Source: Ceratodon purpureus (Eukaryota > Streptophyta > Bryopsida > Pseudoditrichales > Ditrichaceae). From it: a stretch of DNA of 64,000 nt. Of this stretch, positions 1 through 64,000 are shown in pieces. The notes beneath the pieces were generated by a model. That model ran no database searches, had not been told where the DNA came from, and saw nothing but the letters and a program-made list of their open reading frames with translations. The translations under genes were made by a program, and so were the position numbers. The first letter of the stretch is position 1. Each line of letters begins with the position of its first letter. The DNA lies in NCBI GenBank assembly GCA_014871385.1, contig CM026423.1:8320803-8384802 (forward strand). The letters are read 5' to 3'.

Positions 1-97
1 TGCTTGTTGAACTTCAGAGATCTACAGATTTCCGTTGATATTTTACAGCGAAGACATTTCTGCATTGAAAATGTCAATGTACACGAAAATAATTTAC

Positions 98-2275
98 CTG
101 TGGAGACATGTAGGAAGAGCTGAAGGTTTGGGCAGCCATTTGCAAAATCAAGTATTCTTCGTGGACCCTGGGTGTTGATGTTCAATGCGGTGTCGTACCT
201 GACAAATTAAAAAGGCACATAAATTAATACCATGTGCATTTAACCAAGATGGACAGCACTTCTATACTTTTAGCATATTACAGGCATGTGAAAGAAAATC
301 GCAATGAAACCATGACAGAACCCACAGCTGGTAGCGGTCCAAGAAATGTCGATCTCCTATTATTCTTCCAAGTAAAAATGCTGGAAACAAAGAACTCGCC
401 CATGACCAGCCGTGAGGATTAAAACGATTATTCAGTGACAGATGTCCAAGATAGGGACCTAGATCATTTCCATGCACAAAAGCAGCAGGAAGTACAAGCC
501 GCTTTACCTCTCATCGAAGGTGGTGGTTGCAGCCGAATTCACAATAACATCAACATTTCTGGAAATCTCCTCCGTCATTTCATTTGAGATCCCGAGGCCA
601 TCGGAGGAAATGGTGCCACTGACTGCGGTTAGCTTTCTGGTCATAAAATCCTCGTAATTCTCTCCATGAGTAGCTTTGAGCACTTTGAACAGCGGAGACA
701 TGATAACCTACAAGTTCACCCCCAAAAACGTTGGTAAAAATACTTGTATGGAAAGAAAAGTGCGGTTCTGAAAGTATATCCATTACTGCTTCTCGAAATT
801 AAGCAGTAAATTTAGTTGAGATTGCTCAGAGGATGCACTACAAATCTGCACTAATCGACCGAACCAGAATAAGATCGTCAGTTAATGTTGCAAGCTCGAA
901 TGTGGAGAATCTTACATTATTTTTCAGCCTCTCCTCAGCTGTCGCGTTTTTCTGCGGTTGAATGAGTAGGTACAACTGGCCAACATCGGGTTGGACTCTC
1001 AAAATTTTCTCCACCATGACTGCAAGCAAAGTATGTTCAAGTGAATCAACAAGGACGTAGACAATCAAACTAAATTAGGTCATGTTTATAGCAGGGCCAA
1101 AGAGTCGTGTTCAAATGTCTACACTGGATTTGAAAGCGATCAAATGGAAAAAGCTGGAGATATTCGCTACTAATCAAAATGATAGAGATGTTGAAGCTGT
1201 TGTTGAAGAGGAAGGAAAACGGCTTAGTCAGGATATTAGTACCCTTTGCAAGGAATCCCGTCGCTCCTGTGACAAGAAGATTTTTCCCCTTCAGAAATTT
1301 TAAGATTCCGAGTCCATCAGAACTATCAGCATCGCTTGATTGTTGTTTGTCGGCATTCCGCAAAACAACTTCGTCACTGACAGCAGTTGCTCTGTGCGTC
1401 CGCAAGGGTGTTAAAGTTGTAGTGAACGCAACACCAGGATTCTCTAATTTATGAATCAGCTCCATTAAGGTATCCATACCCTCACTCTGTTTCAAAGGGA
1501 CATTCATGGGCGTTTGTACAAGCCTCTCCAACTCTGGCAACACACTAGAAGCACCATCTGCAGGAGGAGCCTTGGAATATCCATTAACAACTCCATTCAT
1601 TGACACCCCGTTGGCAGCACGTGAGTTTCGGTATCTAATTGCGTCGATGGATTGAGCCAAATCAATAACACCTTCCTTATCAGCATACAGTGAAGGTCCG
1701 TTCCCATTGCCAACGGTCGCAGATCCATTGAGCGGCGAAATCGCGCTGTAGGCGTGTCCAATGGTGGAACCATTTCTTGTCGCTCTCTTCAGTACGTTCC
1801 CGTTCGTTGAACCATTACGTGAAGCAGATTCGACCGACTTTTTAACGGCACAGCTTCCGTCACAATTCGGACCACAGCAAACTTCATTTGCCGTGTCGAC
1901 GTTACCTTTCTCTGCGTTATCAGCATCTTCAACAGCAGAATATGCATTCAGATTGCCACGGTGGCCGCCGGTGGCAATCGCATCTCTACTTTTCCTTACT
2001 ACGACGTCAGCATTCGTCTTGTCGGAAATGGAATCCTCAAAACCAGCTGCAGCTTCACTGCGAAAATCAGGGCTCCAGAGCCGACCTCCTCGCTTGATCT
2101 TGTTCAGGCGCTTCGACGAAAATTCCTTTGGTTTGCACGTCAAAGTCTCACGAACAAGTGCGCCTCCCAAACTGCATTCCAACGAGTTTGTCCTAACCAA
2201 GTTCAACGTGCGTGACCCCGCCAAGCTACAGTTAACAACCCGCACTGTAGCTAACTGGCTGCACACAGCCGCCAT
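98..2275 (-). CDS. MS2-like fatty acyl reductase (5' part, runs off left edge)
   Basis: Four exons are readable on the minus strand: 1243-2275, 916-1019, 508-707 and 98-198, with GT-AG introns and consistent phase; later exons lie left of the window. Exon 1 ends in the Rossmann NAD(P)H-binding motif VTGATGFLAK (about residues 335-344). Exon 2 reads VEKILRVQPDVGQLYLLIQP and exons 3-4 continue through VNSAATTTFDERYD, the standard N-terminal order of the FAR/MS2 family (NAD_binding_4). Family members reduce fatty acyl-ACP or acyl-CoA to fatty alcohols; MS2-type plastid enzymes supply sporopollenin for spore and pollen walls. Odd point: about 330 low-complexity residues (Asn, Gly and Ser rich) precede the catalytic fold, longer than I expect for the family. 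The first ATG of the open frame, at 2275, was chosen. The reductase assignment is firm; the MS2 subgroup is inferred from the long presequence. Confidence 0.85.
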
Positions 2276-4340
2276 CTCGTACGAATACGCTAATCCGCCA
2301 CTAGTTCCTCCCGTTCTCTTGCGAAGCGGCTCGGTAGTTATAAGTGAAGCAAATTTCAGCGTCCCGTACTTAACGTAAACCTCGGATCTCCTAGAACGTC
2401 TACAGATTACTCACATTGCACCACGCACAAGTGCAAGCAAGTCGCTGCCCTCTCTGAGGCAAACACCTCTGTTTACAAATGAGCACTCGATCGATTGGCG
2501 CAAAATCCTAGCACTTAAACCCAAGGAGTCCGCTCTAAACACGAACCGGAGGCAGGTAACCTCACAATGGAAGTACTAAAACCAAACCACGAAACCGAAA
2601 TATATTCCTACGTGCCAATGCCGACGGTCGTCGACGCCCTAACACTCGAACGACGTCCACGATGCAACCAGCCTAACCTCCGCATGCTCAGCTCGTACCT
2701 GTCCACACAACAACTACTAAGCGAATGTCATTTGCGTGCTCATCAACTCTTCAACGACTCCATTTAACTCCTTAATTAACCTCCGTCTGAAATTCCGCTC
2801 TAACACATCAAACGCCTGGCGTTCCAAATGTGCAACGTCACAGAACACCAAACCACGCACACATTCACTACTCCATCTACTATCCTCCTAGTAAATCACG
2901 CGCAATTAAACGCAACAGACAAAACATCGTCGTACTCTCCCCTCTCAGTCAAGTCCACCACCCCTTCCCTGACTATGACATACAGCACTCACTCTCTCTC
3001 ACACCTCATTAAAAATAAAATCCCCCTCACTCCCGAACTTCCTCCACCAAAACTCCATCGCTCAAATCACTTCTACCACTCCCTACTCTCAAACACTCAC
3101 TGAAGAAACTCCTACCTCACCAAACACCTCGAGATCGAAACATTTACCTCGTCGAACCGATTCGCCGCTCCACAACAACCGGCACCGCACACGCCGCCCC
3201 GCACCTTCCACGAGCTCGATCGGTCGCCAGACAGAAACAACACAGCGGCCAACTGATGAGGTGCAATAAACAATGCAGCTAGTTGCATGTGGCGCTCGGC
3301 TCCTCTCTGCTGCAGCACGGTTGTTGACAAGAGCGATGAAGTCACGGTGGTTGCAGCGGACGACACAAATGGCGTGGCGATGGAACAGACTGCAGCTCCT
3401 CCCAGCGATGGACCGACCGTGCAGTTGCTGCTGCCTGCTGCTTGCTGTTTGCTGCAGCGATGGCGACAATTTACTTCAAAGCCAGCTCTCTCGCTCCCTC
3501 TCTCTCGCAGCTGGATTGACGTCCGTTGCTGTCTCCCCCGCTGTTCTTATAACTAGCGTCTGCTCAAACCCGTCATCATGCTTAAGACCGACATTTTTCG
3601 TCCTTTTTGTGGATTCTCGGTGTTGAGATGTAGGCCTCTGGTAGATGGTGGTGGGATTAGGTGTAGTGACGGGGTGTTGGTACCGCGACTCGGAGTTAGA
3701 GGAGCGTGTTGATTACGATGTTCCCACCTACCTACCTGGGAGGTGGACGGGTGACCGTGGATTAAGACCGTGGGTTTGGTAATTAGTGGGGGTGTTTAAG
3801 ACGGGGACGGGTGGCGTGGTCCTGTGAACTGGGGTGTTGGGATTAGGTGGAGGTGCACGGTGATGGGGTAGGTGATGATAATTGTCTTGATTAGCCGCCG
3901 GTTCTGTGTATACCTGGGCTTTTAGATGGGATCTTCTGACAGGAGAATTTGGTAACAATTTTCTGACTTGGGGCTTTTGGAGGAATGTGTTTGTTTGGTG
4001 GAATTCATTTGGGAAAAATGTTCTGGAGGCGAGGGTAGGATCCAGTTCTTACTTCTCCAACTTTACTCGGTAACTTTACATGGGGGTTCATCATCACAAC
4101 TTCATGTATTATGGATTGTGCTGTGTGAAACTCTCGGGTGATGATTGCTGTGTGTGTGCGCGTCTAAAATCTGTTCACTTGTGTGAAGCGCGGCACAAGG
4201 TGACAGTGTTTAGTTGGCGCCAAGGCTAATGTACAATCGTTTAGGTGCCGTGCGAAGCGCTTTTGGGGCCATAACTGGCAATGTGTTTGTGTGTGAAATG
4301 AACGAGTTTTGAGTGCAATTATCAAGTTTTATGTACTTAC
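2276..4340. other. Gene-free stretch upstream of the reductase
   Basis: No supported gene. The plus strand is C-rich from about 2380 to 3240 and G/T-rich from about 3620 to 3900, so strand composition flips. It probably holds the 5' UTR and promoter of the minus-strand reductase. Short open frames here have no recognisable domain. Confidence 0.5.
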
Positions 4341-4455
4341 GAAGAACTGCCAATGGTGTTGCAATCACCATGTCAATGTTTCTCAAGACTTTCCCACCCA
4401 TAAGTTGTCTGAATGGCGTTGTGGAGCGCTGTAGCTCAAGGCATTCACATTGATC
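4341..4455 (-). pseudogene. Possible DEAD-box helicase exon relic
   Basis: A minus-strand frame bounded by a plausible acceptor (TTCAG before 4455) and donor (GTAAGT after 4341) reads PFRQLMGGKVLRNIDMVIATP. This resembles the GG and motif Ib (ATPGR) region of DEAD-box RNA helicases, but the usual GR after ATP is replaced by LA. I found no convincing flanking exons with motif I or DEAD. It may be a decayed fragment or a chance match. Confidence 0.25.
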
Positions 4456-7400
4456 CTGAATACATAATCATGTAGCTACCAGCCTACCAACCTACCAGTG
4501 CCCAGGGCGGCAGAGTAAACTGCAACCCAGAAATTAAAGCACTAGTACGTTTAGTCAAGTGCTGGGCATGTTATCATTCTCTGTGTACTTCCTGTTTGCA
4601 ATTGGCTTGATCATAAACAGATCAGATTTTTCAGCACTCCTTCCATGCAAAAATTCTAAGTTACAGGGATAATTAGAGTGGAAAATGAATTTGTACACAT
4701 ACGCTTCTTTTTGTATTAAAGGGGGACATCTTAAACTCCTGACACCTGCAAAGAAAGTCTTTGGACCAACAAACATAGAGAGAGTAGATGTCCGACGTCA
4801 ACTGTTCTTAAATGTTAGCAAACCACCGGTGAAGCAGCTTGCAGCCTTGCATGTATCTCTCATGAGCTGCTTGTATTGCAACTAAGTGAGGACAGCTTTC
4901 GGGAGTGCACAGCTTAGGGTGTGTCACGGCCTGTCAACTGACAGGCTCAAGGTCCAAAAAGATACTAATCAGTTATGAATGAGGATGTAAACAGATTTTC
5001 GTTTGGGGTTCGAATGAAATATACAGTTTCAATTGTTTACTGTAACTATTCTTCTAAGGAAAAAATTAGGAAAATAAATTTTAAAAATTATTAATTAAAT
5101 TAAGTTTTACAAATAAAATGCACATTATATGAATAATAAAATGATTTTCAAACCCATCGAGCGGAGCGAGAAGGGTTTGAATAAGGGCAACGGGTCCGGT
5201 AGGACCCGTTGCCCGTTAAGTAATTTTAGGGTTCACTCAAAACAACGATCACGGGGTGACTAGGGTTGATCTCATTGGATTTTGGGTTTTATAGCCCCTA
5301 TTTATCATCTAAATAATGATAAAAAATAAATAAAACTCAAAATTATTATAAAAAAAAATCAGGATGCAAGAACCATTTATATTAAATCATTTATCAATCA
5401 ATATTCACTTGATCCCATCAATCAAATTAATTTTTCATTTTTAGAAAATCACAACTGCAATAGTTAAATTTCTAAATTTTAAACTGTAAATATTTTTATT
5501 ATAAAATTTAATTTTTTTTCAGTGTATAAAATAAATAATAAATAAAAGAAAAATCAGTGACTTCTAAGTCTGGCTTCACTGTGGCAGTGGGATCAAAATT
5601 TCATCTCTGACTCAATTTCCGTCACTGGCCACTTGGTACAATGCAGTAACCAGGTGGTCTATATTCTAGCAGAAATAGCTAGATATGGACCCACGCACCC
5701 TAAACTGTGCACTCTCAAAAGACTACCTCGCAACTAAGTTACTACAGCTCATTTCAGCAGCCAGCCTGATTGACATACAACCCATGTTATTATTTCTTTA
5801 TGTATGAAATGCTCAGTTGTAGCAGCCTATCATTCTTACACACATGGTGACACAAGTTCTTTGTAAATCAAAATCAATATCCACATTTTTTGCTGCAAAG
5901 ATGGACTCGGGCACTTGGCACTGATACCTAAGTTTGAAGCATTCCATTTTCAGACTTCACCTAATATCCTGTTTTTCTTGAGTACCAATTGTAGTTTTGT
6001 ATAGAGAACAATGTTGGAAGAGAATCCGTGAGGAATCAGAATTCATATATGCTCTCAAACCAAATTACAACAAATTTCTAGAACTGTAATTTCCTTTAAA
6101 GTTCTTTCAGTTCTGCCATACTTCATGATCAATTGATGCTAATCATTGCAATTTGCAGTGAATTTCTCAATGAATATTTTTTTTTCTTTTGCAGCTTACC
6201 TCAGTGCTCACTAAGGGCCCTGCTTACAAAACCATTGGTTACCTTCCCAATGTCATGAGTTGTTGAATAATGACTACCTTCTGTAGATAGCAGGTTCATA
6301 CACCCATGATCTAATAATTATATATCTCTGGAGAAATATGGTTTGTCTCCCAAATATACAATTTTTCAATTTTTTCATTAAAAATAACCAAAAATAGCCT
6401 TAGATAAATTAAAAACATATAAATATCACATAAAATTATTTTCATGTTTTCATTTCTCCAATATACTTAAAATATACATGTTTTTTCTATTTTATTTTTT
6501 AAGAATTATTTATGAACAAACCTGCTATCAACGTACTGTTACAACTTACATATGCAAGTAGAATGACTCCATCAATGACTCAGTGTCTGCAAATTGGTTT
6601 CCCTAGTTTTAATAGTCATGTACGTAAGTACAGGAGACCTGCAGGCATGCACTAAGTTATTGAATCTTCAATCAACAGACACTTCATGCAAGCTCATACT
6701 GGTTGCTGCAAAGCTGGTATTCCCCTCTTGCTGATAGTACAGGTTTTCCATCACTGCATTAATACTGACTATACTTATACTCTGATTTCTGGCATAAGCA
6801 CATGTTCTGAGCTACTACCATGACATCATAGAAGGTTTGCCACCGGTAGTACAAATATTTGCCTCTTTTTGAAAGAAAAAAAAAAGGTTGGCCTCTCAAA
6901 CAATGAATTTTTTCATTTTTTTTTAAATTAAAAAAACACTAAAAATTTCCTCAAATGGTTTTTTAAATAACTAAATACAGCAAGAAACAATTTATTCTAT
7001 TTTCATTTTTTTTGTAACATTTTTTTCACATTTTTACGTTATCTGATTTTAGATTTATTTTTGGGCAAACTTGCCATGGTGCTACGGTGATTACAGAATG
7101 GAAACAATGATTTCCAAATCATTGACTCAAATCCTAAGAGCATCCCCAGTAAGCCTATAAGCATGTAAACCTGTAAGCCTGAGAATGTCGTTCTCCCAAA
7201 CCTGAGTGTCTTTCTGAAGCAAAACATTCCAAAACCGTTTACAGGTTTACAAGCTTGCCCCAAAAAACCTTCCAAAACCAGGTTTCAACCTGTAAATTAC
7301 AGGCTTACAAGCTTGAATACAAACTTGGCCTGAACCGCCATTCACGTCTTTCCACATCTTTCCGTTTACAGGTTTACAGTTCAGGCCTTAGTGGGGATGC

Positions 7401-9570
7401 TCTAAGGAATGCATGTGTAGAGCTCTTCATTATGTTTAATACCATGAAATTACTTGATAAAAATTGTGAATTTCTTTGACTAAAATGATATAGATATAGA
7501 GTGTCCATGGCAATGGTAAGCCAAGTTCCTTTTTTTCATTATAGTATAGAGCTCTTGAATTTATATGTTCTAAACTGTGGAGTACCTAGTGCGCAATTAC
7601 TTTCTACATTAGCAATCTTTAGGTGAGTGACCAACAGCAATGGTGCATAGATCTAAGCAGTAAACACAGGTTTAATTTCAAGCCTCTGGAATGTTATGTG
7701 CATGTCCAATGAATTAACCCCTAAAAATTCTGAAAATCCAAAATGGCTCTAGGCTGTTTTGGGCAGCCTAGATGAAGGGGTTAAAAGTAATATTTTTGCC
7801 TAAGAATTTTATTGGGTGCTCCCTAAACCGCAAGGTGTATGTGGTAAAATTTACAAAGCCAAATTTCACTTTTAGAACCTTCATCTAGAAATTTTAGGTT
7901 TCAAGTCAAAATCGGGCAGTTTAAAATTAGGATTTTTTAGATTTTTTTTTGGCAACGTGTTCATAAACAATCCACTACTCAAAATCTGAAGTGGCCTACA
8001 TCAAAAAGCTTACCAATTTTACAAGGGCAATCTCCAAAATTACAAAACCAAACTTCACAATTTTGGTAACTTTACAATTTTTTCTTTCAAAATTTGTCAA
8101 AATTCGAGATTTAGGATTTTTTTGAAGTTGTTTTTTCCAATAATTCAAAAACTCATGGACGTAACTTTTAACTGTTCCCTTTTTTTATAAACCAAAAAAG
8201 TTTGACGTTATTTAAGTTTTTCCATATTGGGGTTTTTGTACCTTCTTCTAGAAAACAATTTGCATGAAGGCCCAAAAAGCGTAATGAGACTCTAAAATTT
8301 TTCATGGAGGTGCCTAACTTAGTTACCTACACGGAAAAAAATATGAGCAAAATGTTTGGGGTAACAATCATCAAGTCTCCCTTCGCACCAATTAGAGTAT
8401 GCATTTCGCGCAAAACCAAAAAAGAAAAAACAATAGACTTTGAACGTTATAATCTCAAAAATGGTAAAGATCCAACCGTTGAAATTTGACATGGTATTGG
8501 TGCAAGTAGTTAGGTTCAAGATCTTACGGTTAAATATACCAAAAAAGTAAAAAAATAAGAATCTTAATCCCATTTCTATAAGGTTGTCAAAAATCACAGT
8601 TTTTGGTTTCGGAGGTCAAAAAACGACTTGAACCTTTACGGGTTAAAATCAATTTGTTTTCTTTGCTTCCATTGTCCAAATTGTGTGGTTTCAACAATCT
8701 GAAAATCCACAGTATGGTACATGGAACTATCTTTTAACTAATTTTCACACTTCTGACCCCATGCAAACTCCAAAATAGCTCGTGTAACTTGAATAAGTGG
8801 TACTCTACAACGAAATATAATTTACAACAAAAAAATTAACACTAAGACACCTGTCCAACAACCCCTTCAACCCAACTAATACCCGCCAGACTCCCCGGGC
8901 CTATATGCAGAAAAACACAAACAACACATTACAACACACACACACCATCAGGAAAGTCTCCGCCTCCAAATTCTGTACGAATTTGATATCAAATTAACTC
9001 AAAAAAATTAATGGAAATTTTATATCAAATTATTGTTTCTTGTTGGTTACTTTTACAGAAAATTTATATTAAACTATTTTATATAAAAATATTATCAATT
9101 TTTTTACGTAAATCATATATCAATTTTATAACTTTGTAAAATAGTGTAAAAATTATAACTAAATGTTAGCATATAAAATCTATGTAAAAAAATTATAATT
9201 AATTTACCATGTCCTTTCATTATATGAACCCTAAATCTTCCCCTTTTCTACATCATCAATTGGTACAGTATCCACAAATATTTGAAATTCCACCTTTAGA
9301 ATTTTACCGCAGAGTAGATTCATATGTGCAGTTTTAATATTTATTTCATGTAAATTTAACATAAACTTTATATTATTCCTATAAGAAATTTACCCTCAAA
9401 ATATTACATAGAGTTAATGTTGTTTTTCTGTTATAGATTGTAGAAATTAAATTGACATAAAATTAATAGAAGATGTTTATTTAAAGATAGGGCACCGAAG
9501 TTTATATTAACTTTTGATAGAATTCACATAAAATTTACCCCTTTAGATTTTCTTGAGGATGCCCTCCCCT
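4456..9570. other. AT-rich intergenic spacer
   Basis: A long AT-rich region with homopolymer runs and no supported gene. The frame at 4555-4776 and its neighbours show no family features. It contains the paired hairpins described separately and diverged AT-rich sequence, perhaps old transposon remains, with no terminal repeats I can define. Confidence 0.5.
5148..5214. repeat. Two adjacent inverted repeats (hairpins)
   Basis: First hairpin: TCAAACCC at 5148-5155 pairs with GGGTTTGA at 5173-5180 across a 17-nt GC-rich loop. Second hairpin: GGGCAACGGGTCC at 5185-5197 pairs perfectly with GGACCCGTTGCCC at 5202-5214 across the 4-nt loop GGTA. Both stand out as GC-rich islands in AT-rich spacer. 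Confidence 0.8.
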
Positions 9571-9633
9571 ACCATGGAAACACCCGCTGAAACCATGGAA
9601 ACACCCGCTGAAACCATGGAAACAAGCTGATAC
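9571..9633. repeat. 21-bp tandem repeat upstream of the GTPase gene
   Basis: The unit ACCATGGAAACACCCGCTGAA occurs at 9571-9591 and 9592-9612, followed by a partial third copy and degenerate relatives to about 9690 (GATACC-type variants). It lies about 290 bp upstream of the GTPase start codon, in the promoter or 5' UTR. Confidence 0.75.
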
Positions 9634-9920
9634 CGAGGAAAGACCCCGCTGATACCAGTGCGAAGGATACACCCTGCTGATACCATTTTGAAATCAAGTT
9701 ATACCCTCCGATACCCTGAGATATACATCCAAACACCCGGATGGGCCCCTTAAACCCCAGACGGTGAAGAGAACAGGCTAGCCACAGAAGCCTCACCCAT
9801 TCAGACACAGAGTCCACTTGTTCAAGAGACAAGGTTTGTTTGTAGACAAGTTTGCAGAAAACAACCTCACCGAGCTTAAACCCTCGCACCAAACCCTAGG
9901 ACGGTAGCTTCGGGACAGGG

Positions 9921-12900
9921 ATGCATTTCGGCAGGGCCATCACGCACCGCGCCATCGCCATGGCCGTCACGGCCTCCACGGCCGTGCGCTTCGGGCTGGT
10001 TGCGGGGAGCGCAGGAGGTGCGGCGAGGCACAGGGGAGGGCACGGGGGGGTGCTGTGTGGGGTTAGGGTTTCGAGCCTGGGGTTTAGGAGGGGTGCGTGT
10101 GGGGTGCGGGCGGTGGTGCCGGATGGGGCGGTTAGGTTTTCGGGGCTGGGTGGGGTGAGGAGGGCGTTGCGGACGGTTGCTGGGGTCAGTCAGCTGGAGG
10201 AGGGCCCCATGGAGACGTCGGGGTTCGAGGGCGATGATGGGGTCTACCAGGATAATCGGATTGCTGTTACGATCATCACTGGGTTCCTCGGTGCGGGGAA
10301 GGTATGGGGATTGAGAATTTGAGGAATTGAGGAGGTTGTGGGAATTTGAGGGAATTTGACGAAATGGTAGATGGTGGATGAGTTGTGAAGGTTTGGAGGA
10401 ATTGAGTTTTTATTCGTGAAATTGGGCTTCATGTTCGATGTTGTGGAGGTGCATGCTTTCTTTACGAGTGATGAAAATGGGCATGTGCATTGGTGGCGGG
10501 GAAAAGATAAGAGAGAGACGTTTTTTGAGTCGGATATTTTACTTCGGAGTGGAATTTCTTTATCATCACTCAAATTACTGGGAAGTGCTTGCCCATGCTT
10601 ATGTACTGGCTCGTCAATATTGATGAATTTGGCAACAGGGTTTTAGACGGACGTTTACATGATGGGAAGTAGGCAATGCCGGGGTTTAGGAATTCTTGTC
10701 GAATCTGGTCGTGGTTCCGGGAAGACGTTTTTTTAATCTTGAAGCTAAAATGTTGGCTAATTTATAAGATATGGGGTGCTTTCTCAAGGGAACTGGATTT
10801 CACATTCTACTATTAGCTCCTGCGAATCCCTGTATCTTGGGATGTCACATAAATGCCCCTACCTGTAGATGTTCCCGTTTTTGCAGAGTTTCATTGTGAT
10901 GCGGATTGCCATTAACTGTTGAAAATGAGTCGGTAAAAGCTAATGTTAAACAACTCTGTTACTGTTTGCCAGACAACGCTGCTGAATCACATTCTTACTG
11001 CGGAACATGGCAAACGGATTGCCGTTATTGAGAATGAGGTACCTACCGGACCTTTTGTGTACTGGCAGGGTAGTGCTTACACGAGTAGCCTTCCCTTGGT
11101 TCTTGATGCGTTGATTATTACCAAACTCAGATGATTTTAATTTTATTTTCTTGCCGATTTATTACTCAAAATCCTCCCTCTGGTATTGATATTGAATATT
11201 ATGGCTTGCTTCACAATGTTGCTCTGCAGTTTGGGGAGGTGGATATTGATGGATCTCTGGTAGCTTCAAGGCAGCAAGGCGATGAAGACATCATAATGCT
11301 CAACAACGGTTGCCTGTGTTGTACTGTCCGAGGGGATCTAGTGCGGATGCTGGGTGACCTTCTCAAGAAAAAGGGGGGCAAGTTTGATCATATCATCATT
11401 GAGACTACAGGTGAGTGAAGGCCGAAACCAACCTCGGTCTATCTCATCTACATCTGTAAATGATGTGGACTGGAGCTTTCTTATTATCGAAAGTACCTTG
11501 ATTTCGGGAAGGAAGTCGACTGCTGATTTTCTACGTCGGAAATGTAACTTGAATTATTCTTCTTCAGGGCTTGCAAATCCTGCTCCAATCATCCAAACGT
11601 TTTACCTTGAGGAGAACCTCGCAAACAATTTGCGGTTGGATGGAGTTGTGACACTAGTAGATGCAAAGCATGCTACACAGCATATACAGGAAGTCAAACC
11701 CGATGGTGTGGTAAATGAGGCAGTGGAGCAAATTGCGTATGCTGATCGTATTATTTTGAACAAGGTATATTACGAAGAGTGGGTCTCAAGTCTTCTGTCG
11801 TTTAGATTTGAAGTTGACGATGGATAAGCACTATCGTCAGCAACTTGACATTCTTGATATCTTGGGATATTCTGAACTGTGCAGTGAGTTTATGTGCTTG
11901 TTCGTTACAGTTTGTTATTTTCTGAGTTAAGATTCTTGCCTACAGATCGACCTTGTGAAAGAAGCTGACGTGGAGTCCATGATGCGCCAGATTAAGGTAA
12001 GTGTTCCTGAGGCGGGTTAGATTAATTTTTTATGATCTTGCATGGTGTCCTCAGAGTGGCGTACTTCTGTAGTTAAGCCGTTTGTACTGCCGTTCTAAGC
12101 TTGTACTTCGGAGACTCATTTTTATGGTACATTTGCAACCCGACTTTTGGCAGCGCATCAACGGACTAGCTCAAGTACGGAAGGCTAAGTTGGCGGAAGT
12201 GGACTTGGACTATGTCCTCGGAGTTGGTGGCTTTGATTTGGAAAGGTTAGGGCTACGTACAAATTATACGCTTGAATGAGAATGGTCTGTATGAATATTT
12301 TGTCTTGTTGACTGTCTGTCAGTACTGGGTTTCAGTAATCTGATATGATACGGACCTAGCTTTTCCGGGTCTGAAGGACAAATTAAGTTCTTTAGAATTT
12401 TATTGTTGCAGTGGGATAATTATCTTCCTCCTCTCTTTCATTACAGAGTTGAAGATGACATCATGCAGGGCGTGAAAAGTTCTGGACAAGCTGAGATTCA
12501 CTCACACGATCATAGTCACGAACACGAACATGAACATGGCCATGATCACGACCATGGCCATGATCATGATCACAAGCATGAGTGTAAAGAAGACCATGTA
12601 CATACTGCTGATTGTGGTAAGTATGATCATTAAACAAATTCATGCATTCACACGGATTCGTTTGAATGAGTTTGCTAATTCTCATGCACCTGTGCCTACC
12701 CTCGCATGTATCATTATTTAGTGTCTTAGATCTAAGAAGTCTAGCAACTCACTTGTATGTCGTCGACTAGACAGTCTTTGACAATGCCGCGACTATGTGA
12801 TTCCTAACTCGTACAATTTCGCAGGACACAACCATGATGGCCATGTCCATGATCATGTTCATGACCCAGGAGTCTCCTCTGTATCTATAGTATGCGATGG

Positions 12901-13527
12901 TGCTCTTGATCTTGATAAGGTACTGAAATGTTTGCTACTCTTTTCTCTTCAATGTTCTCACTTTTGCTTCGCATAAAGAACTCGTTAAAGGTCTCAATGG
13001 CATAGGATTGGGAGATGATGGTCTATGTTTTGATGGTACAGCGTATGAGTATTGTTTATTGCACTAGCTTGGTGTTAATTTTTGTGAACTGTTGAGTACT
13101 TATCATGTGCGATTTATGGTTGCTTCGAACTATTTTTAGATCAACGAATGGTTAGAAGGGCTTATGAATGAGCGCAGTGAAGACCTTTATCGGACAAAGG
13201 GTGTGTTATCGATTCACGGCTGGGAAGAAAGATTTGTATTTCAGGTAGATTCTCAACCTGCGAAGTGTTATTTCTGTTTACGATGATGTACTATGTTCTA
13301 TATCATATTGTCAAGACTGATGTTTGGACCACGTTGTAGTCAATAGTCTCTGATTTTGTGAACTTCGCTCATTGCAGGGTGTTCACTCTTTGCTAGAAGG
13401 CTCTCCTGAACGGAATTGGGGACCTGGTGAGAATCGGGTCAATAAGATTGTATTCATTGGCAAGAATCTAGACGAGTCCCTACTTAGAAAAGGCTTCCAA
13501 GAATGCTTAGTTGCTGAGACAGCATAA
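9921..13527 (+). CDS. COG0523/CobW-type GTPase, ZNG1-like, probably plastid targeted
   Basis: Ten exons: 9921-10301, 10973-11038, 11230-11410, 11568-11764, 11946-11996, 12154-12245, 12447-12616, 12825-12919, 13140-13244 and 13378-13527, giving 495 aa with consistent phase. In order: an Arg/Ala/Gly-rich N-terminus of about 95 residues like a transit peptide; Walker A GFLGAGK followed by TTLLNHIL, split exactly at the exon 1/2 junction; the GCLCC metal-binding motif (CxCC) in exon 3; an ILNK-type guanine specificity motif closing exon 4; a His/Asp/Glu-rich loop spanning exons 7-8; and the CobW C-terminal domain (INEWLEGLM, then VLSIHGWEERFVFQGVHSL). Family members are metal chaperone GTPases; the ZNG1/CBWD branch delivers zinc to target enzymes. 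Plastid targeting is inferred from composition and from plant relatives. Confidence 0.93.
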
Positions 13528-15447
13528 AACAGCAGACCTTAGAGAAGCTTGGAGTAGAAGTGTGTAGTTAATGATTTCGATTGCCTGGAGTGTTAAAAAT
13601 TCAACGGAATGGGCCGATAAATTATAAATGTAGATCTTGTAGAGAAGCTTATGAAATACAGTGTTCGTATGAACTGGAAATGGGTCACAAGCCACCTCAA
13701 AGAGTTCACACAGCAGCGTTTCTCTGAATATCATTACAGAAAATTTTGACGTGAAACAACAGATATATTTTTGTTCTCGAACTTAATTTAATTTTTGAGA
13801 ATGTTCTCATAGTTGATTTGTTTGAGTTATTGTAAATACATTATCAGAAATACAGATAAATACCCTATTACCATAGCTGGGTCGACACCTCTATTGAGTA
13901 AGTATGTAAGATCTATCTCTGAAACAATTTTAAACAATTTTGAGTTCTAATATTTGTTTAGAGTTTTAGAGCCAAAAATGGCCATGTTGAATTACCATGA
14001 GCGGGGCTCTGATACAGAGTGTTTGTTGGTAATGTGATATTAGTGTAGAACTAGAATTTGCATCCCAATTTCAATTCTGAATACAAGAATTGTGCAGTGT
14101 GAATAAGTATTGCCTTCGGTTTTTGGGTTGGACTTTTGGGGAATGTGATGTGTGTGTTTTGACACATGTATTTGTTAGGTCATATATATCCAAGGATTGT
14201 AGGTGGCACACACTCTATCTGCATAATAATTCAAAGGTGGCAAAAGTCCATACGATAGCTCCCAAGTCTACTTTTTCAAAAGAATAAATCATTATCCATA
14301 ATGAAAATAAAATCCCAACAAGTACTTTCAACATTCATTGTAGCACAAGCCCACTAATAGCTGGAAGAAAACCAACACTTCAAGAGTACCAGTTGTCCAG
14401 TACTCATGTCTTGCAGTGAATACAACAAGGCAGAACTGAACATGAGTATTCAAGTGGATTGCTTCAAGCCTGAGGTGGCCTTATCCCAAGCACACAGACA
14501 GCCAGCCCTGATGTGACATACTACTAGAACTCATAAATCCAAAACCAAATGTTGAGCATACAATTCTCCTGGAAAGGTCTACACTCAAGTGATGATTTTG
14601 CATGCAGCAAGGAGTTGGGTAAAATGACCAGCTCCTTATCTTCATGTCTAATCAAGATATTTATAGATCTGTTGAAAAATAATTAAAAATTCAATATCGA
14701 AATGATCAATGTGGACTGTACAATTACTCACTCAAGCATGCGAGTGGCAGTACCTTTTGAGGAGTTAATATCGGATTTGCACAGTAGCCTGCTGCAAAAA
14801 AGAACACTTAAATGCCAAGTCTGGGAGTCTAATGATTGACACCCAATAATGATGGAAAGGTTGTGTCTAGTGTAGTCGGATTATAAGATTGAGGCAACAG
14901 ATATTTTGGTCCGCACTATGACTGCTCTGCTTGCAGGCAACAGATATTTAAATATATATTGCATGTTAAACAAGGTTTTGGATTCTAAATTCTAATATAC
15001 CCATCGGTTTAGAGTAGGCGGAATTTGTTAAAAGGAGTGTCTTCTAGTGAACAGTTTTTCAAGACACATGCATGCAGGATAAGTGGTTAAACTTCAAAAA
15101 AATCATGTTGAAGAAATGTACCGTCCAAGACTACTTGGACATAGGCCATTGGACAGACTTTAGTATTCTAAATTCGATGGTACATAAAAGAGAAGTTTAA
15201 TGGCAGTCCACATGGCATATGGAATATTGATATTCCAACTCAAAAGTCGAACTAACATGTGCGCAAAATGAAGAATTTTTAAGATGGATACCGTCATCTG
15301 GTTCGGTCTTGAAAGAGTTGGAATACTAAGAAACAGGCATGTCCGTAACATGATTTGGTCCAAGTGACCCTCTTTCAATTACATCAGCATTTCTCCCCTA
15401 GACTGCAAAACTTAAATCCTCGCATTTCGTGGTCTTGTGCATCAGCT
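13528..15447. other. Intergenic region between convergent GTPase and taxilin genes
   Basis: The two flanking genes converge, so this stretch should hold both 3' UTRs. It is AT-rich, and I see no further gene or structured element. Confidence 0.5.
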
Positions 15448-18400
15448 TCATGACGCTTGTGGTTCTACTGCGCTCATTGCCTCCTGCACATAAAGAAAAG
15501 AAAATCAGCGAGAAATTACTACAATTATATATAATATACAGCAATAATTGAAAAAACGATGAAATAAGTAATCGTTTCATAGAAAGATTCTAGCCGACCA
15601 CATTTTGAGGCTTTGAAAGCCGAGCTTTGCATGACCCACATACTGAGGGTGAGAACATTTTAACATTGTTACATTCCATCTGCAGAACGGTATTACAATC
15701 AATTCATCATAGAAAAAGTACCAAAATGACAATTCAGACCATATGCCTCATACCTTTGAAGTAGGGCCCACTACCTGTAGAGAGTCTTGAGATGGCAACG
15801 CGACAGCAGCAATGGATTTTCGCTCTGCTTGCATCGATCGACACAGGGCCTCTAATCTTTCCTTCTGATTCTTGCTCGTCTCTAACTGCTTCTTCAAAGA
15901 AACTCTCTGCAGAATGCACGCAAAACCATAAATATTCATATAATAATAATGCACAATGCTGACACAAAAAACAAATATTAAAGAATGCGGCAGGTGAAAT
16001 GCCGCTTCAGAAATAGAGGCGCAGCTATTAATAGACACTTCTACGTTCAGCCTGAAAACTCTGTTAGTTCTATAGTAAGAGCTCTTTTTCTAGAATGGTA
16101 GAGAAAATACATACACAATTGGACTATGGCTTACCTCATCCAGAAGATCAATAACCGTGACATCTGACTTCTCAGCCTTCTTCTTAAGTGTGATATTCTC
16201 CTTCTCTAATTTCTTGATCGTTTTAGACATCTGATCGGACATGGAGACAAACATTTCCTGGTTCATAAAGTGAACTTGATACTGCAAGCCTATTGCATAG
16301 AAACACTTGCAAGGAACTCTTCAAACTGCCTTCAATTTATAATATAAAATGACCTAAAAGATACACTACCCAAGGAAGTTTCAGGAAAGCGGACGATTAT
16401 TGTGATAGTTACCTTCTCCATTTCTTTCTTGAAGGTTGCAAACACCTCATTGCTCTTTGTCAGTGTCTCCTGTAATCACAGATTGTCATCTCCCGAATCA
16501 GTTCATATTGTACTTTGGTGAACTGACAGTGTAGCGACAAGTTTTTAATTATTAAAAAACTTTTGTAACAGATTCAAGCATAAGAGAGGCCAGAATACGA
16601 AAGCTAAAAATAATATTCAATAGAAGAGCCCATGAACCCGACATATGAATTTTGATTTCCAACAGACTAAAAACACAAAAAATAAAACTATTAATAAGCA
16701 CTTCCATTACCTGTTTCCTAAGCAAAGCATTTAGTAGGAAAAGTAAACAAGAGAATGATATAAAAAATCTTTCCAAATTATACTACAATAATCAACACCT
16801 TAATTCACTCTGACAGAAGCACTTGACAACTACTTGCGGAATGTTACGTACTTTACACAGCTAGAATAAGGACTACACAAGGAATAATGAGTACTTGCCT
16901 GAAACTGCTCAAATTTATCGCCATAGAGGGCTAATTGAGCCCTCAAATCTTGTTCAACTTTCAGTTGATGCGCAATCTGCTCCTTGTAGAGACGTGACTT
17001 AGCTTCCTCTTGAGCAACCAACTCTTCCTGCTGCTTCAGCTTTACCTCAGCAAGCTGTTGTTCGAGCTCCTTGGTCCTTAACTGAAACAACCCCATAACG
17101 AACAAGCTACCGTCATTAGGCATGAAAACTTGAAAAGTGATAAATAAAACATTCCTTGGAAATGAACACTAGAATACATATAATACGATGACAAACAGTA
17201 TAATCTGAGGAATGCAAGCCTCTCTGCTGATCGCTTCTTGTCGCTTCTCTGGGATCCAAAGTGGTTGGCAACAGATAATCGAATCATGCATACCTGATGA
17301 TTAAAATGTTGGTCCCTTTTCTCGCACTGCTGAGTCAGAGCTTTAAGTGTTTCTCGTAACCTACACAAAAAGGCATAGCTTAGAACACAGCTTTGAAAGA
17401 AGTCAAACACGCCTTCTTGTAACCCTATTGAAAATCATATTACAAGCTTAGGATCCGTACGGATGTACGTACATTTCATTTTCTTTGATCTGCTGCAATC
17501 TCTCGTCTCCTTGCTCCTCTAACTTGCTTGTGATATCCTGTGTCAATGAATGGAAGAGGCCTCTTTAGTTTATTTATATATTCTAATGAATTGGGTATAT
17601 CATCGTTGGACCAAAACTCATTTTATGCGACTCAATCCAGTGAGCGACATAGATCCAAAATCAATATAACTTGTTTGAAACTCAATTCATTGTCAATCGA
17701 ACTGGTGAATATGCTCCTAACACAATATATGCATCTAATGAGAGAACCGCTGGGGTTCAAGCATATCAGAATAATTAACGGCTACGTAAGAACAAGAAGC
17801 AATGACAAACCTTGATGGTATTATGAAACTTTGTGGACAGCTCTTGGCGTTTCATCTGCTCTTCATTGGAGATCCTTCTGCTATCATCCTGTGGTTTCAA
17901 GCAAACCGGCGAAAATTGTAAGGAACAGTCTGCTTCTTTCTATTGTTCGAAACCCCAAACAGAGGAATTCGTAAAACTTCATTAAAAAAAATATAACCCA
18001 ATCAACAAAAACATCCATAGGAGCCATTAAAGACAAGTGGATGAATAAAGGAAAGATGCTCACAAACAGCATTTTATTCTGCCTCTGAAGTTCGCGACAC
18101 AAGGATTCCAGCTTCTGGCGAAGTCCACTAACTTTTGAATATTCTCCATAAACTGCAGCAGATTTTGAACACGCCTTTCGTGAGTACAAAAAAATCACTG
18201 AGACTTCAGACGTACAGGCCCTTCATAAAATTACTTATACAGCTACCAGTACAGAGTGCAAAGCATAAACAAGAAACAGTAACTGCATTCTCTCAGAAAG
18301 CTGTGTGATCAATGAGACTGCCAAAAAAAACACATACTCGTATCTTTTTCTTTGTTGACCTGCTCCAACTTCCGCTGCAATGTTGATACTTCTTTCGCTA

Positions 18401-19621
18401 AGCTCTTTGTCTCAGATACCTGCATATTGCCGAGGACCGATTGGCTTCAGACGATTTCAATTTCTTCGCGTAACTCAGATAGGAACAAACAACTGAAACT
18501 GCCAAATGAAGACACTCAAGAAGGAAACAGAGAATAGAATCTGGGAGGAATCTGCCGGACCTGCTGCAAATACTTCGCGTTGAGTAGTCGGAGCTTTTCA
18601 TCAGAGTTTCTGTCTGTTCCGTCGAGCATTGCTTTCACCTCCTTCACTTGCTTCTTCGTCGCTCTAGCTGCCATACCCATTCATCAGAAAGCAACATGTC
18701 ATTGTGCAGTCATAAGAATTCTGCACATCCACAACAACCTCACGGTTTTCTCAAAACCCTGAAACATGAAGGCACAACGAAAGAGTCAATGATTGAAAAT
18801 AGCATACGTTAGTGTGCAATGTTCAGCTCACCCCTTTTGGCTGCTTCGTCATCAACTTTCGAAGACCCAGTAGAAGCAACCTCTAGTTCAGCAATCTTCA
18901 GCTCCAACATGTCTTGTAATGGTTCATCATTTGTACTTGGGTCCCTCCGCAAGGTAGCCATAGGGAGATGACTAGTCTGAGAGCTGGACGGTCTATCACT
19001 ATCATCTCCATCACTATCAGTAGCGCTATCCGCATTTCCCTCTACAGATTCTTCATTGCCAGGAGCCACCTTGTTATTAGTATCAATCCCGAATAATAGA
19101 GGCCCTCTTTGAGAACCAGAATCTATTTCAACAGTCGGAGTCGCCTCCCCACTCGACAGAGGAACCGGGAACCTTCGAACTTTCTCTGACGACTTGTTCA
19201 CTGATGTCGCGAGGTCCGCAGTAGAATCCATCGAAAAATCAGTAAGAACTGGTAGATCTTTCTCACCATTTATTTGCTCAGAGGAGTAACCTACACCTGT
19301 CTCAAGCATCTCTACTGACGATTGTAAGGAGGCACCAATACCTAATTCACTTTTATCTCCGAGCAACGCATCTGTATTAGTTTCTTGAAGCTCAATTATG
19401 CTGCTATTCGAGCGACCATCAGCTGTTTCTGCTACGACCGAATTTTCAGAGCCATTGTCTCTGTTTCTTTCCGTGATATCTGAAACTTTTGAAGTTGCTT
19501 CTGGAAAATTCTCTGAAACCGAGAAGCCATCAGGTAAGGACTGTGCTCCAGGAAGATGGCTAACCATTTCTTCAACCGACGCGGATTCGGCTTCAATCGG
19601 TGGACTTGGAGGAGAGTCCAT
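15448..19621 (-). CDS. Taxilin family coiled-coil protein
   Basis: Twelve exons on the minus strand: 18832-19621, 18561-18667, 18338-18419, 18064-18152, 17811-17888, 17473-17537, 17294-17360, 16899-17081, 16413-16469, 16135-16230, 15775-15906 and 15448-15483, giving 593 aa in phase. Residues 1-263 are acidic, Ser-rich and probably disordered. After that comes one long coiled coil with taxilin signatures: LESLCRELQRQNKML, LSTKFHNTIKDI, LREHLK-like LRETLKALTQQ, QFQETLTKSNEVFATFKKEM, MSKTIKKLEKEN, and near the end LEALCRSMQAER. Animal taxilins bind syntaxins and nascent-chain complexes; the plant role is little known. Intron 8 uses a GC donor (CAG/GCAAGT at 16898). The last exon's short tail depends on the splice phase and is the least certain part. 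The start is the first ATG of the acidic exon. Confidence 0.92.
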
Positions 19622-20552
19622 GATACGTCCTGAGGTAAAAAAATCAAACAGAAAATTCGATGAGAAACCCGTAACAGACGTAACTCACCACAAGCTAACA
19701 CAAAACCAAGAGCTACAGCTGCTGTCTGCATAGCAATCAATCATAGCTACGTTGCTCCAGTCGAACCCGTTCCGCTAATGCACATCTAAGATAGCATCAC
19801 AATTACACCCCGTTTTCGCGATCTTGGAAAACATGACCAGACAACGAGCTACCATGGCGTCACACCCCAAGATTATAACAATTAGGGCTCAGCTTCTTGC
19901 CACTCTAACAACTACGAGGACCTCAATAAACAACTACAACGCAAAAACTACTGATCATACAAGGAGCCAATCGAGTAACGCGCTCGCTCCAACACCTACT
20001 AAAGAAGAACTCAATCCTCAACAACGCAACAACCTTCCCCGAAACAATCCTCCTCCGAAAGAGCAAAAAACGCACCACTCCTCCGTCGTAAACCCTAGAA
20101 CTCTTCACCTAAACACAACACTCTCCAGTAACCACAATCAGCTCCCCCAACTAATCCAAACTCCCAACACTAAACCACTACACCAATCCACAAACTGCAT
20201 GAGGAAAAAACGATCACTCATCCTAACAAAGCTAATCCAACCGAAAACACAAAACTCAAACCACCATCAAAAAAACCTCCACCGAATGAGGTAATAAAAA
20301 ACCAATCAAACAACACAATCCTCTCATTGCACTATCCTCCTGAAGCTCCACAGTCCTCCAGAAACAGAAAACACTAAACCATCCCAAAAAACCTCCACTG
20401 AGCTCACTCAAAATCCGTACCTCCCACCACCATCACCACAGCTGCAGAATGTGAAAGGCACTACTAGCGATACACGTGATTGATCTTCCAGGAACAAAAA
20501 AAACAACATCAACAAAACCTAATCCAAAAAAATTCACTCAATCAAAATCAAT

Positions 20553-20577
20553 AAATCAATCAATCAATCAATCAATC
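20553..20577. repeat. (ATCA)n simple repeat
   Basis: About six copies of the tetranucleotide ATCA, upstream of the taxilin gene. Confidence 0.85.
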
Positions 20578-20744
20578 CCCTGTCTGTGGTGCCCTATCCT
20601 ATCCTGCAGAGTTAGTTCATCTCTGTGTGTGTTCCTCCCAGCGACTGAATGGGATACATACACCAATGCTGCAAGTGCACATGATGGAATGGCGATGTTC
20701 GGAGCACACTGACCTGAGTTTGTGGGGGAAATGTTGAAATGAGG

Positions 20745-21130
20745 AGTCCTTGGTGGAGAGTGGGTGGAATGGGGTGGGGAAAAGTGCAAAAGAGAGGGGA
20801 AAGGGAGGAGCAGGAGGGGGAGGGGATGGCGGAGGAGGGGGATTGGGAGATGGGGGAGGAATTTGGGGGAGGAAGGAGTGTGGGAGTGCGTGAGAGACGA
20901 GGGTGGAACCCAACACTCCACTCTGCGGAGTGGTCCCCCAAACCCTAGCGCTCTAGTCTTGCGGGTGGTTCCGGTGTGAACGGGGTTTTGGGTGAAGGTT
21001 GGGAACGCTATTGGGGAACGGTACGAGGACTTGTGAGGGAACGGTTTGGGAACTTGTGAGGGAACGGTATGGGAACATGTGGGGGAACTTTTGGGAACTT
21101 TTGGGGGGAACTTTTGGGAACTTTTGGGAG
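20745..21130 (+). repeat. G-rich purine tract and short tandem repeats
   Basis: From about 20745 to 20890 the plus strand is almost pure purine with many runs of three or more G, so G-quadruplex or triplex formation is possible. From about 21016 to 21085 GAACGGT recurs every 23 bp (21016, 21039, 21062). It then gives way to a short GGGAACTTTT repeat up to about 21130. Confidence 0.7.
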
Positions 21131-23892
21131 CGGGAGGAAAAGGGAGGCCTATCGGTAACATAAAATGAACTTGTCAAGCACACGTAAAAACTCTGGGCAC
21201 TTCAATACTAAAAATAACATATAATTTCACTAAATAGTCCATACTGAATGTTTGGGAAAAGCAAATATGAGTAGAATATAGAATCACTCATTTGACATTA
21301 TTTGGGAAAATTACTTCTTACTACCGTATATGTGATTAATTGCCAATGTTACATGTGCACCTTTCACAATTGTTGAACATGTTCAATCTTAGAAAGTCTA
21401 CGCTGGAATCCAAAATCGATTGATTGATAAAAACGTCTAGTGGAACAAAACCTGTGCTCTCTTGAAGTTTCATAAACTCAACGTGACTTGAGTATCTAGC
21501 CCACATGAATCAAAACCGACTTGTGGCAAATCAAAAGAGTATGTAAAGTGGGGACACACTCTGCACCATTTGGAACCCTAATCTTGTGAGTCTCTCCACC
21601 TCTCTTGAAGCTCTCTGCGAATCAGAGGAGTGGTTAAGTTATTTTGACTCAGAATATGGAAACATGTGAGGTAACCTCGGGAGTGAGTGGAGGACTATCG
21701 GTTTAATTCTGATTCTGTGAGGGCTTTCAACCTCTCTTGGATCTCTCTTCCAATCATCTTAATAGCGAAGGCTACTTTTGACTTGTGAATGAAGTTATTC
21801 GAAGTAACTCATTGTTTGCACTCTAGACTTTTGCTTTAAAGTAGAAGTTTGGGTATATAAATGTAGTTATTCTACAATTATTCCATTTCATAGGTCCAAA
21901 GTAGCTTGATTTGCCATGGAATTGGAGAAAAAGCGTTAAAAATGTAAAGAGCAGCGACAAAAATAGGGTTAAAATAAAGAAAGGCTATTATTGTTCTATA
22001 GAGGTGGAATCTCAGTTTAAGTGTGTGATCATAAACCGTTTCTAAGTAAATTAGTATTGAACTAAATATACTTATAATAGATGATGCTATGGTTTCTTTT
22101 AGTAAAAATATCCATGGTCCCTCTTTTTACGTAAAGTGGATTGTGGTGAAGCCTTATAGAAATTTTCTCAAAATTTCCCTCATATAGAAAAATCTACCCC
22201 GAAGAAAATTCTTGAAGAGGGATTACAATGAAAGAGGCACTCTTTGAGACTTACAAGTTGCCCCTTTGGATGTGCTTTATATCTCTTTTTGGTTTTGTAC
22301 ATTAGCCCAAAGGCAATTTAAACCAGAAAACAATGAATTGGAGTCTAAACAAATGTAGAGTTTATATTGGTAGATAGCCTTAATATCCAGCTTTTGGACT
22401 TATATTAGGAAAAAGTTGGATTAGAACTCTTGTTTACTTTTATGAGAGAAAAATTGAATTGTGAGCTTTTTAATCAAAAAAGATAATATTTTCTTTTACC
22501 TGTGATTAATTAAAAAATAGCTACTTAATGAACTTGTTGTTTCTTATGCTAAGCTATAAACTCTTGTATAATTTTTTTTGAAACCTAGACTATATTGTTT
22601 TTAAAAAAAAATCTAAACAACAAGACTTTTAAGATTTATTTCTTCATAGATGTTTATAGACTTTACTGTTATTAATATCATAGCTTTACACTTGACCAAG
22701 ACCCTTCTTTTTGAATTGATACCAAATCTTATACCAAAACTTACTTAGAACTCTCTTATTTCAAAAATGGTGCCCCACTTAAAATGCTCGTATCCAACAT
22801 GCTTCATGCCGATTTCTTGAGATATCACATTATTTCAAAATAAGTAAATTTCAATATTGAAATGCAACCAGATGCTAGTGTTTTGGAATATTTGTTGATG
22901 AGGACAACTATTCAAGAATGTACCCTAAATTATCTAAAGGATGAAGAAAAACTCCTTTTTTTTGATGGACAAGCATTTGAGGTACAATAAGTGGTTCCAA
23001 TGAACTACTACAATGCCACACACTTTGTTTCTCAGAAACATCATAACAAGGAAAGGTTATTTCAAATCATAAAATCATTATAACCAGTGCTGGCTTGACA
23101 TATTGCCACATGGAAATTACCCTTCAGTTATAGTAGTGTGACCTTGGTACATTATTCATAGAAACTACATCGTGTTATACTTCTATGAAGTTTAATATTT
23201 GGTGCAAACCTGAGTACAGCATACACCGCTACAACAAACCCTTAACCCTACGGTAATCAGAGGCTTGAATGGTGCAAATGCTAATTATTTCTAATCTTGT
23301 TTTTGTTTACTAAGGACTTCAATAAAGACTGTTGTCACTACCTCCAAGTAGATGCATAATGTCAGCATCACGATAAAATAGAAGTTCCAAATGCCCACTA
23401 TTAACCATTAAAATCAGATCAAGTCAAAAAAATTCATTATTACACGTTAAATGGGGGTGTACAATGAAATGTAAAAAGCCAAACTCGACCTATCGAAAAC
23501 TAGATCTTGTTTCTGAAGTCACGCGAGTAAATGCCTACCTGTTCTAACGCAACGCCTGCAAGACCAGCGCAGACATCATGTCAAATCATTAATGAGAAAA
23601 TATGAGAGAAGCGTAATATTGTTAAGAGGAACTGAAATTAGTCGACCTAATAAAAACTGGGTATAGTTCCTAAACCACGGAGGTTATTTCAAACTGGCAG
23701 TCAAAAATTCTACTAAATACTTTTCCAAAAGATTAGGAAATTAAAGACAACATACCTTCAAGAGAAAAATGTTGATAGGTTTGCCTGGTGCCAACTTCTG
23801 TAATGCGCAGTATGAAGCACCAAGTCTAGATACTAATCTTAATTTTCGAACGAGAAACCATGAATCTCATGTTCATCATGTTTGTCCGATAA

Positions 23893-26800
23893 CTACGAAC
23901 CTCTCTGGCTTTCTGGTACCCACATGCCTGGACCTCTACCAGTCTGTTCCAACCTGGAGATAAAAAAACCTCGAGTCAATGGCTGTAAAAACAACTGCAG
24001 ACTAGAACTTTTAAGAAAAACATGCAGATGACAGCAATTCCATTATCAAATCAACCTAATAATTCGAGGATGGTTTTACAGCACATACGTTGGTGCTAGC
24101 CGGCCGAGTCCTTTGAGTTCGATTCCTGTAGTTTCTTCCGTAAGACGACCATCAATATCCACATTATATGCTTTCCCGGGAGTGCCTGGTAAACCACGCT
24201 TCTTCAGCAGCTCCAAGTCCTTGTGATGCAGTTCTCTCCCGTTTACAAGCACTCCGGTTTTGCCATGGGAGCAGTGTCGAGCCAATGGAAAGTTTAATTC
24301 CTCAATGAAGGGCTGCACAAAATAGCTCATCTTATGAAAATCCTGGTGACTCATGCCAACATTTAATAGAATTGTAGTACTACCAGATTGATGTTAGCAA
24401 CTTATTGAAAAGGTTAGATCTCTACTTACCGGGATCATCCCCAGACAAGGTCCACCCATGACCCCCCAAAACCCAGCTCGAAAGTCGTACCTACAGATCC
24501 ACCAGAGCATAGATCTCAGCTCGTCTAATATCACAATACGAAATTTGTTTCTCATAAGCCAGAAATTCTAGAATGCAGCAGGTACGATAATGAAATTGAA
24601 AGAGAGAAGCTGTTAAGTTGCAAGAAACGCCTATAACCAGACAAAAATATCCATAAGAAATCACCTGAATTCCCAGTCACCACAAAAGATTCACGGCAGG
24701 AACTTACCAATAAGTACCAGGATGTATGGCTCCGGCAAATTCCTCCGCTCTTTTCACTACATCATCAGGAACAGCATGACCATTCACAACCACTTTGCGA
24801 CGGTACTGAGTAGACTTCTTGCCCTTCGTCAATTCTTTAACACTTTTCTTGAGAAAACCTTTGAGGCCTTTGAACTCATGCCCGTCGTCGAACTCAGGGG
24901 TTTCAGGGGCAGACCATGCCGTCATTCGAGCAGGATTAAAACCAGTTGGTCCTATTTTCAGTTGAGCCGTAGGCTTTTCTTCTTCAGAATCACTGCTGGA
25001 TTGCAAAAGTTTGCGATCAGGTGAAGTCTTCTGCTGGCGATCTTTCGTACTGATATCCTGACTTGTGCTGGACAACGCAGGCGAGAGTGAAGCATGAGGT
25101 GGTTCAGCTTGACCTGATGGAGATGTCAATATGTCAAGATTCTCCTTGCCCCCTTGAGATGAGCTCCCAACCGGGCCCAAGTCTCCTGAGGTGTTTGGGG
25201 TTGAGGCTTTAGAGGTTTCGGACGGAAGGCTTGAACCTGAAACCATATTCGCCAACTTGGACCCAGAAGCAGCACGCGGGTTATGTCGCGCAGAAGGAGG
25301 CACAGGAAGATTAGCACCTGACTGAGTCCGGAGTACTACTCTGTCCTGAGAACCAGTTTCTCGATTGGACCTCGTACCTGAATATCTGCCAGAGGTACCA
25401 TCAGAGCTATTGGAACCAAGCCGGAAAGATGATTCTGGTGAATTGTCACTTCCACCTGGAGAAGGGCTTCTAGAAGGTGATAGTAGGTGATTCAAGCGAA
25501 ACCGAGATATCTTCCAGCAAGAACCGCAGCGAAGTTTTTGTACTCCTGTCTCGCTCCGAGGAAGATTCAGCGGAACCTCCAGCTGCAAACTACAATGACG
25601 ACACCTAACGTGGATACGTTCAGGTACAGGGGTATTGATTTGCAACCTGACTTTCTGCGTCTGCCCCTTCAACAAAGAATAAGCCGACCCACGCCCGTCT
25701 CCACCTAGACCAAAAGAAAAACTGTTCAATTCAAGGGTATCTGACTCCTGAGTGAAATCTTCCTGCAGCTCTTGCTTGCGTTGATCAGATACTTGTGCTT
25801 GAGATGGACTTACACCATGAATGGAATCAGGAGAACGGTGTGGAGAGAAATGGGGAGAAGCAACAGATTTGACAGGGCCAAAGGAACCAATGACCTCCAA
25901 CTGATCTTTAGACCTCGAATTTGGCGATTTCCTATCTGCAGGATCTTGCTCAGCTTCATCATCAGACCTCTCATTATTACCGTCTATCGTGTCTCCCTGG
26001 ACTCCTTGTCCATTGCGCGAAAAGGTGGGTGATTTCAGCTCTTCAGAGTGCGGTTTTGAAACAATCTGATACGACGAGTCAGCATCATCCACATTGGACG
26101 AGTCGTCACTAGTATCATAGTCCAAAACGTCGGGAAGGCCAGGAAAATTTTGTAGATTCGAAGGAGCATCTAAGTCCTGACGTGAATCAGTTTGTGCCTT
26201 CGATGACTGCTCGAGCTGTGGCTGAACACCTCCAAACGCCGACTTGGACGGAATAAAACTAGGTGGGGACAGCATATTGCGAGGTGGTGATAAGGATTTT
26301 CTGGTAGTTTGTGGCGACTGGGAAGGAGACACTTCTTCGTTATCCGATAATGATCTAGGTTCCTCTTCATCGTCGAAACTCCCCTTGTCGACAACTGGTT
26401 TCCCTTTGTACCGCACCTTCATATCCGGCTCCTTTTGCTGCCTTCGCCTAACCGAAGTAGAGTCACTTGTAGGTGACAAAACCGGCTCTGGCGTATTTGC
26501 CTTTGGAGGTGACACACTGCTTATCTCGTTCAGCCGTCTAGCAACGTCCGATGATGAGGCCCTTGCAATTGATTTCTGCTCTTGAATGACTTCCACTCGA
26601 GCACTCAAAGGATCGTCTCTGCTCTTCATTTTATCCGCTGTTGCCTCCACTAAAGGTAAAATTCTCTTTTCATTCTCTAATGCAGGGTGTCTGGAAATGG
26701 GTTCCTTGGGGAACTTACTTAACTCCTTAGCATCATCTTCTACGCTCCCTCTCGCGACAGCAGGGAGAGCAGGATTACGATCATTCCCAACAGACCAACC

Positions 26801-28181
26801 ACTGATGGCTACACCATCTGAGCGCTGTCGCCGATGTACACCAAGCTTCTCCTCCCTAGATCTGCCAGTGGATGGGCCGGCCTCCACTGCATCACGTCGA
26901 CGACCGTCAAGGTTTCGTTCAAACATAGAATCGGGATTCCTAGTCCCTATATATTCATCTCCTTGGGATTTATTCCTACCCCTCATAAATGTTCCCTGTG
27001 AACTTAGTCCCAGTCCCGGTGTTTGTCTCTCTTTAACCTTATAAAGTGGACCAGCATTCTGTAAATGCAGTGCAGCAAGAGCTTTTGTTGGTGAAAATGG
27101 TGTCTGATCGTCGTTGTCTTCAGATTTCCACTGACGCTCTTTCTCTCTACTGGTTGATCCCAGAATGGGCAAGTCTGTAGGTGGTCGTCTGTAGCGAGGT
27201 GCCTCAGCGGCCGGATCAACAGGTGGCGACTTCTGACGAGTATTAGCGCTCGCATTGATGGGCATGTTTCTTGTTCGCATATCTGCAATTCCCTCCTTTC
27301 CTCCCGTTGTATCATATTTAGCTGCTGGGTTCCTGATCTGATCAACTGGAGGGGAGGGGAGTTTGTGAAGCACGTAATTTGGCAATTTGTTACTGGCTTG
27401 GACTTCTTCAATATGTGCTGGACTAGAAGCCTTAGTTTGTGGCATAGATGTCGGTCCCTCTCTCCCACGACGGGAATCCTCGTCACCACTACCATGAGCT
27501 GCCAAAGAGTCACGGGGTGAAAGTCTGTGGTGATCGCGCCCAGGTCTGAGACCGTTGTCGTCATTTGTATTCGAGCTATGTGGCACCTGTAGAGGGGGTG
27601 AAGGTCCAGAAGGGAAACTACTGTGATGCGCTTGGGTTGGTAATTTTCTTCCTGTGTCCACTGGAGTGGGTCTGCTGTTTCCACTTCTATTAATCTGGTC
27701 ATCAGGATCACCTAAAGCTGTCTGCCTTGACGTATGGTCAGGTGGCATGGGTTTGGAGGGCAATCTTCTACTATCGATACTATCTGCATGACCAGGTGGA
27801 GTAGCTCTGTTTTGCTGTTGTACCCGGGCTGACGACCTTCTAGATGCATCAGCGCTCGCATGTTTTGCTGCAAAATCGTGAGAAACAGTGATGTACCATA
27901 CCACAACAATCATTACCAGAGTCTACACAGGAAAAAATGACATAGAATGAAAGAGAAAAGTGTTTGTTTTCTCAAATATATAAAGACTAGTTGGAGATTA
28001 CAAAGCGATCAGGTAACACGCTCATACATTGTTTCCAAAAAGTGTAAAACATACCTCTTAGGACAGTGGAACAATTCCCACATTTGTATAGAGGGGTTCC
28101 CGGAGGAGGCTCTTGCAGAAGTGCAAGGCACTTGGGACACCGAACAATCCGAGAAGGTCTATCCATTGTAGCCATCACCAA
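23893..28181 (-). CDS. EDR4-like protein with zinc ribbons (DUF3133 family)
   Basis: Five exons: 28055-28181, 24708-27867, 24430-24490, 24089-24312 and 23893-23953, 1210 aa in phase. The N-terminus has a CPKC...CGNC zinc ribbon (residues about 17-35) ending VLRAKH, as in EDR4 and relatives. A long disordered Ser/Pro-rich middle follows. Then comes a second zinc ribbon, VRCRHCSLQLEVP...KLRCGSCWK, the DUF3133 domain. The C-terminal block HPGTYWYDFRAGFWGVMGGP, then PFIEELNFPL, VNGRELHHKDLELL and LGRLAPT, is conserved in a plant subfamily often labelled 'extra-large G-protein-like'. The last exon was chosen because it reads GMWVPE in phase, like the end of relatives. Arabidopsis EDR4 is a defence and membrane-traffic regulator; function here is only inferred. 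Three ATGs (28181, 28175, 28166) could start translation. Confidence 0.9.
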
Positions 28182-31100
28182 GCTCCAACTCTAAATTTAA
28201 CCCAAAACCAGCGCTTCAGTTTAGCAAAGGAAGCCAAATACAAATCGTTGATCATCCAAATTTCTACTTCTACAAAACAATTATTGACAAGCCGACAGTT
28301 CTCTTCGTCACTAAATTTTCGCATACAATATCAAGGAGGGTTTCAACACAGCCTCAGATACCTGTTTGCCTCTCACCCGTGGATCAATTCCGCAACATTT
28401 CTATCCATAAGGACGTTGAAATCCGGTGTACCTCACCATAAAACGACAGGGACAAATCTCAGGTAACCACATTCTGGAAAACTTGACCACCCGAATGTCG
28501 TTTCGAAGCTTCCTTGACTCATTTCCATCACTTTACCTGCTCCTCTGTTGCACATCACAGGCCAATGCGTACTAAGAGATTTTCCACTTACTCTGTTAAT
28601 ACGAGAACTACGCTGACACCGATGCAGTAAAGACAACCTGGAAACCTATCTGGCAGTGTCAATCTAACTGTTGATTTCATTTGAATTTCACTTTATAGTT
28701 GCCACTCTGCAGTACATACGACAAAAAGATGCGCAAAACGTCGTACTAAATGTACACTGGCTACAAGATGGTCTTACAAACCTTCTTGTCGAGAACAATA
28801 CCAAGAAGCAGAAACGCCTGATGAAAGGAACAATCAAAATGTGGCGAACTTACGTCTCAATATTCTGTACACTCAGTTGGTAGTCTTCTAAGCTCGCTAT
28901 CTAGTTCTTGCAAAGTTCTCACGAAATGACCCTTCCGCTGCAATCCTGCGGCAGTCTGCACTCCGTGAAAATCTTCACTACCGTTCCTTCTAAATCAACG
29001 GCTGCTGAAGATTAACTTTCAAGACGTCTCCATTCTCAAACACTCTGCAACCTGCTTCGCCTTTCTCTTATCGCCCTCCCTCCGGCAGGGCAGCTTTTCG
29101 AACCTGCAAAATATACTTCGAGGGTTCATTTTCTAATTTTTGGAACGAACCAGAAGAGCATTACCAGCAATGTCTAACAGGGATCAATAATCAAAACCTT
29201 ACAAAAAAATCCAACTGCTCTGAAACAGTACACTTGAGTATCCACCTATTGGCTAAAACCTAAACTGAGGTAATTGAAACGAACATACTCAGAACGATCT
29301 CATACACAAGTATTCTCCTTCTCCAGTCAATAGACTATAGCTTCAGTTTCAAATGTAACAGATACTCAAGCAAGGTTTATGAGAGATTTAAACACTAGCG
29401 AGCACTTCAGTACGGCCAAGCTAGTGATATGTTTCCTCACCACAGGCTCTACATTATCGAAAACTAGTCAACAGAACCGTCCCAAAAATCCACTTCACTT
29501 TAACTACTCGCGGCCACTGCTACGATAGCGAATGATGCATGATTCTGCCCAACACTGGTAGTCCAGTGCATTTAGTTCCACTCCATCACTCTCAACATGA
29601 GACAAAAAACCACGAGCAGCAGCTTCTGTTCATAAACCAGGTCAACGACCGGACTGTATCCTGTGAATAATTAATACCATACCTCGTAAGAGGAGACAAT
29701 GTTCAAACAGATAGTACGGTAAGTAACAAAAATGTCAATTCAGTCGAAACTGTCTTCGTCCTAGAAAGCTCGTTCACCGAGATATGACACTAAATGCCAT
29801 AGATCAGTTCATCGAAATGCTCACACGCATAATCCTCGCATGCTCTGATTCCAAAAATTGAATACGAAACCAGCAAACCGAGCTAATCGCAACACAGTCT
29901 CCACACTGAAGCTCAAAATCCCTCACACAACAAACCTAGACCATCTCCCGCTCCTCATTTCTAGCCTCCTCACGCAACTGCACTAAACCTAGCACTCACC
30001 TTCACATCCACCACACCACTTCCAATCACGCCACTCCCTAATTCACTCCACACTCCTGATCCACTTCCAACACTCAACCTCCACTCCACTCAAACCACAC
30101 TCCAATCCCTCCACGACCGAAACAAAATAAACCACAGTGTCGGTAACGCACTCCGAAACTCACAACGACCGCGTCAATGCCTCTCCCTCCCTCCCTCACA
30201 AACAACCAAAATGCCTCACCGAAAATCACATCACCTCACCGAACATCCAACACTACCAAACACAATCCTCAAAACCTCGAGCCATTCCAACTCCGCGCAA
30301 ATCCTCCACCTACTTCAACTGAACTCACCTCCAGCCATTCCAACTCCCTGAAACTCGCAACGCACACCAGATCACCACCGCTAGAAAACAGCAGCCTGAA
30401 GGTCGTATCCCTAACGCAAGCGAGGACAGAGAGCAGGATGAGCTTGGAAGCGAAATGAGTAGGGTAAGGTAACGGAAGGGATGAGATCACGTGACGGTCG
30501 TAGTACTGCTAGGTTACGATGCGATCGTGGAAGCGGAAGCGGAGCGGCAAGGATCCGGATCCGGGGAGCGAGGACTGACCTGGATGCGGAGTGCTCGGGA
30601 ATTCCTCCGCGGAGGGGAGCGATGGCGAGAGGGAGTGGAGATGGCGTCGAGATGGGGAGATGGAGGGAGGGACGGAGGGGAGGCCAGTTCCGACACGGAA
30701 CACGGAGCGTGGAGGCGTTGGAACTGGCCTGGCGAGGGTGGCTGGACTGCAGTTCCGTTCCTGTGGGCTGCGTTACAGGCGACAAGGGCGCGCCGGGCGT
30801 GGCCACGGAGAGGGGAGGGGAAGGTTGTTGGTGTGTGCCAGCCCGGCAGGCATGAATGTGGGGCTCCTCACTTTACCCGGATGATGGATGGGCCCTTTGC
30901 TTTTCAGTTTTCTCATTCTTCTCTCTTTTGTTGGAGTAAGTTGCTAGGAGTGGGGTTGTTTGGTTGAGTTGTGGTTTTATTCCATTTTTGAAATGGAGCA
31001 TACACATGAGTTATTTTGGGTTTTTGCCACTGAATATGGTAGTGGTTTGCATGTTGGAGATGTAAATTGATATGAATTTTTACCGTTAATGGATATTTTT

Positions 31101-31251
31101 CAAATAATATTGTTTCTAATGCTTATACTTTTGGAAGTAAAATTTTGGGATATTTTCGTGAAATGGTTGAATGTGAAATGAAGCATAGAAACTCCTTATA
31201 TCATCCTTTATTGTAGTTTTTTTTTTTGTTCAAAATGGTATTCTTCAAAAA

Positions 31252-31252
31252 A

Positions 31253-31287
<35 letters not shown>
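31252..31287. repeat. (TA)n microsatellite
   Basis: An almost perfect TA dinucleotide run in AT-rich spacer. Confidence 0.9.
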
Positions 31288-31291
<4 letters not shown>

Positions 31292-32176
31292 TATTTGACA
31301 TTTGAATGTTATTTTTGGTGGTTGTACATCAATTTTTTTGACATTGGCAATACATTAGATCATTATATGATATACTGATATTTATATAATGTACCATAAA
31401 GAACAAATCGATCGGGTTTAAATTTAAATTATACTTATATTTGATAGTGATTAATCAAAATTGATATTCTAAAGCTATTTATAATCTATATGCTAAAAAT
31501 CATGTCTGTTATTCCCTTTGCAAACACCAATTCACGTATAAAATCTTGAATTAAAAACTAATTTAAGATTTTTTCCAAAATATGTAACCTCGTTTTCCAA
31601 TTTATTCAATCGTCAAAAATTGATGGAGATTGTAAAAGAATATATATATTAAATATGGAATAGCCTATTCTACAAATACCTGTAATCCATCATCATCATT
31701 ATAATCGATAAAATGAAGGGGTGATATTATGTGGAATGTGATGATACTAAAAACCAATTTGAACATGAACCCACAACATTTTCCTACACCACGATGACTG
31801 ATCGGTAAAACCACTAAATTATTTCACTGAGATTCAGTAGTAACTTAATCCATGATTCATGAAAGTTGTTCCAGCGATGCATGAAATGGGAAGGTGCCAG
31901 CTGTACAATCAGTCGAGAATTACGTCGAAATTGCCATGCAAGTATTGCGAAATTGGTCGCGTATTTACGCCGTATAACCAACGAAATGGAAATACACTGT
32001 CATGGGCAAAACTTGGAGAATTTGAACTTTTTCAATTGAACTAAACCGTCACTCGGTCGGGATTTGAAATTCATTCATCCCGTGCGACTACAAAAAAGGC
32101 ACCCTGTGGCCGCTCTTACCCCATGACCGCATATCTCCACTCCCAAGTCCCCCTCCAACACGCCGAGATGAGACAT

Positions 32177-32380
32177 GAGAAAGGAGAGGAGAGTGGAAAA
32201 GTAAAAGGAGAGGAAGAAAAGATAAAACCTAGGTGGGGCCGACATCTAGCTGGGAAAGGAGAGGAGAGAGAAAAAGTAAAAGTAGAGGAGGAAAAAAGAA
32301 AAGATAGATGGGGCCCACAAAGAGCTGGGAAAGGAGAGGAGAGTGGAAAAGTAAAAGGCGAAGGAGGAGATGTGGGCCCC
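32177..32380 (+). repeat. 75-bp purine-rich tandem repeat, about 2.7 copies
   Basis: The core GGGAAAGGAGAGGAGAG starts near 32177 (with GAG in place of GGG), at 32252 and at 32327, a 75-bp period. Each copy continues with AAAAGTAAAAG and a GGGGCC-type segment. It produces spurious open frames on both strands. Confidence 0.8.
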
Positions 32381-33596
32381 ACGCAGCTCTCCGGCGCCAT
32401 CCGTGTGTCCGCATGCCGAGACGCCAGCCTCCGAGGCCAATTGCATGATCCCAAAGCTTGCTTCCTCCCCTCCTCGCGCTTCCCATCGCATGGCCCCACT
32501 GCCTCCGCCTCGCCCCGTGCTTGCTCTGGGCTTTTACAGCACACCATTTGGTGCCCAATCGCCTCCAAACCACTCTGCCACCCTCCACTGATCCATTTCA
32601 CTCTCATGGTCTAACCCTTCGCTCATTCACACCCGGTTGATTCCGCACAATCAATTGAGCTTCTCCGTTGCCTCTGTGAGTTCCTGCCTTTTTAATTCCT
32701 CTGTGAAGTTTCTGATTTGATACTCAATTAGGGTTTTAGTTAGTTCGGTTGAGCGATTTTGTGTTGTGGTTGGGTTGGGCCATGGGGGTAGTCGTTGTTT
32801 GTGAAATGGTTGTTGATGGATTGGAGTGGTTTTCGTAGCTTTGTAGGTCGGTCTGGTTGTTGAGGAGGTTTTGGGTTTTTACGGTGCGTGGTTTGGTTCA
32901 GAATTGCGATCGAAGGAGGCCTGTGATTGAGTGAGGGTGGAGAAGTTTGTTGTTGAAGAAACGGGTCTTTTGAAGAATTGGGGCTCTTGCTCGTGGCCTG
33001 TATGTTTCTCTTTCTTCCCTTTGCTTTTTACATTGCGTGTTTTCGTTCAGAATTGCGATTGAACGAGACTATCGATTGAGGAGAATTGCTTTTGTCTCGT
33101 AGTTGGGGAGGTTCGTTGTTGTTGTAAATGGGTCGTATTAAGAATTGGGGCCCATTTTGTAGCTACGTGGTTGGTCATGTGTTCTTTTGCCGCCTGAGGT
33201 TAGATGGAGTTCTTGAGATTTTATGCTCCGTTTGTTTGTGGATATCTTTGCATTTTGGTAATTAGGGCAGGAGGATTTTAGTGGGAGTTTGTTGTGATAT
33301 GCAATCAAGAGGAGGGAATTTGACGATTTATGTGTGTGCCTCTTCGTTGCTGTGTTTTGGATTGAACAGTCATGGTCGTGGTGAACAGCCATCATGGTGG
33401 AAGCGGAGAATTCTTATGTGGTGGATTCAAGGGGAAGGTCGTGAAGGGGAGATGTTGAGTTAGGGCTGCAGGTTTAGATTAGAGAGCACGGTGTGGAGGA
33501 TGGCCTCCGTGCAGTGTGGTTGAAGGGGGGAGGTTTCGACTTTGTAGAATTGTAGTTTCGCAATCAGGAGAGAGTGTATACGGCAAATTCTTCGCC

Positions 33597-36500
33597 ATGG
33601 CGGGGATTGGGCTTGGGGGGAGCTCGGGAGGCGTGTGCCTGCACCGAGCATTGCAATTCCTACCCACTATTCCGATGGCGCCATTCTTCGCCAAACCTTC
33701 CCTTGGCAAGCGTTCCCCTGTTCCTGGCATGAGAGTGACCATGATGTTGCCCAAATTTTCACCAGCGAAAATCTTGGAGAATATCATTTTCTCCCTCCGG
33801 TTTAAGACTCCGGAGGACAAGACTGAAACCCCGGTACAACCTTCTGTCGCAAATGGCAATGGCGTCGACACTGAAGTGACAGGTAATGCACTGTTTCTTC
33901 GATTTTGAGAACCTGTTGTGGCCTTTTGAGTAGACGGAAGTTGATTTAGAGACAGTATGTTCTCTTTTGGAACTGGAGACTGGAGATCGATGTGATTGTT
34001 TGTGAGGAGTGCGAGGCTGAATTGGCTCTTACTTAAGACGTGATTGATGAGTGCAAGCTAGGGTTCCACAAGACTTGGTTATTATGCATGGTAGAACTGC
34101 TTATTGCACGATGAGGGTTTCTAATGCTAGTCCTCCTCACATTTGCCAGGTAATGTTGAGACTCAGTTGAAGGAACAAGAGCAGCTCATTGAGACGATCA
34201 AGGAAGAGAGTCGGAAAGCGGGGATAGAAGAATCGACAGAGCCTCTCGCAGAAGGTGAAGAAACAGCAGATATCACGAGGGATACCCTGAACCCCTCTAT
34301 CTTGTGGGAGCGGCGAGAGAAGGACGTGCTTGCGGAACAAGATTTGAAGTTCACGAGTCCAGGGTTTAGTTTTTCAGCGGCGGGCTTGCTGTTTCCTTAT
34401 CACTTGGGAGTGTGCCAGTGCTTAATCCAAGAGGGCTACATCACTGTAAGTGAAAATGGTTTCCTCTCTCTACAATCGTGGCAGTTCCAATTCTGATAAA
34501 CACTTGAAGAATATGTTAAGCTGCCGATTATTATGAAATCATAGGGATTCTTGTGAAGCGCTCCTCGCATTGTTTAGGGTTCAGATATGAGTATATTTCT
34601 TTGTTGTTTCTGTATGTGTATGGGCTCGCGTAATTGTAAGCGATGGCACATTGAGGCCTCATTAGGGTGGATAGGTGAAATTTGAACGTGTCTTTCTGGT
34701 GGAGTTGCAATGAGGGAGAGCATGTGGATCGAGTGAATGTTCAGGCAGGAAAGTGGTGGGATTATACAGGAGAATACACCACTGGCTGGATCATCTGCTG
34801 GGGCACTTGTGTGCGCAGTTGTTGGAGGTGGCCTCAGTATGTACGATGCTCTTCAGGCCACGAAAGAGCTTGCGCTCGATTGCCGAACTTACGGCACCGC
34901 CTTTCGTCTCGGGGTGAGCTCCCTCCTCATGCCATTCGCGTTGTTTTGATAACAATGTTCATCAAATCGGAGCAACACATTGCTTTTTGTGAATCGCAAG
35001 TTATGTGGATCCCTGACCTCTCATATATATTTTGCAGGCTGTGCTTAGAAATTTTCTTGAGAAGTTTCTACCGGAAGATGTGCATCTCAAAGTGAACGGA
35101 AAAATTAGAGGTTCGTTTGAACCTTTCGAGACTAAATTCCTACTCGCTTTTCTTTTGGGGACCTTCGATTGTGTCCTCTTATGGTTCCTTTTTAATTTAG
35201 TGTAAATGGATTTCTCTGCCGCGAAATTGTAGAGGATTCTTTGCGGTTGTCCTGAAATTACGTACTAAACATGGCTTAAATTGATGATGCAGTTGCGGTA
35301 ACGCAAGTGTTTCGGTCGCCTAGAGGTTTGTTGGTAGATTATTTTGAGTCGAGAGAGGACTTGATCAACGCACTTCTTACATCATGTTTCATACCAGGGT
35401 ATGCTCTCCACTATCAGATTGTCCTTGCCTTCTTAAATTGCACCCTAATTTAGAAGAAGCTTGCCTCTTTTCTGCGTCTTAACTGGAAACCATGTGCTGT
35501 TGCTGTGGGCCGCATTCGACCTCTGCTTCCCTGGTGGGGAAATGAAAACTCATCTACGTCTTTCCTCAGCATCTCTTGTTTCTGTTTGGAACTTGATGAC
35601 GGGGTTGTGTCTCATTGTTTAGTGGGAGTACTGACTCGAAGGCTGAAGATGGGATTGTAATATATGGCATCTGCACTATGCTGTAGCTTTTGTTCCATTT
35701 TTGACTGTATAGTTCCCTCCTTTTGTTTGAACTCGTGTGTTTTTCCTGTTCTTCCTCTGTCGTCTGGAACAACAACAAGAGGAAGAAGATACAGGAGTTG
35801 GTTTTTGAGAATGGGTACACGATTGAATGAGTGGGGTTTTTACAGTTGAAGTTCTTTCAGTTGACACTTATAGTTAAAGTTGAGAGAGAAAGCACTTGAG
35901 TAAAAGCGCACAATAACGAGAACAAGAAGTCTAATTCTGCTGTCGAGTTGCAGCTTTATTAATTGCAGCGTTCAGTTCATTTTTAAATTACTCGAACTCA
36001 TTGTTGACAGGTATTTGGCACCGAGGCCTGTGACGATTTTCCGCAATCGAATCTGCGTTGATGGAGGTATCACCTTGTTTATGCCACCGACAGCTGCCGA
36101 CAAAACAGTAAGTATCAGTGTCCACTTGTGGCGAATAGTGATGTACGGTGATTGCTTTTTTCACAAGGCTGGTTCAATAATGTGATAACGGGACTTATTC
36201 TCTTTTGAACAAATTTTGCCTTGCAGTAAGCAGAAGTCTTTCATCTACCTATGAAGTTCTATGTGATTTTTTTGTGGTATTCAACACATATAATGGCGTT
36301 GACTTCAAATATGTCGTGACTACAGTCACTTACGACTGCTTTACGGGATCAATGTAATAAGAGGTGATGAGTTATGAAGAGAATTTCTTATTTATTGGTC
36401 TGAGCATTGATTGCTAAAATCCTTACTTATGAATCATGCAGGTACGTGTATGCGCGTTTCCACTCTATGCTCCAGAAGGCATCAGCCCCGATCTAAATCC

Positions 36501-37038
36501 TGCCGAAACTCGAGCTGGCATGAGACAGGTGCTAACCTTCTCAACGTTACACTGACTCTTGAGTATAGTTTCTATTTTTCCAATCTTTTAGTATGTCCAC
36601 AACATTTAAAGCAGGAAGAGGAGAGACTACACCTTTGCACTGGAGCAGTGAACCATAAGAATGTCGTCACAAGAATAGAGAAATGTGGCTTCTTGCATAT
36701 TGTCTTTGGGTACGATTGAAGCTGGATATATCCAAAAGTATCGTAAGGTTTCTCTGTAAGTCAGAATGTTTTGCACGTTCAATCGAATATGGGTGACACT
36801 GAGCTTGGTGGTGTTTGTTTTGTCTCAGCTCTTCAATTGGGCTTTGGAGCCAGCCGAAGATGTCATTCTTGATCAGCTTTTCGAGTTAGGCTTCCAGGAT
36901 GCAATGGCTTGGGTTAAGAAGCAGGATGAACCTAAGCAGAACTTGAATGGTGGTACAAATGGCGGTACAAATGGTGCTCCAAGTGGTGTTGCAAATGGTG
37001 GTACAAACGGTGCATCTTCAGCTTCAGAATTGAAATAG
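33597..37038 (+). CDS. Patatin-like phospholipase / acyl hydrolase
   Basis: Eight exons: 33597-33882, 34150-34445, 34770-34913, 35038-35110, 35293-35398, 36011-36107, 36442-36528 and 36829-37038, 432 aa in phase. The N-terminal ~95 residues (PFFAKPSLGKRSP...) look like an organelle presequence. The lipase core starts at GFSFSAAGLLFPYHLGV, has the nucleophile elbow GSSAG (GxSxG) in exon 3 and the second dyad residue in DGG in exon 6 (CVDGGITLFMPP), as in PNPLA/patatin enzymes. The C-terminal NWALEPAEDVILDQLFELG is shared with a small plant patatin subfamily. A Gly/Thr/Asn repeat forms the tail. Patatins hydrolyse acyl groups from galactolipids and phospholipids; the exact substrate is unknown. 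Exon 3 has a second in-frame acceptor (start 34749) that would add 7 residues; 34770 matches relatives better. Confidence 0.92.
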
Positions 37039-39091
37039 TTTCATCTCTTATTGCAACTGGTATTGAGTATGGTCTGTGACTTGAATTAAGATTCATCAGC
37101 TCATTTTTGCTGCAATGCTCTAATGCGTTCAGTTCAGTGCTCTTCTATACATTGTTTGATCACGAAGCTAGGGCTTTTTACAATATCCCCTCTAGAAGCT
37201 TTCACAACTAGATTTCCATATTGAGATCAGTGAAACATTTTGTAGAGATAGTTTTGTACTTGTAAAGTGAAGATTGAAAGTGAAGATTGTACTTTCATCA
37301 GATTTTGATTTAATATAGGATATTTGATAGGTTATTGAAAAGACTGCCTTGGAATGTCATTGATGACAAAAATGTCTTTCTACAGGGTAGTATCTTAGTG
37401 CATTGAAAGCTCATTCTAATATGGAGTTTTCAAATTCCTCTATTCTCGTCCATGTTGATTTATATATTGTGCAATATTGCAGTTTTGAACAATACTTCAA
37501 TGAATTTCTATTTTTTTGCCAAATAATGAGGTATGTTATTTTAAAATTATACACCCTTTAATTAATTATATATTAAATTGTAATTGCTCAAGCAAAGGTC
37601 TATCAATGATGCTATTCATAAAGTATATACAAAGATTTTAGAGGATCATTTCATGAGGACATTAGTTGACAAACATACAGGAACCTTCAATAAAGAAAAA
37701 AACCTTTGAATTCTTTTGAAAGGTCAATATAAATAATGTATTTGTGTCCATGGTCCTATACGTATATCTATATTGTTGGTTGCACTATCGTCCCTCCAAA
37801 GACTCAATTAAACACAAACCAATCTCCATTACTCATAAACCAATCTCCTTAGTGATTTAATATAACAATTCAATAATTCCCACTCAAATTCAACTCAAAA
37901 TTCCATGACCTCTACCTGTTGAGGTTCCCCAAAGGCGCATTCTCCCCAAAAATTGGAATATGTCAAATGAAGAGAATGTCGTGAAGAATGTAATGGTTTA
38001 ACAACCCAAACAGCTTGTATTGGGGTGCCCACCAATAATTCCCAGCTGCCACCATGGCACACTCCACCAACCCACCCAACACCCACTCTTGGATCTAACT
38101 CACAACAAAATCTACGGCCAAACTACATCATCTACCATCATAATCTATTAGATCCGAACTTCTCACATCCCCAAATCTACGCAATTTGAAGATAAAGCCG
38201 AGGAGTGGGTCTTCCGCATATGCTTCCCGTACCTTCCCAAGCACTCGCCCACTCCGCCCGAGTCTTCCTCCCCACCCCTCCCCTAACCCTCGGATCAACA
38301 CCCACATCCACGGCTGAGACCTTATCAACACTACACCGAAACCGTCACTATACCAAAACCCACATCATCTACATATACCCCACATAATACCATCAGAATC
38401 ATCAAGAAAACCTAGATACAGTCGCCATAGCACCGTCCCACGCGCGTGAATAGCGTGAACCCAAACCCGTCACGCATCATCTGCCGCCGTCATTAATATC
38501 GCACCAATTGACTACCACATCGAATGATTAGAGTAGCAGGCATGGATGAACAGAGGGTAGGAAGTCATCTAATTAGTGCTGAATCACTGAACGAAGTTTC
38601 TCTTTACGGATGACATCCGTTTAATTAAATCATAATCCGCATACTAATCCATCCGCCACAGTTTAGTTGCTAATTTAGTGAACTTATCCTTCGATTAGCG
38701 AAAATAGTGCGCTAAGTGCCGCGGAATATCAGCACTTGGATCGAACTCGATCGACGGCTGTGATGGCAGAAGCACTCCCCATGAACCGTCACTGCTCTCA
38801 AAACCAACATCATCTACTGAAGTCATAGATCTGGGGAATTAAAATCTATGAAAGAAGAAGATAGAGTCTGGTAATAGGAATTTGTCGTCTCTTTCGGAGG
38901 GGGAGTGTTTTGCTGAAGATTGTTATCGTTTCGTCGTCGCCATCGCCATCGCCATTTCCGACGCACGCAAGCACGCACGCACGCGCACCGACGCTGGAGC
39001 GAGTCGGACTACATTCCGTCGCTTACATTCCATCCTCGGGGGTCGCCACGCCTCTTTATGAAACCTTTGTCACGCTCGCCGCTCCCGCACC
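37039..39091. other. Intergenic region between the lipase and MAF1
   Basis: The first few hundred bases are probably the lipase 3' UTR. The middle is AT-rich or C/A-rich with no gene. The last 200 bases are the MAF1 leader, with short CGCCAT and ACGC repeats near 38935-38995. Confidence 0.5.
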
Positions 39092-41918
39092 ATGAAGTTC
39101 CTCGAGTACACGCCGCTCGCCCGGTACCCCATCCCTCATCCGCGCTCCTGATCATCTTGTTCATCCTCGTTGTCTGTCTGTTGGCTTTTTTTTTGGTCGT
39201 TCGGATGTTTGATTAGTGTTTGTTTTGCCGTTCTTTGGGGCGGCGATTGGGGTCGGAAGTGGGAGTGTTGATCTGATGAGTGCGTGTTTTTGGTGGTGAA
39301 ACCCTAACGGTGCAGAATAAACACGTTTCTGTCGCATGTCGATGTTGGAGGGTGCATGATTCAAGGCGTAATGGAGGCTTACTCTTGTAAGTTTTTGAAG
39401 ATTTCGGAAGTTTCTGGAAGTTTTTTGCGTTGAGGTTTGGATGGTGTTGGTGTTTGGGATGGGGAGGGTTTGTATGTCTGAGGGGATGGGTTTGGTTTGG
39501 TTGTTTACTTGTTGCAGTCTGCCAGGGTTTGTTCAGCTGGAATTTGGTGGGAGAGGGAGGAGGGTTGATGTTTTTGGTGTCTGGAAGTTTTTTTAATTCG
39601 GGGAAGTGGTTTTACAGGCAAGCTTGCAGGGGTTGATAAGAAGTTGTCACGGAGTTTGGAACAAGAGGTTGTGGATTCGTTGGCATACTCGCCGTTGGAC
39701 TTGTCTACTTCCCCTGTTGGACCGCTCTCAAACACTGCGAGGTATTTGTTTTTTCTTTCAGGTTATGAACTTTCGGGAAGTTTTATCCTGATTCGTCAAG
39801 CGGAGTATATCTTCAATTAAGCCATATCAGCTCTTCTAAATTTGCATATGGAATTTCGCATCTAGTAGCATTATACTTAGAATTTTTATTGTTCTGTCTT
39901 CGTGGCACTTATCCAGTAGTATGTGCTGCTACGATTCAGCTTTCACGATTCTATTTGCTGGAGCCTCGACTTGAGAGGAATTGTTAGCTGATTGTTGGGG
40001 GTGTTGTTGTGGAAGTAATTATAGTAGGGGAGAACACGAATCTTCTCTGACGTTTTGATCTCCGTCTCCATTGTATAGATTTTATACAACAGTTACTGTA
40101 GTACCTGCCTTTCTGGCTGGCATATGTAACTTTCGTTCGTTGTTTGATTTTCTTTGATCGTGGGAATACTCACCACTCTGTACATCTGTTCTCAGTCGCA
40201 GGACGTTGATATACCTGATTCTGACCTTGAATCATATGTATCCTGACTACGATTTCAGGTAATGGCATTCTTTAATGTTGGTATTTCTCTGTGCGCCTGG
40301 TAGAGTTCCCCTCTCTATGGTCATCGGAGGAATCCTTGCTATCTCAGGTTCTTGTGGGTTAGAATCGAGTCTAGATGAGGTTTACTTGGGTACTGCTTGT
40401 GTCTATAAGGCCGGCAACCCACTTTATTGAAAGGAATTAGGAAGTGGTGTCAATGGTTGACAAGCGGTATGAAGCCGTTGCTCCTGAAGGAGCTGAGAGT
40501 TCAAGTCTCTCCATTTCCTATTACTTCCTACATAGTTTGTTTAGCAAGTGTGATGACCAGTATGAACACACTGGGGAGAGATGAAAGTTGATTAATCTAA
40601 TGTTGTGATATGCTTATGTCCATATACTTACCAGTATGTTGCGACCTCACCACTTTACGAAAGAACATGGAGTTCTTGCTGCAAAGCAAAAGATTGACGT
40701 GTCATTGGTTGAGGCATCCAAGGTAGATAATTAACTTGACAGCTCATTTTATCAATCGTCTCGTTCCGACGTCTTGTTCATTCTGTTCTCTCACATATTT
40801 GGATAGTTAATCTGTTCGAAGTTTCCTGCCACTGATGAGTGGTTGCGCTAGATGATGGGACACCTAGCTATTACGCGGTGGATTTATTCTAATAGGGATT
40901 TAATAGCAGATCTGGTCTACTGAAGTTGGGGAGGAAACAACGTTGATGGACAGCATATGGAACGGCATTGATGAGGTCAGCAGAACACTTCTTGAAGGGT
41001 ACCTTTTGTGTTGTGACTCAAGAAATGGTGCTTGCAGTGTTTGTATTTGATGTCCAGTTTGATTGTACGATTTCGTGTAGATGGATTTCTCATAATTTGC
41101 TTTTAGGAATTGCTTGTCATCTTGGTTTTTCTGGTATTATATCCTGGAGTGTAACATGTTCACCGCTCAGCAGGTCATGAATCTGGAGGAATGTGAAGTG
41201 TACAGTTATTCCCCTGATGCTGAAGGAGATCCTTTTGCTGACACTGGCAGCATGTGAGTGCTAGAGCTTATTCATGTGGAGAAGTTGTAAAATAATTACA
41301 GGCTTTGGAATTCTGTTTTGAGTTATTTGATGCACATGATAATGGTGATAGATTTCAATTTACTATGGATATATTGGAGCATGGGATTTTTGCATGACCC
41401 TGCTGAAAGGGTTGAAGTGCAATGGGAACTATGTTTGGGATGCGGTCATACCAAGGCTACTACACCAGATCCCATCAGAACTCTGAAGTTAAGCGCCTTT
41501 GGGCCGGCATAGTACTGGGATGGGTAAAACCTCTTGGGAAGTCCCGGTGCTGCATCCAATTTAACTTCTTAATGTTGTATGCGTTTCTGTGCCCTTAGAT
41601 GGTCCTTTAATTATTTTTTCTACAACAAAAAGCAGAAGCGAGTGCTTTACTTCAGCTCCCGATGTGCGAGGTAAGCTTCTGTGATTTTGCACTGCATCGT
41701 CTGTTTCAAGTTGTTCTCAAATAATGTCTATGGAAACAGATGAATCAAATATTAGGATCAGGGTTTTTGTAGAGGTTGATTTTGAAGCTTTAGCCTGATG
41801 GCCTGAAGCTAATCGTGGTTTTGGTTGCAGCAAGCAATCCATGGACAGTTTCTCTAGTGACGATGGATCTGGCGAGTGGGACATGGATTTTGTGGATGGC
41901 ATGGACCTTGAAGGCTGA
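39092..41918 (+). CDS. MAF1: MAF1, repressor of RNA polymerase III
   Basis: Nine exons: 39092-39123, 39316-39386, 39618-39741, 40196-40258, 40635-40722, 40910-40975, 41174-41253, 41599-41670 and 41831-41918, 227 aa in phase, close to the usual plant MAF1 length. It begins MKFLEYTPLARINTFL and continues with MEAYSCK, RRTLIYLILTLNHMYPDYDF (the conserved A/B region), EVYSYSPDAEGDPF and IWSFNYFFYNKKQKRV (the C box), with an acidic tail. MAF1 binds Pol III and blocks transcription of tRNA and 5S genes under stress or poor growth; it is controlled mainly by phosphorylation in yeast, animals and plants. Intron 7 (41254-41598) contains a 5S rRNA-like sequence in sense orientation (separate entry). 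Confidence 0.95.
41410..41523 (+). promoter_or_regulatory. Candidate 5S-mimic cassette exon in MAF1 intron 7
   Basis: An acceptor (CTGAAAG, AG at 41408-41409) and a donor (ATGG/GTAAAA, GT at 41524-41525) would define a 114-nt exon. Joined to exon 7 it stays open until TAG at 41510-41512, so inclusion would introduce a premature stop and probably trigger nonsense-mediated decay. The donor sits in the apical loop of the 5S helix IV equivalent. Plant TFIIIA has a known 5S-derived exon of this kind that ribosomal protein L5 controls. Splicing here is predicted, not observed, and the acceptor tract is only moderate. Confidence 0.4.
41438..41557 (+). rRNA. 5S rRNA-like sequence within MAF1 intron 7
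   Basis: A 120-nt segment aligns end to end with plant 5S rRNA. GGATGC at 41438 pairs with GCATCC at 41552-41557 (helix I). ATCCCATCAGAACTC and AAGTTAAGCGCC (helix III strand and box A) and TAGTACTGGGATGGG (box C start) are nearly canonical. Box C then departs: the normal GGATGGGTGACC is GGATGGGTAAAACC, with an A-rich expansion. There is no T4 terminator just downstream and no TATA-like box near -28. I read it as a full-length but diverged 5S copy, probably not an expressed rRNA gene, kept as a structured element in the MAF1 transcript. Confidence 0.88.
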
Positions 41919-43477
41919 GATTACTCAGACTACTTCGTACTGATGCCGAGCATACTTTTTTTTGTGTGTATAGCTTGTACATAGTACATGGAGGTTAATG
42001 GTTACTGTGAAAGCATTGTAGCGTACTTTTACAACCAGCTTAGAATTATATACTTGCCATGTAATATACAGTTTTTATTAGTGTAGACTCGTAGACACTC
42101 GGATACATTTCATTGTTTGGGGGTTTTCATGAACATCAAAGTCCCTGACTGTACTGTTTTACCTTATTCCTTTACTGCCCAAGGACACTTGATGGAGCAA
42201 AATTTAAACAATATGAAGGTGATTCCTGGCAGGAAAGAATATTTATGTATAAAAACAGCAATCATCCAATGGACGTTTACGAACCATTTGTGCACTCTAC
42301 TCACTCGAAGATTCCATGTCACAATGAGATGAACTCATCGACTAAGCTTGTGCACTCCCAGTTTGTCCACTCCCCCTCCGTATTTACAGCATCATCCTTT
42401 TCATGAATAACACGTTACGACTCACCGCAGCAAAGCATTTACACATCTCAGTCCGTATTTTTTTTATTTTTTTGAAGCACAACGGATTACTTTTCGCAAT
42501 CCGAGGCAAAGCTGAGAAGTTGCTTTTCGCAACCATCTCAGTCCGTATTTTGGTATTCATGAAACCGGTGAGAGTAGTTGGTGAGAATTGCTTAGGATAC
42601 ATCTTGCACAAATATATGAGTGTAACCCCCTCTGGAATTTTTTTCCCTTATACCTAAATATACCTCCTAAAGCATAATTTGTTCTTGATAGGGCCTCCCA
42701 GGTTTTCATGTAGAATTTCTAGCCTGTGGGAAAACCTGCATGCAAGAAATCGTGGGCGGGCCTTTTTTTTTGACAAAGACTTTTCTTTCTTCTCGACAAC
42801 ATATAAAAAGAAAATACATATTTACATGCAGAAAATAGATGCACATAGTTAGTATGAAACAGAGGCAATTGCAAGCATTTAAAGACAATTAGATCTAAAA
42901 AGAGGCATTTACAAGCATTTACATCCACTGCAATTATTTTATCATTGAAATCACTTAGGGCCTGTAGCAATTTATGATAGGTTTAAAAGTCTCTGAAGGT
43001 TTGTGCTAAAAAAAGTCATTTACAAGTTTCTCCTTTACATGTGATCAATAAATCTACAAAACTTCAGTAAATCTAGGAGTCTAAACTGAAAATTTCCAAA
43101 TTAGGATTTAACCTGAAATTAGTAGTTGATAACGCCCACTAAACTGCAGTTAATCCCAATGATTAGCTAGAAAAGCTCGCTCTCTGTGTGATAATTACGA
43201 TGATTGCCAACTTCATCTAATCCTTTCAAGCGAGCACACTTGTGTTCTCTTTCCTCATGTCTATCACATATGCATGTATGTAGTTTGCATCATCCTGTGT
43301 GTGTATGCTTTGTCTTAAAGCCTTTCATCAACCTGTTAGCAACCAATCCAGGCAATCAATGAAACCACCATCTTGAGAAATTTACTGGTCGCATTGCCAA
43401 GTTGCAACTTTTCCTGAGAGGGAATTAGGGTAGAGATAGATATGGTTTGATACAATTGATCTGGTATTCGAAGCACC
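41919..43477. other. Intergenic region between MAF1 and the F-box gene
   Basis: MAF1 3' UTR, then sequence without a supported gene. A short motif (AGGCATTTACAAGCATTTAC type) recurs near 42870-42930. Confidence 0.45.
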
Positions 43478-44875
43478 ATGGCTCACGTAATTTGTTTATC
43501 AGATTCCTCGTCAGCTGATGATGCAGAGCCGAGTCGTCAAACAATTAGAGTCTGTCGAAGCTCAGCTTGTTCATCGGCATCCTTGGGCTGTGTTGCTGAT
43601 TTGGTGTTCTGGTACCTCCCGGTGCGCACTCTGGTTCGGTGCAAGGTCCTCAGCAAGGAATGGAGGGCGTGGTGTGAGAAGAACCTTGTGCAGATTGCAA
43701 AGGAGCGCAAGTTGGATTGGTACTTCCCACTTGCATTTGAGAATCGTAAGCATGTAAGGCGACGTGGTGGTTTTCCTGGATCATGGACATGGACATGGTA
43801 TGGCATGCATTAGGGGACGAAGGAGCAACACCCTCTTGTTGAATTCGACTTCCTTCCTGGTTTTTCACTGTCACGCTCGGATTATGCTTTGCAGGCTGTC
43901 TCTGGTGGGCTTGTTGTGTTGGCCAAGCTTAACCTACGCAACAAAGATTTTGACTTGATTGTGTGCAACCCTGTGAGCAAGAAGTGGAAAATGTTGCCAA
44001 GACATGCCGACTGCGTAGGCAGAAGGCTGTTATATATTGAGGATGCGCGAACGGAATTGGTGTTGAAGGATCTGCCGAATGAGTACATGGTTATCAGACT
44101 TTCTTATGACTGCATCGATGTATACACCTCTTCCAATGAGCAGTGGGTGTGTGCGCCCTTTGGTCGCCAATATTGTTACAATATTGTTACAATCAAGGAT
44201 GTATCTAGTGTGTATTTGAAGGGCCATGTGTACATACTGCAGTTTAGGGAAGAAAGTTCATATTATAGCACAATGCGATGGAGTTATAACTTGAGGATAT
44301 ACGACATAGAATCTGGGAGATATGAAATTAAAATCTTCCTCTATAGCATCCGCGCTTGGAAAGATTACAGCGTGGAGGACAAGCCTTTTCTCAGTCGGGC
44401 TCGTGATCCCACCTTGGTTGTGTGTATGAATAATCTATACGCGGTTGGTGCATCGTGTCGAGCTGGACTCAACCATGTCAAACCACCGAGAAGACATGAA
44501 ACATATGTTGCAAACTGTGAGTTTCACATCTGCTCGCTCATGGAGGAAGGAAGGCTTTTGGTTGGAGGCATATGGAAGCACGTGGTTACTGTGCCTGTGG
44601 TGTTTAGTGGTGTCAAACAGGATGTTGTAAAGTTTTGGGAAGCGTGTAGAATGTTCAGCTCTGTGGCAAGGTCCAACGTGATCTACCTGTCATGGTCTAT
44701 TAGGAGCCTGCGTGGTGATTGTTTGACTGTGAATTATTTGGAGTATGATGTGGTGACTGGTCTTCATACGACGTATGCAGTTGGAGGTCATCATCGACAG
44801 CAATATCCGGAGCCGTTTTCGGACCGTGGATATTGTAACATGGCATACAATCCTTGCTTGGACTTAGAACCGTAG
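43478..44875 (+). CDS. F-box protein with C-terminal repeat-like domain; in-frame TAG or 60-nt intron
   Basis: An F-box lies near residues 33-75 (ADLVFWYLPVRTLVRCKVLSKEW). After it comes a region typical of plant F-box/kelch-like proteins: AVSGGLVVLAKLNL, CNPVSKKWKMLP, NSNEQW-like SNEQWVC and IYDIESGRYE. F-box proteins are substrate receptors of SCF ubiquitin ligases. The frame is open from 43478 to 44875 except for one TAG at 43811-43813. The stretch 43754-43813 starts GTAAGG, ends TTAG and is exactly 60 nt, so removing it as a small intron restores a continuous protein (ENRKH joined to GTKEQHPL) of 445 aa. Either it is a very short intron or the gene carries a nonsense mutation. Confidence 0.8.
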
Positions 44876-45710
44876 CGGCTAGACACCACGTTCTAGCATT
44901 GGAGTGAAAGCCTTCCTACAGTTGGGATAGACGGTCCTACGATTGTGTAGTTTTTTTTGAACCAGGTCTCCTTGGATACCTTGGGCAGTCACATGAAAGC
45001 ACCTTATAAAGGTGTTTATGTAAACTCGGCATTATATAAAATGTACTGGTTGGTTTGAAATTGATGAAATGGTTCAATCCTGCTCCAGTTTTATATTTGG
45101 AGCAAACAGTTTCAATGGACTGGAGCCATGATACTTCCACGCTTTCTCGAAAATTCACCTCGGCTGGTTCAAAAGCAAGGCAGGAATACAATAGGCTGAG
45201 GTCATGATCTCCTTCCCACTCCATAACTCCATAACCACAGCAATCTTCTCAGTTCCAGCCTAGCTTCGAACAGATTTTATTTGACATAAAATGCGCTTCG
45301 AAGATATGTCATAACTCTACTCCTGAAAGAAAGGTGGATATACTCGTACCCTTTTGTATTGCCATGCCATCGTAGAAGCGCCGTGCCACTAGATCAACAA
45401 AATTGCCCGCAGTTAATGGTGCGTTCTATCCGTCAACTACAATTTTAACTTTGGTGGATTTCCCATTTCCATTCCCATTTCCATTCCCATTGCCATTGCA
45501 GCGATTTTAGGTGCGTCTACCATATATGTCGATACAGCATGAACATCATTCGACTCTCCCGCAGTGAGCAGTACAATTTAGCTCCGGCAACCACCTGCGC
45601 CGCGAAGATGTCACAAACAGTACGCAGCGACACAAGACGATATGAAACTTTCTTCACTGCACTGCAAGTGCTAGCCATGTACACTTGAATATGCGAAGCA
45701 CCTGTGAATG
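44876..45710. other. F-box 3' flank up to the transposon
   Basis: No supported gene. It includes a CCATTT/CCATTC short repeat at about 45463-45499. The host sequence ends at the target duplication CAT (45711-45713). Confidence 0.5.
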
Positions 45711-45713
45711 CAT
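45711..45713. repeat. Left target-site duplication (CAT)
   Basis: CAT immediately precedes the left terminal repeat and matches CAT at 63330-63332. Three-base duplications are the rule for CACTA elements. Confidence 0.8.
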
Positions 45714-45742
45714 CACTACTAGCATACTGGTCTTTTCTCACT
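45714..45742 (+). repeat. Left terminal inverted repeat
   Basis: Starts CACTACTAGC, then GGTC and TTTCTCACT in register with the inverted right end; mismatches at positions 11, 12, 14 and 20. Confidence 0.88.
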
Positions 45743-46139
45743 GTCAAAATTAGCATAAAAGCGACTGAGGCGACGGAAAGAGGACTCTCCGAAGAGATAC
45801 GCGAACTGCGGGGGAGAGAGAGAGCTGGTCAGTGCTGGGCGTCACAAAACTCCAAGGAGTGGGACCCCGTGATCGCGAACCCCGGGAGCACCCTGCGCTC
45901 TGCGATGTACCTGTTTCGAAGGCTCTGCGGAGAGCATTCCAGCGTGGATGCATTCGTACACCGTGGACTTGCCTCGTCAGCGATGAGGATAGCAGAGCTG
46001 GGTGAAAGAATCCGGTAAATTTCCTCCGAGGTCCCAGCCCGCGGGGACCGTCCGATACATTGCGGGGAGGATCTTGGGACCTGCCTTCAGAAGCCCATTT
46101 CGGTACCATCCCCTTGATTTCCGGAATGATCGGGCTACG

Positions 46140-46450
46140 CTTGTTCCCACACGTGGCACAATCCAGGTTAAGACATGTTGAACATTGTGCGGTGGGATAT
46201 TGCCGGGTAATAGGCGGTTATGATGGAGGGTAACATTGAGGTATCAATATGGATATGACCTTCGTTACATGCCCGGGTATAGACAGGTTATGAATGACAT
46301 AATGATCCGGATATTGGTCTGGATGTGTGTGCGGTCATCTGCCGGGTATTCTGTACGTTTGGGATTAGGTTATGGTCGGGTATGGAGGCGGTTATTAGGT
46401 CCGGTGAGGCGGATATCAGTCGGACAGTTCCAGGGTTCAATGGCCCTGTT
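46140..46450. repeat. Left subterminal repeat region of the CACTA element
   Basis: CCGGGTAT-type motifs occur near 46203, 46273, 46341 and 46376, interleaved with GCGGTTAT or AGGTTATG near 46213, 46284, 46365 and 46388. Such clusters are the usual binding sites of TNP1/TNPA proteins. The 46236-46574 open frame across it has no family features. Confidence 0.55.
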
Positions 46451-47357
46451 TACGGTTTATTTGTGTGAGAGCTCAAACATATGTTGCCGGTCAATGTGGA
46501 TGACCTTGTTTATGCGGTTTGATAAACAGGAGGACGTACATGAGTGTGCCGAAGTGTATTTTCCACGGGATTAATACATTAAACTTCCTATTACACATTC
46601 AGCACATTTGCAGTGATGACGAACGACATGAAAGAGCGGCATATCCTGTGCGTCCACATGATTCCAATATCAATTAACCCCAGCATTACAGGAAACAAAC
46701 CTTGCACGGAGTACTCTTTGTTTCAGCGGTTTTCATTACACACTCTTTTCCCCAAAAATGTATGGAAAATGAAGGAGACAGGTTCACTTGAGCCCTGCAG
46801 TTTAAATTCATATAGAAACACTGTCGGCTAACACTTCATCCGACCCTAAACTCCTGTAATTTCGTTCCCCGTCGCTTCGATTCAAAACACCGTTCACACA
46901 CTAACTACATACTGCGGAGAAACCTACATGGGCGTTGCAAACACGTATTCCGTCTACCCCTGAGAGAGGTTAAAAACTTACAATGCAGCTCGGCGACAGC
47001 AAGTACCCGTTACGAACTTCACGGACTCCTCATGTCACATGCCCACTCTGCGTCTATTGTGGCGGTGTATCGTTTCCTTCAGATTCGGCTCAACTAGAAA
47101 TGTGCTGCGACGCAATGGCTACTCACTGCCAACTGTTCAGAACAGCTCGGCCTGCAAATCTCACAATCCAGCTGCCTTGTCAAGCGACCTGAGCTGCACG
47201 GTACGTTACGAGCCCCATATCAGTTGTTAGAACTCGGATCCGGAAGGCTTACGCCGCTCATGAATTAAAGACCGAATTGTGACTTCGAAGGAAATGAATA
47301 TTCTCTGCACCATACATTATGTAATACCATATGATGCAACGTTAGAAAACAAACCTT

Positions 47358-50300
47358 TCAGTTCAACTTGCTGACCTCCACGTAATTGAGATATCTGCTC
47401 TGCCACACTATGGTGGCGTCTTCCGAGAAGTCCCCTTTAAGCGCATCACCAATGTTCTTAATCCCCTCTCGTTGATGATCTGGGTAGAGAACCTCCGCTG
47501 TCGCAAACTCTGGGTACACATGTTCAATCGTTACCTGCTGCATTCCGTGTACCCAGAGGACGCCCTTCACGTTGGGGACGTCCTTTTTCTTGTACGATCG
47601 CCAGTGAGGACCGCACCTTCCCAACGCTATTGTCTTGTTGGGATGCTCCGGATGTAGTACCCAGACTGCCTTCTTGGGGGTTAGAGGGTCAGACTGCACG
47701 TGAGGCCACACATGTTCTTTAGAGCAGTTACATCTATGTAGACATGTTTGCATTTCCATGAAGAGTTGGTTGTCCTGTTAAGTTTCCTGTGTCACTCACC
47801 ATCTCAGCCCTCGGCTTGTTCTCTGACGGTGGGACGTGGTCGATGAACTTGGATGGTCTCTTCCTCACTCGCTTAGGCCGTTGCACAGTCACTGAGCCTT
47901 GAACTGATGGCGATGGCTCCTCCGCAGGTAACGCTGCAGGGAAGACTGTTGCCTTATTTCGAGGAACTCGTCCCCTTTTCGCCGGTTTAGGGTTATCTTC
48001 TTCGTCCGGCAACTGGGTTGCATCCAACACTGAAACGACATAGATGCCGCATGTATCGTTAAATAATTCCCTATGTTGTTTAGAAAGATGAACACGGTAA
48101 GACTGCAGTAAGGATGCCACTCGTATTACCTCTTTCCGGAAGACGCTTCCTTGTCAGCAACTCGGTCTCCGCGGATGTCAACCCGAACGCAGCTTGCAGG
48201 CCAGCATCGGGTCCCAACTTCTGAACTGGCGGAGCGTTTGTCGGATTTGATACTGTATGGTGTGAGCTATTTGTCGGGTGACTGGACGTAAGGGGGTCGA
48301 ATGAACTTGCTCTGGGGTCACTGTTCCGGGTTCTGCGATCTTCAGACTCAGCGGGACCCTCCACTGCGTACATACGAACATCGAGTGTTAGTGAAGACAA
48401 GGATCGAATGAAGACCTCGTCGCTCCGTGGTACCCACGGTTATTGGCAATTCAGTCGAGCATTGAAAAGCGCTGTGAATAACAAAAAAAATTCCCCAATA
48501 AATAGACCTACTTCAGAAAGATGCGTGAGAGGCGCACACCTGGTTCGGTAAATAATCTTGTGCGTGTGCTTAATTCATCTGTCATACCGGAGGCCGTCCC
48601 TGACGGATCACTTGCTCCGGGAATCGATGTGACGTTGACTACACCAGGGTTCACTGCGACATCTTCATTGTTGTCGACTGGATGAGTTCCTACGTCTCCT
48701 AAGGGGAAATTTTGTTGTGCTCCACCCCATCGCTGGCCGACTCCCGTGGGCATGACGGCATTGATGAGCAGATCTAATTTCTGGTTCACGGTTGCCATGT
48801 CCACCTTGTACTGCGACATGTGCGCGTCGACGCCCTCGCGCCAAGACAAGATACCGTCCACTGATTTCTTTAGAGCCGTTAGCTCTCTGCCGATTGATCT
48901 CGCTGCACTGTCGTTCCTAGGAACCCTGGGCAGATTACCAAGAACGTGGCTGGGAGTGCCTCTCTCTTCCGGGTTGTCCTGCTCGTGCAAGTGTCAGAGG
49001 AAATACATACTCCCAATCAGAGCTTGCGTTTTATTACAAACCTGACGGATCGACTCAGTGGCTAAGTTTGCCGCCGTCACTACTGTGAAAACAGGTGTAC
49101 CGAATCTCAATTTACTGATTACATGACTTCTTACAACATCAAATTTTTGGCGCATTGTTACCTGACATGAAGAGTCTCCCTCTTTGGAAGCAGGTGTACT
49201 GGAACCACCCCTCTGCAACGACCAAAAGCGAAAACATGTACTTCACTTAATTTTGCGTTCTAGAACGGCCGCTGAGTTCTAACTCGACGGGAGAATGTAT
49301 TTCACAATCAATGGATAAAAAAATGGTCTTACATTGAATTCAGGATCGTCTCTTCCGATCGAGTCTGTCAAGTCCACGCAGGGGATCGAGTTCTCGCTGT
49401 AGTCGCTGTCGTCCCAAATTAAGTTTTCATCATCTTCATCGACGAGGGGCTGCACAAGCTCTCGCGGTGGTCAGGTAATTTATATTCGAAATATCATAAG
49501 TACTGAATGTAGAAATTCGCGGCCTTAAAGCTCCAGTGAACCCATGGAAGATCCTCATTCAGAAAATGAAAGATTCGTCGTTACTATCCTCAGATTGTGC
49601 GTGCATGATCCCCTCCACGTGCAAACTCCCTCTTCGTCCGAGAGAAGAATCTCCCATGGTTAAGGGGAAAAAAATGGAAAAAACTTCACTGACTTACGAG
49701 CTGAACTGTGCAACTCTACTCTGCCTTGTCACTATTTAAAATTGAAAATAAGTGGGGAATACCAGTCGGTGAGGTGGGATAACGAGGAGAGAGGTTCACT
49801 GTGGGGATGAAAAACAATAGGGTGAGAGAGGAGGTTAGCGTGGACGCGGGGAGAACAGGTGAAACATATAGGAGTAACTGCAGAGTAGGCTGCTCTCCAA
49901 CTCGGAAGTGGAGGTGAGGCAAAAAAAGGTGGGGATTCTCTCTGATGAATAGGTGTTTCGATGGAGGAACAACACGCGGCCAAGACATTACTGTCCATCT
50001 TTTTCCAATCATCACGGGATTTCAAGCAGAAGATGTCCATTACTGAAATCAAAGACATCTGTGCAAAGCATTGAAGAACGAAGTCTCTACCAAACTTCAA
50101 TGAAAGTTCACCAGTAAATGAGGGTTAGAAAATACTCTTACATCCCACGCATCGTCAATTGCAATATTACTGTGGTCCTTCCTCTCGAGGAGTAGTCTCT
50201 TCTTCTCTTTCGCTGCGTTACGGGCCTCCTTCATGCGCTTACTCTCTTCCTCGGCCTCGGCAGATTTCCAATACTTAACAAGGGCTGGAAAATACTTCTG

Positions 50301-51536
50301 GGGACACCACTTATGCTTCTCCCCGCGTCCTGTTTTAACCCAATGTTTACGCCATAAATACCGTGATGTACGTAAGGAGTTTTCTATAAACCACATGATA
50401 TATCCCGCTCGCAAGGGTGGGTTGAATACAAATCTGCGATCGATGTCTTCTACTACCACTTTGATGTCAGAGTCCGGATGGTCTCTGAAATGTATAGTGG
50501 ACATTTTCAGAAACCTTCGGGCAGATGCCCTGAATTGCCGGTGGACGAATGGTCGGACGTCCTTCGGAATTCCTCCCTCTGCAGTGCATTGGATCGTCAT
50601 GGGCCACTGCTGAGATTTCTCTATAAAAGAAGCTTTCCGGGCTCGTTGAGCTCTTCTCTGAGCTGTCCTCTTGGATTCTTCGTACCGAATGCCCTGGTCC
50701 TCCTCTCTCGTCACGTCCACTGGATTGTGAGGTACGATGGGCAATGCTTCGAACACCACCTGCTGCTGGCTAACATTTGGGGAGGTCATGTCCGGAGGTG
50801 GGAAGTCGAATGGAGATAGCACTGAGGCACCACGCCATCCAGGCCAAGGGACGGTACTGCCTGGGAGATATGGGGCTTGCGGTATTGGCGGAAGGTCGGA
50901 GTGATTGCTGTTATGCATCCTGGAGTCGGATCCCTCAGTGCGAGCTGTGTGACCGCTACCCTGGCCCTTACTTCCACTAGCGGTGTCTTTGCTCGCACTC
51001 CCATCTCCGCCACGGGACCTCGGCAGCTGGCTGGAAATAGGAGAGCTTAGAGAATGTGATTGACTGGAGTTCTGCTGAATAGCGCGACTGTGACTTAGCG
51101 ATAGTCGTCGGTAATTCTCCATGGCGCCCGTGGGAGCAAATTGGGACATGGAGTTGCGGACGTGAGGCACGGGAACTGAATTGTTCTGGAGTGATGGATG
51201 CTGACATCCTTGGTAAAGATATTGCAACTGCGAAGAAGAGTCAATCGAAGGAGGAACTGCCCCGGAGTACATCATCTGCGACGCCCACGGGTGCAAGTAC
51301 GGAGGTCGTTGAGGGTAATTTGAGTTCACTGGCATCTGTCCCGAGGATGTACTCTTCAAGTTCAAGACCCCGATAACATTGTTTTAGAATCAGGTATATA
51401 AAAATGTAAATGCAGCTGCGACGTGCTTATCCACCACGGACTGAGAAAAATGAACTTAGGACGGATCTGATATACTAATGCGTAAGTGTGTTACCTGTGT
51501 CGGGATGTTCGATTGACCGGAGGAAGTGGACGTCAT
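47358..51536 (-). CDS. TNP1-like transposon protein (Transposase_24-like plus Transposase_23-like)
   Basis: Eight exons on the minus strand: 51495-51536, 50142-51335, 49333-49449, 49162-49212, 48540-48978, 48130-48363, 47800-48029 and 47358-47693, 880 aa with perfect phase and no internal stop. An N-terminal Pro/Ser/Gln-rich part is followed by a basic helical block (VVEDIDRRFVFNPPL, RYLWRKHWVKTGR, FPALVKYWKSAEAEEESKR) that resembles the plant Transposase_24 domain. A coiled segment (RELTALKKSVDGIL, MATVNQKLDLLINAV) follows. The C-terminus (KTIALGRCG...KDVPNVKGVLWV...IGDALKGD...TIVWQSRYL) resembles the TNP1/En/Spm domain (Transposase_23). In En/Spm the equivalent protein binds subterminal repeats and brings the ends together. 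Domain calls rest on motif resemblance only. Confidence 0.78.
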
Positions 51537-51902
51537 TTTCTGGGAAAGATGTGGAGGTCCGAAATGTTGAGCTCCACCAGAGGATGATAACACCGGGATA
51601 AAATTCTGTTAGCCATAACAAACCCCACTGTACAAGGTTAATTCAATGACACGTGAAATAGAAAGTGGAAACGAAAAATGAGGAATTCCACAACAGAAAA
51701 GTATAGAACATATACAACGTGACAATGAGCCAATATCGGTGGAAGTGTCACACTATGCAGTGCGACATATGATTATCGAAATACAATGGGCATAACCCGG
51801 TACAGGGAGGAGGACAGGATCAAACTCCGAAATCCACTAAGATGATTACGACAATGACGTTAGCCGCAGCCGCTCTTGCCTCTCATTCTACAGAATGTGT
51901 AT

Positions 51903-52454
51903 CTATTCCTCATCGTCAGTGCCGCTTGTGGACCTCTCTTCGTCCCAGTCCCAATCTGCGTTAGCCCAGTCCGGGTCGGATTCGGAGTCTGTGTCATGGA
52001 ACGGATTTTCCCCTGTTGCGGCAACAACCCGATGATCACCCTGAATCCACGCTTCTAATCCTAAAGGCCACTCCTTGCTACCTTCAGCGTATACCATCCA
52101 CCCGACGCACACGCATCTAATATGACACAACATTCTGAATTTATCGACTGGTGTTTCTCCATTCATTAGCAATGGCCATATTTTGTCCTTCACTATCTCT
52201 CGGGGCAGGGAGTCCAAGAAAGTCTCCGCGGGGACATGAGCGGGATCGCAATCCGACTCTGGGCCACTACGAGGGCGCTTCCAATCCATCACCCACGGTT
52301 TCACCGGCATGCGATGTCTCTTCAGGTACCTGTCCAAGCGGAAGATGGCTAACTCGACTACATCTAACATGGTGTGGTGTAAGCCTCCCGGTCCTTCGGC
52401 AATCCTTCTTGCGGACATGCGGCTCGGTGACGGTACTCGTGAGTCCATCGCCAT
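51903..52454 (-). CDS. F-box-like passenger gene in the CACTA element
   Basis: A single-exon frame, 183 aa from ATG at 52454 (MAMDSRVPSPSRMSARR). A central block, LDSLPREIVKDKIWPLLM...RCVCVGWMVYAEG, has the F-box pattern (LP..IV..KI.PLL...R..CV.W). The tail is acidic (DTDSESDPDWANADWDWDEE). The open frame extends far upstream, but that part is low quality, so the ATG after it was chosen. It lies between the two transposition genes and in the TNP1-like orientation. CACTA elements often capture host genes; an F-box protein could affect protein stability of host factors, but that is speculation. Confidence 0.6.
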   Translation of the reverse strand: MAMDSRVPSPSRMSARRIAEGPGGLHHTMLDVVELAIFRLDRYLKRHRMPVKPWVMDWKRPRSGPESDCDPAHVPAETFLDSLPREIVKDKIWPLLMNGETPVDKFRMLCHIRCVCVGWMVYAEGSKEWPLGLEAWIQGDHRVVAATGENPFHDTDSESDPDWANADWDWDEERSTSGTDDEE

Positions 52455-53520
52455 TAAACGGCGGGTTGGGGATCTCCGTGCGCGACTTAACAGATGGAAC
52501 AGTGTCCAAAAAGAAACAGAGAATCTAACGAAACAAACGAGTGCAGACAACGAACATTGGGTTAGGGAGTGGACCTGAGGTTGGAAGAGAGCGCAGCAAT
52601 GCGATTGACAGAGGCCGATTAAATGTCTCTCAATAACATTGTGACACAGTTGAGAACCCCAGGGGCAGCCGCCGTCGACGTGAGCCATGGGCGACGACAT
52701 CTCATCCCTAAACCCTAGAGCCTTGCAAGAAAGTGGAAATCCCCCCCGATGAGTAAGACAAGAGCGCCCACAACTCTCCCGATCACGGCGCTCTGAACCA
52801 TTACTGCTGCTGGTCTGCAAATCAGATAAAAACGGGACGGTATGCTAAATATCACCATACTGTCCGCCATCGTGGTGCATGTGGTGGAGAGTGGGAACTC
52901 CGTCTCAGAGGAGGTATCTTCAGCATCATAGCTATCCTAGGTTTAATGGTGGAAGTCCTCACTCATGGACGTCGTGGATGGGTTTCCGAAGTGACGCCGT
53001 GTCGATGATTACTAGAAACTAACCAATATACCCGGTTGTTTACCTGACAAGGCCGACCAGGTACAAACCGAACTTCCCCACTTAGAAATAGATAATATAG
53101 ATCAAAAGCAGCTTTCGCGAGAATCCCTCAGATGACGGCGCCTATCATTGGTTGGATGGGCCGAGGGTCGGGGATTGAAGGAGCCTCGTCGCTGAAGGTC
53201 ATCCTCGGACGATGGCACCAAGAGACTAAGGTACTCTGGTTACGCACTACGGGAGGTTTGGAATGGTCTATAGGTGCATGGGAAGACATAGAATATTTCT
53301 ATTGCAACGCTGTTCAGGTGGGGACGTTCCCTTCAAGAGAGCACATGCGTTCCCGCTCACCGATGTACTCTGCTTTCCTTGTTGCGCTGTTGCGTTCCGG
53401 AAGAGTGTACTGCAGACGCACACCCAACACTCCTAATTAGGGTTTACAGAGTAACGGACAATTTCTGAGGTGCTTACTCTGATCGTGGTGTGGTTGAAGT
53501 GGATAGAGAGTACTGAGAGG

Positions 53521-54009
53521 ATGCATCGAGAGGATTTGGAATATAGCTCTGATTACGGAACAGATTCGTTACGCGTTGACCGATTTGGTGGGGCACCAAG
53601 TCTGTTAGAGAGCGCAATCCGGGTGTATGAGTTAGGAGTGCTCGGTCCTCGTCACGTCTGCATTGAGTTCTGCGATTGCAGTTCGTGTAGGAAACTTAGG
53701 TGGTTTAATAATCCGAAATGCAACTGCGCTCTCGGGAAAATGTGGGGAAAGTATTTCACCTTGGATGGAGCGATGCGGGTGAAGTGGTTGCGTTGCAGGT
53801 GCAATACACTCTCGTCATTGGCGACGTCGGCCTCTCTATTCTGCAAGTGTCTTTTACTACTCCCTACGCAGGAATACAATCCGTCGGAAGGTAGTACACG
53901 TCCCGAAGAATACGAAGAGCCTTCTGCAGAAGTCTCTAGCTCTGATTTTCCAGCGGACTTGGTTCGGATTGAATTCGACGGCTTGGAGGAGGTGTATCGC
54001 CTTGGATAG
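53521..54009 (+). CDS. Cys-rich ORF, possible first exon of the TNP2 gene
   Basis: 162 aa from ATG at 53521, with a cysteine-rich centre (CIEFCDCSSCRKL...KCNCALGKMW...CRC). A donor after 53798 (TTGCAG/GTGCAA) leaves phase 2, and an acceptor before 54257 (TTCTTAG) would join it in phase to the next TNP2 exon just ahead of MEEGIRR. It may therefore be the true N-terminus of the transposase rather than a separate gene. No family is recognised. Confidence 0.4.
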   Translation: MHREDLEYSSDYGTDSLRVDRFGGAPSLLESAIRVYELGVLGPRHVCIEFCDCSSCRKLRWFNNPKCNCALGKMWGKYFTLDGAMRVKWLRCRCNTLSSLATSASLFCKCLLLLPTQEYNPSEGSTRPEEYEEPSAEVSSSDFPADLVRIEFDGLEEVYRLG

Positions 54010-54257
54010 GACCAATGCTGGTCAGAATAGTTCTGCACAGAAAAGGGGATTTCGCTCAGACGCTTACATTTGTTGGGTTTGCGAGGTGAAGCATTTAGGT
54101 ATGCTGCCATTCCTTGACCCGTTGGGCACCAATTGTGATTAAGGAGTTTTCGGTGGGTAGAAAGTGCTTAATTACGTAGTTACCGTGATGTACATGGCTG
54201 TTCATTGACAGTGCGTGAGTCTGAAGAACCGCTGTCGTCGTTCTTCATGTTCTTAGA

Positions 54258-57200
54258 ATGGAAGAGGGCATTCGAAGGAATCCACCGGGGGAGGCTCGCA
54301 TCCTGTCTCGGAGAGCGAAATTACTCAGGCGGGAGTTGGCGTACGCGAGGCGGATGAGTTGGACGAAACTGCCATGTCCATGTCAAATCCACATGCGGGA
54401 GGCGGAACTCACTCTCGACTCATACCGGAGATGCCTGAGGGATAATGGAAGGCATGTGTGGTTCTATGGAAGGACAGAGGTATGTCTCATATTTTCCTTC
54501 GTGTGTTGATGTGGTGCTCATATGTAAGATTAACCACGACAACTCAGGAACTCGAATTCTGAAAATTCACTTAGAGCCTTCACCTTCCATGCACAGTAGA
54601 AGAACACAATACCGATTGGTTGATGCTATGAATTGGGATATCGCATGTCATGAAGCACCTCCTGCCTAACAGTCGAAGATGTTCTGTTGTACCAGGGATA
54701 CGAGGACGACGACTCCGACGTCGAGTGGGAGGACCACATTACGTGGTACTATGGAGCGCAGGCGAGAATGCGTCCAAACGCACTACGGCGGAGGGATTTA
54801 GACCCGGGGATTGATGTGACGCAGATGGTAGTCGAAGCTCATGATATCGTGGACAGAATTCATGAAGAGGTGATGGTGGACCAGGTTCATGCTGGAGAGC
54901 ATCCGAGAGGAGATCCGCACCAACAGAGATTTCCGAATGGAGTCAGCGACGACTTAGGGCAGGAGAACAGAGCATCACCCGTAGGAGCAGGTCGGGGTGG
55001 GGGGATTCCTAGTCCGGAGAGAAGCAGTGACTCGGCAATCCCCTTACGCGAGGAAGGTAATGCAGCAGGTGAAGACGGCCGTGACATCTCCGATGCACCG
55101 TCAGTCGACGTTTCTGATGATAGCTCTGGAGACGAGGGGGCGCACCAGTGGGGAGACTCTGACGACGAGACAGACGCTTCCATCGCGGCCCTAGAGGAGG
55201 CAGCGACTACTCCCTTGTTCCCAGGATCAGAATACTCTAGCATGGGAACGACGTATGTGCTTCTAAGTAGTGGAAAGCTGCACGGCTGTTCCGACGTCTA
55301 CCTGGATGAGCTATTCCGGACCTTAAGCACTACCATTCTTCCTAAGCCGAATACCTTACCCAAGACTTACAGAGAGGCATCCGAGTACTTGAGGAAGTTG
55401 GGCCACACTTACAAGTCAATCGACTCCTGCCCCAACAATTGTTGCCTGTATCGGAAGGACCTGAAGGACGCTCGTGTTTGTCCACATTGCAGGGCTCCGA
55501 GAAAAAGAAGAGCAGGGAGATCAGAAGTGCCGTTCAAGGTTACGAGGGCCTTCCCTCTTACTCCGCGACTCAAACGGATGTTTCGAAGTGCTCTTCAGGC
55601 AGCTGCAATGACATGGTGGGCGACCCTCGCAGTCACGGACGGTGTGATGTCTCATGTCTCTCACTCAGCGCAATGGAAGTGGATCTCGGAGAGATTTCAT
55701 GCAGAGTTTGGCCATGACGATAGAAACGTGCGAATGGCTCTTGTTACAGATGGATTCAACCCCCACGCAGACAAGAGGAGTACTTACTCTATATGGCCTA
55801 TTCTCCTCATGAACTACAACATTGCACCGTGGCTTACGACGAAGAATTATTTTATTATGTTGGGGATCCTAATCCCGGGTCCTAAATCCGTAACAGCTGA
55901 TTACTTCGATATCTATATGGAGCCACTGATTGAAGAACTCTTACATCTTTGGGAAGAAGGGGTGTACTGCATGGATGTCGCCCGTTATAAGGAGTCGTCT
56001 CATTTCATATTGAAGGCGATGATCATCTGGACAATTGGCGACTTCCCAGCCTACGGCGTTTTAGCTGGTTGCACAACCAATGGGTTCGTTGGCTGCCCAG
56101 TGTGCGGGGAGGGCTTTAGATCACGGCGTTCTAAGGTTTTACACAAGAACGTCTTCTGTGGATGTGCCCGCAGGTTCCTTGTTAGGGCAGACCATCCCTT
56201 CAGGGGCGACAGTTCAAACTTCATAGATGAGGAGCACCGAGTGGCCCCTACTCCCGTTACCGGAAGTGAAGCATTGCAGAGGGGAGAGGAGCGTGTCAGG
56301 TGGCTTAGAGAGTATGGAAGACCGAAGGAAAATGACCCCGTCAGAAGGCACGGCATCAAGCGAGTTTCCTCACTATATAGGCTTCCTTACTGGAAGGTAA
56401 GAGTGCCACTGAGCCGCCCCTGATCCTTGTTTACAGTCTGCACATGTTGTCTTCGACGTCTCGATATTGTGTGGCTCCAGTGGCTTCATGTCATGATCAC
56501 TTGGGACTCTATGTCTAGACGTCGGGGTGATGTAGCTGTCTTAACATATGTCATTGAAGTTTAGCCCAGCCTTTTTTTTCGGTGTCGATAAACTTGCTGG
56601 TGAATGGGGTTCGAACTACCAGGCTCTGTCCACCGGGACTTCTAACCATTCATTTAGCGTATGTTGTTCTCTTAGATAGCGTATAATGACTGCTGGAATT
56701 GGATTATATGATCATGCTGTTCGACGACATGAATTGCACATGTCGATGCTCACCTGCGCATGATCTGGTACTGTGTGACCAGATGAATATGTAGCAGACT
56801 ATGTTTCTCGGTGCAATGGTCAGTCGTGCTTGCTGATCCCCCATTCTTATATTTTCAGCTGAAGTCTCACAACTTTCTTCATGGTGCTGTGAATAGGAAC
56901 TTCCAGTTAGGCACACACTCGACGTCATGCATGTGGAAAAGAATATAGCGGTTACAATTACTGGATTTTTACTCGGTGAAGAAGACACGATAGCCGTGCG
57001 AAAGGACCTACAGGATCAAGGGGTCATGCCTAGTCTGCATCTTGTGCGGGATGAGTTAACCGATAGCTACCTGATGCCGCAGGCACCCTACGTTCTTAGC
57101 CCCGGTGAGAAACGACGAGTCCTACAGACGATCAAGAATGTTCAAACACCGACTGGTCACTGTTCGAACTTGTCGAAGGTAGTTAACTTGGATAAAGGGA

Positions 57201-58937
57201 AGTTCCAGTTCATGAAAAGCCACGACTGGCATGTTGTTCTAGAGGAGGTGTTACCTGCCGCCTTGAGAGGGTCGCTCGCAGATGGACCTCGGGTAGCTGT
57301 TATTCGACTAGGGCACTGCTTCAAGAAGATTTGCGAGAAACAAGTAACCGTGAGTGAGCTCCCGAACTTATTGAACTACATTGCCGAAACTTGCTCTCTG
57401 CTGGAGATATACTTCCCACTGGCGTATTGGAATATAATGCCCCATCTCGTACTTCACTTGCCAAGGGAGCTTTACTGGTGCGGGCCCGTTCATGCCCGCT
57501 GGATGTATAGCGTGGAAAGGTACTTAGGTCACTTGAAGAGCCTCGTGCGTAATAAGGCCAGACCCGAAGGATCCATTGCCCAGGGTTATATGTATACGGA
57601 AGCCATCGGATTCGTCACAGAGCATTTCCAAATGTATCCAGGAGTTGCGAGACTACTCTGGGACATGGAAGAAGACGAACAGGACGCAGGGGAGGTGATG
57701 GAGGGGCAGGGTCGTGAGCAATTCTGGGACGACATTGAATTGAAGAAACTTCACGAACATGTTTTGCGTCACTGCGTCCACACGGAGGACCTCTATAGGT
57801 ATGCTACCCTCATGCGTACTGTTTGGGTCAGTGTCATCGCATTGGTGACTAAATAAAGAGTGCTCTAACTGTTATTAAAACGAGTACGTAGAGTACTGTT
57901 TAACTCTACAGCCGTTTCTGTTGCAGTATTTTCTCAGAGGAAAGAAGATCGCTTAGGGGTCGCAATCCAAGGAGACTCGTTCCATTCGCAGACTGGATCG
58001 AAGAGAGAGTGCGTCAAATGGGAATCGATGGTCATAACCCCTCTCCAGATCTGGTGACTATGTCCAGACTTCCGTCTCCGTACGTAAAGCATCATAACTC
58101 GATGTGGGCTTTCGGCTACCACTTCAGAACTGACGAAGAGGACGGGAAACAACACGTAACCTTCGACGCTGGAGTGGCAGCCATCATAAACCAAACCTGC
58201 CGTTCTTCAGTGTCGGATGTGAACCAAATTGAGTCGGAGCTCCTTTATGTAGGAATTATTAAGGACATACTGCGCGTTGACTACGGACATTTGAAGTTCA
58301 ACGTATTGAGGTGTTCATGGATCAAGCCTGATCTCGCAGGGGAGCCGACAATCAAAGTAGACCAAGACGGTTTTGGCTCGTAAAACACGCTGCTCGACAG
58401 AGTGCAGACGTCGAGCCGTATCTCATGGCCGCACATGCCCGTCAGGTCAGTTAATCGACGCAATTCCCTTTCATTCGTACAGTCTCCCAATGTTTGCATT
58501 CCGGTCTAAGCTGAACCTCTGAATTGCATCATGAGCATCGTATCACTTATCACAGTCGTCATTATGGACTACCCAATGCCGAACAGGTTTATTTTGTCGA
58601 TGATCCATACAATGAAGAATGGAAGGTTGTGAGGTACAAGGAGCCGAGATCACGGCGGGTCACTGATGGGCTACCAGACGCTTCTCTTAGCGCACCAGGT
58701 CGGACCACTGCCACCGAGCTTAACATTGCTAGAGGACAAGGCGAGGCTGCAGCTGAGCCTCAGAGGCAGCCAGTACTAGAGGCCGACGTGGTGCATGTCA
58801 TGGCACACGAAGAGGTCGACGAAGAAGCAGCTTACATGCAAACGGACCACATCCATTCCGATTCAGAGGACGACATCCCCAACGACGAGGCAGCAGTTCC
58901 AGTGATTCCCGTACCTAATGCGATTGACGATGCATAA
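54258..58937 (+). pseudogene. TNP2 CACTA transposase with one frameshift
   Basis: Exons 54258-54479, 54696-56396, 56897-57798, 57927-58445 and 58587-58937. Exon 1 has a CPC...H transposase-associated pattern (KLPCPCQIHMREAEL). Exon 2 has an acidic linker and then the Tnp2 core: LPKTYREASEYLRKLG, YKSIDSCPNNCCLYRKD, CPHCRAPRK, FPLTPRLKRMF, RMALVTDGFNPH, YSIWPILLMNYN, ILIPGPKS, IIWTIGDFPAYG. Exon 3 starts ELPVRHTLDVMHVEKNI and contains the DUF4218 region (HLPRELYWCGPVHARWMYSVERYLGHLK). Exons 4-5 resemble DUF4216 (RCSWIKP, VYFVDDPYNEEWKVV). Exon 4 reads into a stop at 58381; a one-base loss in a T run near 58371-58374 accounts for it, since total length is one short of a multiple of three. Catalysis of cut-and-paste excision is the family role. 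It could be an assembly error or a real inactivation. Confidence 0.85.
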
Positions 58938-60297
58938 CTCTAACGAGTTTGAAATGCCATCAGCCCTTCACGCAGAGCTTGAACTCGGTGTTACTACGGC
59001 ATTCCCTAAGACATTGGTACGTCAATTCAGCGAATGAATCCTTCATTACAGTCTCTCACAGCATTCTGCAAACTGATCAGTTGAGGTTACTCTCTGAGGT
59101 CAGTAACTGAATAACTCCCCAAAAGTTTTTCCGCAACCTCTATATTCTAGGTTCTGTTCAGAGAAATACCGTGTGCTTCTCTGGCCATGGGGCATCAGTA
59201 GGTCCACGGTTTAGTATATCCACATCCCTCTTAGGTAATATGTTCACACGTCCAAACTGAGTCAGAGGCTCGTCCCATGTACTGACTTGTCAGAACTTGC
59301 TTCACGTACGAGCCAAGGTTCTGACGGAGGACGGTCATGTCACCAGCACCGGACACTGAGTAGGCGGAGCCTCTTTCACCTGTCACAAAATCTTAGCCTG
59401 TTTGTCTATTCAGGAAGTCCATCTAATCAATCATAATCCAGAGGACGAGTACATACGCATGTCAGTTCCAGCCGTTTCGAGTCCATTCCATCAAAGTAGG
59501 CGTAGGTCATGCCGTCATGGGGCACTGAAGTAGACATGAGTAGAACGCATAGCATCCCATCAGCGAGGCGGCTCCTTCTAGTTTCACATGTCATTATTCT
59601 GTCACCTCTGGGCTGTAATTAGCAGCAGTCTGCCTCGCTGTATCGTCAATGAGTGGAAGGTGTTGTGGAGAATTGACAGGTTAGTGACACAATGACCATC
59701 GTGGCGTATCCACACCCGTCACGCATTGGATTTCAGCATCATATTATGACAGGGAGCAATAGATGTGAGGTGACTACCAGCCCCAATCAATTGTCGGCTG
59801 TCTTCTAGAACCCTAATTTCCTCAGAATAAAGCGAGTCGCCTGAGAGATGGAGAGGCGGATGCTCCTCAATGCTTCCATCGCACAGGTGGGCGGAGCCTC
59901 CAGAGTGCGAACCCGTCGACTGATGCTTTCTGGCGTCTGTGTGCTAATCCACTCCTTCCCCGGTGCGTGCGAAGCAGAATCACGGGCTTCATTACTGAAC
60001 CAGGTACGCGCTTCCATCTATGATATTATGTTCCGAATAGTATTTCCATGTGCTTGTACCATGCTGACTTCTCCATATCTTGTCGACGGTCCAGACGCCC
60101 TTCTCCTCCATATTGTGTGTGTTTGAATGACTCGTAACCATTTCATCCTCCGAATTTGTTGGGTTCTCGTTCCTCTTTGCTGGAGTTGTGTAGTTAGTGC
60201 GCCTTTTTTTTATTTACAATGGAATAGAATTTAACCCTTGCTGTCTCGGCTATGGAAGACTTAATCAATATGATGTCTTCTGTATGTCTTCGCAGAC
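58938..60297. other. Spacer between transposase and accessory gene
   Basis: No supported gene. A 52-codon frame at 59848-60003 ends at a donor-like GTACGC but has no in-phase partner exon that I can find. Confidence 0.4.
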
Positions 60298-62455
60298 ATG
60301 GCCATCGACAGCCATGACATTCCACGGAACCCTCATCGGGGATCGCCACGATGGTTTTTCGTGGACAAGAAACTGAATAACTACGGATACTTGCCGGGAG
60401 CCCCGAGACGCGACCGGGACGCACTTCCAGACATAGTCGTGAACGAGGAGAAGTGTGCGAAGCGATGGGGACCAAAGCAACACGGCAAATTCTGGTACGC
60501 GCGGCCAGGTTCGAGCGAGAGTCCGAGAATGATACAGAGGATTGAGAGTCTGTACGAGGTTACCCACCAGCGCCCAATGGGGAAGCAGCGCTGCATTGGA
60601 CTCGCCTTTGCACGGGGACTGATTGCAGAGAAGCTCGGGCACGCAGTGGATTGGGCCTCCTTTGCCGCCAAGCAGTGTCAGCGGGGGGGGCGTCCGTTCA
60701 TATCCTTAGAAGAGCTGAGAAGCAAAACAAGACGGGAGTCCGGTTGGTGGCCACGGATTGAGGCGTCGGAGCTGAACGCGAATGACTTGGAGGGGGCTCC
60801 GGATGACTGGGAGGTTAATAGGCATCCTCGGCAGATGAACATGAGGCTCATCAACGGCTACGACTTGAAGGATGCCTTGCCAACGAGGCCGGACACCGTC
60901 GTCTCCCCACCACTGTACGGGCGAGTGGTTCATATCGGAGGTCAGCCCCCCCTACCGTTTCCCTTCAAGTACCTTGAATATGAATTCTACTCCGCTACTC
61001 TGACATGAAATTACATTGTTCTGTACTGAAATAGATGCTGGCTGTTTGTACATAGTGTCGTCGCATGCAGACAGTGATACTGCAAGCTCTGGGAGTGACT
61101 CGTCGGAGAAGATAGTTAATAACCACGGTGAGTCTCCTGTCATCCATTATGTACGCTGATGTTCAATCCAGTGTTAGTTAAATAATCCTACAATTGGAGG
61201 ACATTGTGCTTGGTGGAATCCACTACGTCTGCCAATCATTAGAATGTATCGAGGCGTGTGGTCCAATTCGTGCAGGTACAGCTCCACTCTCGGTTGAAGA
61301 GGTCCAATCCGCGGAAGTACCACCTATTGCAACACAAGGATCACCAATCGTAGAAGGAGGCAACGAGTGGGACAGCTGCCCCGTGTCACCAGGACCAGGT
61401 ACTATTATGTACTCCAGAAATAGCCTCGGTTTAGCTTGTTAGTAGATTTGAAGATATAACACTTAAGTGTTTAGTCGAATAGAAGCACTTTTTAACTTGC
61501 TAATGGGTGGCCGTCAGCAGTTTCTCCTGTCGGTGGTCGCCAGGTTGGACGATCCACATCGGACTCTGATTACGAGCCGTCCGACAGGCATAGGACTGAA
61601 ACGAGTATCCACCCATCCGCCGGCGTGGAGCGCGACCTCGAGGACATTGTTAGCGATGAGGATGTCCTCGGAGTAGACATCTCCGACCGTGTTCACGCCG
61701 AATGTGAGTTTTCAAGAGTTCCCCTGTCATTGTCTCATCCTGAAATTGTAGTCGAGAAGTGAGACACCTAAACCTTACTGAACCTATTCGACTTCAGAAC
61801 CACAACCCGTCTTGATTTTTTTTTTAATCTCATGCGACGACGTGGGCTTACTGTACCTCTGAATTTTGCAGTGGATCACTGGGCCGTGGAGGCTGGATTC
61901 TACACAATCGAACCCGAAGCACAGTTGACCTTCCTCCAAGAGAAGGAGACGGAGTTCAAGAGAGAGTCGAAGAAGCGGAAGGCGGAGGAGGAGGCACAGG
62001 AAGGGTGGCTTACGAAGATGAGATGGAAAACAATTGACATGGCTTTTCCACCTGAGGGGAATGAGGCGTCGCAGGTGCCGGATTGCAACATCGTAGTGGA
62101 CAAGTATGTGGCGGATTCCAACGTTTCTGTGAAGTTCTCACCGCTGAGGTTCCAGCGACGTCCACTATTACTCCCTCGCGGTGAGCGATCTATCACCTTT
62201 CACTTACATAAGGATAATCTCTACTGCTGAGTTGCTTACGTACTCATGAATATATATAACGTATCACTTTTTGTGAGTGCTGATAGTCGTAGCCATGTCT
62301 CCTGTAACAGCAGTTACACTTATAGAATATCTCTGTACTACGTGTGTGAATTTGACGCAGAGGTTGCGGCTTCTGGTTCGGGATCGGGAGATTACGATGC
62401 GAATGTTGGAAGGAATATGGGGAGCATCAATATCGGGGACACCGATAGCGACTGA
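60298..62455 (+). CDS. Intact six-exon CACTA accessory gene, unknown function
   Basis: Exons 60298-60940, 61056-61127, 61276-61398, 61518-61703, 61872-62180 and 62361-62455, 475 aa, phase consistent and no stop. I do not recognise a family. Residues 1-214 look globular with aromatic and basic residues (PRWFFVDKKLNNYGYLPGAP, HGKFWYARPGSSESPRMI, GLAFARGLIAEKLGHAVDW). A Ser/Asp/Glu-rich linker covers exons 2-4 (SDSDYEPSDRHRTE). Exon 5 has a charged helical segment (KETEFKRESKKRKAEEE) followed by WLTKMRWKTIDMAF. It follows the transposase on the same strand and is inside the terminal repeats, so a role in transposition, regulation or antisilencing is possible. An upstream frame at 59848-60003 does not join in phase. 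Confidence 0.65.
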
Positions 62456-63300
62456 TGTGTTCAGAATTGGAGGGCTTCAGTAATAGTATGAGTACTGGGG
62501 GGTTTTGGTCTGTACATAAATCATTTTGATGCACATCCGGACGGGCTGATATAGAGCTTTAAAATGAACTTGACGACTGCCGGAGAGTTAGTGTGATCGT
62601 AAAGTAGGTGTGATCGGAAATTAGGTGTGAGCTTAACATTTTCTTTGAACTCACTCGGGTATCATGTGCGTGATTGCACCGGACTGAGCGTATCCGCTAT
62701 GTGGTGCACTCGTTACATACTTCTATAATGGATAATTGAATTTCGTTTCTATCTTCGTATTACTACAGGCCCATGAATTCCACTGCTTTTTCTGTGAAAT
62801 GGCGTGCTTGTCATGTACTGGACTGGATGTGGTCGTTCAAAGTATTAGGAAAAAAATTGCATCCCTCAGACGTCTATTTGAATCTAAGTGACGACGCGGT
62901 ACAACTACCGTAATGTGGATCAACAGTAATATCATCAGGAAAAAAAGCGTACTGTACACATTGAGGTCATTCTCCCACATGAAGCACCGGGCATCAACCG
63001 GCACCCGAGTCACCCCAACGAGGACGACCTCGAAATCGTGGGACCTAAAATTCCCGGCGTCTTGGACCAGTAATCTCGTAGCTATGTCGAGGGAGGGTCG
63101 TAATTCATACGTGGCTCGCGCTTGCTTATTACCCTGTCCGAGGTGGTTCCACCCAGGATAAATCCAGTACCATCGCGCATCCTGATTCGATGTTCAGCCT
63201 TCCAAGGAGTGGCCCACACCGCCCACACCGGCGACCACGCAGGGAAAGACAGAAACCGCCGGAGGAGCGCCTAAGCCGCGACCCAGCCCTTACAGTCCGG
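62456..63300. repeat. Right subterminal region of the CACTA element
   Basis: Gene-free. TAGGTGTGA or TTAGTGTGA motifs recur near 62588, 62606 and 62623. AACCGCC near 63259 is the inverse of GGCGGTT seen at the left end. TCCAAGGAGTGG occurs at 63201-63212 and, in the same orientation, at 45851-45862. Confidence 0.5.
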
Positions 63301-63329
63301 AGTGAGAAACGACCACTTCGCTAGTAGTG
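63301..63329 (-). repeat. Right terminal inverted repeat
   Basis: Ends GCTAGTAGTG. Read on the minus strand it starts CACTACTAGC, then GGTC and TTTCTCACT in register with the left end. Confidence 0.88.
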
Positions 63330-63332
63330 CAT
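63330..63332. repeat. Right target-site duplication (CAT)
   Basis: CAT directly after the right terminal repeat, equal to 45711-45713. Confidence 0.8.
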
Positions 63333-64000
63333 GTGTGAAGATCTCTTGACGATGCAGGCCTTTCAGCAGCTGATCGCATTTCTCAAAGCCGCATTGCACG
63401 AGTACCGGTACACTTCTCTCTGCGCAGATTCACAGGGATGGTTCCACAAGTTTAATGTTAATATCACTGCAGGCAATTAGTCGTGCTAGCTGCCAATGCT
63501 CGCATGCAATGCACCACAACTCTCAAGAAGAACACTGTTAACCAATCCTCCATTCCATTCGGTAGTCACAGATCCCAATCGGAAGTCACAAGCACTCCAC
63601 CCGTGTCGAGTTATTTCCAACCTGATCATAGCCCCGTCTTCTGGTGCTGATTCAATACCATTTTTTCCCATTAAACTAAACATTTCCTCCTTGTTTTCAG
63701 ACCTGGCAATCACCCAAGACTGCGCTCTAAATATCGCAGAGCCGTTCCAGCACAACCCATTGTTTTTGCACAAAAAATGTGCCCTAAAGTGGGACGATGT
63801 GCGGCTCGGATAGGACTCGCCTGCGAAACTCGAGGGGCTCCACATACTTTGCTCATCAGATTGACACATGCAGAGCCGCAGGCAGCTCACTCATAACTTC
63901 TCAAACCTCCAAGTGCTCATCAGTATTTTTGGGTCATCATCCAGAAGGAGCACTCACAATGAGGTGAGGAAGGGAAAGATTTGAGGCTTTGGGTTGAGGA
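63333..64000. other. Host sequence right of the transposon
   Basis: No supported gene. Overlapping open frames on both strands at 63486-63890 lack recognisable motifs. Confidence 0.4.

Follow-up and report, generated by a model that had tools for sequence, protein, structure and literature searches.

The MAF1 gene and the 5S-like sequence in its intron 7

A gene for MAF1, the RNA polymerase III (Pol III) repressor, was found on the forward strand of the window, the whole stretch of 64000 bases that was analysed. Splicing by hand gave nine exons (39092-41918) with every intron running from GT to AG and an open frame of 227 amino acids (aa). The predicted product matches the Pfam Maf1 family (PF09174; 197.1 bits) over residues 26-194, and the closest solved structure is 5u4z, annotated as 'Repressor of RNA polymerase III transcription' (E 1.6e-65). 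Two introns of the gene contain sequences that resemble Pol III products, and the features that bear on them are as follows, all on the forward strand.

39092-41918, forward: MAF1 gene, from the spliced frame, the Pfam Maf1 match and solved structures
40439-40520, forward: cloverleaf in MAF1 intron 4 that resembles a tRNA and has a variable arm (z -4.56; RF00005 score 26.3 bits, under the gathering threshold of 29)
41254-41598, forward: MAF1 intron 7, host of the 5S-like element, from the spliced frame (345 nt)
41380-41436, forward: imperfect but stable hairpin next to the upstream end of the 5S-like element (-18.8 kcal/mol, z -3.7)
41438-41557, forward (Rfam match to 41558): full-length 5S rRNA-like element (RF00001, 100.7 bits; 32 of 34 pairs standard)
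41460, forward: A to C at a highly conserved 5S loop B position that is A in Arabidopsis, from the Rfam and Arabidopsis alignments
41526-41528, forward: change in loop D (box C), a 2-nt insertion plus G to A, from the alignments, the exact placement depending on the aligner
41558-41598, forward: branch-point candidates TTAAC and TTAAT (-34 and -26) and the 3' splice site, directly after the element, by consensus match only
41599-41670, forward: MAF1 exon 8, from the spliced frame (72 nt)

The sequence-only reading of this DNA had reported a full-length 5S-like sequence, in the sense orientation, in MAF1 intron 7, and had proposed that the Rfam 5S model be run on it. When all 64000 bases were searched with cmscan, RF00001 was matched at 41438-41558 on the forward strand from position 1 to position 120 of its 120 positions (100.7 bits against a cut-off of 38 bits; E 7.6e-21), and this was the sole match at the gathering threshold in the whole window. 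A chance match to the 5S model is ruled out by this score, and the element agrees with the family in sequence and structure across the full model. The host assignment was likewise borne out by the spliced frame and the Pfam match. The element is in the same orientation as MAF1 and ends 41 nt upstream of the 3' splice site of intron 7 and exon 8.

Without the element, intron 7 would be 225 nt long, and the other MAF1 introns are between 160 and 454 nt. Reading the sequence through a retained intron 7 leads to a stop after 175 aa. As exon 8 is 72 nt long, the frame is preserved if it is skipped, and 24 residues, about 20 of them within the Pfam Maf1 match, are then removed. A 19-nt inverted repeat (89%) was also seen in the gene, with one arm in exon 5 (40666-40684) and the other at the boundary of intron 8 and exon 9 (41825-41843).

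Sequence, fold and splice-site context of the element

The element was compared with the 5S rRNA of Arabidopsis, the reference sequence for which was taken from PMC7412053. Standard pairing was found at 32 of the 34 consensus pairs in the Rfam alignment, and the two non-standard pairs (U41458/C41494 and C41508/C41543) are non-standard in Arabidopsis 5S as well. Five of 41 highly conserved consensus positions differ in the element; two of these differences are common to Arabidopsis and a third is an alignment shift where the Arabidopsis sequence has the same length, leaving the A to C change in loop B (41460) and the G to A change in loop D, beside two inserted bases. The clearest element-specific changes, as judged from these alignments, are thus few and all in loops.

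Between the element and Arabidopsis 5S, 25 of 119 aligned columns differ. Six of the 33 pairs compared have changed on both sides yet are still paired, and two have changed on one side. As the parental 5S of the species itself is missing from this comparison, the paired changes may predate the copying, and they are therefore no evidence of selection on the element.

Several further statements of the sequence-only reading, that helix I and the box A region are kept, that box C is altered and that a T-run terminator is missing, all held. All nine pairs of helix I are present, and the stretch that we take to be box A is intact. The stretch that we take to be box C carries the 2-nt insertion and the G to A change in loop D (41526-41528), and the first run of at least four T starts 57 nt downstream of the element, inside exon 8. 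No TATA-like motif was seen by eye in the 45 nt upstream of the element. The change in loop D and box C and the missing T-run terminator disfavour a functional 5S rRNA gene, and the element does not look like a working one.

The ability of the element to take the 5S fold was examined with the element alone and in context. For the element alone, the mean pair probabilities of helices I-III were 0.70, 0.74 and 0.81, and those of helices V and IV were 0.06 and 0.07, respectively. The probability for helix I was 0.60 with 20-nt flanks on each side and 0.05 in the whole intron, where forcing 23 of the 5S pairs cost 4.7 kcal/mol of ensemble energy. However, Arabidopsis 5S, which gave 0.90, 0.80, 0.79, 0.14 and 0.08 for helices I, II, III, V and IV on its own, gave 0.00, 0.17, 0.17, 0.00 and 0.02 when placed in intron 7. 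A functional 5S rRNA thus folds as badly in this intron, indicating that in-context folding does not discriminate, and poor folding in the intron was dropped as an argument against function. The fold of the element was not more stable than those of shuffled sequences (29 of 200 and 41 of 300 shuffles were as stable), and a 5S fold of the intron RNA is predicted here only as pairing potential.

The hairpin directly upstream of the element was lower in energy than all 300 shuffles of its sequence, but 34 of 1579 windows were as low.

Since the branch-point candidates at -34 and -26 adjoin the end of the element, binding of a protein to the element could keep the intron 7 3' splice site from being used. 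Masking of this site by the 5S sequence itself found no clear support, accessibility of the 3' splice site being equal or lower with 125 of 150 shuffled elements. The branch region was slightly less open with the element, and five of 150 shuffles were as low. Crude scoring gave at most 5 of 9 for donor-like sites after 41500, inside the element or beyond it, and 5-8 for the eight true donors. The pyrimidine tracts of two upstream AGs scored 0.60 and 0.53, within the range of the true acceptors (0.40-0.80). The upstream AG at 41409 lies within the true acceptor range. The loop D change creates one donor-like site, TGG/GTAAAA at 41524, which at 5 of 9 matches the lowest-scoring of the eight true donors; Arabidopsis 5S has TGG/GTGACC at this place. 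Taken together, these scores speak neither for nor against inclusion of the element as a cassette exon.

The tRNA-like fold in intron 4 and comparable systems

The genetic context of the element includes a second structured sequence, in intron 4. When a 161-nt stretch was searched alone, RF00005 aligned over its full length to 40439-40520 (26.3 bits, E 0.00083), below its gathering threshold. None of 300 shuffles was as stable as this fold, and only two of 1579 windows of the same length between 30000 and 60000, neither of which overlaps the cloverleaf, fold as well. No tRNA was called here by ARAGORN, and an Rfam scan of 3501 bases, with E values up to 1 listed, did not include the tRNA match. 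The other strand of the same 161-nt stretch matched RF04351, a plastid 3'UTR family, with 25.5 bits, which is below the cut-off of that family. By its fold, the predicted intron 4 structure resembles a class II tRNA.

In a coarser scan over MAF1 (546 windows, 60 shuffles each), windows that cut the intron 4 cloverleaf ranked lower, with a best z of -2.91. The lowest fold z in that scan (-3.72) was recorded for 41694-41753 on the forward strand, in intron 8.

The intron 4 fold is a possible counterpart of CPIR-1 of angiosperms, the original report of which (Akkuratov et al. 2014) is said to have included moss. CPIR-1 is described in PMC12218528 (2025) as a tRNA-like element located ~10 nt downstream of a 'MAF1 motif' that occurs in MAF1 introns of 105 Magnoliophyta species. 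Like CPIR-1 and the MAF1 motif, the sequences described here are putative structured RNAs that resemble Pol III products in MAF1 introns, and a tRNA-like fold is present in one of them, as judged from a sub-threshold RF00005 match. Unlike the arrangement described for angiosperms, no stable hairpin is found just upstream of the intron 4 fold, where three stretches in 40345-40431 gave z values from 0.12 to 0.54, and thus none ~10 nt upstream. The intron 7 element differs from CPIR-1 in that the latter is described as tRNA-like, not 5S-like. Table 1 of PMC12218528 gives the MAF1 motif for Magnoliophyta only, with another motif reported from Bryophyta, and the passages on MAF1 in that paper mention no 5S element.

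The claim of the sequence-only reading that no such arrangement had been described for MAF1 stands for 5S among the literature matches listed, none of which points to a 5S element in MAF1; this does not establish its absence from print. It does not stand for structured intronic RNA in general, which is already in print for MAF1 (PMC12218528). In a text search of the literature, the bryophyte-like 5S strings that were tried were not found, and angiosperm 5S strings were, in 12 papers.

P5SM, the plant 5S rRNA mimic in the TFIIIA pre-mRNA, was reportedly described in 2009 by Hammond et al. and by Fu et al. The sequence-only reading had pointed to a 5S-derived exon of plant TFIIIA with splicing under the control of L5, and this precedent is in print: L5 bound to the mimic triggers exon skipping in TFIIIA (PMC5972288), and binding of L5 to the 5S mimic of the engineered HyP5SM cassette also leads to exon skipping (PMC4538838). 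As in P5SM as described there, the host gene controls 5S synthesis and its pre-mRNA includes a 5S-like, pairing-competent sequence; the 5S fold is not favoured in the intron context. The two differ in that P5SM is in an exon of TFIIIA whereas the MAF1 element is, by the spliced frame, in an intron, and in that P5SM is hosted by an activator whereas MAF1 is a repressor. The MAF1 copy is also a nearly intact 5S, and it is known from its sequence alone.

Pol III-type elements in introns of genes for the Pol III machinery have a precedent in the MIR in intron 1 of mammalian Polr3e, which is antisense, has Pol III bound to it and exerts its effect through transcriptional interference (PMC5358760). 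The MAF1 element, in contrast, is in the sense orientation and has a changed box C. As described, 5S-related SINEs and Cassandra are similar in that they place 5S-derived sequence away from rDNA. However, the MAF1 element consists of the 120-nt 5S unit only, and neither a repeat of at least 18 nt nor a target-site duplication was found with it.

Origin and possible function of the 5S-like element

The ends of the element coincide with the ends of the 5S model (positions 1 and 120). A target-site duplication was looked for and not found; near-flush exact repeats do not exceed 3 nt, and similarity of the flanks was at chance level (2404 of 3000 random places were equal or better). No repeat of at least 18 nt touches the element and it has no tail. 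An origin from a SINE or an LTR element is disfavoured by the missing flanking repeats and target-site duplication. A retroelement or retropseudogene derived from 5S would be marked by a tail, an element frame or a target-site duplication, none of which was found, as would be the case for old or repair-made insertions too.

Sequence collections were also searched. Plant 5S patterns of 31, 27 and 18 bases had no match in the viral contigs, and the 27-base pattern had none in a collection of genome contigs that holds no plant genomes. Patterns of 16 bases matched 12 viral and 37 genome stretches, and as the longest alignment of these to the element was only 31 bases, the matches were taken as chance. 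The MAF1 protein had no relative in the viral contigs.

The reading that we tentatively favour, with a chance of being right that we put at just under even, is that the MAF1 pre-mRNA carries the element as a mimic of 5S rRNA, through which the supply of 5S sets MAF1 output by splicing. It is favoured by the precedents of TFIIIA and CPIR-1, by the tRNA-like fold in intron 4, by the full-length ends and sense orientation of the element and by the loss of its Pol III features. The kept stem pairs, with the changes apparently confined to loops, count for a mimic, as does the missing target-site duplication or repeat frame, and the loss of box C and of the terminator is what an RNA mimic would allow. 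Against it count the closeness of the element to functional 5S, which suggests a young insertion, the shuffle-level stability of the fold and the listing of the MAF1 motif for Magnoliophyta only in Table 1 of PMC12218528.

A dispersed 5S pseudogene, in which reverse transcription, or the use of filler DNA during break repair, brought a copy of a 5S RNA or gene into intron 7, where it is spliced out without effect and has only a coincidental link to MAF1, is a serious possibility that we hold to be somewhat doubtful. It was weighed about equally with the regulatory mimic, and these weights are a matter of judgement and not of computation. In every bryophyte species that had been investigated by 2019, the 5S genes were located within the 35S rDNA repeat (PMC6739443), and a lone copy in MAF1 would therefore be out of place. 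The changes in loops B and D would probably be harmful to a ribosomal 5S, the remainder of intron 7 is within the length range of the other introns, and closeness to functional 5S fits a recent copy. However, a pseudogene accounts less well for ends that lie exactly at positions 1 and 120 with neither duplication nor tail, for the sense orientation and kept stems, and for a host gene that encodes the Pol III repressor and contains a tRNA-like fold as well, though no point among these is decisive against it. Chance insertion of a 5S sequence in MAF1 is improbable, and so is the emergence of a new mimic.

It is very unlikely that the element is a Pol III-transcribed unit interfering with Pol II transcription of MAF1 in the manner of the Polr3e MIR, for, despite the intact box A region and the precedent of Polr3e, where a Pol III unit lies within an intron of a gene for a Pol III subunit, box C is changed, no run of at least four T occurs within 56 nt, no TATA-like motif was seen by eye in the preceding 45 nt, and a sense-oriented MIR, the orientation of the MAF1 element, had no measurable effect on the reporter in that study (PMC5358760). 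Equally improbable is a trans-acting 5S variant released from the intron by splicing, which might serve as a decoy for L5 or TFIIIA. Pairing is kept in the element, but intron lariats are usually degraded and a stable product is hypothetical. The authors of PMC12218528 raised a role in trans for those structured intronic RNAs, including the MAF1 motif, for which no effect on splicing is known.

If the element is a 5S mimic that sets MAF1 splicing, the loop could run as follows. The intron RNA would be able to take the 5S fold, as its pairing potential allows. When 5S is short, a 5S-binding protein left free in excess, most likely L5 by analogy with TFIIIA, would bind the mimic. From the logic of L5-dependent exon skipping in TFIIIA, free L5 should then lower MAF1. 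The bound RNA, which lies directly against the branch-point candidates, would make the intron 7 3' splice site harder to use, and either retention of intron 7 (a stop after 175 aa) or skipping of exon 8 (24 residues fewer) would result in less functional MAF1. Pol III would then be derepressed, as expected from the known role of MAF1, and 5S would rise. The outcome would be a second 5S feedback loop beside that of TFIIIA, on a transcript shared with the tRNA-like fold of intron 4.

Between them, the 5S-like element in intron 7 and the tRNA-like fold in intron 4 give the MAF1 pre-mRNA a look-alike of each of the two main Pol III products, and the intron 4 fold favours the feedback reading. A wider proposal, which we consider rather unlikely, is that this pre-mRNA is a two-input sensor of Pol III output, in which proteins that bind tRNA or 5S would act on splicing through mimics of tRNA (intron 4) and of 5S (intron 7) and would thereby adjust how much Pol III repressor is made, as direct feedback from the products. 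If so, Pol III repression in a plant would be wired directly to its two main products via mimics in a single pre-mRNA, the 5S mimic of TFIIIA would gain a partner of opposite sign, and a job would be suggested for the tRNA-like element in MAF1 introns of angiosperms, which was reported without a known function. Should the 5S copy prove to be a pseudogene, MAF1 would still contain a candidate structured RNA in the tRNA-like fold of intron 4.

Elsewhere in the window, plant DNA transposon sequence was found at 54687-57856 on the forward strand, with Transposase_21 (tnp2) in the frame at 54687-56423 and DUF4218 in that at 56927-57856. A 1069-aa open frame on the reverse strand (24704-27913) has a sub-threshold match to the EDR4 zinc ribbon (24.2 bits against a cut-off of 27).
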